Shown: piece after piece, positions 1 through 64,000 of the stretch
Layout of the letters: each line of letters starts with the position of its first letter
How positions within the stretch are numbered: the stretch's first letter is position 1
Assembly (NCBI GenBank): GCA_029959195.1
Contig: CP114125.1
Coordinates: 1,178,001 to 1,242,000, forward strand
DNA: 64,000 bases
Direction: 5' to 3'
From: Dictyophora rubrovolvata
Lineage: Eukaryota > Basidiomycota > Agaricomycetes > Phallales > Phallaceae
Notes under the pieces: model-generated
Told to the model about the DNA's origin: nothing
The model's database searches: none
What the model saw: only the letters and a program-made list of their open reading frames with translations
Program-made: the position numbers and the translations under genes

Positions 1-2145
1 AAAAATTAGTAAGGATGAATAAGATGACCTCCTATCTTCATCGTTTCCTTTCTTGTTTGTTCCCTTTTCTTTCCTTTTGTACTTGTATTGATTCTAAATC
101 CATTCTTTTGTGTTGTTCCTTTTGTTCTTTTGTTTTTGTTTTGTCATCACCTTGAAATTCTTTTGTTCGCTCTTTATAATAGTATAGTCTCACTGACTCA
201 TATGCCCCTTTTTTATTTACTTGCTTTTCTTTTCTTCCTTATTACAAATCCGGCTCACAATTACTAATTGTGTTGCCACTCAAAGCCCAAAAACATTCTT
301 ATTGTTCCAAAACGTATAAATACTGCATGTAAATACCTGTAACAGCAGCAATACCTACATTGGTTTGACTCAAGTTTAAGTTTGTGGTTTTTGTTTAGTG
401 TTTTTGGTTTTGCCTCTTGTCTATCTCTACGCTCACGTCTTTACCTTTGGAAAACTCTGAGACCGTACATTTCGGAGTATAAACTTGCGATCTGAGTTAT
501 CGTGATTATCGTACTTTGCCTTACAAGCAATCTTGATTTGTTAACAGTAACCGTCTTTTGGTTGTTGTTGTTTGTTGTTGTTTCCATCACCTCCCCCCCC
601 CCCCCCCCCCCCTTATTTCGCACTAAGCAGCACCTGGACTCACTCTGTGGAGATTGACTACCTCACTCATTCTTTTCTTGTGTATTTTGCTAGGCGTATT
701 ATTTTCCTTTTGTGCATAGTGAGGCTTACAACGGGAATGAGCAGATTTGGAATACAATCAGTTATTGTATTCTAATTCAGGTAATTCGGGTTTAACGGAT
801 TACTTTGGAGAAAACATAATCATAACGGATGTGACATAAGTTTCATAATCTTCGGAGTTGTAATTCGGAGTAATATTGGTCAGCGGGTTTATCGGCAGAT
901 CTGGATCTTGACACCATACTCCGTATCAGACACCTTCCTTAAGGGGATGTGTATTCTGGTCGCTTAGTAATAAGGCACCTTGTTGTCATCTTGGCTCGCA
1001 CTAGTTGGTTCCCACCTTCCTTATTCATCATTATCCCCATTTACATAGTTCCGCTCCCTCCTGTATTTAAATCCCAGCTCCCTCAGCTGTGGATCCTCAG
1101 TCTGAATATAATCAGTTGTTCTCTCATCTCTAGCCTGTCTCGTACTCTTAATCCATATTGCGTAGTTGGCTCAGACTTAACATTCGAGTCAACTTGTACT
1201 TGTCGTTCACATCATCTTTGACGACATGGACTTGTACTCTGTCGTTGGACTCGTATGTACTTGTGTACTTCCTCGTATTCCAAAATCGAGGGATATCGTA
1301 AGCTGGGCGAGTGGGCGCAACATATAAGTTGAAGCCAAGTCCCTCACCCCATACTTCAGTACTCTGTTTCCCATCATACCCAGCGGCCTGGACTTCTCCA
1401 GAACTATCTGGAATAACCTCGGGCTGCCATACATAATACCTGGTGACATTTGTATTGTTCTTGAATACAATTATTAACACCCATACAAGCATTGTCAATA
1501 CCCGAGTATTGATACTTAACATGGCACTAGCATACTCTGACAATAACTAAGTACCAATACCTAACAGAAACGGACCCCCCACAACTAAAAAGAGATGTAA
1601 GTAATGTTTAGCTTGGGTAAGTACCTTTTGATATTCTGGGATATAGGATGATATGGCACATGGCTTGTTGATGACAAGAAGACCTGGAAGATATCTGTTT
1701 TGAATAAGAAATTACACAAAATCCTCCAAATTTCCTTGAAAACATCAGGTCAGGAGAACAACACAAACTAAACCGAGAATGCAGAAACCTGTTTGTGGTG
1801 AAGCCATGGGTAGAATGGGTGCTGGTCTAAGCAATGTCGACATGCAGTTCAGATGATATGATTGTAGTAATCCTGTGAAACGCACTGGGTGTGTCCCTGT
1901 CTCAACAAGTCAAAAAAGCAATCCTAAAATAGATAACCTACCTCCCTCCTTTTGTTGTGTTGTGTGTTGTGATAGTGCATTCTCTGTTGCAACAGTGTTG
2001 AAACTGATCTCAAGATACCCAAGAACAGTTGGCAGAGCTGGGCGGCACAAATAGCCGCACAAAAGGGTATTTCTTCCAAATTGTTGCATAAGAGATTGAT
2101 GACCAGAAATGGGCTTGTGCTGTACTTGTATGAACAAAGAGTATA
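1..2145. other. Non-coding stretch, left edge
   Basis: No open reading frame here has recognisable protein character. The most visible feature is a pure C tract at about 591-612, next to GTT repeats at 560-580. The rest is AT-rich intergenic sequence with no splice-consistent gene model that I could support. Confidence 0.5.
591..612. repeat. Poly-C tract
   Basis: About 22 consecutive C residues, a simple mononucleotide repeat. Its true length is likely to vary between isolates or sequencing runs. Confidence 0.9.
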
Positions 2146-2189
2146 TGTCGCAAAATCCAACAGTGCCAGATCCATGTCTGATCAGGCCT

Positions 2190-2239
2190 TCAGGCTCGGT
2201 CAGGAAGGGGTATTCGGGGGTTTTCCTGACCGAGCCTGA
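2190..2239. repeat. Subterminal palindrome inside the TIR element
   Basis: Two 16-base perfect inverted arms (2190-2205 and 2224-2239, core CAGGCTCGGTCAGG) flank an 18-base loop. The core TCAGGCTCGGTCAG recurs once more near the right end at 3605-3618. Subterminal repeats of this kind often bind transposase; that role is inference here. Confidence 0.8.
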
Positions 2240-3458
2240 TTGGGCTGATCAGGCCGAAGACTTAGATCCGGAAGGAGGCCAGACTGATCAGAACAAGGCC
2301 AGACCGATCAGGATGGGGCTGCAAGTATCAGGATTCATAGGGACAGATCTGGATTACTTACAATGTATCAGCTCAGATGGTACAAACAAGTAAATTCACG
2401 TTAAGATAAACTTTTATTATTACTAGTTAATTACATAATCTTCAACTATGTACAGAGCGCATGAAGTAGACTATTTTAAATACACTACTAATTTTTGACT
2501 ACATCCTCAACTCAATATACTTCATTTTTCATGTCGGAACTAAGTGTTAATGTTGGAATTAGTCAAGTTCATGAGCATTGTCAAGTAATACTCACATATA
2601 ACCCAACTACACTGCACAACAGGAATTAATTATTCTGTAAGAGTGGTTAGAGCAACAGTCAAAGTTACTAGAGCGCCAGATGTGACATACTCGACCCGAA
2701 GCTTGGATATTGACTAGTTGGTGACAGGTGCTTCATGTGATGGAAGGGGGTAAAGGAAGGTGGCAATGGTCGTGCGTCCCCGAAAGTCTTATATGAAGTT
2801 TGGTCAGGATTATATAATTTGTCGCTACAGAACCAACCCTGTATTGATTGCATCGACAACCGAAGTCATTTATCAGCACACGGGCACTGTTTGCCATTGC
2901 CTGTATATGGCCTCAGCCACTTGTAATTTTTTCATTCTATTCAGACAAAGAGTTCGCTGTTCAACAAATCAATGAAAAAAGTATACCAGCGTGCCTTTGG
3001 CATCTCAGAAAAACATTCCAAATTCAATATGGATTTTGTGCAAATACTGCCGCTCGAGCTTCCTTTGATTGACTCTCTGCAAATCTCATCAGAACTATGA
3101 GAGTGTGCTCCTCTTGCCCCCCATTTCTTCTTCTTGGTTTACATATATACTCACAGAAAGAAACAATGTTCGGGACAGCGCCACCTTGAAAGGCCTCTGT
3201 TCCAGTTTGAACCGCGCATTGACATCGCCGGTGCTGCCCACTATGCCGCATTGATCATCATTGACATGGTCGACTCAGATGCCTTTTGCGATTTATTCTC
3301 AAACAACGGCTGTACCAAACAGATACATAATGCTACAACATGTATATTCAGTCAAATTAATAAACAGTTTCCTAAATTTTTAAATGATGGTTCTAGCCCC
3401 CAACAGCGTCCCTCAGCTTTAAAAAGATTCTTTCCGTCGCCCGCAGGAATTCACTCAG

Positions 3459-3590
3459 TCCGTCAGTTGCCGGCAAGGTTTGACCGGAGTCCGTCAGTCA
3501 CCAGCTGGACTTCACTCAGTCCATCAGTCGTCGGCAAGGTTTGACCGGGGTCCATCAGTGGCCAGCAGGTTTTCACTCCAGTCGGTCAGT
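3459..3590. repeat. Imperfect repeats rich in CAGTCCGTCAGT
   Basis: Three to four degenerate units built on CAGTC(C/G)(G/A)TCAGT, the strings GGCAAGGTTTGACCGG and the string CAG(C/T)(T/A)GG lie in the right subterminal part of the TIR element. They look like subterminal transposon repeats rather than coding sequence. Confidence 0.5.
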
Positions 3591-3860
3591 CGCCATCAAG
3601 ACCCTCAGGCTCGGTCAGATTGGACCCTTGCCTGATCTGGCACTCTCGGATTTTGCGACATACGTAGGTAAGAAGACTTATTTACTGGACTGAGCTCGCA
3701 TAGAGTCTCTGAAAATATAGCCATTATATAATATTCGTCGATATGTACTTACCTGCAAATTATATATCGTCGCGGTATGCACCTGCAGTTTTACCCGTGA
3801 ACGTGTGTACAAAGTGTATAAGTTAGCCTGTTCATGCATGGACTGTCTTAAACTTTTCTT

Positions 3861-4032
3861 TCATGAGGAACCGTCCATTCCTCCAGGTAATCCGGTCATG
3901 GTTTGAGTAGCGATACGTCTGGTAACTTTATTATCTTTAGTGGCGCAGGTAATGATAGTTCTAGCTTGGCCGTTAATCACATCAAGACGTGGGAGAACGA
4001 AACATTGATACTGAGCGTCCACACCGCATTTA
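3861..4032 (-). pseudogene. CBM19-like gene relic
   Basis: Read on the minus strand, this stretch encodes a C-terminal CBM19-like block: a cysteine, then QCFVLPRLDV, then a TCATKDN segment, then an arginine-isoleucine-alanine-threonine segment, ending at a stop at 3861. The order and spacing match the intact CBM19 protein just to the right (QCFALPGPV, TCATQND, ARIAATG). No signal peptide exon or first cysteine pair could be placed upstream of it. I infer a truncated duplicate of the neighbouring gene. It could instead be the last exon of a gene whose other exons I failed to see. Confidence 0.55.
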
Positions 4033-4494
4033 GTTATAGCGAATTAGCCATTGATGTACTATAATGTCGAAAGGGGAGTTCAGGTCAGACTACGTTTGCG
4101 GGAGGATGACTTTAACTGTTAAAAGATGCTACGTAGTTTGACGTCGACCCCATATACACCGTGCATATTACTCAAGTCTCGAGGTATTGCTCGAGACTGT
4201 GGAATACGAGAGGAGGAAACTTGAAAGACGTCCCTATTCGAGTGAAAACGGGATTTTAAACAAATACATGACTGACATTCTACTCATGAAACGAAATTGA
4301 TCTTTGAATGTAAAAAAATAAATAAATAAACATAGGGTGGAAAAAGGAATGGGTGAATGAAACAATCGTTCCTCGCGGCGAAGAATGAGGATGGGGATAA
4401 AAAAAGGACCCAATTCTAATAGGAGTACTGTGTCCACGCCCATGGAGAAGAACAACACCAGCGAGTAGAGTGACATCGCTCGTTGAAACCAGCA

Positions 4495-5344
4495 CTAATT
4501 ACCGTTGGAAGCCGTACTGGAAGCATCGCTGCTAGAACCGGTACTGGAAGCAGTAGCATCGCTACTGGGAGCAGTTTCGGTAATGGTACCAGTAGGGGCA
4601 GTGGGAGAATCAGTAGGGGCAGTGGGAGAATCAGTAGGGGCAGTGGGAGAATCAGTAGGGGCAGTGGGAGAATCAGTACTGGAAGCAGTAGCATCGCTAC
4701 TGGAATCAGTACTAGTAGCTGTAGCATCACCGCTGGAATCAGTACTTGAAGCGGAACCATCGGTGCTAGAATCGGTACTGGAAGCAGTAGCATCGGTGCT
4801 GGAGGCAGTACTAGAAGCAGTACCATTACCACCGGAGCCAGTATCATCTGAACCATCAATACCCCCTGTTACGCCGGTCGCAGCGATACGGGCAGCAGTG
4901 TCGTTTTGTGTAGCGCAGGTAACGACAGGGCCAGGTAATGCGAAGCATTGAGCACCATCACCACAGGGACTCAGACTAAATGTACCATCAACACACTAGG
5001 AATGAAAGCTGTCAGCTCAACATCAAAAAGAAAAAGACACGACGAATCTACTGACCTCAGCAAACTGGTGATTGATGCAAACTGGAGCATCTCCAACATT
5101 GCAGGGAGTGTCGGGAGTCAATGACTCGAATTTAAGACTAAGAGTTATAATAACGGCGATTAGCTCACTCTGCTTTCTTACTCGAATAAAATGAAAAAAG
5201 GAAAATTAATAGCTACTTTAGTGCTTGAGCCTGTTTACCTTCGGCCAAGAGATCACGACGTTGAGGTGCTCCTTGGCTAAGCAACGGCCATGCTGAAGCT
5301 GAGGCAATGGCGAGAGAAAGGAAAACGTTCAACAATTGCATCAT
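4495..5344 (-). CDS. Secreted CBM19 (chitin-binding type) protein with Ser/Thr-rich tail
   Basis: Predicted 236-residue protein from three exons (5217-5344, 5056-5137, 4495-4995) with good splice sites. It begins MM and a hydrophobic signal peptide (about residues 1-18), then a short pro-like region. A cysteine-rich block follows, roughly residues 50-110: CNVGDAPVCINHQFAE, CVDGTFSLSPCGDGAQCFALP, TCATQND, ARIAATG. That pattern is typical of fungal carbohydrate-binding module 19 proteins, which bind chitin; this role is family knowledge, not seen directly. The remaining half is almost all Ser, Thr, Ala, Asp and Gly, likely O-glycosylated, with four DSPTAPT repeats. A TATA-like GTATATAAGC lies about 170 bases upstream of the start. 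Likely a wall-associated or secreted protein. A relic of a second copy lies just beyond its 3' end. Confidence 0.85.
4591..4674. repeat. 21-bp minisatellite, four copies, in the CBM19 gene
   Basis: Four perfect tandem copies of a 21-base unit (plus strand AGTAGGGGCAGTGGGAGAATC). They encode DSPTAPT four times in the minus-strand gene. The unit is a multiple of three, so copy-number change would keep the frame. Confidence 0.95.
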
Positions 5345-7404
5345 TGTAGAATAATGTAAAAAGGAAGTAGTCGTAGCTTGATTAGAAAGAAATCAAGGAG
5401 TAGGATAGTAAACGCCAAGTTGAAAATACCAGGACGACTTGGAGAAGAGGGATATGTGAATGTCAACAAGATGATGTTGAAGTGAGGGAAAGAATGGCTT
5501 TGGTGCGGACGCTTATATACATTTTTTCCAAGTAGAGCTGGTCTGAACTCGCCGGAGGAACGGATGGGGATAAAGTGATGGTGATCCGTGTTCATCAGAG
5601 ATGAGAATTCTAACAAAACCCGTTAAACGTTGAGCTGAGGGAACCGAATGTCATGAACACGATAAGTTTACAAGAATCGTTAAGCCTCGCTGTTCGTCCT
5701 TTATTTCACAAGTCACAAAAGATATATCGAACGGAAAGCTAGTACTTACTGAGTACCGAAGTACTAATCACCCTGTGAAGGTCAGGCCCGACCGATCTGC
5801 AGTACACCCTTTGACGTGTATCTCGCGTAATTAGAAAACTGGGCTGCGGCAAGGCCTTGACCGTGAACGAGGCATAATACTCCCCGTGTCGCAAATTCTG
5901 AAGTAACCTTCTCAGATTGAAAAAAAAAGAATAGGAAAGAATGAACCCACATTTTCTCTTCATGTTCATTCATCTGCAGGGTCTGATTGAGATTCAGCAT
6001 GACGTTCAGGCTGTAACTTTAAGGATGCAGTAACCATTTTTGGCGCGCCAACGGGAGCCGTTTGGTGATGCTCTATGTAATGCCAGCAACTGCCAACCAT
6101 CAAGGACGACTGCGAGAAAGAATATCCTAGAATATCTCATATCAAATTGCATAGCATGAAACTGCCATCAACAGAATGCATACCCTTTAATGCCTTAGAT
6201 CCGACGAAGATATCGAAAGATTCACGGTGACGTCGCCGAACGGAGGCTCATTGTAATAAAATGATAATGGCTGTTCACCGTCACCAGGCCGAGGCTCATT
6301 GTAATGATAATGGCTGTTCACCGTCGCCGCTCCAGGCTCAAAGAGCTCCAAGGTACCACCGTTGTCGTAAATTTTGCACCCTTTATCTGAATTGCTTGAG
6401 ATTTGGCACAGCTATCAGGTTTAAAGTAGGTAGAACTTGTATTAAGAACAAAATATCCAATGTGCGCGGCATATGAGATAGATGTGTCGCATTGCTTGAT
6501 AAGATGCCCAAGATACTGCCGCCGGTGTGTAATATTTCAGAAGTGAAGGAAAAGAAATAGGCGAGAAAGGGGACAGGGCCCCGCGGAACGAGAACGAATG
6601 CGAAAAATGTATTACACGCGACGAAAAAAGCCAAAACAAACGCGAAACGAACTTGAAGAGATGAGAGGTCGAGTTAGAGGAAAGATAAGATTGCAAAATT
6701 GAACCCATGTTCAATCACACAATCAACGTGTACATAGACTCTCCGGCAGTGCCAATTATGGGTCACAGATCGCCGTGACGCGTGACGGCTAGCATTCGGC
6801 AAATTCCCTGCTGTCATTCTGAATCTGAGATGACTTTTGCTGTCCTCTTCGAGTTGGACAGTGAAATCAGAAACGCACGTCCCATCGTCCACGGTGATTA
6901 AAATATTCTTCAAGTCCCCCTAGTATCAAATGGTGTTTTGGGTGGCACACATTGGACGAGATTAAACAAGTTCAACTTGTTGAGGCTACTACGCCGATGT
7001 CCGCACGTCCGAACTGAGTGACTCTCATTTACCGCAAGTGGACCGCTGCAGTTTTTGCTTTCATTCATGGTTCTTTCCTGTCCAGTTCTAGTTGTTTTCG
7101 TACAAAAATGTCGAGAAAAATGCCCTCGCGTTTGCGCTTTACCCCCTCCCTTTATTCATTACCTGAACATTTCTACCATTCAACGACGTACTCGAGTTTA
7201 CCCCGCGACGCCTATAACTTACTTCCAGTCATTTCAAGGACGCGTTTGTTTTTTTTTTTCCTGACGCAATTGTAGTTTCTATCTTTGGAGCCGGGCACAC
7301 CCGACAATGAATTACACTCTGGTGCGTATTCTCTTTACACATCCCTTTGCCTTTTAGGCTGTAAGGCTGAAAATTACTTCGCGTAGAGACCTTATACAAA
7401 TGAA
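5345..7404. other. Intergenic region between CBM19 and zinc-finger genes
   Basis: This holds the promoters of the leftward CBM19 gene and the rightward zinc-finger gene. I see no coding signal. A duplicated block of about 45 bases with GGCTCATTGTAAT and GATAATGGCTGTTCACCGTC lies at 6245-6335. Confidence 0.5.
6245..6335. repeat. Two-copy tandem duplication, about 45 bp
   Basis: Two neighbouring copies share GAGGCTCATTGTAAT and ATGATAATGGCTGTTCACCG. The first copy carries a few extra bases (AAAATG), so the copies are no longer identical. Confidence 0.8.
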
Positions 7405-8610
7405 ATGTGGGAAGCATTGGAGGAGAAAGAGGAACAATTCTCTTCCTCTAGCTGTTCAACATGCCTCTCACCGTCGCGGCATGAATTTGAAGCCGAGGCT
7501 GAGAATGACAATGGAATTGAGCGAAAAGCCCAAACACCTTTGTCAACTCAGCAACCTCAAGCTGTGAGTTCACGCTCACCGGAACGCGCAGGATCGGAGC
7601 CACCCACACCGACTACACCAAAATTATACCCTGATATCGACTCTCAACATCTAGATCCCCTTCAAACACTTGCTACTGTTGCGACCTGTTCTCCTGGTTC
7701 CCTTTCCCGTCTTACCGGTCAAGGTCAGAGTCGGGTTTCAATAAGGGATAACGCAGGAAAACCGGTACCACGGGTAAGGGAAGACGAGGAGGAGGAAGAG
7801 GAAGAGGAAGAAGAACACGGAACACACCATACACGGAGTCCTCGGTCCTATGCCATCTATCGTGCTCAACAAGACGCGAAGAGGCAGTTGGAATCGAAGA
7901 GTCAGCGCGAAGTGATGTCCCGTACCACTCATCAAAAGCGTCAGCGCGAAGTTGAGTCACCACCAGCTAGAAATCTGAGACGAAGACCGTCGCCACCGGC
8001 GGCTTCATCGTCTCATCGATCTCTGTCTCGCAACTCGCCACTACCATCGCATTCTCAATCTCGATCCCAACCCATCAGTAGCCCGTCTACTTCCAAATTA
8101 CCAGACCATCAGGATGATATAGTCGTCCGATACCCACAGACCAGAGGATCTCGCCGGCCAGTACTCGATATATCATCGGAGCGACTGCTCTCGTCTCTTC
8201 GGGATCAGCTCAGGGAAAGCCAGTTTCCACGTTACACCATGCCTCACCCAAAACGTGACGGGTCCCTGTCCGGCAAAAAATGGCGGTGCGCTTACGAGTT
8301 CGAAACCGGAAGTCGCTGCAATATCGCCTGTAGTAGAAAGGGTGAGGCTCGCCGTCATGCGTTTACGCATGAAATACATTTGCGCTGGATTTGTCCCAGC
8401 TTAGCTGTCAATGCTAGTTCCTGCGGCAAGTTGTTTGCAAGGCAGGATGCGGCCATGAGACATGTCGAACAGTCCAAAACTTGCAAAGACCTTGCGGCTA
8501 ATAGGTCTGAGGGTTTTCCTATTCTCGTATGGGAAGAGGAAGATGAGATCGTTGCGAAGATCGTTACCCTCGAGTGGACTGAAGATGACGACAACGAAGG
8601 AAATGAGTAG
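7405..8610 (+). CDS. C2H2-like zinc-finger transcription factor
   Basis: A single-exon gene for a 401-residue protein. The N-terminal two thirds are low-complexity (Ser, Pro, Arg, Glu), with an acidic run of about ten Glu near residue 130. The C-terminal part has two zinc-finger-like units: C-x8-C-x12-H-x3-H beginning CAYEFETGSRC, then C-x9-C followed by RHVEQSKTC, which ends in Cys rather than His. The protein ends with an acidic tail. This layout, long disordered N-terminus and paired fingers near the C-terminus, is common in basidiomycete C2H2 regulators. Nuclear DNA binding is inferred from the family; target genes are unknown. The chosen ATG is the first in frame. The bZIP gene follows on the same strand 1.8 kb downstream. 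Confidence 0.8.
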   Translation: MWEALEEKEEQFSSSSCSTCLSPSRHEFEAEAENDNGIERKAQTPLSTQQPQAVSSRSPERAGSEPPTPTTPKLYPDIDSQHLDPLQTLATVATCSPGSLSRLTGQGQSRVSIRDNAGKPVPRVREDEEEEEEEEEEHGTHHTRSPRSYAIYRAQQDAKRQLESKSQREVMSRTTHQKRQREVESPPARNLRRRPSPPAASSSHRSLSRNSPLPSHSQSRSQPISSPSTSKLPDHQDDIVVRYPQTRGSRRPVLDISSERLLSSLRDQLRESQFPRYTMPHPKRDGSLSGKKWRCAYEFETGSRCNIACSRKGEARRHAFTHEIHLRWICPSLAVNASSCGKLFARQDAAMRHVEQSKTCKDLAANRSEGFPILVWEEEDEIVAKIVTLEWTEDDDNEGNE

Positions 8611-10408
8611 ACCTCTTGTTTTCGCCTTTATTCTTCCCCTCCATTACTTTTATTTATTTATTACCTCTCTGCTCTTCATGGTATCAGCATAATCCCCATT
8701 TGTACAAAATCCCCAAGCCATCAACTACTGCATTTTATATTCATGATTTTACCCACTTCTCTTCTACTTGCCATATCGGTTTCCACGTCATATCATACTA
8801 ATTAATACCATCCATGCAACGGCATGCACATTTATCTCGTACAATTAATACTTGACGCGGAAAATAAGATATACGTTGTAATGAATAAATAGACTGCAGA
8901 TGTTTTTCTGCATGCATGTGACTCGGTCATTTTGTGCCTGGAAGCCTTGGATTCTGGAACTCCTGCAAGTCAGTGCGAGGGAAGATAAAAGCCATGATCA
9001 CAATCAACAGCCCTAACTTGGAGTGCCACCCGCCCGCAATTCATTTGAACGCTGTTTCTCGCCGCTACCGCCAACGTTCATACCCACCAGCCAGTGATAT
9101 AAATACATTTGAGAAATTGGCTTTGAAGTGAACACATTGTGCTCAACCGGGGTACGGTCAAACACTCCAGATACAAAAAAACAATCCTCGGTCAAGAATT
9201 ATTAATTATTATTTAACTAGGCTGTGCCATCGTATCTAGCCTTGTTTTTATTCGATACATTTCCATGAGTCGTGGATATTTATAATAAGGATCAAGTGTA
9301 CATACATTCATACACCTCTTTCGACGTTCAGATAACGGGAATAGATGATACTTTATGTAAGTTCATGCTCCTAATTCCAGAATGTAAGGCACCCCCTTCC
9401 TTAGTTTCCGCGACGGGACCACAGCTCCAAGTGTAGACCGGTAATTATCAACGATAGGGTCTTTTCACACATCTGGCTATTTGAAAATAAAAAACACAAG
9501 GGTGACAAGTAGATGGTGCGGTCTAGCCCGTGGCCACGCGTCAAAGTAAGATTGGACACGAGGGAGAACATGAAGAGCTCACGGCGAAATGTGATCATAA
9601 TTGACGTGAATTGTGGCTACATAATCCAATTAGAATGGAGGCTCAGCCCAATTCCGCCAGATTCCAGCTGTATGGAATAGCCTGAGCGGAATAGAAAACC
9701 TCATAGTGTTCACACAGCCGATGATGCTTCATGAGCTTAGGGGCAGTATTAGGGGTAACTTGGGGATGGAAGTATTCTTATCTGAAATTGCTTCGAGCCA
9801 GGGTTTGATAGGTTACCAAAAAGTCGATTATTCTCTTGTTGTACTGGTGTAATCATAGTATAACAATTGAGATAAGCACGAGTTGGAGGAGAAACAGAAA
9901 TCTGTTGGCGTGGGAATTCCTCACTTGAATGCTAGTGGCTGATATGATATCTCGTTATATATGTATGAACAACCAGAAGGGTAATTATTTGTTCCGATGG
10001 GCTATTGGTTGTTCTTTTCTTTGCGGGGAGATGTCGACGAACAAGTAGTGGGAGTCTGAGACTCAACCGAGACTGAGTCACTGAGAGGGATCGTTTTCAG
10101 TCACGTGCGCGTTGCCACTCCTCCTGACTGCGACTCTGAGGTTTCTCTATTTCATTGAGTTTTCAACGACTTCATATGATACTATAGCAATGACTTTTTT
10201 CTAGGGTTTAATCACGTTTTAGTCATCGTCGACTGGAAGATTCCATCCGCAGGGATAAGCGCCCACGTAATCTGGCCTGCCGGGACTGGCGTGGCCTATT
10301 TTCTGCCTTTTAGGCGCCCTTTGTGTTCGTTCCTTTTTTCTTTAAACTCTTTCTCCTCCTCCTCCTAGTAAGCCTTGACTCATCTCTAGTTCTGTCTGTA
10401 CATAATCC
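8611..10408. other. Intergenic region upstream of the bZIP gene
   Basis: No coding sequence is recognised. The last 300 bases before the bZIP start are pyrimidine-rich (CTCCTCCTCCTCC at about 10350), as is usual just upstream of start codons in this group. Confidence 0.45.
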
Positions 10409-12712
10409 ATGGCAACCATGCTCGACTATGAGCAACACAATGCTCCATCCTCCGCCACCTCAAATCCTATTAACTTTGAGGAACTGTTCAACATGGAACT
10501 TTTCGCCGGCTCCCAGATAGACGGCACCACTTCACCCTCCCTCTCAAGAGCTGGCTCAAATTCTCCAAGCACATCGTTTTTATCCCTCCCCCCGGCCACA
10601 CCGCCTACCATTCTTCCTCCAGAGACTTTCAATGCCAACGTAGATGCCGCCATATTCGATTTTACCCTCCCTGACACCGACTTTACTAAGTCACCCTCGT
10701 TGCACCCCAACATCGGATTGTCTATGAGTTTTAACTTGGAAGACTCTCCAAGCAGTTCTACATCTCCTCAGTCAACAACTTCTCCGTATAACTTTTTTGG
10801 CTCATTCTCACAGACCGGGACGCCCGGTACAGCTATGACTCCCGAAAGCCGTGCCGACTCAAGCTTGTCACCCCCAAAGCCTATCTTTGCCATTGACCCC
10901 AGTCTCGTCGATGTACCTCCCTCATTCACAGAGCCCCGTTCCCAGAATCAGACTTCTACTGCTAGTAGCTTACCTTCAATAGACGAAGAAGACGATTCCG
11001 AAGTGTCCGATGATGAGCACGATGCCGAACTTGAAATGGACGACGAGTCAATTACACCGCCTGTAAAAGTCGGCGGTAAAGGTAAAGGCCGAAAGGGAAC
11101 CGTTGCTTCCGGCGGCGTAACAAAACGGTCGGCATCTGGTACCATAACAACGAAAGCTTCAGACAGGGAGAAGAGTATTTCTGAAGGCGACTGGAGACCT
11201 AGTCCTGAAGAATATAAGAAAATGAGTAGTAAAGAGAAGCGACAGCTTAGAAATAAGATTTCTGCTAGAAACTTTCGTATTAGACGTAAAGGTAAAAAAG
11301 CCAGGGCTATACCTTCGAAACAAAATATTGAGTATTGATCTCCCTTTGTTTCAGAGTATATTTCCACTTTAGAAGGCGATATCGCTGATCGTGATCGTCT
11401 CATTGAGGCTATCCGTTCGGAATTGGGGTCGACCAAGCTGGAGAACGATGCCCTCCGTCAGGAAGTCGAAGCATTGAAACGTGCGATGCTGGAGGGTCGT
11501 GCCAACCCAGATTTGCCACCTCCTGCACCTTTACCACTTGCACCTGCCGCCAGTGTAAACAGCACGACCTTCGCATCTACCAAACGATCGTCAGGTCGTC
11601 TTTCGAAACCGAATACTCAAAAGGACCTTCCGCCTACATCACCGCGTGCCTCAGCGGCCCGTGCTTTCTGGGGCGGGCGTGGTGGCAACAACGTATTCGG
11701 AGGAGCTGGCGGTGTAACTTCCGTTCATGCAACCCTCGTACCGGATCTTTTCTCCCACGCGAAAAACGATCCTTTCGTGAATATCGAATTTCATGACCAG
11801 GAGAATATTAACCCCGCACTTAATTTGCCGTGCTTTGGCGGTTTTGGCGTTCAAAGTTTCGGTTCGCTAGGTTCCTCGAGCCTTGCACCGAGCAAATTGC
11901 CAGCGGCAGGTCTTGGATCGAATTTCGATGCGTTCGCGGAGACAAATCCTTTTACATTCAAATCCCTCGACTCTTACCGAATGCAACTGTGGGGTCGTAT
12001 GGCTCGCGAGGCTGGCCAGAAGCAGGCCAGAGAATCGAAAGGTTCTTCGCAACAAAGTCCTCTTCCTCCTCCTCAAGGCCTTGCTTCAGTTCTTCGCCCA
12101 GCTTATTTCAACACGCCTTCGCGCGAGTCGATCAAGGAAAAGGAATCGATGTACAACCAACGGTACTCGTCGTCTTTGACTGCTTTACTCTCTGGCAAAC
12201 TCATGCCAGCGAGCTCGTTCTCGTCGGCTACCTCATTTTACCCTTCCCCTCCTTCATCGCCTCATCTCTCCCCTTCACCCTCACTTTCACCGTCGTCATT
12301 ACCAACACCCGACCCCACAACCCAGACACATGCAATTCTCGCCTCCATCGCTTCGCAGACTTTGTTCTCGAAGCTTGGCAATGCGTTCTGGGACGCTTTT
12401 GCAAGACCGTCGACGTCAACGTCGTCCCCGACTTCTGTTTCGCATCGTGGTGATTGGGATCACGATAAAGTACGACGTGTACTTGAGGGTAAAGCTGTTG
12501 TTAAGATTGTGGATGTTGATAACAATGAGACTGATCCTGCGGATGCGCTTGAGGCTTCGATGAAGAAACTTTCTATTGGGAGGAATACAATGACTGGACC
12601 GTCATCACCATCAGGATCGAGTTCGATTTCTAATTGTTCTGTTGAATTGGCGGATACATGCGCTTGCGTTTTGTCGAGAACAAAAGCTGCGGTTATCGGA
12701 AAGAAGACATGA
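10409..12712 (+). CDS. bZIP transcription factor
   Basis: Two exons (10409-11291 and 11355-12712) joined by a 63-base GT-AG intron give a 746-residue protein. The intron falls inside the bZIP domain: the basic region (KEKRQLRNKISARNFRIRRK, about residues 275-294, with the bZIP N-x7-R pattern NKISARNFR) ends exon 1. The second exon continues with EYISTLEGDIADRDRLI and a leucine-zipper heptad series. The N-terminus is Ser/Pro/Thr-rich with an acidic run before the basic region. The C-terminus is long and Ser/Pro-rich. A nuclear dimeric DNA-binding factor is expected. Failure to splice the intron would end translation right after the basic region, giving a protein without the zipper. Long, uninterrupted and well-coded, with no sign of decay. 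Confidence 0.93.
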
Positions 12713-13883
12713 AAAAAAAAAAAAGAATTGTGCACTATCTCTTATACATATCTTCTTTATCCTTCTTATCCGCTGGACGCAATTGTATTCATCCTTATAT
12801 TACATTCTCACTTAACTTTTTGTCCTGCATGTCTCTTTTTCCCTTTCCCATCATGTACGATATAAAAAGTAATTTTTGTCTTTTTTTTCCATCATCATAA
12901 TATGCCACCATCATTTTCTCTCGCCCTCGTTGCTTTTGTTGAATTCCAATGTTCTCCTTTCATTCCATTCCATTCCGGACAGACAATAACGTCTTCATCT
13001 ACCGACGGCCCTCCACACCCCAGCTCTACCACTCTTTGATGTCTCCTTTGCTGTTTCGCGTTCCACATCCTTATCTATTTTTTCTTTTTTCTTGCTCTAT
13101 ATACATGTGTTCTTGAAAAACAAGTTCTGATACATTGTTACCTACTAGTTAGTATACAGTAGGTTCCTGATGTCGAACTGTTTAATGCTTTGTTCGGAAC
13201 GTCGGATTTTTTTATTAGTGTAAGATAGTTGAGTTAACTACTCTTTCGAAAATACAAAAAAAAATCTTATTTGAATGAGAAAATATTCGATGTTTCGTGG
13301 TTCGCCAGTTTGTCACGCTGATTACTTGTTATGTAAATGAACCAAACTAAGTATGTACCTCACTTCCGTGTTCGCTTCCTTACCCGCTTCCGTGTGATTT
13401 CCACTGCGCTATATACCTCAGTCCCCAGCACATCAAAATCAAACAACACATCTGGCTGAAAATTGGCAAAAAAGATTTTTTTTTTTCTCCAACCTCCGAT
13501 GGTCACTGCAGGCGACTACGGCTACAATGATGAAGGATTCTGTCCCGTACTACTAATTCCAGCCAGCCTGAGAGATAAATAAGCCATCTCAACAAAACAC
13601 CAATCTCACTTTTCAATATTCGTGTTACTTTTTTATCGGGAGGGTTCCTGAATATAATATAAATACGGTCGGGAGAAAAAAAAGGATAGCCTGGTATGTC
13701 CGTGCACAGACTTTCAGGAAGAGATAAAGGCTCATATCCTAACTTGAACACAACCTCAACTGTCATTGCGTGCCCGAAGCTCCATGATTCCAATAAGAAT
13801 AAAAAGGATGGTCTACTTACCATCAGCGGTGACCGGTTGACCGGTGAAGCTTGAGGATCCATATTGTCCCGTTCTGGAGGAGA
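12713..13883. other. Intergenic region
   Basis: Downstream flank of the bZIP gene and promoter of the first DUF6533 gene. It contains T-rich and A-rich tracts but no supported gene. Confidence 0.45.
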
Positions 13884-15598
13884 ATGTCCGTCGCTGTTAC
13901 AGTTCAAACAGCTCAAGACGCGTAAGCTGCATTTCCTTTTCACATTACGTTGCGCTCGTGGATATATGTCAATTTTGAATTTACAGTGAATGGTCCAAGA
14001 TGGCAACTATTGGCTCTTTAGGTTTGGATGTTCAAAGATGTATATGATATATGTTCGAACTAAACAAGTTAACCTGCCCTGCCTGACTTTTAGCTTTATT
14101 TATCTACGACATTCTCCTCACTTTTTCGGATGAAGTTGAACTAGTATGGTTACGCAAAGTCTCTCCTGGATCGGTTTTATATTATCTAGCTCGGTATACG
14201 ACTCTGCTGACTGTCGGGTTAAATCTCCCATTACTTTTCTTATTATCGAATTCGGTGCGTTCCATTTTCTAACATCGAGCGGGTTGATTATTGCACACTT
14301 TACTGAACCTTCATCCAGCCCGACTCAAAGTGCGTACTACACTTCTTGTTAGATTGGCGCGTTTTTTTTTTGAGACCCCCAGAGGACGTGCACGGCCATA
14401 AATGCATTGTGGAACATTGTGTCGCTTTGTGCCTTCATCGGAGTTCAAGGTATAAATAATCAAACCCTTTTTGTTTTGTCCCCAGGTTTCTGAAGTGAAC
14501 AGGACTCGTGATTGCATTGCCGTATGCCTTATTTATTTCGAACCGAGCGGTTATCTTCATCTTCATCTTTCTTACTGGATTGGGTCTGATTCCCATCGTG
14601 ATGGGTTCGTCCCGATTGATATACTATGTTCAATATTCCGCGTTGAACGTTGCGCAACGTCTTAACAGATATTGCTCTATATTCAAGCTGCAATCTTTCC
14701 AGTGAACAACGGCATAACTTTAACAAGTATGTTAGTTCAATTGTTGCGACTGGCACCAAGTTCTAACTTCTTATCTTTTCTGACACTAGTAGTACGTCTT
14801 TTTTTTTCTCTCAAAATGCAACTCTCAATCAGATGTGAAACCCGCTTAATCATATTTAGTTGTACTCTGGCAAGGCATCTGTGTCATAACAGCTGATTTT
14901 ATCGCTTTCTGCACGACAACTCATCAAATAATACGAAGAAGTGCGGCTCAAGCTGACCTCAACCGGCAAACAGGGTTGAACTTTGGAAATATATTAATTC
15001 GTCAAGGTAAGGATTCTTTAGTAACGGCAAAATATAACGTTAATATCAATGAATCAGCTGCGATTAGAGGGTAGCTTTTCTCATTCAAGCTCTAATTGAG
15101 ATTAACTCTGATTCCTCTTCCAATGCCCATAGCTTAATACTGCTGATCACTACTGTCACTATTATAATGCAAAAGGTTATTTCCCATGTATTCAATCATC
15201 TTTTCACTTTAACTCATCTCCGTGTAGACAGCAACAAATGTAATTCCCACAGGCAACATTTAATGGATAGTACTTTCAGTCACTGACTCCCTAAATCGAT
15301 AGCAATTCACTCAAATACTCTTAGTACCATTTCAAAACACGTGCGTATCATTGTTTTCTTCTATTTTCTGGTGAATTTTTGACCTTATAAAAAATATAGC
15401 ATGCTTGTTTTATTATTATGTCGCTTCAGCTTGGACCTTCGACGGGATATGATAAGTCCTCGTGGTTTACCTGTGCCACTTGAAGCACTTGCCCTTGCCG
15501 AATCACCCTGCAGTAAGTATCTTTATCACTTTCATGACAGATATTCTTTCATGCTGGTATCAAAGACAGTGCTCGTGATTTGGTTGACTTCGAAGTAG
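13884..15598 (+). CDS. DUF6533 multi-pass membrane protein, copy 1 (exon ends partly uncertain)
   Basis: The first three exons are clear: 13884-13921, 13987-14021 and 14094 onward. Together they read MSVAVTVQTAQDAEW, then MATIGSLALFIYDILLTF, then SDEVELVWLRKVSPGSVLYY, then LARYTTLLTVGLN. The YD-x-LLTF-x-DE-x-x-x-VW signature followed by a tyrosine-rich helix is the DUF6533 hallmark of basidiomycete membrane proteins of unknown function. A further transmembrane-like segment (LVIALPYALFISNRAVIFIF, then more hydrophobic residues) lies at about 14500-14640. The C-terminal part to 15598 is only tentatively assigned. The intron phases of the first two introns match the neighbouring copy, so the two genes are tandem paralogues. 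Several internal exons may be wrong, and decay of the 3' half cannot be excluded. Confidence 0.6.
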
Positions 15599-16975
15599 TG
15601 CTGACGGCGCGGTCCTCAACGACAGAGCATGATAGCGCGTAGTCGTAATGTTATAGACGTCATGAATAATAACGAGAAGAAATAAGAAGACATCTTACTT
15701 CAATGCCTTTGTTTTTTTTAAGTGCGAAGATGTGCTGTTCCTCACGACGATCTGCCAAACTTGACGACGCCACCATTGTCAGCTTGAAGTCGCAGTTGTG
15801 ATCAATGATCTACATCTGTTAAAATTACGCGACTTTTGTTTAGGACCTGTAGACACCTTGATAGCAATTATTTCAAATGTGCCGGAATGTCACCTTCAGC
15901 AGGTCTTTTACTTCTCCGAGCTTTTCAGCGTGTTGTATTCCCATTTGAAGACCAATAATTATTAACTAGAAAATGATAGGTCACAAGCTTGCAAACCAGG
16001 TGGATGATAGAAGGGCCATTAATTCAAATGGGGAATCGAAAACCTAATATATCAGTGGTGACTTCTTGAGGCAATTCAGTAATTGAACCGAGCTGGTGTC
16101 GTGGATCTTTTGTATTTGATCATTGGCACATCCGAGCGTATTCAATGTACTGAATATGTGGGTATGCGGGCCATCTTTATGTAATGGCATTCATCAAGAG
16201 CGCTGTCAGTTTCTTCTCGGTGAACCATTCGTAATAAAGTTACCTAAAAGTCTATATATTAAAAATTCCTATGTACCTATGCCTACACGCAAAGCCATTG
16301 GCCTTGTAAATAGTTCGACTAGAAGAAAATGGCTGATTTCGCCAAACCTACTACTAGTCTTAAGCTCTCGAGCACCAAAAAAAAAAGAGCGCTGCCGGTG
16401 CAGCGATTCGGGACCGAGGCGACTTCTGCCGAGTTTGGTTCAGTGCGACGACGGTCATCTACACGCGCGACCCTCACGACCAAGCACGATCCATAGACGG
16501 GACATTTGAGGAACTCTTATCTATTTCCAATCAAGCTATTGGGATTTTCTGTTCTGCCAAATCAATGGTTTTTTTTTGGAAAGAACTGAGCGAATCGGAC
16601 TCGACGCCGAAGGGCGAATTGAACGTCTGGGACAATGTTACAGTTGGATGGCATTCGGTTATTACTAAGTTAGTACGACGTGCCACTTCTGACAATATCG
16701 CGCTGTTACTCCAACACGTTTGGCAATATAACCTCAGTCGGCCGTCCGCGAAAATGGCTCCGAGCTCAGCTCTCGAGTCTGGTCGAGATGCAAACCGTCT
16801 CATGTTTTGATGATAATTCAAAAAGATTTCATCTTAATATATCAGTGGCATTACGTGAGCTGAGACTCGATCGTAGAACTGGCGGTGAACGACAAGAAGC
16901 CTACCATCATATTCCTGGCCTGATCCTTTACCTCCCTTCCAATCTGCCTACAGCTGGTCTGTCTTTATCTTGAAT
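15599..16975. other. Region between the two DUF6533 genes
   Basis: Mostly non-coding. A plus-strand block at about 16455-16810 looks protein-like (FEELLSISNQAIGIFCSAKS, then FWKELSESDSTPKGELNVWD) but matches no family I know. It has no clear start or splice context, so it may be a relic. Confidence 0.4.
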
Positions 16976-18876
16976 ATGAACGCTTCAACATCGGATTTTG
17001 GGTTAGCGGAAACTATTCAAATAACTTCTGATGCGTATGTCCTTTGCTTTGGAGCTGAGTTTACATAACTTACGAGCTTTTAGTCAGATCGTATCGTATA
17101 TCAACGTGATCTCCTTAGGTTTGATATTTTCGTTTTTTAATACATGCACTGAAATAATACTCTGTCATTTTTACAAGCTCTTCTGGTCTATGATAGTTTA
17201 CTCACCTTGGGCGACGAGGCTAAAGTGGTGTGGAAGCAAAAGATCAACCCCGGGGCTATTCTATATTACTTGTCGCGCTATGTCGGTCTCCTTAACACAT
17301 TGTTAAATGTCATCCTCAGCTTTATCGATTTAACTGTGCGTTTCATTCACCTGCCTTCGTTCAGTCCGCCGTTGAAAATCGACTTTCTTTAGAGCGAGAG
17401 GTAAGTTGAAAACTTGCCATTAGCTTGTTATTTAATAGTCGTGCGGCTCTCAGGACGTGTGATATAGTAAATGTAATCCTGAACATTTGCTTTCTCGGAA
17501 GTTTCATCGGAACAAATGGTTCTCTGATCTACAGTCTCACTAATATGAATTGACTGACAATTTAGTTAGGCCTTTTCGCGGCTCGGGCATACGCATTATG
17601 TGGCTCAAAAAAAGCCATTTTACTATTAATTTTAGTTATTTTTGTAGCGGATATTATTCCCGTCCTCATTCGTGAGTCGTGACATATGCTTCAACTGTAT
17701 TTCTTTACCTACAGGACATTTCTAGCAATGATAGTCGTACCAGGTTGCAACTTAACCCCGAACCAGTTCAACTTTCTTTCCATGTAGGTTTCATGATGCT
17801 GCTATTATACGTTAAAACGTCTTGATTATTCGTGGTTCATTAGATGTAAGCCCTATAAACCAGTCCCAACTACAAATAAATATTCACTTATAAAAATAAG
17901 TATCCGTCTTACAAATTATTATTCTTATCATTTCGGATACGGTTGAATTCTTGATCACAGCTTACCAAGCCTATCATGCATGGCGCATCCGAAGAGATCT
18001 CCCATTCGCACAGGCTGTCCCCAACCTTGTTAGTATGCTTTTTCGTCAAGGTAAGTAATGAATCTCTTGCAAATACGAAATTTGCATAATCATAAATCTG
18101 ATATCATCGCTGCAGGGGTTTTGAGATACTGGTTCGTTTTATTGTCTTGAAATTACTCCCCTAGTGACTGCATCTTCTATACTCTAGTTTTGTTTTAGTA
18201 GTAACGATTGCACAAACTATCGTAGAACGGGTAAATTGGAGTCACTATTTTATTAGAACCTTCCAGGCTGACACATTTGCTTAGAAAGCTAGGGTAAATG
18301 CTTTTCTAATTGGTGAAAAGCTTAGACTCTTCTGACTCCATGGCAGCCATCGATTCAAGGCGTTGTGGGACCTCTGCAACAAACGTAAGCCCTGAGCTCT
18401 GGTTCACTGTCTGAAAAGGAAAACACTTACCCGGTTATACATTCTCGTTTCTTAGGCTTGCAACCCTGTTACTCTGCCGTTTTTCGCTTGATCTTCGCTT
18501 ACGGAGCACACTTCAGACCAGTGACACCGAATTATATTCAACCACACGGCCATTGCCTCAACTACAAACTAATTCCAATTCCACTTCTGCTGTTGCAGAC
18601 TTCGGATTGGAAAGTACCAGAAGCTATAGTTCATCGATTCAACGAGCTGTCCAATATATTCACAAAGAATTGATTAATGAATTTGGAGAAACCTCTTCCT
18701 ACTCTAGTTTAACCATGGTCGATCCTGGCAGTCATACTACCTCGGAAGATTTAGAAAGACCTAATAATATTACCCGTGATTCAGAACCGATCATGTTACC
18801 CGAGGTGGATTTTGGAGAATTCATATGGCCAGGGAAATGGGGGAATCAGTTATTTAATTTTCCTATCGATGTGTAG
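16976..18876 (+). CDS. DUF6533 multi-pass membrane protein, copy 2
   Basis: Exons 16976-17034, 17084-17118 and 17178 onward are well supported. They read MNASTSDFGLAETIQITSDA, then QIVSYINVISLALLVYDSLL, then TLGDEAKVVWKQKINPG, then AILYYLSRYVGLLNTLLNV. This is the DUF6533 signature, with intron positions and phases as in copy 1. Later blocks fit the usual order of the family: GLFAARAYALCG with a hydrophobic helix, a VPGCNLTPNQFNFLSM extracellular-like segment, ISDTVEFLITAYQAYHAWR, a cytosolic RRDLPFAQAVPNLVSMLFRQ segment, and a Ser-rich acidic tail ending at 18876 with WPGKWGNQLFNFPIDV. Exon boundaries between about 17300 and 18600 are approximate. Function unknown; a membrane location is inferred from the hydrophobic segments. 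Confidence 0.7.
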
Positions 18877-19039
18877 ATGTATGTAGTTTGATTTGACTGT
18901 TCGCGTTAAACTAAAACTTTGGGGCGTTAATAGGTGTTCGAACGTTCGGGTGCCCCAAATGGATTAACATAAAAATCATTTATTGTTTCGTCATCATTTT
19001 TATTTTGATATCTGTCGATGAAAAATCAATGGTTATAGA

Positions 19040-19242
19040 TGATTATGTTCGCTGTATGTGCTACGGAATATAACGCAACTGGTCCCCTTTTCCCTTCTAT
19101 CTTAGCTGGCGAAGGAGGCGATGAGGCTACTCTTGGCCTCAATCCGTCGACCCTACATGCCTTCCATCTCGCCTTGGCATGGTATGCTTGTACAATTGTA
19201 TTCGGGCGCATCTGTTACGGTATGCAATCATGCCCAACTTGA
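19040..19242 (+). pseudogene. Partial copy of the LCB-phosphate phosphatase gene
   Basis: About 155 bases (19064-19222) are close to nine-tenths identical, counted by eye, to exon 3 of the intact gene at 23370-23527. Both encode the PLFPSIL(A/S)GEGGDE segment and ALAWYACTIVFGRI. The fragment lacks every other exon and stops shortly after the GM(H/Q)S motif, where the catalytic His is Gln. It lies about 4 kb upstream in the same orientation. A non-functional partial duplication is the simplest reading. Confidence 0.8.
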
Positions 19243-20010
19243 GGGTTCTATAATATCACCATGAGCTAAATTATCAAACAACATTTGCAACCATGCCTCG
19301 TTTCCAACGTTTATGAACTCAAGAGTACCATCCAGCTTCCGAGCCAACTCCCAATGCACTAATCTCCAACGATGCACATAAGCATGAAATGGACATACAA
19401 CTCCTGAAATGTCGTTTTTATACGCCAATAAAATGTTGGCGTGTCTTATATCCAACGTTTCTATACCAAAATGTGCTAAATCATCGAAAAGCTCGCAAAT
19501 TTCCTTTCTGCAAAACCGAAACATGGAATTAGTATGTACAGCAGAGCCAAGGCCGGATAATTTTACTTGATGATGGGATCAGTGCGTTTTCTTACCGGCA
19601 TGTGAGTCCCGAAAGAAGTATCGGGAGGACCCGCCCTCGACCGGGGACGTCCTTTTCATATGTCTCATGCCTGGTATTGTCTTCTTGATCGTCGTGTTCG
19701 TGCACTTTTGACACACTATAACCATCATTCAACCGTGCCTGGAATAAACCGTAGCATCGAGGGACTACGGCGCCTTGCAATTACTCGAGTTCTTCATAGA
19801 ACCATGCTTCTTTTGCAAGGTTCACCGACCTCCCAGGGCGAGATATCTTGACGGCTAGCGGTGGCAATTCAGTATTACTCGGGCTGAGTACATTCACAGC
19901 ATAGACTGAGCCAACTCTTCCCGATCCGAGTTTTTCTCCCAAAGAGACTTCGAGGTGTATATCACCGGGAGGTGGTAGCATGGATTTCGGACGAACAGGA
20001 AGGCCACCCG
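19228..20010 (-). pseudogene. FunK1-like protein kinase pseudogene
   Basis: On the minus strand the first part reads HLEVSLGEKLGSGRVGSVYA (a glycine-rich loop), PPLAVKISRPGRSVNLAKEA (the lysine) and WFYEELE, followed directly by an in-frame TAA, then by LQGAVVPRCYGLFQ in the same frame. A later block (19228-19524) reads FDDLAHFGIETLDIRHANIL, which resembles the catalytic-loop region of fungal kinase-like families. It is followed by WRLVHWELARK, where relatives have a WRIVDFDLARK-like sequence, so the metal-binding Asp is lost. The segment between these blocks is poorly conserved. The in-frame stop and lost catalytic residue together indicate a dead gene. The start codon could not be placed. 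Confidence 0.65.
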
Positions 20011-20491
20011 GTCGAGTGAGTCGTTTGAATCCAACTATAGAAACGAGATCATGGATGGAAACACAGGAAAAGGCGTTTAGAGGCTATGATTGTTCAATAA
20101 AAAATCAAAGGTATCGTGGCTTAACGACACTCACTTCAAAAGTCTTCATTGGTGGCCTCGTAGTTGTACTGTGTTACGATGTCAGCACTGAGAAGGTCAA
20201 CAATAATGTTACAATACTAAATAGAGGAAACCATAGTATTGTCACGTATTGTCAAACCTCTGACGTGACGTTCGTCCCCAATTCGTCCGGGGATGTGAAG
20301 TTCGCCCGAACTTGTTTTCTTTTTTGTTCTCTTCGTCTGGTTGTCTTTGCTTCCTTTTTTGGAACCCAGGTTTTTATCATCTTCATGTATACTGTATCTA
20401 CGGTAGCTTATTCCAATATATGTAACTTGACTAGGACTCCAGTTCGTTACCTACTCCAAGTTCTCTTTCAAGCTTCCGTAGATTCCATATC

Positions 20492-21420
20492 ATGGCCGAA
20501 ATCCCTGCAACGCTAGGAATTGGATGTTTATACCTTCCCGACCATCTATTTTCTGGACTACAGGGTGCATACATGATACTTAATGGTACCAATCTACGAT
20601 CTACCATATGATTCTCATTTGCAGAACGACTTCCCTTTCGATGTACTATGTACGTCCAATGCAAATGGTAAACTCCACTCTTCAATTGCACGGTCTGAGG
20701 CAGGCCGCTCTCTCCACAGGAACAGCACAGACAACCACAGCATCCCAAATTGAACAGTTGCAGCAGTCCCCAAATGCCTTGCAGCTAATACAGATGTATC
20801 CGACTTTTTTTGGGATAATCTAGTTGGCTACTCTGATCACCGGCAGCGTTATGAATTGCGTTGGATCAATAATCGAGTTCAAGTTCAACCGCATATAGCT
20901 ACAATCAATACATGGAGCTTATCCGAAAGACGGGCCGCCATCTCAGTCCCAACTGCCTCGGAGCAGACCAAAGGAAATGCAGGGATCGCCGCTTGGTTTC
21001 TAGCATATCTTAATAGGAAGCCACTAATTCCAGAAGTGAACAGTGAGCCTGCGGTTCAAGGGGAAGTTCTACACGGAATAATCGAATCTATGAATGCTCT
21101 ATTGAAGGTGAAATCCATTGCTACAGAAGTCTAACCACTTATCATATTCCAGACTCGCTATCCGCCTAGTGATGACAGCTACCTTCGGTGGTCCCAGTCT
21201 TGTTTAGCTCTGCACCTTACTCCGGGGAACAATAGTAAATGCTGGATACCCAGATTTTATTCTCCTCCGGTCAACTGCGTACAATGATCATGGGGGTGTG
21301 GCCGAAGCTAAGACTTAGTGGGCCTATGCTTTTTTGGGGATTCTCCGTGGTATTGTAACTGAAAATGGCATACCTACTGTTGAGGACCGGAACGGCTTAC
21401 ACGGAGATCACGTGGAATAG
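20492..21420 (+). pseudogene. Unrecognised multi-exon gene, apparently broken
   Basis: A start at 20492 (MAEIPATLGIGCLYLPDHLF) is followed by plausible short introns. A long protein-like block at about 20790-21110 includes FFWDNLVGYSDHRQRYELRW and TKGNAGIAAWFLAYLNRKPL. A normal-looking intron at about 21110-21152 leads to TRYPPSDDSYLRWSQSCLAL. A last block includes FILLRSTAYNDHGGVAEAKT and AYAFLGILRGIVTENGIP. The reading frame has about three apparent interruptions, so the locus looks decayed. I do not recognise the family and propose no function. Confidence 0.45.
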
Positions 21421-22679
21421 ACTAATTAGCAATGGCGCGTGTCAGTATTTGACTATATTGCAATTAGTATTTGATTCGTATTGAGTGCAGTTTCTCGCCT
21501 TTCCTTCATACTTATTAGATACTTAAGTTCCTCGTTCCTGCTTACTCATAAACCATGTATATAATAACAAATAGTTAAACAAAAATATCAAGAGGAGAGA
21601 GTTTTCCCCCCCCATTTTTCGCAACTTTTCCTTCAGTTTGAGCTTAAGAAATATATCTTCTATCTATGGATTCTACTATACAATTCTTTCTATCTACCTA
21701 AAAATCTCTTATTTTCCCTTGACATACATAAACACTGGTTCCCTGGATCTCTGCGTACTCCTGAGCGGCGCATATCACTACTGTAGGTTTTCATCCAGCC
21801 ACCAAACTTTTGAAACAGGTCAGTGTAATTCTCACCCATTCACTTCTCATTCCCTACTAGTACTCCCCATCTCATGACATCATTTACATTATCCCATAGT
21901 TATGGAGACAGCTGCACTTTTTTAGGTGTAGATTTAGCTTTTTCATTAACGGCCAAGTTATAATGTTTTTCGTGCGCCCTAGCCCAAACACTTTAGTGAT
22001 ATCGCAGGTAGTGCAGTGGCGAGAATCGAGATCCCCGTGTTCATCAAGCGATGGCTAGCCTAAGTTTTGTAGGGGTGGAACACGAGTACGACGTTGATCA
22101 ACTCCTATTTGTGCCCAATAGGAGACAGAGCGGTCGGTTCGCCTAATCAATGTCAATGAAGGTCAAAGACACCTTATCCAAAGGAATGACAATTAACTGC
22201 TTAAACGCTTTGTAAAGATAAATTTCAATTCTTCAATCATATTTGTAAAGAAATTGCCATGTGTATTGTGCTTTATGTCCTGTCTTATGTGCCATACGCT
22301 AGGGCAGAAAACAAGTATGGCATGCAAAGCATGCAGAGGAAATTGTGTTCGATGGAACTGGTTGAGTTCGGCAACGACGTTTTGTTTAAGCTCCGACTGA
22401 AGCAAAACTGTGCCGAAGCAGGAATGTCAGAACAAGTACGGCACCCAAAGCCGACCGTGACGATTATTACATAATAATTCTCGGCCTGAGTTTGTGCGGC
22501 GTCAAGCCGGTCATCTTTAGTCATCGAACCCTGCTTGGTGTCAAGGAACAGTCATCACCTGGTTTATCTCCGGGAGCTGACGGGGTGACCAGTCAACTTT
22601 CTTCCTCGCTTTCTCCTCCCCCTTCCATCCTCTTTTTTGTTCATTTTTATTCCTTACGGTTCTCCTAACGTACTCTATC
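21421..22679. other. Intergenic region upstream of the LCB-phosphate phosphatase
   Basis: No gene supported. At 22439-22463 a 25-base string (GGCACCCAAAGCCGACCGTG and the next five bases) matches the start of exon 1 of the downstream gene (22738-22762) at 23 of 25 positions. This may be a small duplication. Confidence 0.4.
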
Positions 22680-24717
22680 ATGACAGACACAAATTTTTAT
22701 CTGAACGACAAGTCTGCATCAGTCTCAACCATCAATTTGGCACCCGAAGCTGACCGTGACGATGTCATCTCGAACTTGAAACCAAACGGCAGCACGAAAG
22801 CACATATGAATCTGGAGGAAAGTGGTAGTGTCGGTGTTCTGCCTGATAGCGTATATGACTCATCGCTGGTTTGGTGGCGTTCGGCCATGCGGAGATGGAT
22901 CATGTTATCACTCAAGGAAGAAAGCGCATGGATTGCGCGCATCCAGGTTGGTGCCAGTGGATTTGCTGGGAATATGTTTTCAGTGTTCACGAGTGTCAAA
23001 TAGGCATATAGGACGCCACTACTCGATACATATTTCTTATACACGTCCACTTTGGGAACCCATACTTTCTTTATGCTCCTCTTGCCGGCATGCTATTTTT
23101 TTGGTTACGATCGTATTGCTAGAACTTTAATGGCGCTGCTGGGACTAGGCGTATACTGGTCTTCTTTCTTCAAAGATCTAGTGTGTAGCCCCAGGCCGTA
23201 CGCACCTCCTGTTTCTCGACTAAGTAAGTGGCCTCAACACGATCCCAAATAATAACAACATCGACCAATATCTTTTAGCTATGGGAACACATCACTTAGA
23301 ATACGGCTTTCCCTCGACACATTCCACGAACACTATTTCTATGACGTTGTACCTTCACACGCTACTATACAGATTCTACACAACTGGTGCCCTTTTCCCT
23401 TCTATCTTATCTGGCGAAGGAGGCGATGAGATCACTCCTGGCCTCAACCCGTCAACCTTCCATGCCCTCCAACTCGCCTTGGCATGGTATGCTTGTACAA
23501 TTGTATTCGGACGCATCTATTGCGGCATGCATTCTATTACCGATTGCGTCGCTGGTTCCTTGTTAGGCGCTGCTATCTGGGGTGCGCATTGGCTGGTCGA
23601 GGAACGGATTGATGCATGGTCCAAATCCGGTGGTCTTGAGGGTAACTTTCCCCCACAAAATGACGTGCATCACATTCTGATGAAATCTTCTTTTTCCAGT
23701 CCCATTGATTTTCTCCCTCCTGTCGCTTCTACTGATCAACTATCATCCGCAACCAGTAGACGACTGTCCGTGCTTCGAAGACGCCGTCGCATGCATTGCA
23801 GCCTTATTGGGTACTATGCTGGGATTATGGCACGGGTGGTGGAGCGGATTGTTCCATGAAACGAGTACTGGGGAAGGCACTTTCAAGAAATTTCCAATAT
23901 CTCAAATGTCGAATCCTGTCGCCCTTCTGGCGGCCGGTACGAGGGTTATCGTGGGTAAGTTGGGGACGATGCTACCTTCCACATCAAGCTTACGTATATT
24001 TGCAGGTGTTGCATCCATATTTGCCCTGCGCCTAATTCTTAAATCAACATTGCACCTTGTCCTTCCTCCGCTTTACCGTATCCTTTCCAAATTAGTCTCG
24101 CTTCCTAACCGTCGGTTCTATACACCTGCTACAGAATACAAACGCGTACCACTCCGAAGAGGATGGGAAAGATTAGGTCCTAGTGTTGTTGACCTGGGAG
24201 AGTTAGGCGTTGGCTCTGGTTCCGGTGGTGAAGAGGTACTCAGCGTCACCGGCCGTGGACAGAGAGATGTCGAAGGCGGCGGATTGAAAAATCGAAATCC
24301 ATACTTTGGTGGCCTTGAAAGTGCCAAGGAGCGATACGTCGCTGTTAGCTCTGGTCATCTGAAGGAAAATGGTACCGCTAGGTCATATCCGAATGGTACT
24401 ACTTTGGTCGTAGGGCATGAATACGACTTCGATGACGATTCGGATGACGAGAGCAGCATTGCGGAAACGGAAAAAGGGGCCGAGACTACCGCTGTATTTT
24501 ACAAAATTCCTGTTTCCCCGTCCCCCGCCCTCGACCGCCCTTTGAGAAAGCGATACGATGCTGAAGGTATACCTTTTATTCTTTACTCCGCCTTTTTTTT
24601 GGACTTTTTTGAGCTGACTTTTGTAATTCAGTCTTAACAAAGATTATAGTTTATGTCTCAATCGGTCTTATAGCATCGGAGATTGCCCCTGTCTTGTTTG
24701 AGGTTGTAGGCTTATGA
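22680..24717 (+). CDS. LCB3: Long-chain-base-1-phosphate phosphatase (sphingosine-1-phosphate phosphatase, PAP2 superfamily)
   Basis: Six exons (22680-22946, 23004-23223, 23279-23641, 23700-23954, 24006-24566, 24632-24717) with five GT-AG introns of 51-65 bases give 583 residues in one unbroken frame. The three PAP2 motifs are present: KDLVCSPRP (about 146-154), PSTHS (His about 177), and R-x5-H-x3-D in GRIYCGMHSITD (Arg 241, His 247, Asp 251). Several hydrophobic helices surround them. Known relatives sit in the endoplasmic reticulum and dephosphorylate dihydrosphingosine- and phytosphingosine-1-phosphate in sphingolipid turnover. A hydrophilic acidic stretch (DFDDDSDDESS) lies before the last intron. 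The final exon LTKIIVYVSIGLIASEIAPV resembles the conserved C-terminus of yeast Lcb3-type proteins. Intron 4 (23955-24005) is a multiple of three without a stop, so its retention would keep the frame. Confidence 0.92.
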
Positions 24718-25281
24718 AAATTGACAGCCGAATGTTGATGCATTGATGAGTGAATGAACAACGAAACGTTACGTCGGGAGGGGGTTAAATGGGAGGAAGT
24801 GTACATTACATAAAAAGGGGCCTATTGATTTGGATCAAGGCTTTTTCTTTTTCTTCATTCGTCTATGGATTAATTGCAAGTCATTTTACGTTCTCGTTAG
24901 TTTATTGTTGAGTTTTCCTGCAACGCGTAATATTTTCTTCATTTTCCGTCTCGGTTTAACATAACTTTTCTCGCTGGTTCCTTTTTTTTCAATGGCATTT
25001 GTGTAATTCATTCACTTTTTTTACTCATACTCTCCTTTTCACTACTATTTAAGTTATATTGAACATACATTTAGTTATAATCCGAATTACAAGACCAGAT
25101 GAAAAGAATCAAAAGTTATTTTGAGATGGACGTAGAAAGTAATAAAAAACCTATGCTACTGATCAACCCATAATAATAAAGTTCTGTTAACGAAAATTAT
25201 GAAAACTCCAGGTCGACAAGTGTATGAAGATATTATACTCTAGCAAACTTCTTGAGAACCTCTTCGGTCCGTCTTCCCCTT

Positions 25282-25494
25282 TCAGCAAATGACGCACTGG
25301 TGGCCGTTTCCTGTGGCGATTGGTGCATCGTAGTCAACCAGTTCCATAGGGTCTGGCTCGTCTGATGAAGAAGATGGGGTCGAATTAGATTTGGATTCGG
25401 GATGGTTGTGCGAGACGACGTCTCCTTGGCTGTTGCCGGAAGGTAAGGAAAGCAGAGTAAGGCCGGTGAGAACGCGGGTGAATTCGTCGAACAT
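25282..25494 (-). CDS. CaaX-box mating-pheromone-like precursor, copy 1
   Basis: An intronless 70-residue ORF: MFDEFTRVLTGLTLLSLPSG at the start, a Ser/Asp/Glu-rich hydrophilic middle, and the end VDYDAPIATGNGHQCVIC. The C-terminal CVIC is a CaaX prenylation box. Short precursors with a polar middle and a terminal CaaX are the hallmark of basidiomycete lipopeptide pheromones, which are farnesylated, cleaved, exported and sensed by STE3-type receptors. The mature peptide would be the last 10-17 residues; the exact cleavage site is inference. A TATA-like TACATATAAATAC lies about 215 bases upstream. A second copy, 74 residues, lies 2.5 kb to the right. No receptor gene is visible in the window. 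Confidence 0.78.
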   Translation of the reverse strand: MFDEFTRVLTGLTLLSLPSGNSQGDVVSHNHPESKSNSTPSSSSDEPDPMELVDYDAPIATGNGHQCVIC

Positions 25495-25702
25495 TGTGAT
25501 TATGGGCGTGAAAAATGGGTTGGTATGAGAGTCGAGGTGATTGGACTTTGTCTCGAGTAGATAGTGAACTACTGACTAGGCGGTAATAGTTAAGAGGCAG
25601 ATATGAGTTTGATTTTGATTGGCGAGGTAAGCAATTACTCGATGAGGACGCTTGTTGCGTTGAGATTTGACTGATGTGAAATGCTTCTGTGCTTCCTGTG
25701 TA

Positions 25703-25715
25703 TTTATATGTATTC
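25703..25715 (-). promoter_or_regulatory. TATA-like box upstream of pheromone-like gene 1
   Basis: Reading leftward the sequence is TACATATAAATAC. The same string recurs at the equivalent place upstream of copy 2 (about 28183-28195). A conserved block of more than 150 bases lies further upstream in both copies. Conservation fits a promoter but does not prove it. Confidence 0.45.
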
Positions 25716-26628
25716 TAGAAAAATAAACACCTAAAGGAAAAATATCATGGTACTCAATACGCTCAAAAAGCCTTTCTGGAACATACAATAAAGTAGAGTC
25801 GTGCCTTGTCCATACAGGGGCCAACCTGACGTAGCTCCAGCTAGTATTCACGGAATAAGTATCACGTTCACGATCGGTCAGAATGCATGTCGGGCTTGTT
25901 TGACCTATCATTCGAGAACCGTGGGCAATAATGCTACATTCCGTCTACTCAGAGAATACCGAGTCAGTTCCGATGGCTGAGTAAATTATAAGGGTCGTGC
26001 CTTGGGTCCTGTCACACCTCTGTGTTTCCAGTTTTATTGTGTGGCCTCAATCGTCTTGATTGTTGTATTCCATTTTTGGACTGGTTTTGATAAACGTCAG
26101 TCTATTACATTTGCTGTAATACTTGCGCACAATTTAGTGAATCAATTTTTTTTAAAGGATGATTTTGCTTTGAGAGCGCGTATGCAATGCCCTTGTTGTT
26201 GAAACTTGTAAAACGTCTTGACTAGTCTAGTAGACCTGGACGATTATGGAGTAGAAAAGCGAGTACTAGTGCCTGAAAACTACTTACAATAAACCCAACC
26301 TTTACAGTAGTATCGGACAATAATCTGATTACCCTGAATACTTTGCAGAACACAAAAAGACACGAGACGAAACACAAAAAAGATGAGGCAGCAGAAATTG
26401 GCAATGACCCAGGGACGCGTTTGGGCGTCTGAAAGAACCGTCGGCATGCTGGCCGGGGCGCAGCCACGTTTCGTCAAGTTTAGCTGACAGGAGTCTTTAT
26501 GTTATGGTGGTGCAGCTAGCGATGAACGACAATTTGAGTGGTGCCGCTGCGTTTTTTTATCTTTGAATTAGCCTGTTCGGTTTCTTTCTGCTAAGGAAAA
26601 TCTAAGGACAAACTCAAATAAATGGTCT

Positions 26629-27475
26629 TTGGACACCATACACCAAACAGAGCGCAGCCTTCATTCCATCCTCTATCAATTGAAAAAGGTCCCCAACTCC
26701 GAGCTTAGGATAAACAAGCCTCGTCCAGATATACTCCGTAATATCTTGGCAGCTTACACCTCATCTTCTCCTGGGACAACTGCCTTAAACATTTCGCACG
26801 TATGCCATCTTTGGAGAAAATCTGCATTGGGATGGCCAGCTTTGTGGTCATTTTTGGATCTAAACAAAGCTCCTTCAATTGTTCGTTTATTCATGAAACG
26901 GTCGTAGAATGTTCCTCTCATGCTATCTTGGGAGGCAAGCCGGGCTGCCCATCTCCCTTTTGTCAAAGCTCCATCGGAATGGTTTTTCAAGGATTACGCA
27001 TACTCCAATTTACCCCGCTTGTGTTCTTTGACTGTAATTACTACATGCTCCAACTTTAAATATTTCCATCATGTCATCCAGAACTCTAGATTGCCACCAC
27101 TTTCATTGCGACGCTTACGTGTTCGCTTATTCGTAATAATCCCTGAACTTTATTGGCATATATGTAGTACCGCCGCCCTTAACACACTTGATAGACAACT
27201 CTTGTCTTCAAGAAATTGAACTCGACGGACTGGATTTACCGTGGCTGGGGCTTCTACATAACAAATTAACACATCTTACTTTGAATCCAGTAAACCCACC
27301 CACCCTGGCCCCTTTCAGCTCCTTGTCTTTCTGTCCAATTGCCCGATCCTGAACGTCCTTAAACTCGATTTTCAAGAAAAAAGCAACCACGGGACGGAAA
27401 CACTTTTCGCATCACAACCACATCAAGCCTGCTAACGTCCAATAAACTGGTTCTCAACCTTACCAGACTTGTCTC
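26629..27475 (+). pseudogene. F-box protein pseudogene
   Basis: The first block has the F-box pattern RPDILRNILAAY followed by LNISHVCHLWRKSALGWPAL and WSFLDLNK, as in the large basidiomycete F-box families. An in-frame TAG then interrupts the frame between VRLFMKRS and NVPLMLSWEASRAAHLPF, which belong together in this family. Later blocks in other frames (about 27210-27320, ELDGLDLPWLGLLHNKLTHL) resemble the leucine-rich part. The gene lies between the two copies of the pheromone-like duplication. Host F-box genes of this kind commonly decay; this one appears dead. Confidence 0.7.
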
Positions 27476-27483
27476 CGTAATGT

Positions 27484-28955
27484 CCACTTTTTACTCGTAC
27501 TCTCTTTTTCATCCAATTTCCGCCATTTAAGCTATATTGAACATACATAATTTAGTTATAATCCGAATCACAAGACCAGATGAAAAGAATGAAAAAAAAC
27601 TTTTTTAAGACGAATGTAGAATCGAACCAAAAGACGTATGCTACCGATCAACCCATAACAAAGTTCTGTAAACGAAAATGCCAGGTCGACAAGTGTACGA
27701 AAATATTATAATCTAGCAATCTCCTTGACAACCTCTTTGGTCCCCCTTCCCCTTTCAGCAAATGACGCAATAGCCGGTATGTGCGCCTGGTGAATCGTAG
27801 TCAACCAGCTCTATAAAGTCTGACTCGTCTGATGAAGAAGATGGGGTCGAATTGGATTTAGACTCGGGATGGTTGTGCGAGACGACGTCAGAAAGACGTG
27901 AAACGTCTCCTTCGCCGCTGCCAGAAGGTAAGGAAAGCAGGGTAAGGCCGGTGGGAACACGGTTGAATTCGTCGAACATTATGCTTATGGACGTAAAACA
28001 CGGGGTGGTATGAGAGTCGAGGTGATTGGACTTTGTCTCGAGTAGATAGTGAGTTACTGACTAGGCAGTAATAGTTAAGAAGCAGATATGAGTTTGATTT
28101 TGATTGATGAGGTAAGTGAGTACTCGATGAGGACGCCTGTTGCGTTGAGATTTGACTGATGGGGGAAGCTTCTGTTCTTCCTGTATTTATATGTATTCTA
28201 GAAAGATAAACGCCTAAAGGAAAAATATCATGGTACTTCATACGTTCAAAAAGCCTTTCTGGGACATACAATAAAGTAGAGTCGTGCCTTGTCCATACAG
28301 GGGCCAACCTGACGTAGCTCCAGCTAGTATTCACGGAATAAGTATCACGTTCACGATCGGTCAGAATGCATGTCGGGCTTGTTTGACCTATCATTCGAGA
28401 ACCGTGGGCAATAATACTACATTCCGTCCGCCCAGAGAATACCGAGTCACCATCGCCGAATGAGCACAGTTCTGATGGCTGAGTAGATTATAAGGGTCGT
28501 GCCTCGTGTCCTGTCAGATAAAATACACCTCCGAATTTCTAGTTTTATTGTGTCGCTCCAATCATCTTGATTGTTGTATTCCATTTTTGGATTGGTTTTG
28601 ATAAATGCCAGTTGATTACATTAGACTTGCGCACAATTTAATGAATCAAAGAACGTTTATCGAAGGATGACTTTTTTTTTTTGAAAGCGCGTATGCAACG
28701 TCCTTGCTGTTGAAACCTGTAAAGCGTCTTAACTAGTCTAGTAGACCTAGACAATTATGGAGTAAAGTGCTGAAAACTGCTTACAATAAACCCAACCCTT
28801 ACAGTAGCCAACACAATTTGATTACCCTAAATACTTTGCAGAACACAAAAAGACACGAAAAAAAACAAAAAGGATGAAGCAGCAGAAATTGGCAATGACC
28901 CAGGGACGCGTTTGGGCGTCTAAAAGAACCCGTCGGCATGCTGACCGGGGCGGAG
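27484..28955. repeat. Segmental duplication, copy 2
   Basis: Partner of 25015-26463 in direct orientation. The region upstream of the pheromone-like gene is the best conserved part, with stretches of 60 or more bases almost identical between copies. Both copies end near CAATGACCCAGGGACGCG followed by TTTGGGCGTCT. Confidence 0.9.
27755..27979 (-). CDS. CaaX-box mating-pheromone-like precursor, copy 2
   Basis: An intronless 74-residue ORF, MFDEFNRVPTGLTLLSLPSG to VDYDSPGAHTGYCVIC. It keeps the CVIC CaaX box. The N-terminus and Ser-rich middle are nearly the same as copy 1, apart from a four-residue in-frame insertion (RLSD region). The last residues before the CaaX box differ strongly (APIATGNGHQ versus SPGAHTGY). 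If the family assignment is right, the two genes release different lipopeptide pheromones. The upstream region matches that of copy 1. The next gene to the right is an alpha/beta hydrolase on the same strand. Confidence 0.78.
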   Translation of the reverse strand: MFDEFNRVPTGLTLLSLPSGSGEGDVSRLSDVVSHNHPESKSNSTPSSSSDESDFIELVDYDSPGAHTGYCVIC

Positions 28956-29050
28956 AGAGCCTCGTCAGGCTTAGCCTCTTCAAGTTCACGCACAAATGTA
29001 AGTTGATCGTCATTCGATTTCAAAAATTTCGTCTGATAAGTATTACAAGT

Positions 29051-30281
29051 TTAACACATAGAAACTAGTGCATCCAAAGTTTCTTCAGGATGGTCCCAGA
29101 GCATCTGAAAGGAGTCAAAGGACAAGTAAAAAAAAAACTTTGTCGAAGAACCACCAAACTTACAAACGTATTTTTGCCTTTGAGAACAGAAGATTTTACA
29201 GTCCCAACAGTTCCTTCTTGTGCCATCTTCTCTATTTCCCAGGCGGCATAGATAATAGACCAAGACACCGAATTCCCGTACAACAATCCCACTTGCAACA
29301 ACGGGAGTGAGGTCTTTATGGTTCGGTCGCACAAGACTCTCCGTGTCTGTTCAAGGAACTCTTTCTGAAATTTCTGGCACAAAGGATTCTCGGAGCGAGC
29401 CATCGCTCTATCATCGACCGTAGATGCACGTTCTTCCGGTGACATGTGAGCATATGTCGTGTTTTTTGGAATGACGTTAGTTGCGAGATAGTGCACGTCT
29501 TTGACGGACAAATCTCCATTGTCAAAATAGCCACTTGCCCAATGCATAAAGGCCTCTGGTCGAGCCTCTGGTAAAATGTTTGGATCAAGGTTAGGATAAT
29601 AAATCTCGATATCGTGTGGATGAGCAATCCCTAATGCAACCGCAGGTGCAGCTGAAAAAAATATATTCATACATACCAATTCCCTAGTCGTTGAATTCAA
29701 ACAATAAATACCCACTGTGAATAAATATCCTTCTCACGTAGACTCTTAATATGTCTCTAACGGCAATTGGATAAGAATCGACGGCCGAAACCACACCCAA
29801 GGAGGCCATATTTCCTAAAGACCACCCCATTAACGCTATCCCACCTGCCTTTCCATCGGAACTTGGAGCAGGAATAGAACATTCTTCAATCAGCCTAGTC
29901 ACCAGAGTAGCATATTCCAGTGCCCTGTGTTGTAAGAATACAGCTCTGGATTCTTTGTCGCCGTTTGCTATAATATCTAGTTCTTCAGCGGAGAACAATG
30001 TGGTGTCGGCGTAGTCGCGTCGGTTGACGCATATCAACCTAATGTTTGCGCTCGGAGCCAAGGTGATTGCTCTGTTGAATATACCTAACGAGACATGAGC
30101 AGCGATCACTCAGGCTTGGTGAGAAATTTATGTATGCATGATCAAATTACTAACCGCTGTTAAAAGCTAACCCATGAAATATAATAGCCGTCGTATAAAT
30201 ATCGCTCGCAGCAGGTTTCCCGCTGTCCGAGTAAGAGAAGTTCAAGACACGGTCGTTAACATTGACTGAAATGTCAAGCAT
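29051..30281 (-). CDS. Alpha/beta-hydrolase fold protein
   Basis: Four exons (30155-30281, 29716-30084, 29164-29651, 29051-29104) with introns of 59-70 bases give a 345-residue protein in one frame. The N-terminus has short beta-strand-like segments and TTAIIFHGLAFNSG (oxyanion-type HG motif). The nucleophile elbow GWSLGN (G-x-S-x-G) lies at about residue 130. A helical cap-like region rich in charged residues follows (SPEERASTVDDRAMARSENP). The acid and His of a triad may lie near the C-terminus, where the last exon has DHPEE. Likely a cytosolic hydrolase or esterase of unknown substrate; no signal peptide is seen. The stop lies about 95 bases beyond the end of the pheromone duplication. The second intron was placed by phase and could be shifted. 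Confidence 0.8.
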
Positions 30282-30660
30282 AATGGTTCAAGTTTGTGTG
30301 AGGAAGATTTCGGTTATTCGAATGCGCGGTCAAATGCGGTTTAATCTATTTTGGACAGGACCGGCCGGGCGTGGCTCTAAGAATAGTTCATGACGGCATG
30401 GGCTGCACTAATTGCTAATTAAATCTAAACATAGATTTAACTTCGTATCAGGTACTGCGAATCTGCAGGTAGTTCCTGCTATTGGAAGATGTTTAAATGT
30501 GCCCTAGGACCTTGATAATAAGCATACATATATTGAGGACTAATTCATATTACTACCCTTTGTTCGTCGGGAATCTGTCGTGTTTCACGCAACAGATATT
30601 TCTGTAGGCCACTCGTCATTGTTTCCTTTTTACACGAGTTTTTTTTTCCGAGAGCGTCAA

Positions 30661-30950
30661 CTATTTATGAGATTCAAAAGGGCCAACCGAAGTTGAATGA
30701 CAGGCAATCCGGTCTGTATTCAATACTGGTACACGCAAGTAGGAATAAACAGGTGCATAGTAATTTGAAAACATCCGTACTGCAACTTGTAGTACAGGTA
30801 AGGCAATAAACACTGCATCTCCGGATCCAATTGCGTCTTCTACTGTTCCTACTCCATGAAGGGCTGTGCTGAGCAGGGAAATCAGCGGTTGCACACAATT
30901 TGTAGGAAATGGAAATCATGGGCCACTAAGTTTGTCATGGACACTAATAC
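30661..30950 (-). other. Coding-like block of unknown status
   Basis: A minus-strand ORF ends at 30661 (MQPLISLLSTALHGVGTVED, then VFIALPVLQVAVRMFSNYYA). A hydrophobic block (AAFVVISGIDIVLVSMTNLV) lies just upstream in another frame. This may be 3' exons of the gene ending at 31007, a separate small membrane protein, or chance. I cannot join it convincingly to either neighbour. Confidence 0.3.
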
Positions 30951-31006
30951 AATATCAATACCGCTAATAACAACAAACGCAGCTACCTTTTGATTCGGTG
31001 TCACGG

Positions 31007-32059
31007 TCACCAAAAATCGTAATTATTTTCCTTCGAAAATCTCAGTTCACCGTCGTATACAGGATCAGAACTTGAATGTCGCCCTTCAGGCAGCACACGC
31101 TGCAGTCTAATTCCCATGACTTGTGCTGTTCCAAAATCAAAACGTGCAGGGCGAAGTATATTCTTCGGAAGAGTCGAATCTGGGGAAAGAAATTGCGATA
31201 TGCCGTCAAGGGAATATAAGTATTTGAGATCAATTTTCTCCCTTTTGGCTGTGTACCCGTTTTCGTTTCGATAGGTTCGACGAGCGGTATTCAAGAAAGT
31301 CAAAACATCACGAGGTCTGGAAGTTGCCGAAGTGAGACAGCTTGCAGCAGCGAAACGGTTATAGACTAGATCTACCGTGGAATGTAAGAGACGCAATGAT
31401 ACCATACACGGAATAACACAACTTACGAGAGATTTTTTCCAAGGTATCTGTGCTTTTGCTCGGAATTGGATGTATTTCTAGGACGTGGACTGGCATCGGG
31501 GTTGATCTAAAGATATGCGGTTGCAATTTTCCTAGTTTGACGTCCAAAACATCAGTTAGTCCTGCCTCTTTGATCAGCTGATTGACAGGATCCTGATGCC
31601 AATTAGTGATGCTGTAACAAGTATGAATGATCGAGCAGAGTGAGACCTTTAAGCCTTGTAATAATCTCATTATTTCTTGGAATGAGAACTTAAGGTCATC
31701 ACTGTCAGCGGCAAGCTGGTCGTAGTTGGCATATCTTTGAGAGGGGGCGTCCTAACACAACATATACATTAAATGACGCAGACGCGTGAAAAAATATCAT
31801 ACTCCTATATTGATATTACCTAGCCTAAAAGCTAACATTGACGAAAGCGGCGGGAAAATATCGGGAAAGATCTTTGCTTGCTGCCCATTTTTTATTAGGA
31901 AGTTGCGGAAAGCTGTAATCTTCGAGACGGTTGTCGGACTTGACTTTCCTTAATATGTACGAGATACGTTTTTTTAAAGACATTTAAGGTCAATCGTAGA
32001 CTCACGAGTGGTATTACTAAATCTAAACAGCGGAGGGTAATCAGCTCAATCCAAGTCAT
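31007..32059 (-). CDS. Hypothetical multi-exon protein, family not recognised
   Basis: Four exons (32006-32059, 31837-31938, 31427-31751, 31007-31371) with phase-consistent introns yield 281 residues. It begins MTWIELITLRCLDLVIPLSD and continues LEDYSFPQLPNKKWAASKDL. It has no signal peptide, no clear membrane segment and no motif that I can assign. Segments such as VHVLEIHPIPSKSTDTLEKI and RPRDVLTFLNTARRTYRNEN have balanced composition and look like a real soluble protein. The stop at 31007 might be avoided by a further intron leading into the block at 30661-30950. Flanked by an alpha/beta hydrolase downstream and a small membrane protein upstream, all on the minus strand. Confidence 0.55.
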
Positions 32060-32328
32060 GACAGCTATTACGTACGATGAGTCATAGGATGTTTATATGT
32101 TTTGAAACGACTTTTCACTTTTATGGTGTGTTTCATGATGGGCATTTCAGTGCCGTAGATACTCAAGTTAGTAGGAAACTTCTGTGTGGACGCTTACGTT
32201 TGCGAAACTTCGGTAAACAAAATACGTAAGCTATTTGTAAGCAGTCCTTGACCACAACGACAACTTGGAAGGCAATAATTTACACAGAAAAATAAAACAA
32301 AAACGAAAAAGACTGTCTCTTTGTGACA

Positions 32329-32939
32329 TCATATCTCTTCAATCGTATGCGTATTCCATCCACTTTCCGACTTTTCCACCGTCACCACTCCTTTTTTCGA
32401 CGGCAATAACCGATAATTGTAATCAAAGTTTTCGCCGACTATCGTCAACGGACGTAATCTGTTCTTTCGTTCCTGTACTTGCGCTTTGAGTTCTTGTCGT
32501 CTTCGGAAATAACGCCATAAGAAATATGTAGAGATAAGGAGGAGGAGCGTTCCTGTAGCAAGACACTTTTGTTTGGACGAGGGACCTGTAAGGAAGAAGA
32601 AAAAACTTCAGCTTACCGACGACTACAACAGAAATGATAATTGCTTTTGAAACGGTGGATCCGGGACATGGGATAGCATTGCCACTTGGTAAATGTGAAG
32701 GAGGTTTAGCTATTATTTTGGTTTTACTGAAAGAATTAAAGAAATAACACATACTTAGAATCGAAACACGCAGGAGCAACAGCGTATACGACTCGCCGTT
32801 TGTCCAGTTCCATGGTAGCTGCTTTTGTTTGACCGAAACCTGAATACCGCGTTATAATGACTGGGGACATCTTGAAAGGGGAAAATGGAGTTTCACAGTG
32901 GAATGAAATTGCGTTTTGCTTTTTACCCTGCCATGCCAT
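32329..32939 (-). CDS. Small single-pass membrane protein (hypothetical)
   Basis: The best reading starts at 32939 (MAWQGKKQNAISFHCETPFS) and ends at 32329 (SGWNTHTIEEI). The middle contains a short hydrophobic stretch (AIIISVVVVG). It is followed by a transmembrane-like segment, LATGTLLLLISTYFLW, and a strongly basic region (RYFRRRQELKAQVQERKNRL). This needs two very short introns: 31 bases with GTAAGC...TTACAG, and about 28 bases with GTATGT...TTTCAG (or 47 bases with a weaker donor). Without them the frame drifts into less protein-like sequence. A single-pass protein with a basic cytosolic face is the inference. Family not recognised. Confidence 0.5.
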
Positions 32940-33648
32940 GTCAACGCCCCCTTATATTCATGGAGTCTGAGCAATGCAAGCTATCCACAGCCCCCCATCC
33001 ATGCGCTTTCCGTCGATAAGGCTCCCAAACATCACTTTGGCAATCGGCGAAGACTTTTGTTTGACAATGCTATGCAATTACATGACAATTTTTCCGTAAA
33101 CCGTTTATTTCGAGCGCTAAGCAATCTTCTCTTTTACCTAACTTCACAGACCGTCACTTGACAACTACTGATATGTGGGTGGGCTGGCAAAACACGCTGA
33201 ACCCATGAGGTTCCAGCGTGAATCAGTGACTGCAATCCACCATGTGTGCTGCGCGCGCAAAACCCTTCCGATAATTAAACCCAGATATATGAATACAATT
33301 CAACACTGAACTCAAAATTACCAAAAGGTAATCATCTATCTATATAGTGTCTCTTCAGGGAATTCATGACACGTCCATCCAGCGTCTGGAAACCATAGCC
33401 AAGTAAACCGGCTCAGTAGGCGAATTTCTTTTAGAGACGGATGGCGTCGTTCACGTGGTTCATTTCGACGTCCGATTGGACATTCGACATTTTCTTTTGA
33501 AAACCCTTTGTCTATATCTGAGCATGAAGAGTAGACGTCCGAGACGTGATAGACCTGAAGATAGTGTAAGGACGTCGAAATAGGGCGCCATAAACCCTAT
33601 TTTTTTTAGTAACATGGGTAAGTATGTATTTGATTATGAACCTAGCTC

Positions 33649-34854
33649 TTAATTACTCACGGATATAGCGGAAGACCGGTCTTCGCGATAACCGCGAACG
33701 AACCGAATAGTCAAGAAATGAATATGAGGGAAAGCCGCTGATAAAGCAGGCAAAATGTCTGGTCGCAAGGCAGTAGAACATTCGAGAGATATCTTCCGGA
33801 CACGTACGGTTGGGGGTTGGTCAAACATCAAACTCGAGGGGAGGACGGGATCTAGTGGACACCATTTGAAACGAATTGACGAGACGGGGCGACCACTGCT
33901 GACCACACGGACAAGGCTGGCAGTTCCGGCTACGTTCGTAAGCCCGGAAGGAGTGTGCTCTCCCAAATAGGGTAGAGCTTCGTCCATCCACCCGAGTATA
34001 GCCAGTGTGGTTAGTCTTCCGCAGGAGTCGAGAAGCTCGTATAGAGCCTCTGCTTTATCGTTATCCACGGGGGTGATTTTGACATCAGTGATTGTCAGAT
34101 GTTTGAGAATGTGTGATGAAGAGCGACATATTAAAGCTGATATGGGGACTATACATTCCATGGAAAACGTCAAAGACGTTAGTGTCGGTAGGGAGCGGGA
34201 TAGGAGCTGCCGAAACAGTTTTGGTGCAATAATTGAACGGCGGGGGTCATATTCATACTTCAGGTCTTTTAAACGCGTCGCAATTTGTGCTCTACGAATT
34301 GTCGAAAGACCGATGTCCATTTGACAATTATAGAGTACAATTCTTTCTAGACTTCGTGATGAATAAAAGGTATCTTGGAGTTTACTTGATATGGGGCTGA
34401 AAATGACGGCAATCGTCTGGAGAGAGGGTAAATCGTGTATTAGAGATCCAAGGACGTCGTACGCGGCTGTCCAATGTTTATCGACAACGCAGTATCTAGA
34501 ATCCTGCCATAATTCTGGGTCTTCGTCCAGCAATGAGTCCAAAAACGACCAACCGCTGATTTCCAGCGTCGTGATATAGCTCTGCAGATGCGGACGTGTC
34601 TTCAGTCCTTCAACGCGTCCAGAAGCCCGTCGATAGAGATCAACGAGGGGCTGAAAAACTTTTTCATAGTCGATTTCCTCCCAGGGATGAGTCGGTAATA
34701 CCATCCCGTCAAATCGCACCGCGCGAAAGAGGAACGGCAGCGTAACTTCCCTGAGTAATTTGTTCGTCGCCGAGAGTGCACACAGGTCGTTTCTTGAGGT
34801 GACATAGTTCTCCACGATGCGTTGACAGATTTTTCGCGAAATAGTAGTAGGCAT
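33649..34854 (-). CDS. F-box/leucine-rich-repeat-like protein
   Basis: An intronless gene of 401 residues from the ATG at 34854 (MPTTISRKICQRIVENYV). The open frame continues 52 codons further upstream, but I saw no better ATG there. The N-terminus fits a degenerate F-box (ICQRIVENY, LCALSATNKLLREVTLPFLF). Irregular leucine-rich segments follow (LQSYITTLEISG, LPSLQTIAVIF, LPTLTSLTFSMECI, HILKHLTITDVKI, LTTLAILG). Such proteins usually act as substrate receptors of SCF ubiquitin ligases; that role is family knowledge. The gene is intact, unlike the F-box pseudogene at 26.6 kb. It is divergent from the aspartic protease gene, with 417 bases between start codons. Confidence 0.75.
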   Translation of the reverse strand: MPTTISRKICQRIVENYVTSRNDLCALSATNKLLREVTLPFLFRAVRFDGMVLPTHPWEEIDYEKVFQPLVDLYRRASGRVEGLKTRPHLQSYITTLEISGWSFLDSLLDEDPELWQDSRYCVVDKHWTAAYDVLGSLIHDLPSLQTIAVIFSPISSKLQDTFYSSRSLERIVLYNCQMDIGLSTIRRAQIATRLKDLKYEYDPRRSIIAPKLFRQLLSRSLPTLTSLTFSMECIVPISALICRSSSHILKHLTITDVKITPVDNDKAEALYELLDSCGRLTTLAILGWMDEALPYLGEHTPSGLTNVAGTASLVRVVSSGRPVSSIRFKWCPLDPVLPSSLMFDQPPTVRVRKISLECSTALRPDILPALSAAFPHIHFLTIRFVRGYREDRSSAISVSN

Positions 34855-35271
34855 TATTGGTGAGGGGAATGATAATGGTAATACTGATAATAATAATGCC
34901 AGTGTATTTTGTGCAACGTTCACATCAATTTTTCCGCCCTCGCTTGTGGTGAATGAATTGTCTAATCGTGATCGGCTTGTTATAGACCCAGCGCCCAGAG
35001 CCCGAGACAAAGCTTTGAATAAAACTCACGTTTGAAAATTGAAACAAAATTGATTGACGTTATGAATTGGCCAACTACCAGCTACGTCGTTCCGCATCAT
35101 GAAAGTCGCGTAGGCGCCATTGTACTGTGGGATGTGTGGAATAACACTTTTACATGCATGCATCACGGTCAGACGAGGCCGTACACACGCAGGTCGCCGG
35201 ATGCGATGCAAAGGGGGCTATTCAACGCCGAGCTCCTCACCTTCTTCTCCAATCCTACCCACTTTTTAATA

Positions 35272-37252
35272 ATGTTATCAATTTTTGCTTTTATTCTACT
35301 TCTCAATACTGTCTTGGCATTGCCTTCACCACGTCCTTTTCCAGTAACAGAATCTTTGGTTTCAGTATCCAATACTGGCCGTATCAATGCAACCCGGGCC
35401 GGCCAAGCAAATGAGGTGAGAGGCAGAGAGGCAGCATTGTATAAACATCTTCATGCGTATTAAAATTGAATAAAAATAGGCTGATCATGCTCGTGATCTT
35501 TTTCAAAGGACACAACCAAAGGCAAACCAGGCTCGAGGCAACCTGAAGGCTAGACAATTAAAGATCATAGAAGACACTTTCTCCACCCCCATCACCTGTG
35601 ATCAAGTAAAGTTATTTTTTTTCGTTTCTATTGGCTTTTTAACTCGAATAAATACGTACCGTTCCACCAAGATTTTGTGCACTGCTGTGGTTGGCATCGG
35701 TACCCCCCCTAAGATGTATACCCTTCAGGTAGATACGTAAATATTCCACAATCTTTACATTATTGAGAAGCTATTAACGCTACCTTGCTACTACAGTGGT
35801 TCATCCAACACCTGGGTAGGAGCCAACCAACCCTTCGTTTCAACTTCATCCACAATTGTAACTGGCCAAAACGTGTCAGTTACATACGGTACTGGCCAGT
35901 TCGTGAGTATTGCCTTCTCTTTATCGAGCATATCTTCTGATTCTGTAAAGTCCGGAATTCAAGGTATTTATGTCCCGTCACCTAGGTTCTACAATTAGCA
36001 ATACCCTCTTCAAGTTACTGATACACTTACCCTGTCACCGAACCTTGTCATCAAAGCACAAGGCATTGGCGTTGCGAATCAGAGTCAAGGTTTTCAAGAA
36101 GGTAAGCCCTGCCGGTTTTTCTCAATACCTGAAAACATTGGATGCGTTAATCGAAGGTATCGACGGAATCCTTGGTATTGGTTCGTAACCAGTAAAAAGC
36201 TTACATCTGAACATCCACCGAACAGTATATAGGACCTACTGATCTCACTCAAGGCACTTTGAGTCCGAATATAAATGATACGATTCCCACTGTGGTTGAC
36301 GTAAGTTTTCAGATAATCCCAAGTTTATCGGAAGTTAATATTACCGCGCAGAGTCTTCATAAACAAGGTCTCAATTATAATCTTATCAAACCGCTGAGGT
36401 CAAATAACGCGGAGTTTCTATAGGTATTATTAAGTCTAGCACAGTTTCCATTCAGTCCCAACCACTTGGCCCGTCTGATTCTGCTACCGGCGAACTCATT
36501 TTTGGCGGCACTGATTCAAGTACACTTACGTCTGAGGTTGTGTTTTTCCCCGTCACTACGTCAAAAGTTGGGGATGCAAATCAATTCTGGGCGTTAAATG
36601 TAGACATGTCGTGCGTAGTTTAGAACGAATTTGGCTCTTTCAGCATCAACGTTCTGAATAGGTACGGCACGACCAAACTCGTGTCAAACGGGGTTGCTCT
36701 CGTGGGTAAGTAAGGCTTGTATTTGTTATTCTGAGAGTTTGATGTGATGTTTCTGAAGATGTGGGATCGGCCCAGCTTCAACTAGCTGATGATGTTTTTG
36801 ATAATTATCGGAAAGCAACGGGAGCTGTAGATGATGTGGCCACCGGGCGGCTGACGATCACACTTGCTCAGTTCGAAGCCCTCCAACCTCTCAATTTCAC
36901 ATTCTTGCAGGTGGGTATTACATTTTTTTTGATTGTATCTAATCATTCAGCTGGATCATCGCCCAAAGAATACGTACTCTTTGTCACCGAATGCGCAAAT
37001 ACTGCCACGTAAAGTTAGTGATGACCCAGACGTAATTACATTGGTCGCAGCGCTAAGCCCCCTGGGGTCCAGCGACCAAGGCTTCGGTGTCACTCTAGGT
37101 ACCACTTTCATGTGCGACAACATAATGATTTATACTACTTAGATTTATTAATGAGCGTTCTTTTTAGGCAGTACATCTTTACCGCTTACGACAGCGACAA
37201 TAATGAGGTTGGAATGGCTACTACCCAATTTACAAATGCTGCTGTTAATTGA
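35272..37252 (+). CDS. Secreted pepsin-like aspartic protease (family A1)
   Basis: Fourteen exons with GT-AG introns give 425 residues in one frame: 35272-35415, 35480-35605, 35672-35736, 35797-35902, 35951-35963, 36015-36101, 36157-36180, 36233-36300, 36352-36367, 36424-36610, 36662-36705, 36759-36910, 36951-37111, 37168-37252. A signal peptide (MLSIFAFILLLNTVLA) and a propeptide come first. The first catalytic motif VDTGSSNTWVG (Asp about 111) is split by an intron. The flap sequence VTYGTGQF follows, then GIDGILGIG. The second catalytic motif reads LVDVGSAQLQL (Asp about 294): the Asp is present but the usual DTG/DSG is DVG. The C-terminus QYIFTAYDSDNNEVGMA matches the family end. Secretion and acid proteolysis are expected from the family. 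Three exons are only 13, 16 and 24 bases. Confidence 0.88.
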
Positions 37253-38100
37253 CGTCGCAACTACTAAATCGTCATTTTTGATGTAAAAACGCTTATCGGA
37301 ACGTAATATATTTATTTATTTTTGTACGGAGGGTGGTCTTGTATCGACTGTATGGAATTGGAGCGGTAAATGGTGGGGGGTCACATTATTTTCGGTTTGG
37401 CACGGTTGGTTGTATCAACCAAACAGTTTGTTAGAGACGTTCCCACCTTTGACGGGGCTCCCGCGGCGGTCCTGCCGACGAACCTTTGGCGGAGGCGAGA
37501 ATGTTGCAGTCACTATTATTTTCAGCCCTGTATTAGTTAGTCATTGTGACGATGGAAATGCGCTCTTGCGAAAGCTCCAGTTCCGAGCGAACTGATAAGA
37601 ACTTCGGGTACTTTCACAAAGCTCGCTAGGTCTTCTGCTCTTGTGAGTTTTTTCGCAAGTACTTTTCACAAATGAAGCTTTGGGGAAGCATAAGCAAAGT
37701 TCGGCTCGCTTTCAGTGTCATGGCTATAAACGATAACAGGCTATAGCTAATAGCTATAGCTTGAAGCTTCAAATCAGTGTCGAGTCACAAAACGGGGTTT
37801 TATAAAGTTCACTTTTTTGTTCTAGTTTTGTCGATGACGTGTAATGGTGTTTAACCGAATGGATACAAATCGACTGGACATGACACTACCGGTTCGGTCA
37901 GGCTTCAATACGCCAAGATGCAAGTGCCAAGTCATGATTTTACGATTCAATTTACGTGTTCAACACGTACATATGCTAGATACCCTGAAAATGATATATA
38001 CATATATATACAGACTGGATTAAAATGAACTCCTGAGCGTGTATCCCATACATAAACATAGAAAGGAGAGAAAATAGGGAAGATCCAAAAAAAAAGCCCA
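37253..38100. other. Convergent intergenic region
   Basis: Lies between the 3' ends of the aspartic protease and calcineurin genes. It contains an AGCTATAG-rich palindromic cluster at about 37738-37770 and an AT-rich stretch (ATATACATATATATACA) near 37995-38012, but no gene. Confidence 0.5.
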
Positions 38101-40594
38101 CTACGCCAGTGTCTCATCATCATCAATATTCTCAATAATCTCTTCCAGAGTGTTAACCGCATCAGAGACGTCCTTTCTTCGAATACCAGGCGGTGACTTC
38201 GGGCTTCTCTCCGGATCCGAAAGGGGCGTCTTAATATTCATCTTCAATGGTGATAAATCTTTAGGACTCGGATTCGGACTCTGACTCTGACTAGTCAAAG
38301 TCGCCGATAGAATGTCGATACTGGCTAATGCGGACAGACGTCTTTTCTCGGTATCTGTGGGTGTGACAGGGCCATGAGTGTCAGCAGAGGATTGAGAAGG
38401 TGTCGAGGCAGTTTCAAGTTCGTCATCCGTTGTTGAATCTACTTCCATTATTGAGGTAGTTACTTGATCGTCGATTGGATCTATTTCCATAGGATGTGGG
38501 CGTGGCGCTGGGGGTAATCGTTCGTTTTCAATATCCGATTTTCGACTACGAGGGTTTTTTTTTTTTAAAAAAAAAAGGCAGAATGAAAGTTAAACAGTTG
38601 TGTGACGTACGCTTCTTCGAAAGTGGTTATTGCATTCCGAATGCCTTCTGCACCACTGGCTAGAGTCCCATACGGCAATTTCGTCATACCAGCAAGACTT
38701 TTCAATTCCGAGACTTTTTCTGATTCCTCCCTATGGTATTAACCAATTATTTTTTGTTAGCAAAAAAAACAAACTAAGGATGAAACGACCAACCGAAGCA
38801 AGGAGAATACTCTGGCCATTCGGCCTATTACCCGTATCTTGTTTTTAATGACATGCCTTCTGTCGGCCACATCTCCGTTCATAGAGTTGGGAGAGTCTAA
38901 TACTGATGTTAGGGTATCTTCAGCTTCGACTTCGACAGCAGGGGTAGTCAAGTTCCCTTCCAATTCCTCTCTGGTACAACAATTAAGCACGGCGACAAGC
39001 ATTTCCGTGACTAAATTACCACTTTAAACCACATCCAAGAAGAGAAAAAGTCATAGGCATACTTTTCAAACCAAGGAAAGGTAAACTCCAAGTAAAAACA
39101 TCCATAAACTCGGGTAACCAATAAGGATGCGGTGAATGATTGAACTGTCGAATGTTCATATAGCCGCCGTCGTATTTAAAAATGGCTGCCTTGTTATTGT
39201 ACGCATCCAAATAATTAGGTGCTGAGAAAACTGTCATAACGGCTGGGAATCCCGTTGTTACTGTTTTACGGTAACATCGATACCCAGCAACTTGAGCTTC
39301 ATGAGCTCGAATGATTGATAATAAATTATTGCGTTCCAAGAATTTGCATGCGGCACGATAGCTGGCAAAATAATTAACGAGAGACTTTTCTTTTGCCTGT
39401 ATAAACTGGACATACGTATAAAAATAGGAGCATCCTCTAGTGTGATTGTCAACAAAAGTTTCGTCTTGGTTCCGTTCTTGTCCAAAAGTCTCGATGGGGT
39501 CTGACCATAAAATATCACACATAAGCCCCTTTGTTGGTGGTTCACGGAAACGATTTAACTGAAATAAATAATGTCAAAGAATAAAACGAAATCTATGTAT
39601 AGAGAAAGTTTTACGTTTCGCAAGTCGTTCAGAGTTTCAAGTTCGGGAGAAAGTCCACCATGAATACACAAAAATTGGCCATTCATTATTGCCGCTAGGG
39701 GCAACGCGCAAAATGACTCAATACAGGCTTCGTAGACATTTAAAGAATATTTATGCACACATTCACGCTTGAATGTGAAATATTCTGTAAGATGTCTGCA
39801 TTCGTGATTTCCGCGGAGAAGAAATATTGAATCCGGAAAGCATATCTTCAATGACCATATATAAAGAACACACTAGTGTTATATGGAGATGAAGAGTTAT
39901 ACTTTACATGATAGAGATTAAACTGCTCACTTCGATGCTGAAATAGCCTCTATCTACATAGTCTCCCAAAAACAAATATCTGGTCTCTGCTGGGTCTCCT
40001 CCAACGTTATTGTCGAACAGTTTCATAAGGTCATACTATAACGAAAATGAGATACGGCGGGCAGACACTGAAAAAGATGATGTTTGCTAACGTATTGGCC
40101 ATGAATGTCTCCGCATACTATGCTCAAGTTCAAAAAGATGCCACGGCAAGTTGGGATTCAGCATACCGGTTAACGGAACATCCAGCTCCAGAACATTCGG
40201 TTCTTTCTTCAAGATGCTTGTGGCGGTTTGAATGATATAAAGGGCTTGAGACTCAGTTACTTTTCCTTCGTTAAAGAAATGTTGCTTTAAGAACGCGATA
40301 TTTGGTTTGGTCCGATCAGAAGGAGAGAAAAATTCTTCTTCTGTGGGCAGACGGGATTCCGGTGGCTTTACCTAGAAAAGACAAAGAAAAGAGGCACGAA
40401 TTAGATCTACCGAGCGCACTTTCTTTGGGGTAATGTCGGTGGCAAAAGAACAATAGACCTACATCCTTGATGAACCGTTCCTTCGTGGAAACGAAGGAAT
40501 CAAGATAGGGCTGCTGCGTGAAATCAGTGTTTACAACAGGTAACGTTTGACTCTCCTTGATCTGAAGTGCAGCATTTTCGAGCTGAGATTGCAT
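38101..40594 (-). CDS. CNA1: Calcineurin catalytic subunit A (Ca2+/calmodulin-dependent Ser/Thr phosphatase, PP2B)
   Basis: Ten exons give 649 residues in one frame: 40463-40594, 40167-40371, 40092-40117, 39931-40035, 39615-39872, 39416-39558, 39063-39361, 38794-39010, 38611-38730, 38101-38545. Metallophosphatase motifs are complete: VCGDIHGQY (about 114-121), GDYVDRG (145-151), LLRGNHE (174-180), and later RAHEAQ and SAPNYLD. The calcineurin-B binding helix region, the calmodulin-binding segment ([20 protein letters not shown]) and the autoinhibitory motif ([19 protein letters not shown]) follow in order. The Ser/Pro/Asp-rich tail is long, as in fungi. The protein is the target of cyclosporin and FK506 complexes and drives Ca2+ signalling to Crz1-type factors (family knowledge). 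The ATG is preceded in frame by a stop four codons upstream. Confidence 0.97.
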
Positions 40595-43500
40595 GGAAGA
40601 GATTTAACGTCGACTCTAATCTTTGTATCTGAGACGGTCTTTTGATGATAGCAGCACGTGTGGTGGCATTTGGGTGCAGTGCTGGGGTGACACAAGCTCG
40701 GTCACGGAGAGTGACAACTCGGGCACGTGGGAATTTCCCAAGTCTATCATGCAGTTCAAAGTTGTTTGCCAAAATGTTTTAATTGCATGTCCTGCATCGC
40801 GGTAATTTATCAAATGCCGATAGAACCATGTTTTGCATCTAGATTTGCCGACTTTCACCACAAATTCTCTCAATATGATTGGCTACACTAGGGTTCCTAG
40901 GGCGATGTCAGTAAATGACTCGTAGCATGGTAGTACCATCGGATGCGGCACTTAGTACATCGACTTGTTTTCTGGCGCATTCCATGCAGGCAGCGACACT
41001 TGCACAGCTCTTTTGCGTTTCCAATCGAAGACATGCAAGTATTAAGGTCTCTTCGCTGTGTTAATGGCGAATTATTTATTTGATTAAGCACAGCCACTCA
41101 TTCAATGGGCAATGCGTAACGGACTGATTACGCTATGCTATAGACCATCACATACATCACACGTGGGTAATGAGTTCTAGTTTGAATACAATTTCAAGTT
41201 GACTACTATGGGCTATACCTCAAGCAGATCGTCTAAAACCTCTGGCGTTATGAATCGGATGCCACGCCTAGTTCAACTATATAGTCTACTGTGGCTGTGC
41301 TCAGAGTATGCCAGCATGGGATGACATTCGAAGATTGCCGTCCAAACCAGCATTTGGGTAACTTTCTATTATGGTGCCTTCAGGCTTCCCGGGCGTCTCC
41401 AAGCAGCGGCGTCGTCACCTGGTTACTCACCACAGCCATGCATGCAAGTTCGGTTCCAAACCCACTGATAGTCCATAGATAGTAAGTTATATGTACGCGT
41501 GATATTTACATATTCAACAGGTAAAATGATATATCCGAGCTCTAACTCCGTATGTCCATTCAATCGAGAAAGTCAGGACTTTTCAGCACGTACGTGCTAG
41601 TTATCCCTGAGGTCAAGACAAGCGGTTGCATAGTCGCCTGAACGATCACGCAAGAGTGCGAAAGGCCGATGGGGTATATTGAAGCAAAACTGATGATGTC
41701 GTCGAGACAGCTCAGCTGACACTCAACCTAATCCATTCCCGAACTTAGCTCCTAAGGGGCTTTTCTCGTGACCAAGCGAGGCCGAGTGAATTATCCGCTA
41801 GAAGGCTCTGCAATTTATCCAATTCTTAAAGACGCGAAGAATACAGCGACTTGTACCACATGAATTGACTTGTGCCGAGCATGTCCCGTCCGATATGGTT
41901 AGGCTATGGACGTCAACCCGTACATACATCAACTATGCAACAGCGAAGACCATGACCCGTCGGCATAACATCTTCAGCACGTGAACTCGAACGTCTCATG
42001 GGGCAAGGAACGGACGCCAACAAAAGTCACGGGAGAGATCATAGGCGATGTTTAGTGATTGATTTTGCAAACCAGGTGATAGGGTGATAATACCCTTTTA
42101 TCATCTTTCTCCACTAGGGTTTAAAATTCGCAGCGAAAGCCCGTTTATCACTTGACATCTCCTTCTTCCGTTCTTCACTCGACCCGCTTTCTTCCCTCGT
42201 GAACTTGTGGAACGGGGGTTCTACGCAAGAGAAGAGGCAGTAACGTTCCCTAGAAGTCTTACTACGAAAGCCAGGGAAGGCGCGAGTTTATTTGAAAAGA
42301 ATCTCGCTGAGTCGCCACGTAATGTCCAGCGCATTTGAATAAACCGTGACTCCAATACAACGCCATGGCACCCTGTAACGCTGTGGCGGTGGGGCCGCAA
42401 TGAATTGAGGAGGAACTATGGCTGAATTGAAAGAAAAATGGGGCTGATCATCGGTACATCGCACGTGAACAGTCTATAACGTTTTCGCCGACAAACTGTA
42501 CGTACGTCTGACCTTTGGAACATATAAAACCCTCCACTGTCCTCGCTGAAAGTGAAGCTTTACGTAGCAGCTCACAAAGCGACCACCTCTGCTTTCTTCC
42601 TTTGCACTTCTTTCTATCCTTTTCTCGTTTAGACCAACGTTGGATCGTATCGTCCCGTATCGACAGCACACCGAGATAAAGATTACCACATGAATAGAAC
42701 GCTCATCATCGATGGACCCTCGCGAGCTAGAAAGAGAGATTGCCTGTTACGAATGCGTATACTTTGTGAAGTCATGGAAGGACTAAATTCGACGAGAGCT
42801 TCCCACACCGCTGTTGCCCTTCGCTGTCAATCGCTAATGGTCGTTACATGTCAATTTCCCGATTCCTTCCCGAAATTCTAGCACCACGCAATTCAAGCAA
42901 TATGAGGAACCCGAGAATGGATCTAATGGCGCTTAGATCTGGAGTACGGACCAGTGGTTATGGTTTAACATATCGTTCGATGGGAGTTGTTGAGCGGCAC
43001 TACATTATAGGACCTAACCGATTATTGCTTGTCAACATATAGTGAGTTCAACATATTTATTATGAACTGATATATTGTTGTGCCTCTCCACCTTGATCGG
43101 GCGTGCGACTATTGGTCTCTCCAGGTCTGTTCCTTGCTCCTTATCATATCTATCTTCTTCGAATTCCCTTCGGCTTTCGCCTTACACTCTGTCTTCTCGA
43201 TATACATCAGTCTCCAAGAAACCATGCTATATCCGTGCCCGTCGTCGCTTATCGACAGGTTTAGCCATAGAACCAACATAGAACCCGCCACCAGACAATC
43301 GGACCATCTTCACACCCACCTTGTCGATTAGAATCGATATCAATCTTCCTTTTTTTTTATAAATCCCCATTCCGCCAACACCTTCGAAAACTCAACATCG
43401 ATTCTTCTTTTTGACGTGTAGTAGAGATCCTACAACTCGGCTCGACAGACAGGGCTGTTCCATATTCTATCTTTCCAACAAGCGCACGTAACGTCCGAAC

Positions 43501-46189
43501 TGGTCTCGGCGAGTCATTTTTTTCATCTACATACTAGAGGACCTCGAACACCTCTTGGCGTTATTACATCATACGGATGGATTCCGTTGTTCGTTGGCTA
43601 CACGGAGTCTTTATACCAGTCGTCCCTCCCCAGCCGGTGATCAATGATAAAAAAAAATCAAAATAAACCAGTTGTAAGAGACGACCAGAACCAAATTAAA
43701 CACGCAAGTGTTGCTTTTCCGGACCGGGTAAGTTTATACAGCATATGTATATTGTATATGATATATGATTACTTGTACAGATCATCAGCCTTCAAAGGAA
43801 GCGCGCGCGCACACCTAAGCTAGGCTGCTGCATGCATGAGCTTCCTATTGTTAATTTCTCATGCGGCCTTCCTACGTATGGGTTCGTCATGTTATGTGGC
43901 CTACACTGTGATTGCATTAAAGGGAATTGAGCTAAGCTCATATTGGTCATTCAGCTTCAGCTGCTATTGTTCTCAAAAATAGAAAGCAAGAACGAACAAG
44001 AACAAACAAATCTGGCTATTTTTACGGTGCCGGGTAGTACGGTACTTACCACACGTAAGACGAAGCTTTTTTAGTACCGTTCGGGCAACTTTTCTCCCCG
44101 ACGATCTACTGCTTAAATTATTTATCCTGCGCGCAATTGGACGTTATTTGGACAAAACCTTCCCGCGCTATCAACTCTCTTTTAGCTCCGACCCCATTTG
44201 GTTCAATCGTTGTGCTTGTCTTGACTCCACCTCGGTTTTCTTTTCAGGTTTTAACGCATGTTCTCGAGTTCTTGAAATCTCTCCCCCTTTCCCCGTATCC
44301 CCCGATCAGCGTTATTACCCTGATTGACATACTAGGTTATTGCTCGAATATTGCATATTTTTAAAAAAAAAAACGCATGCCCTTTTTGTCTCATCTCGGT
44401 GGATCATAATCTATGGTTCATAATCTATGGTTCATATTCTCCCGGTTCCGATTTATTACGATGAACATTCTTTTTCGTCCTTGCTACATTCAACCGCGCC
44501 CACGAGTTTTTAATGCGAAGAAAAGAGAAAACTTGTTCAGCAATACAAATCACAGCAAGTAAACGCAGGTAAACGCTGATGGGACGGGACATGGATCATC
44601 CTCGGCTGATAGGAGACCTCTTCTTTTTTCCCTCCCTTGAGAACCCTGTACGGCATCCGGAACAAAGGGTCATCTCTGAGAACTTGAAACCCCAGCCATT
44701 TTTTCATTTTTAGCATCAATGTATGTGCATGTAATCTAAAGCAATTTCTATTCGGACAATTTACGTTACGTTCTCGAATTTCGAAGGTGTATTGTATACT
44801 TCTCCACTCGCCTATTAACATCTAATATACTGTCGTAAATTCCACTGATACATATGTTATGTGCAGCGCATTGCATTGCAACATCGAAATTGATCATGAA
44901 TCGAAATGGCTGTTGTCTCGACTACAGAAACTCAGCTTGATCGTAATCAGCCTCGGCGATCTGGTCGCGATGAGGCCGGACCTGCGGGTAATCGTCGCGT
45001 GCACTGAAGAGAAAAAATTTACTTTATAAAATTAGCACACAGTTATGTATGCATGCATGTCCCTCCCAAGTAGATTCGTATTGTGGGGCCCCAGATCTTT
45101 TTAAATAAGCACGGCGAACCCTCGGATGTTGAGCGACCCTGCACGGCAGCTAAATATATACAGTAGGATGGTGGTTGATATGGAAGTCTGTTAGGGACAT
45201 TTTTTTATTGTGTGCCGTATGTCCGGGTCTGTAGCTCCGGCTTAAGGGCTTATGTACTTAGATAAAAAGCGGACTTGACGTTTTATTAAAAGCATGTACC
45301 CTCGAGGGTAAGTTTGAAAGTGTCCGTGTTTGGGGTACATAATGGAAATCAGGGATATTATACATAGATATATGGTGGTGGGTTAATAAGATTAATGAAG
45401 TAGTAAACAAACGAGTGTATGTTATTTGGAATTAGAAGTGATATTACTATCATAATAAAGTGGAAACAAATGCTTCTTGACTTTATTCCTACACGCGATT
45501 AGATAACGAGCTGAAGTGAAAAAAGAAGTGACGACAGAGGTAATTTTTAGCTAACAATGAGCTATTCACAAGCGGTAGAAGAAAGAACAAAAAAAAGATG
45601 GGAGCGAAATCGTGAGAAACAGAAGAGAAAGAGAATGAAGAAGAAAAAAGAAGGGAAATTGATACAAGCATACATTGGATTAAGATTGATGAAGAATCCT
45701 CCCGGGAAGAAATTAAGAAAATAAGCATGAGGGAAAGGGCATTCCATGTAGAAGAAGAAACAAAATAGAATCACTGAGATACGTGCGACGAGACTCAATC
45801 GTAAGATTCATTGGTAAGAAAAGAAAAATTTCCCAAAATAAAGATATGGAATTTACCCGCGGACTGAAGCGAAATCTTGTATTTCTCGGTTGTCCTCGAG
45901 ATCCCGAAGGTGGATACGTGGGGGAAAAAATGGCAGAAGGCAGGGTGAAATGAAGCGAAAGCAATGATGCTGCAGTTCGCTTCAACGAATGAAAAGACGT
46001 AAGGAAACTCCATGAATGAATGAATATGAAGTGAAGGCAATGACGATGATGAAGATGACAGCGAGAGAGCAAATAGAGCGGGCAACAGAAAAAAAAAATA
46101 AGACGGAAAATGGAGGAGGTCGTATTTGCTGTACGATTTCAGTAGCCTCGAAATCATACTTTTTTTCAAAATCGCATGATTAGAATTCA
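40595..46189. other. Long non-coding region between calcineurin A and bHLH genes
   Basis: About 5.6 kb with no supported gene. It should hold the calcineurin promoter at its left end and the bHLH 3' flank at its right end. A GCGCGCGCGCACAC microsatellite lies at about 43800. Pyrimidine-rich stretches near 43300-43400 and 44200-44330 resemble gene 5' flanks. The ORFs present are short and lack protein character. Confidence 0.45.
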
Positions 46190-48267
46190 TTACACCTCCA
46201 TACCCTCTTCGTGAGCCTCTTCCGTCTTGACTCGGATTTCTTTCATACCAGGCCGAACTCGTCTTCTGCCTCTTTCTTCTTCATCCCCCAATAACGTGCC
46301 GTTACCATTCGGGATGGCATCGCTTCTGCGCCTTGCATGTTGGCGTACTTTGTTATTATTCGCACCATCCAAAGTAATAGGCGACTCTGAAGAATGTCCT
46401 TGAGATGATCCCTCCACATCGTTCTCATTATCAAGATCGGGCGAATTATCGTCCCCTTCCTGTTCCTCAATTTCTTCCTCATCGCCTTCCATGGGATCAT
46501 CGAGAAGGCCAATTCCTCCGGGATGCTGTTGTCCGAAAATGTCCATCCCCATCAGCACGTTTAAATTCATGCCATTCATTCCCATACCCATATTATGCAT
46601 CATTCCCACCATATTTATGTTAATATCGCTAAGGTTGAATTCGCCATTAGGTCCAATACCGGAATTGACGTCGAATTGTGAATGACCATTAGTAGCGTTG
46701 TTAGACAACGAGCGAGCCTTGTTATTCTCGCCGTTCCCGGAGCCAAGTCCGTTAGTCTCCTTGGAGGACGATCCAACATCTTTGTTGTTTTCCATTTTGC
46801 GATCCGATGTTAATGATGGGGATGACGAGCCACTATTGGCAACTGCGCTTCCATTTCCGTTCGCACCGGTTTTCGAGGCGGCAAGTTGTGCCTCCAACTC
46901 CCGGTTCCGGGTCGCTTGAGCGTTAACGAGTTGTTGAAGGTACCTACGAGAAACAAAAGAATAAATGAATTTCTTCTGGTTTCATATAATGTTTTAACGT
47001 AATAGTACCTTATGTATTCAACACTCTTCTTGAGAATCATGCCCTTGTTCGCTTTCACAGGTCCTCCTGGAGCCGATGCACCATTAGGGGTTGAAGAATC
47101 CTTCTTTTCATCTGCTTCGGGGGAAAACGCCTCTGCTGTGTCTAATAGGAACATAAAAACCTGTTCCGCCCATGCGAAAAAAAAATTGTGTGGTTTACCT
47201 GCCAAGGTATTTCCATTAGCATCAAGCATGCATTCCGGAATAAGCGTGGCCAATTCCGTTATTTTCTCATTGATATTATCTCGTCGACGCCTTTCGACGG
47301 CATTGTGCGACTCCCGGCGGCGGCGGCGTTTTTCCGAAGCTATTTGTGCTCTAACAAATGACGAGAGTTTAGTTAATTTTTCTTTTCTTGAAAGTTATAA
47401 TTAGATGAGAGCGGAATGCACTGACTGCTTGGCTGCGACATCGGGGGCTTGCGGGGGCGGTGGGGATTCCTTGGCGCTAACGCTCTTCGGGCTGGCGGCA
47501 GGTAAGCTGCCCGGACCAGAAAAAGAATGATGAATGGGGATGCTATCGGGTGTCGGAAGACTGAAAGGCGAATCGGTGGTTCTGAATGAATCTCCCGGAG
47601 TTCCATTGGTGCCACTGCCTCCTCTGAACGGTGAGTCCATGAACCAAGCAGATGGCGCTGTATGTGGATGCATGTGCATACTGAGAGGAGAGACAGGATG
47701 GTGGTGGTGGTTCGATCCTGTAGATGGGGGGATTAGAATAGCTTGAGGACGAGAATGGTGGTGGTGATGAGATGGAGGCGGAGAGGTTGGACGGGGTGAG
47801 GAGGATGAAATGGACCCTCGCTTGTGCCGCTGCACTCTTCCGCCATTGTTGCTATTGTCGACCTTGGAACGCGACCTGGATCGAGAATGGGGTCTGAGAT
47901 TGGAGTAAGAAGTATCGAATGTGGCGTTATGGGCTGTATTCGTTGCAGGTAGAGAGAAGTGATGGGGGAACGGAGCCGGACTTGAAACATCGAAGATGTT
48001 ATGTGGCCTGTACGAGTTTGAAGTAGTGCTGGTATCGAAAGGATTGTGTGGACGAGGAGTGATATCTTGATTGCTGCTACCCATGAAGGCGGCCAAGTCA
48101 TCTGCGAAATCTGTGGGCGGGTTGGGTTTGACGTTATTATAGAGATGGTGGCCAAAGAACATGGCGTTGTTTGGGTCAAATTGTGATGGCGAAGGAGGAC
48201 GGTGCTGTGGCGGAATATCAAAGCCTTCCTGGCGAACTTTTGGTTGAGAATTCGTGAAATAGGCCAT
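46190..48267 (-). CDS. bHLH transcription factor
   Basis: Four exons (47426-48267, 47199-47350, 47009-47135, 46190-46943) give 624 residues. Exon 1 is Ser/Pro/His-rich and disordered. The basic region follows at about 288-310 (RRRRESHNAVERRRRDNINE) with the H-x3-E-x3-R pattern of class B factors that bind CACGTG E-boxes. Helix 1 ends ELATLIPECM. The loop is unusually long, about 40 residues rich in Ser/Gly/Pro, and an intron sits inside it. Helix 2 is NKGMILKKSVEYIRYLQQLV, followed by a zipper-like tail (NAQATRNRELEAQL). The C-terminal part is Asn/Gly/Met-rich, then acidic. A nuclear dimeric regulator is expected; the target pathway cannot be read from the sequence. Codon use and splice sites look healthy. 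Confidence 0.93.
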
Positions 48268-51200
48268 GTCGCTAGCTTTTTGAAGGAAGGAGGAGCTAGA
48301 GAAGAAGAAACAGTTTTCCGTTACCGAATGCCGTCACAAGGATATTTGTCACGGCTATGCTGTCCGAGGTCCTCGAGCCCGACTATTCGGCCCGATCTCA
48401 CCGGCTGCATAAGCGCTCCGGTCAAATAATGCGCTTGTTTCAGGCACCGGCCAACCCCTCGGCCATCCTTTCCCGCTCTCAACGCATAATCATAATCGCG
48501 TCGGTCCGCGCACTACTGCTGACGTCAAAGGAAACGCGAGCTCAGAGCTCTTTCTATTTTTTTTCTCAAAATCATTCCATCGCATGCACATGGACAAAGA
48601 AGGATATTCAAATATCAAATATCACTGCACTCGCATATCAGTCATGTAAATTATCTCCTCTCGGAACATGAAATACACGGAACTCGTATTGGCAATACCC
48701 GATTCCGACATGGCAGTGTCCTTCCAATCATAGACAGTATACGTTTCAATCATGACATTTTAGTGAGATTGCAAGCTATGAGCCAGTCGTCTTGAATTTT
48801 GTTTTTGGTTGTCTCACGACTCGGGACGCAATTGAGAACTGGTACAAACGCCGTTTCTTATTCAGCTCGGTAATTGATAAATCCGAACTCAAGTGTAGAA
48901 AAAGATGTTCATTTGATTTTTGTCGTACGAGATTATTCAAAGGACCAAAAACCCACAAAGGTTTAGTCCTGAGTATGAACACTTCGACCATGTCTCAACC
49001 CGATATACATAAAATGCCAGCCTGGCAGGTTAGTTCTTGATTTCTAAACAAGCTTCTATTTGTCGGTAACTGATTTTCTGCTGAGTTGCCAGGTCGTCGA
49101 CTTCACTATTTATCCTTCAAACGATAACCGTCATCGACTTTTTCATCGACTTTTCCTTAAAAGTCACACATCTTGCATCAACCTTATGAAATGTCCGATT
49201 AAGAAAAAATCCGTGCGCAAGTATCGAAGCAGTGAGAATGGTGTAAATGCCAAATGGGGTTTCTTTCCCAGAACTGTTTTCAGCAAGGCCGCAAACGAAC
49301 CGATTTGAAAATCCTTTTAGTATATCCTGGAGAGCCAGAAACTCCAAGATTTTTATGTCTAAATGAGAAAAGTTTTTGAACGCTAGGAGCGTCAGAGAGT
49401 GGCTTGTATTTACGTCGTATAATGTGCACAGGCCCTTACCATTCTCGGCGAGACATTTACCTCCCCCGCTAGCTTTTCTATTTTTTCATTAGTCTCCATG
49501 TTAAGGCTATTTTTTCTCCCGTAAGCTATTTATTTCTCTTCTAGCTAGACCCAATCGCCCTACACCTTCATTGTTCGTCAATTCGACGCGTATTTATGAT
49601 CGACGCTGCAATCCGCACTGATGGCATGACAGTTCATCCGCACATAAATTCGTCATAACGTCTATGTAGAAATCTTTCGGATGTTGACGTTCAACAAACT
49701 CAGCGAAAATCATCATGACCTGGCATTTGATTTTGAGTCTATTCTCATTGCGAACAACGCCGGCAGCGGGGCCAAGCTTGAGTTACGCTGACCACTTGAC
49801 AAATCATTTTGAAAAAATGAGATACCACGAATAAATTCCGTTTCGCTCGACATATACCGGAATCGAGATCGAGATGTGTAGAACAGGATATACTGCCTAT
49901 AACTGGAACTGGTTCAGCAGGTCATGTGAACCCAAAGGCTGTGAGCGGCACTGGAATTGCGCATCTCCAAATCAGGCTGTTCCTATCTTATCATCTTATC
50001 ACCGCGTTCAACCAGGCTCTGTATACGTACATATGGGAGTCAGTGTTTTCTTCGGTAATTCTCTGCAGTCGGACGGGGAACGAGCGTCTTTGACTTTCCA
50101 AGTGTGGACTACGGTGAGAATAGAAGGGAAGCCAGAAATAATAATAATATAGAATCTTATGGATCATTGAGCGAACTAGTTCAGGCCTTGCCGACTAGAA
50201 ATCACACCTTGGTCTGAAATGGGTCGGATCTTTAGAGCCGGATGTATGTATGTGATCTAGCCCTTCAGTACCATAATAAGACCGTTCCCCAACTTGTTGA
50301 ATGCCCGCCACCTGGTACCCCCCCGTAAAGCTCCCCCACCCATTTAATAATCTATTGAATGACAATTAATTTGTGTTGCTGCATTCTCATCAGAAGTTCA
50401 AGATGTCTGCTGGAGAAGTTTAATAACAGCAAAGCTCAGTTGACCTCTTTCGGACGTGCGGGTGGGCATACAAACCATTGATGCATATACATATGTATGG
50501 CCCTTCATAGTTCTTGTCCCTTATTTTATTTTGGTGTATACATAGCGTGATATTATCTAGCATTTCAGAATGGGGATCATCTGATGTATGCGACTTACTT
50601 GGTTAATGAAGGGAAGAAAGTAATATGCAAATAGTAGAGGAAGAAGCTTGCAATGAAGCTAAACTCGTATACGTGCATATGCAACTTCATGCGGCATGCG
50701 TCCCAGACCATAGAGCGCATGCTAGTTTTCTGATATGCGAACGTGACTCTTTACCTCAAATTTACGGAGAAGCTTCTATGCAATGACGAACTTGTGAGGA
50801 TCTGCTTGCCGAATGCACTAGACAATGCTACTAGTACTAGTAGATAGGAAACATAGCTTCCGTCCATAAGACAGATTACAGCAATTGCTCACCTGAGAAA
50901 TTCTGAATCTGATAATGCCATAATCTATACAGAAACGGCCTCGATAACGGGTTTCTTTCAGGGACGAAATAAATTGTGCTCGGCGCGGGATTTCCGTTTA
51001 ACTTAAAGAAAACAAAATTATATCTGTCTTTTTCCACGTGTATAAATTGAGATTTTCAATTGAATTGAACGCAGTAAAAATCAGGGGGAAAATACATGCC
51101 TCAAAAACGTTTAAACGCAACTACAAGTCGTTTTTTTCATATGTACTGGCGCTGTTTATTCTCACATTCCGGTACACACATCCGGACAGCCGTACACTTT

Positions 51201-54200
51201 TCCATCAAACTCTTTAAGCCTGACTTCGAAACTTCTTAACCGAAGGCGACATCATCACTAAACTGGGTGGTTTCAATGTGTATTTGGTTTTCTAGACTGG
51301 CCCAGAAGGTGCCGGATAACAGCACATTAACTTGACAATAGTGTCACGACGAATAAGAAATGGCTCACCAGGGAGATGTGGTCTCATTCAAACTGGCACA
51401 AATGAAAAGGGGCCTAAAAACGCGGTCGATGCTGAAAAGGGAGGCCGATTTCGTAAAATTGCCAATTCAAAAACTCCCCGTCGATCCATACAAGCGGGTG
51501 AGGCCGGAGGTGATGGACAGCATGATCTTCGGATACTTCAAAGAAGCGGAAGCTTACTCTGGGTGCCGAGTCTTCCTGACTCCATACCCCGTTTGGTCAA
51601 CAGTCACGCTTTGGTTGAAGATAGCAAACCGAGGTCGTGTCGGATTAAAATACCTGGGCTGGTATGCTAAGTTTTGACAGGAGTTGTTTCGACTGATATG
51701 ACGATTTCCATTTATTTATTTATTTTCCTACTTCGAAGGATGTTGTAAGATTCTAGCGCGCAAAGTTAAGCACCGGATGATGTGTCATTGACGTGGTGCT
51801 AAATCCAGTCCTCGGAAGTACCACGTGCTTCTTCCCCAGATTTCCTCCAATGAGTGGCGGTGTGCCCCTGTGTGCCCTCGTGTGTGGCGTCTGTCCAAAA
51901 AAAATTGATGACTAAATATTAAAAATAAGTATACCATCATCGTCAAAACAATGGTTTATCAACGGTCAAAAGGAAACCGTCAAAAACTCGCCCTTGTGGT
52001 TGGTAGCAACCGATATTAAAACTGTCGAAGTCGTCACATTGGATGGTTTAATTGTTCGTCCACAGATCAAATCATACAACCTGTGGGGACAAATGATGGA
52101 ATCTGTCACAACCACATTAATTATCAATATTTTGTTGCTTCAAGTGATGAATACGTATGCCAGCACACTCCATTGTTCGTTTTCGTTTTGGTCAGACGGC
52201 GGTCCTAGTAGAACAACCCTAAAATTTGAGACAAGTTTGATCTGGACTCCACCATGACATACATACTAGTCAGTTATGGTACTGGGCACTGTAAACTCCG
52301 TTTATAAAGTGGACTTCTCAGAAGATCGCCCCCAATAAAAGAGTCTGCCGTAGGCTTGGTGTTCTCCAGATAGATAAAGGTTCGGAAGAGTAGCAGGCGA
52401 GGTATGCACTACATGTGCTAGCACTCGCAATCATCAACGTCCAAGGGAAAAGAAATACGAATTCGGTAAGTATGGGTTAATATACTGATGGTAGAAGCCT
52501 TGTTCAGGCACAAACTCGGAGCGCTTCTTGTGTAAATCCGAAGAAAGGACAGCAGCTTCGATGCCGAACTCGTCAGCATGGCCCTATATTAATTAGTGAA
52601 CGATTGAGAAAACTATTCTAATAATCATGAGGGACATTAATAAGGATTTTCAGAGTTGTTGTCTCAATACGCACGGATCGTAAAAGTGGAGGAGTTGAAC
52701 AATTGCTTTGAAAAAACAAAGAGCCACTGGCCAGGGCGCCGTAATTAATAATCAAGAAGACAAAGGCTTCTTGAATTCGATTCTTTCCTTTCCCCTCATT
52801 AATAACTCTCATTCAGTTCCTAGTAATTATGCATTATTATGTATGGGAGTGACTGGGGGGAACTTAACTATGACATGGTTAGAACTCAGACGTCTTGATA
52901 TATTATCGTTTGATGGAATTGCTCTAGCTTCGGACCGAATGCTGACATCAGTGTGCTTATGTATATCATAGCGTTCATCCAGTCTTTTCATTGATCGCTA
53001 GAGTAATTGGGTGAGAGTCAAAGATGAAAAGTTGACTGGATGTTTGCATACTTAGCATTGTTGATTCCTCGCCTGGTTGACTTAGTAGTATGTGTGGAAG
53101 GTTTATATTGTACACAATGGGCACCTCACAAGAAACGGGCCGACATGAAAAGACGAAGGCGTTGAAACTTCGAAAGTACGCATTGTACCTCATCGGACCG
53201 TTTTGAAGCATAACTCGCTTGCGTGTAATCAAAAGAAAAGGAACGGCGTAAATCTTTTTGGCTTCTTAGATTCAGACGATGGCGCCATCTAGGGCATTTG
53301 TTACAAACTAGAACATGAATGAGATGAACTCCACGATGAGAATTTATTCATGTTCAGCGCCTAATGATGGCTGGAAAAAGCTGCTTCAATCTCTGGAAGA
53401 CATGGAACATGACGCGGACAACCGAAAAAGGTAAAGATTATTGCTTGAATACCATATGGCCCATAGTCTAAACGTGGGCTCACGAGGCTTTCCATAAAGA
53501 GTGTCGAATCTAGAAAACAAATGGCTTGCCAGATTTTTTACATAACGCCGTACATTCGAATGGCAGATCAACAGTGCATCCACGTGGACCGCAGTGAAAG
53601 ACATAAAAACTCCAGAAAATGTATGAATTGAAAAACTGTTTTTTTGGTGGTCGTGATTGAAGCGAAGTTTTTGGTTTTAATAGAAACAGACCGAAGCGAG
53701 CCTGGGACGCGATGAAGGGTATACACAACCACCCATATCTCTTGCCGAACTGATTATATAAGGCTAGTCACACTCTTAGCGCTTATGTTTGTGTTTTCTC
53801 TTCACCTATTGACAACGACGAGGAAAAACGGCGAGTGATGCGCACACACCCTTGTGAGTACTGTCTTTGATACCTTTGTTCTTCTTCAGTAGACCCTATC
53901 TGGGCCATGTGATGATATCTCAATCAGTTCTGCTTCCGAAAGGCTTTGGCCTTGTGGACAACCAAAATACCAAAAAAAAACTTCTGACTGTTTTCTTTTT
54001 TCTTTTTCGTCACACGTTTCTTCTTGAAGCAGTTTCTGACATCCCCACCATCTAGTTTCTCCATATGGATGACGTGTCCTTAATTAACTAACTAAATGGT
54101 CAGTAGCGTTTGTCATATTCTTCTGTCCTGGATGAAAACGTAGTCAATCCATTCGTTGAAGTAAAGCCACAGAGCGCGGCGTCTTCGATGTTTGGTAGTT

Positions 54201-54779
54201 TTTCTATTAGACGTGGTTGATGCTCGCTTAGTGGCGGATAATGAAACATTCGGCTTTCTGAAACATTCCTACCAATCTTCCGTGCATTGCATGCATTATC
54301 GCTGACGTTCTTTTTTTTTTCAGGTTGTATGTTTTACTGCAACTGGGAATTGATGATCGTTGATCATTTGATAGACTCTTCTGTAAGTTACAACCATGAA
54401 TAGTGCTAAGAAGATAATTTCCTTTCGAGTATGGTGACTCGACTACGAGATGAGCCTAAACTCACATGCACTACCAACTGAGCACATTCTATCTATTTCA
54501 ATAAGCATCTTCTTACACTTTGAATAGTAACCTGGATTGTATTCCTTCCAGTGCATGTGAGGATAATCAGGATAATGCATGTGTAAGTTCATGATTTTTT
54601 CCCCCCTGCTCGTGATGTTTCACAATACAAGCATATGTCCTAACTGCCAATGAGGACCAAATTTAATTTTTTTTCTGAAGTTTTTCTAAGAGTATTTTGA
54701 AACGGACACTGACTGTCCCGTTTAGGCGAGTGTTGTATGACCTACCAGCTATAAGGCGGCGGCCGCACAGATTGTCGCG

Positions 54780-57700
54780 ATTGACATCGAACTTCTGGCG
54801 TCATCAAGGCAATCTTTGACTTCGACACACCCACCGGGTTTACGGATGCTGTGATAGACCATTCGATCGCTGAAGGGGCGGAACAACATCAGTAGTCTGC
54901 TAGTCTTCAGAAAACCTGTTTCGTCAAATATAACTAACTTGGATCAGAAACTCCCCGGTGTGTTTAAGCGAAAGGGATTTTTGACCACCAGATTCGTTCG
55001 CGCTCTGATTGTTGTTTGATTGAACTTGAACTTTAAAGAACATATGACAATGGATCATATCTCTCCTAGGCCTGATTAGTATCAATGTGATCTTAGTAGG
55101 AAACGGTAATTTTTTTTAGACCACGCTCTTCTCTAACGTATTTGACAGACCACAAGCTATGGAATCCTCCGACTACTGGGGAGCTCGTATTCTTTTCTTA
55201 AGCCGCTGATATTAGTGAAGACAGTGCTTGTATCTGAGACAAGGGCAACTCGTAAAGATTCATTTGAAGTCGTTTGGGGTAAACCGATTACTCTATGAGA
55301 TTTCCGAAACTAAAGAGGGACTCGGCTGAGCAGCTTATTGAAAAGCAGTGGTGTTATCGCCGAATCCACATTCCAAAATTGACCGGTGAAGGGGCCGAAT
55401 TTGATTATAAGCTCCAGGCATTTAAGGGATCCGTCATTCTCGAGACGAGCATTGTTACAATCCATGCGTCAAAATCTGTCGCAATTAGTAAGTCTTCAGC
55501 TTTCCTTTTTGTGGTATTTTATCACATAACTTGCGTTCGGAGGATTACCATCTTCACGAAATGTCATATGCGCCGGATGCTGGATTCACCCTGAGAAGAA
55601 ATCCCCACCGGGTTAATAAGGATACGGCTCAGCGGATTCCCGTTCTCAACAAACAGACATGCAAAATTTTCGGGTAAATCAGCCGTGGCTCACAATCGCC
55701 AAGATTGTCCGAACGCAAAGTCGACTTCAAGACTCGCTATTTTAGAAGTAAAACAGAGTCACTTTAGTATTCAGCATTATCTCCCGCGACTTGGCGGATA
55801 CTACTATGTCTCATGGCGACGAACTCTCGTACAAGTTATTCGCACCGCAACTGCGATCAAAGTGACTAGACAATCTCTTAGCTCCACAGGACAATTCGAT
55901 GAGTTGATTATCGAATTGTCGGAGGACACGGAAACATCGGTGCGCCGAAAACCCTGGATGACGAGCTTGGGAAGGACTGATGTTCAAAGCTCGCTGATAA
56001 GGTACAGGGCTGCTTCACCGGTCAGCCAGTCAATCTTGCCTGTCTCTACATTGAGCCAACACTCGAATTCGGACTAGAGGATTGGCGACGACTGTTCTTT
56101 TTCCAGTCAACATCTTCGATTATGGGATGTACTATCAAATCCTTGATAGTCATCTGGAATGTCAACGGAATAGCTATTTCTCGTTTAGAACAGCTGTCGG
56201 AGCAATTGTCGGTCTACACAAGCCACTTTCAAACATGCTATCGAGGAGGGTGTCAAAGCCGTATTGAACCAGTTCCGTTCTTTGTCCATCCGTGCCCATG
56301 ATTACACCAGCCCAATTCGACCATTGCACACCTCATTAGTTACTGTTCGACTTAATCCTCAGCGCCGAACAACTTGACACGGAACACCTTCCCAAGTGGA
56401 GAAAGTCGTTCCGTTGCATCCGTCATATGCGTGTTGTTTTCTGGGCGTATCACCTTAAAAGCTCACGCCCTGCGAGATTCATATATTAATAAAAGACAAG
56501 TTGCTATATTCTCTTTCGAACTGAGCCTCCTGGCGGAAGTTGAACGTCACAGCCGTGTTGAGATGCAGATCCTATAAGTCCAGCGCAAAGTCAGTGTCCT
56601 TTTTTTTAGATTTGTTTAAACGTAGGCTAATTTGGTAATTCGAGGGATGAGAACAAAGAGTTAGCTGCTTAGGCAACTCATGCGTCACTCTTTGGACTCG
56701 AGTCTGGAGATATGATTATCTTCGGCGCGCTCTCAAGCACTTCAAACGATTCGTTTATATCCAAGGAATTCATTTCTCAGATCTCAGCATCAAAGGCCAG
56801 TTTAGTCAAACCCCCAAACCCCCAATCAAATGCACTAGCATGAAAAAACACCCGAGAACTCCGCAGTCACTTGCTTTCCCCTTGCAAATAAGGTCAGATT
56901 GCAAACTGGCTTTAACAAGGTGAATTCTAAATGTGGGGAAAGATGCTTTACCAATGGGGGTCTCGAGGGAAAGGAGATGTCGAAACTTGTACCGTGGTAG
57001 CCTATCTTCACTAGATGGGGAATTGGTTTATTGCTCTTAAAAGATGGATCTATCAGAACATGGAATACAAACCTATACGAATGCGACGATTGACTACGAA
57101 CCTTCAATAGTTGAGGATCTTGACAAAATTGAATAATCAATTGCACAATCTCTCCGGACGGATGCTATGTCGCCTTCCGGCTTTTCAATCAATATATATC
57201 CACGAGATCAAGGCTTTTATACGATAAAAGGAATCATTCGACGCTCATTGTCATTAAAAAGTGTACGGGGGCCAGCGACATAACGTTTTTCCCCAAAGGA
57301 AGGTTGTTTGCCTTTGGTGATGACACAGCAGTGGTATGCCACTTATGGGATACTCGAGCGCGGACTTTTTTTTCGCCTTTTGGAACCCAAAACTCAGACT
57401 ATGGTTACTGAAAGGCCTCACAGACAATTACGTCCTTTTTCTCGATCGCGTCGCTGAAGTTACATATCTATGAGGCATCAGGGGGCATTCGAACAGCCAC
57501 AACTTGAAGAGTTGGTCAGCTTGCTGCCTCAAGCTTAATTTCAAGATATCGTGGCGCAATCCTCTACTCAGAGACTGACGCGTTTTTATTCCGAATGGAA
57601 AATACCTCTTTCTCATCCGCAATATGTGACATGCTTATTGGCGTGAAAGTTGATTATGAATCATTTCATAGAATACCCTTCTGGGTCGCTGTATCCGATC

Positions 57701-58100
57701 CTGATTCGACACACGTAGCATTTGCTACGAAAGGACGATGCATCATGCGTACTAGCAATGGACACACTTGTTAAAGCCGGGGGTAATCTTCGTCAAAATG
57801 ATGTCGCTTATAATTACGATCAAAGCTCCACTGTAAGATCGCTCAGGCTTTGGTTCTGTTGCTGAATCGAGGGGAAAATGCTTCGAATCTTACTACGAAA
57901 AGTAATAGGTTTGACACAAGGTATACGAATCCGAACATTTGACCGTTTCTCTTTAGGATAGTCGATGGCTTTTATTGACGACTTAGGCGTGCTCTGTCGG
58001 GTCTCAGGTTCAAACTTGTTTCGGTCGCCATTACTGTATCCAACTCGATTCTGCAGCAAAAAGAGGAGAAGAGCTATGTCTTCCTGCTACTAGAGGCTCT
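54780..58100 (+). pseudogene. Decayed coding-like region, family unknown
   Basis: Several blocks on the plus strand have protein-like composition. Examples are IKAIFDFDTPTGFTDAVIDH, YRRIHIPKLTGEGAEFDYKL, QPVNLACLYIEPTLEFGLED and MSPSGFSINIYPRDQGFYTI. They lie in different frames with many interruptions, so the region appears broken. I do not recognise the family and cannot say whether it derives from a host gene or a mobile element. Confidence 0.3.
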
Positions 58101-59285
58101 GGTATCAATAGGCATGTGATCAGATTTATCGCCACAAACCGAGAATCAAATCCAAGTTGTTGTTTTGTTCCTTCGTTGAAAATTGCTAATGGCATCGGCT
58201 CTCTCCGAGGCTACGTCGATACTACTAGTATTGTATGTAAATTTACAATCTGCCGACAGAGTTCGAAATGATGTTTGGCGTTGTAATTACACCGCCGTTC
58301 AAGACATGTGCTAAGCCTGTGCATTTTATAATATGGGTAGGTATCGTTCATCTTTATTTAGCGGAAAAACGAAATCGCTGCGTACCATTTATTAGAGCCG
58401 ATATAATTGCTCGCGAGTGCAGCCGCTGTTGAACAGTGTATTTATATATTAATGATCTGCGAGCCATTAGATATAATAGCTCAACGACACAAGACTTCTG
58501 AAACTATTCCGTTTAATTGGGTACATCATCATCTGGGAGTCTAAGAATGCTGAATCAGATTTTCAGAACACTGAGATGATCAAGTTAATGATGCTAAGTA
58601 TCGTACTTTCTTTTCATAGTTTGATAACAAACAACTCGACAGTATTTTTGTGTAATCAATGCAGCGGCATTTCTAGTCTGGCTTGATACATATCAGAGTT
58701 TGGCTTGTGCGTTACAGCGGAAGCATTTTATGTAACTTGACTTTTTTCTACCGTTACTTCACTTCAGGGGTGTACATACTACTATCGCGTACAAGTAAAG
58801 CGCAAATCCAGTATCGCTATATTATACATCGCTGACACCACCAAACTTCCTTTTGAATATCGCATGCCGCTTGCGTCCGGGCTTTACAAAATTTAGAAGC
58901 ATCGATTGTTGCGCCGGGAAACGGATCTATCTAAACACATAACATGTATGGCTGAGAAGTTGACCATTCATCGATGCTCATTGATCATCCTTCGGAATCA
59001 AAATCAAAGTTCCAATTATACCGATGGCTTGCAGATTGAAGAGAGAGAGAGATCCGTTGACAAGGTTATTTCTTAAACCCTTGTCATTCTCTGAATCATT
59101 TTTTTTGTCTTTTTCAAGGATCACATGGTATCACATAAAGAAAAGACGCTTCTGCACTGCCTGACTTCTCAGTCCGCAGTATTGACCCGCGATACGTAGG
59201 AAGGCTGTGTCGGCAAAATGCACGATTTCAAATTCTTTCCCCTTTTGTTCGGGATCGTGCAATGAGGGTGGGTGTCATCCGAAAC

Positions 59286-59297
59286 TGGCTATATAAC
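59286..59297 (+). promoter_or_regulatory. TATA-like box upstream of the PYQQQN-repeat gene
   Basis: GGCTATATAACTC lies about 55-60 bases before the start codon at 59348, a spacing that fits a core promoter with a short leader. Confidence 0.5.
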
Positions 59298-59347
59298 TCT
59301 AAAGGACCCCACCTGGAGACAGAGCAGCATCTTCTCCATACCAACAG

Positions 59348-60995
59348 ATGATTACGGGCCCTCCAGACTCTTCAATGAACAAAATGCAAAATCAAGAGGC
59401 AAACGTCTATCCAGCGCCCGGTGGTCCCCCACCATCATACACACATGATTCTATGGCGTATCCTCCACAGGCGTACCCACCTTCGGTGGATGGAAGCTCT
59501 AGCTCATCGCGCTTCGCAGAAACTGGCTCAAGCTCTCAATACCAACCCCAATGGCAGGGATCTCCAACATCCCCCGTACCCCCAGCATCCAACCACTCTG
59601 CTCCTTATCCTTATCCAGCCCCAAGTGAACTTTCTCCTCCTGTTCCACCTACCACTGCAGAAAGGTCTCTCAGTCCTTCTTTTGGTTTTGACAAAAAACG
59701 CGACCCTTTGAACCCCCCTCCACCCTCATTTTCTCGACCAGCTCCTCCGCATCAGGGTCCGTTTCCGTCTTTTCCGCCTTTGACACTCTACAGCAAAGCA
59801 CCGACCCTCGATAAGGGATTTCCAGTCGCTCTACCAGAGCCATCCGATCGTTTCTTCACTGACGTTAACCCTTCTCAACAACAATACCCATACCAGCAGC
59901 AAAACCCCTATCGTCAACAACAGAACCCTTACCAACAACAGAGTCCCTACCAACAACAGAACCCATACCAACAACAGAACCCATACCAACAACAGAATCC
60001 TTACCAACAACAGAACCCTTACCAGCAACAGAACCCGTACCAACAACAAAACCCTTACCAACAAAACCCCTACCAGCAACAAAACCCCTACCGACAACAA
60101 AACTATTCTCAACCGGAAACTTTTGTTCATCCATTCTTCGAAAGAGATGTAGACCAAGCGGATTGGAGAAGGTATGAAAAGTTATAGTTCATATCTCGTC
60201 ATGCCTCTCAATGACTTAAACCGAATGTTCAAACAGGTTGATTGAAGATATGTACATTGTAGCGCAGCTTTCTGGAACCCAGAAGATAACTGCAAACGTT
60301 TTGCCAATGGCTGCCGGTGCAGGCTTCGTAGGCGGCTTATTCTTGACTCGGTCTATTGAGAGACGCATGAAAAAGAAGAAGAACGAGCCCGTAGCAGATC
60401 TAATTGATACGTGGAATCAGGTAAATGGTTTTACCACCCTTAGAACAATATTCTTATTCACCCCGGGAATGTATAGTATTTCTTCCACCCACGTGGGCTT
60501 CACGTCATTCTAGCTCATGGTGCTGAAAGCATCAGTGGCGATATAGATGGTCCAGCACCTGACTGGGTTCAGTCCAGACGTGCGCGTGATTCTTCAGACT
60601 CAGAGTTTAGCTCAGAAGACGAAGCACCCCAGCGTGCCGGGCGCCGTGGCGGTGGTAGCAGCGGTGGAATTGGTGGTATTGGGGGAGGCCTAGGTGGCAT
60701 TGGGGGTAGCGTTCTCGGAAGACTCGAGTCTAAACTCTCTCCAAGGCAAGCACCTCAACGCTCTGGGCGCCGTAGTGGCGGCGGGGGAGGGGGCATTGGG
60801 GGTATTGGTGGCGGCGTTGGTGGCGTCGTTGGTGGCGTTTTCGGAAAACTCGAGTCCAGACTTTCTTCAAAACTCGAAAAGATAGACTCGAAGGTAGGCG
60901 GGAGGAAGGAAAGGGGGCAAGAGCGACAATCTCACCGTTCCAACCGGAAAGCGCAGAGGACTGAGAACTACAGACTTGTCGTAGTCCCCACTTAG
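59348..60995 (+). CDS. Conserved basidiomycete protein with PYQQQN repeats and Gly-rich C-terminus
   Basis: Three exons (59348-60171, 60237-60420, 60477-60995) give 508 residues. The N-terminal half is Pro/Ser/Tyr-rich and disordered and carries about 13 tandem units of PYQQQN or close variants (about residues 178-255). A conserved globular block follows: DVDQADWRRLIEDMYIVAQL, then NVLPMAAGAGFVGGLFLTR, then RRMKKKKNEPVADLIDTWN, then YFFHPRGLHVILAHG. I recall similar blocks in uncharacterised basidiomycete proteins but know no function. The AGAGFVGGLFL stretch is hydrophobic enough to be a membrane anchor. The C-terminus alternates Gly-rich tracts (GGIGGIGGG) with repeated GR-LESKLS-like segments and ends basic. 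No signal peptide is seen. Confidence 0.8.
59881..60111. repeat. 18-bp coding minisatellite (PYQQQN units)
   Basis: Tandem units close to CCTTACCAACAACAGAAC, about 13 in number, some shortened by one codon. All keep the reading frame of the surrounding gene. Confidence 0.9.
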
Positions 60996-61440
60996 TCTGA
61001 GTGGATTTTTCTAAACGGGTTTCCTTTTTTTTTGTTTTTTTTTTTGTGGTTACGTATGCTATATGACGCCTGCATGTATCGCGACATATATCCCGTACCT
61101 ATGTTCATGTGACATTTCTCAATTCTGCTATATAATACAAACGACTCTTTAAATTATAACGTGATATGTTTATATTCGGGGAGGTCGGAACATGTGGTGC
61201 ATCACATTAGAGCTGTAATTGACATCAGCGACCATCCATGTGCGACATCAGCGAAGAAAACTGGCTCAACGGTAACGAGACTTTGACTACGGAGCGGGCA
61301 CACATCTCAAATGTGAACGTGAAACGAGGTCAATATGTGCATACTCCAAGAAAACCGAGTCAATAATACAAATTGCGATCCGCCTATGTACATATATATA
61401 TACGATAAGCCCATCTCATTTTACACACCAAAATAAAAGC

Positions 61441-62164
61441 CTAAATCAAAAGACTGAACCCGAAAACGTTATCAGCAGTCAAACAACCAAGGGTAGTCGG
61501 TGTATCCTGTGGAGCGGCTGGGATGCCTGAAGCATCTGAGGCGATATATCCATAAAGACCAGAAGGACATTCAGAGTTCACGGGTCCGGACTAGATGTGT
61601 TTCAAAACGTTTGTTTAATTGAACGAGTGGAGAAGGTAAAATAAAGAAGGTGGAGAACTAACCCAGAACAGGAATCCCTCAAACATACTCCACGTCATGC
61701 TAGCCGTTGAAAGGGCGGCGCTTGATGGGCATGTTATGGATTGAACAGTAGAGTCTGATACAACGGATAAACATTGTCCGCTGGGGCCTTGGAGTACACC
61801 TGCGAGACCAAACGTCGGTCAGCATGTGCCTCACAAACAAAATGTGTAGAGACTATTTACCAGTTGGGTTGCTGCTGCTAGTGTCTTCCGCGGTACCACA
61901 GTTCATTAGGGATACATCGTAACCGGTTTGTATATCGTTGGGATCCCAGACAAGACTTCCATCTAAGATTTTGAAGTTGCCTGTTGGAAATAAGTATAAA
62001 GGTTTTCTAGTTGAACTAGACGACTGAGAACATCATTGCTTACCCCAATTACCGTTAGGAGAAAGGTTACCTGCCAGCATTGCAGTGCAAGCTCTTGGGG
62101 CAATTGGACTGGCGGATGCGGAAGAGAAGTACAAGAGTGTAGAAAGAGCAAGTGAAACCAACAT
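61441..62164 (-). CDS. Small secreted protein
   Basis: Four exons (62044-62164, 61861-61980, 61663-61799, 61441-61590) with phase-consistent introns of 60-72 bases give 175 residues. It starts with a signal peptide (MLVSLALSTLLYFSSASASP). The mature part is small and neutral with six Cys and includes SLVWDPNDIQTGYDVSLMNC, then GPSGQCLSVV, then SGPVNSECPSGLYGYIASDA. No catalytic motif is visible. Size, signal peptide and Cys content fit the small secreted proteins of wood- and litter-associated basidiomycetes; a role in wall or host interaction would be speculation. A TATA-like CATATAAAATC lies about 115 bases upstream. Confidence 0.82.
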
Positions 62165-62275
62165 GGCGAGCCTTGAGGAGGATGTCGATAAACAGATGAG
62201 TGTGTTCTTTTCTTCTTCTTAAGGAATGTCAGATGTGTTCAAATGACGATGGGACAAATCTGCATATCGACTGTT

Positions 62276-62288
62276 GATTTTATATGAG
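62276..62288 (-). promoter_or_regulatory. TATA-like box of the small secreted protein gene
   Basis: Leftward reading gives CTCATATAAAATC, about 115 bases upstream of the ATG at 62164. Confidence 0.45.
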
Positions 62289-62289
62289 G

Positions 62290-63136
62290 TCATACAGGAG
62301 GTCAGATTATCATGCTTTGCAAAAACAATACCGTGAACCGGCGCGCATTATCAAAACACAAGAGTAATCCCTGACCATTATTAGTTTAGAATTCAGGTGA
62401 CGAGTTGTTGAAATTAAACCGTTTAGTAACGTATTTTCTTTTCCAAGGGAAGGGGGTCCCACGGAGAAATCGAACCATGAAGTCATTTCGATAGAATTAT
62501 TATTCGACACGTGAAAGGTGATAAAGCCCATGAGAGCCACGAGACCAAAATATGAAAGCATGACTAAACGCTTTAAAGAAATTGAGTAGATTCTGGAAGA
62601 AAGTAAACCCTGCTTGGCTTGAGAAACACCTTTGAATAGAAACTTATTGTAAAATCGGTGGAGAACTCGGTTTTTCCTTGGAAAGTCGACGGAAGGATGC
62701 CGTTTTGCCTTTTCGCCTTTTCGCCTGCTCTTGATGTGCCATACTACCACCGTCCACTGTTAACCAAACGAAGTTTTAACGTACTTTTATCGGTGCAATT
62801 CCGCAGATAATAGGTCAGAATGCTTGATTTTGACTCCTGTTTGCTGATGTAACTGACGTGCTTAGCTTAGATAAGGGCTTACAGACTATGGGTGACACAC
62901 CTCATCGTAGGCGTGGCATATCTTACGCGTTTCAATTCATTTTATAAATCCTAGAAAGACATCAAGTCTGTTTAACACTGACTGACATGTGATATATATG
63001 TATATCTGATTTCGGTCATAAAGCTACTAGAAAGTTCTGAATAGCGTTCCGAGTACTATATGTATTAATGGATTGGATTGGATGTAAAAAGCATGCGATA
63101 TGAAAGGTATTAGTGTTTCTTTTTAAGATATTCGTT
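62290..63136. other. Intergenic region
   Basis: Between the small secreted protein promoter and the 3' end of the OSBP gene. The longest ORF (62310-62750, minus) has no family similarity that I recognise and no splice context. Confidence 0.4.
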
Positions 63137-64000
63137 CTAATTGTCATCAACTTCAACCTGAACCAGTTCGGCTTCAATCGATTTCTGGCCTTCTGTTGTC
63201 AAGAATGATTCTCCAGTTTCTATATCCTTCTCAAAGTGCACAGGCACAAACCTAATAATAAAACACTATCAATATTTTCCGAAAAGAAGAAGCGAAAAGG
63301 AAAGCATGGTAGCGTACTCGGTGCCTTTCTTCTTGCGCTCCGCAGCTAGATCTCTCTGACGTTGTTCAATAGCCAACTTGACCTTGGTGGCTTCACTATA
63401 CTCCTTTTTCAAAAGATTGCTCGTCACATGCTCCCATAGCTTCCGAGATTCATTTGGCTGTTGAACCGATATTGGTCGAACAGATTTCGGAATTACATGT
63501 AATGTCGAAAGATCGATCAACGTTTTCCATTCCTATGTATCGCAATCGTGAGTACTAGGCATTCAAAAAGAGATGACGATTGGGAGAGAAGATAATACAA
63601 TTTCGTTTGGCCGTTTCCATCGAATGTGGTGCTTCCAACTACCTTCGATTTGAGCGACAATTCTATCTCTTGGTACATGCTTCACCCGTGTCCAGGTGGC
63701 ACTGTCGTCTCCAGCCTTGCACGTATGAATGACACCTTCGACAGCAAATTGTGGTTTGCCAAACCAGGGCTACAAATCACATTCAGCAAAAACAAAAGAC
63801 ATGCGGATGAGTATGTTCGAAGCCAACCTCGTCTTTATAATCCAGGATTGCGCGATATATCACATCAGACTTGCCTCCGTCAACTGTGACCGTAATCTGC
63901 ACATTAAAGATTAGCAACAGACGAAGAAGAAAAAGGTTCAAAGCTCATGCAAAACAACGTACGGAATCTGATACTGTCGCATAAAAGCTTCCTCTCAGGA
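63137..64000 (-). CDS. Oxysterol-binding protein family member (partial, 5' end outside the window)
   Basis: The C-terminal part of an OSBP-related protein in at least four exons, entering from the right edge. Visible blocks in order are LRGSFYATVSDS, ITVTVDGGKSDV, PWFGKPQFAVEGVIHTCKAG, SWKHHIRWKRP, and PNESRKLWEHVTSNLLKKEY followed by the helical ATKVKLAIEQRQRDLAAERK. The last exon reads FVPVHFEKDIETG and ends VEVDDN at 63137. The NESR-x-LW sequence followed by the EQRQRDLAAERKKKG helix is typical of OSBP C-termini. Relatives move sterols and phosphoinositides between membranes. Any N-terminal PH or GOLD-type domain, and the EQVSHHPP signature, would lie outside the window. No sign of decay in the part seen. 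Confidence 0.85.

Follow-up and report, generated by a model that had tools for sequence, protein, structure and literature searches.

Probable pheromone-like precursor genes in tandem outside the mating-type loci of Dictyophora rubrovolvata

Introduction

Two small reading frames that end in a CaaX box lie in tandem on one contig of the Dictyophora rubrovolvata genome, and they raise the question of whether they are genes for lipopeptide pheromone precursors and, if so, what such genes would do where they lie. The window analyzed here, a stretch of 64,000 nucleotides, spans positions 1178001-1242000 on contig C9, one of the 11 contigs that make up the genome of 28,239,528 bases. A first-pass annotation of its letters had described a pair of intronless minus-strand ORFs of 70 and 74 codons with a common MFDEF start, a polar middle and a terminal CVIC, and had read them as basidiomycete lipopeptide pheromone precursors.

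Results

The reading frames and their family membership

Our ORF check found both frames exactly where they had been placed (Table 1), and the common start, middle and end were borne out, with the CaaX box (CVIC) standing at the stop codon of each copy. In a genome protein search, the two proteins are 81% identical. Chance is a poor source of such frames: simulating the 64-kb window 120 times under an order-2 Markov model yielded no CVIC-ended ATG ORF of at least 65 aa, against two observed, and on this point the pair withstood the check that the earlier annotation had put forward. When any CaaX-like ending was admitted, ORFs this long averaged 0.575 per simulated window against three observed, the third lying at 38757-39002 with the end CFFC; since they are not rare in the simulations, a CaaX ending alone is weak evidence.

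Table 1. Positions of the paired frames, the duplicated DNA around them and the receptor-adjacent ORFs (window positions, or contig positions where prefixed C11)
Feature	Position	Strand	Basis and remarks
CDS copy 1, ends CVIC	25282..25494	-	70 aa, single exon; DxD motif; no Pfam match
CDS copy 2, ends CVIC	27755..27979	-	74 aa, single exon; PF08015 23.0 bits; DxD motif
Duplicated unit 1 (about 1.4 kb), with CDS copy 1 and upstream DNA	25069..26439	.	repeat families, alignment
Duplicated unit 2, with CDS copy 2 and upstream DNA	27550..28930	.	repeat families, alignment
TATA-like site CATATAAAT	25702..25710	-	216 bases upstream of copy 1 ATG; consensus match only
TATA-like site CATATAAAT	28185..28193	-	214 bases upstream of copy 2 ATG; consensus match only
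Conserved upstream block, unit 1, 170 bases	25763..25932	.	1 mismatch to copy 2 block
Conserved upstream block, copy 2	28246..28415	.	alignment
CaaX ORF, 37 aa, CIIS	C11:862929-863042 (L030:2929-3042)		beside STE3 cluster
CaaX ORF, 37 aa, CTIS	C11:876231-876344 (L031:6231-6344)		beside STE3 cluster

A search with a pheromone-precursor profile had also been proposed, and here the outcome is divided. Copy 2 lies above the cut-off of PF08015, the fungal mating-type pheromone family (23.0 bits, cut-off 22, E 1.8e-4), and none of eight shuffled versions of it, four keeping CVIC and four keeping the last ten residues, matched the profile, whereas for copy 1 alone Pfam gave nothing at E values up to 1. 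The pair is absent from the output of a six-frame PF08015 search of the genome at E 1; we set aside the one match in that output, on C6 (17.4 bits), as sub-threshold, there being no stop codon and no CaaX ORF at that place. The two receptor-adjacent CaaX ORFs described below fare little better, one scoring 15.2 bits, below the cut-off, and the other having no match, and these scores, together with the omission of the pair from the six-frame search, make PF08015 a weak judge in this genome. Both lengths fall inside the precursor range of 40-100 aa quoted in PMC8686365.

Genome context

The STE3 receptor profile has at least 17 exon-level matches in the genome, and all 17 of those listed lie on C11, where they group into five genes, four at 864-874 kb and one at 1012-1013 kb. 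Homeobox_KN has five matches, four on C3 and one on C7, and we infer that the two pairs on C3, which stand about 47 kb from each other, are the A mating-type locus. With STE3 on C11 and Homeobox_KN on C3 and C7, a tetrapolar-type layout is most likely, and the separate contigs suggest that the loci are unlinked. Contig C9 carries no Homeobox_KN match and, among the matches listed, no STE3 match; linkage to STE3 genes, by which a B-locus pheromone gene is recognized, is thus lacking for the pair, which lies on C9 where the listed receptor matches lie on C11. Being apart from both the STE3 and the homeobox contigs, the two frames have the look of pheromone-like precursors situated away from the mating-type loci. 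Elsewhere in the window, there are a frame for a helix-loop-helix transcription factor (46813-47394, minus strand; PF00010, 48 bits) and a frame in which NPYQQQ-type repeats follow one another over a long stretch (59303-60184, plus strand; DUF4646, 27.4 bits against a cut-off of 23.4).

The receptor cluster on C11 is itself flanked by two CaaX ORFs, in which we see the likely pheromone precursors of the B locus here. They resemble the pair in having a CaaX box with an [ILV]DxD motif 8-10 residues before its cysteine, and differ from it in their length of 37 aa, their CIIS and CTIS ends, their MD start and their STE3 neighbors. A genome search with the ORF at C11:876231 as query found only that ORF and no relatives.

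A predicted processing motif

The [ILV]DxD motif ends 8-10 residues before the CaaX cysteine in all four of these ORFs, as IDQD and LDED in the receptor-adjacent ones and as VDYD in both members of the pair. DxD at that spacing is found in none of 14 other C-x-x-x ORFs; body shuffles produce the [ILV]DxD form in 0.4-1.0% of cases and plain DxD in 2-6%; and across 293,968 bases of loci searched (overlaps included), these four are the only ORFs of 25-140 aa that conform to the DxD rule. The motif was noticed before the test and the two window copies are duplicates, so these frequencies are not independent tests. [ILV]DxD is a plausible N-terminal processing site. According to PMC3140503, mushroom precursors bear, some 10-15 residues short of the C-terminus, a charged pair which is supposed to be the N-terminal processing site, and the position of DxD in the pair fits the place given there for the charged motif; the exact ER or EH dipeptide is absent from the processing position of both copies. 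A Glu 10 residues before the CaaX box is described as typical, and not universal, in PMC8686365. By eye, this position holds Ala in copy 1, Tyr in copy 2, Gln in the C11:862929 ORF and Glu in the C11:876231 ORF, and a Glu in the pair stands 16 (copy 1) and 14 (copy 2) residues before the Cys. The putative mature regions would be APIATGNGHQC for copy 1 and SPGAHTGYC for copy 2.

Search for further precursors

Genome-wide, the pattern for CVIC plus a stop codon has 15 matches against 11 for the reversed control, and that for CV[IVM][AS] plus a stop has 38 against 37; with counts this close to the controls, the matches are mostly chance. The second pattern admits only GCT and GCC for Ala and TCT and TCC for Ser, and both also admit TGG, which is no stop; 35 of the 38 matches were read, the other three ending in TGG. 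Among the frames of the 15 and of these 35 matches, those that begin with ATG and exceed 40 aa are the pair and two others, both rejected: a 48-aa CVIC frame without the DxD motif (L023) and a 134-aa frame that by eye resembles part of a protein kinase (L056). No CV[IVM][ASC]-ended frame occurs within the 10 kb that border the window on each side. This reading of the frames leaves the pair as the only such precursors found off C11, a statement that holds for single-exon genes with the scanned ends, as CVVC, CVMC, CI.., CT.. and further ends lie outside the genome-wide scan, which would also miss split genes; C-x-x-x ends beyond the scanned ones were looked for in just two stretches, C11:850001-890000 and 1002001-1022000. 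Among the papers searched, none joined CVIC with pheromone precursors.

Tandem duplication and upstream DNA

Ten repeat families link the two duplicated units, with 87-96% identity and a spacing of 2467-2511 bases. Both ORFs lie inside this one tandem duplication and therefore represent one duplicated event rather than two independent ones. The best conserved part of the duplication is upstream of the frames, where the stretch at 25701-25966 differs between the copies by 3.8% (10/265) against 10.7-13.9% in the other flanks (MAFFT); within it, the 170-base block stands 267-269 bases upstream of the start codons in both copies. Three identities for this block were considered and rejected. As an RNA gene, it has no Rfam match to E 0.1 across 24800-29100; as a coding exon, its open frames (25579-25944 and 27891-28487) have no Pfam match to E 0.1; and as a dispersed repeat it fails, since a genome search with 25701-25966 gives two matches, which are its own two copies. 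From its sequence, the block may be a selectively kept, possibly shared promoter, or a gene-conversion tract. Between the duplicated units, open frames at 26572-27219 on the plus strand resemble, by eye, a broken F-box protein, and no Pfam match was found for the frame 26572-26904; near the pair, at 23224-23859 on the plus strand, lies a PAP2-family phosphatase frame (PF01569, 54.3 bits).

Divergence between the copies

The coding copies differ at 27 of 207 aligned bases (13.0%, MAFFT; 28 differences in the codon alignment), which is not below most flanks. Their two indels, of 18 and 6 bases, are both in frame; 6 of 15 flank indels are also multiples of three, so that in-frame indels in the CDS are by themselves weak evidence. 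The differences are unevenly spread. Up to and including ELVDYD, the pro-part has nine non-synonymous and seven synonymous differences (dN/dS 0.38), while the eight aligned codons of the putative mature part have 11 and one, respectively, the CVIC codons are unchanged, and the CDS as a whole gives a dN/dS of 0.77. Against a neutral rate of 12.5%, our own choice from the flanks, about 16 non-synonymous changes would be expected in the pro-part where nine are seen (P 0.034), and the count for the mature part is high (P 1.6e-6), although its alignment is uncertain because of the 6-base indel. Non-synonymous changes per site differ between the mature part and the pro-part (P 3e-7); a Fisher test on their non-synonymous to synonymous counts is not significant (P 0.088). 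In this comparison, the pro-part is mildly conserved and the putative mature peptide has strongly diverged between the copies, a pattern that would fit ligand diversification, suggestively only, as it comes from two sequences and a short stretch containing an indel.

Discussion

Our analysis supports the first-pass reading of these frames as basidiomycete lipopeptide pheromone precursors on three counts, namely the match of copy 2 to PF08015, the presence in the genome of STE3 receptor matches with adjoining CaaX ORFs, and the DxD motif and CaaX spacing that the pair has in common with those ORFs. Judged from sequence, the two ORFs are probably real and functional pheromone-like precursor genes outside the mating-type loci. 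Precedents for such genes exist. PMC8305134 describes four pheromone-like precursors in Agaricus bisporus whose genes are found apart from the mating-type locus, with three on one chromosome, and states that three of the mature peptides are similar to peptides from Coprinopsis cinerea and Laccaria bicolor that are likewise of the non-mating-type class. In Pleurotus tuoliensis, according to PMC5755439, two further pheromone-like peptides lie on scaffolds 47 and 85, which are other than the B-locus scaffolds; our pair is likened to these by description only, in being off the B-locus scaffolds. With precedents in A. bisporus, Coprinopsis, Laccaria and P. tuoliensis, off-locus pheromone-like precursors are already a known kind, and the pair is the more probably real for it. 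As described in PMC8305134, the A. bisporus non-mating-type precursors are, like the pair, small, off-locus, present in several copies and CaaX-ended, and they carry a charged motif ahead of the mature peptide. By that description, however, they are 44-54 aa long against 70-74 aa, begin with MDS/AF rather than MFDEF, and have mature peptides that are all G-rich where each of ours has two glycines (PMC8305134). The pair stands out by its tandem arrangement, by the length of its products, by the DYD motif and by the way in which pro-part and mature part differ in their conservation; we do not claim that these have never appeared in print.

We think it quite probable that these are tandemly duplicated lipopeptide pheromone-like precursor genes outside the B (pheromone/receptor) locus, which would act via STE3-type receptors in a non-mating-type role. 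Each precursor would be prenylated on the CaaX cysteine, would lose VIC and be carboxymethylated, and would be cut on its N-terminal side near the acidic ELVDYD motif. The product leaving the cell would be a lipopeptide some 9-11 residues long, and it may act on one or more of the STE3-type receptors encoded on C11, with a function other than the determination of mating type, e.g. self-signaling after mating or during fruiting.

The divergence of the mature part can also be read as decay. The pair could be pheromone genes that have left the B locus and now survive as relics, one or both of them yielding no active peptide, which would account for the 11 non-synonymous changes against one synonymous in eight aligned codons and would agree with the weakness of the purifying signal in the pro-part. 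Both frames, however, are unbroken and retain the start, the acidic motif and the CaaX box, the only two indels are in frame, the pro-part keeps its dN/dS of 0.38, and nothing in the duplication is better conserved than the upstream block, all of which makes decaying relics an unlikely explanation.

CVIC is a legal prenylation box whatever the protein, and the pair might therefore encode small intracellular prenylated proteins that are not secreted, the CaaX box merely anchoring an acidic peptide to membranes. The processing of the pair is a prediction from sequence, and at 70-74 aa the two frames are long beside the 37-aa receptor-adjacent ORFs, points which sit well with such anchored proteins; the PF08015 match of copy 2, the DxD motif and spacing held in common with the receptor-adjacent ORFs, and the 40-100 aa range quoted in PMC8686365 speak against them, and we regard them as very improbable. 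That the frames arose by chance and were copied along with a duplicated non-coding segment is scarcely credible. A CDS divergence that is not below most flanks, and a copy 1 without a family match, are what chance frames would give, but CVIC ORFs of such length are missing from all 120 simulations, shuffling abolishes the family match of copy 2 in eight of eight trials, and the motif recurs beside the receptors.

Returning to off-locus precursor genes as the preferred explanation, one extension of it is possible, though we hold it to be doubtful: that the signaling part of the pair was diversified by selection after the tandem duplication, under one shared promoter block. If so, the fungus would have gained from the two copies a pair of new peptide ligands that are independent of the B locus, and these would serve non-mating STE3 receptors or act as raw material for new B specificities. 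Receptor-like genes without neighboring pheromone genes are described for S. commune in PMC8161036, and PMC8305134 states that pheromone binding and function of the non-mating STE3-like receptors of mushrooms are unknown. One published precursor search, as given in PMC8686365, covered 5 kb on either side of receptor genes. The pair shows that precursor genes are worth seeking genome-wide and, since only two synthetic peptides would have to be paired with about five receptors, it offers a small and tractable system for the study of the non-mating receptors.
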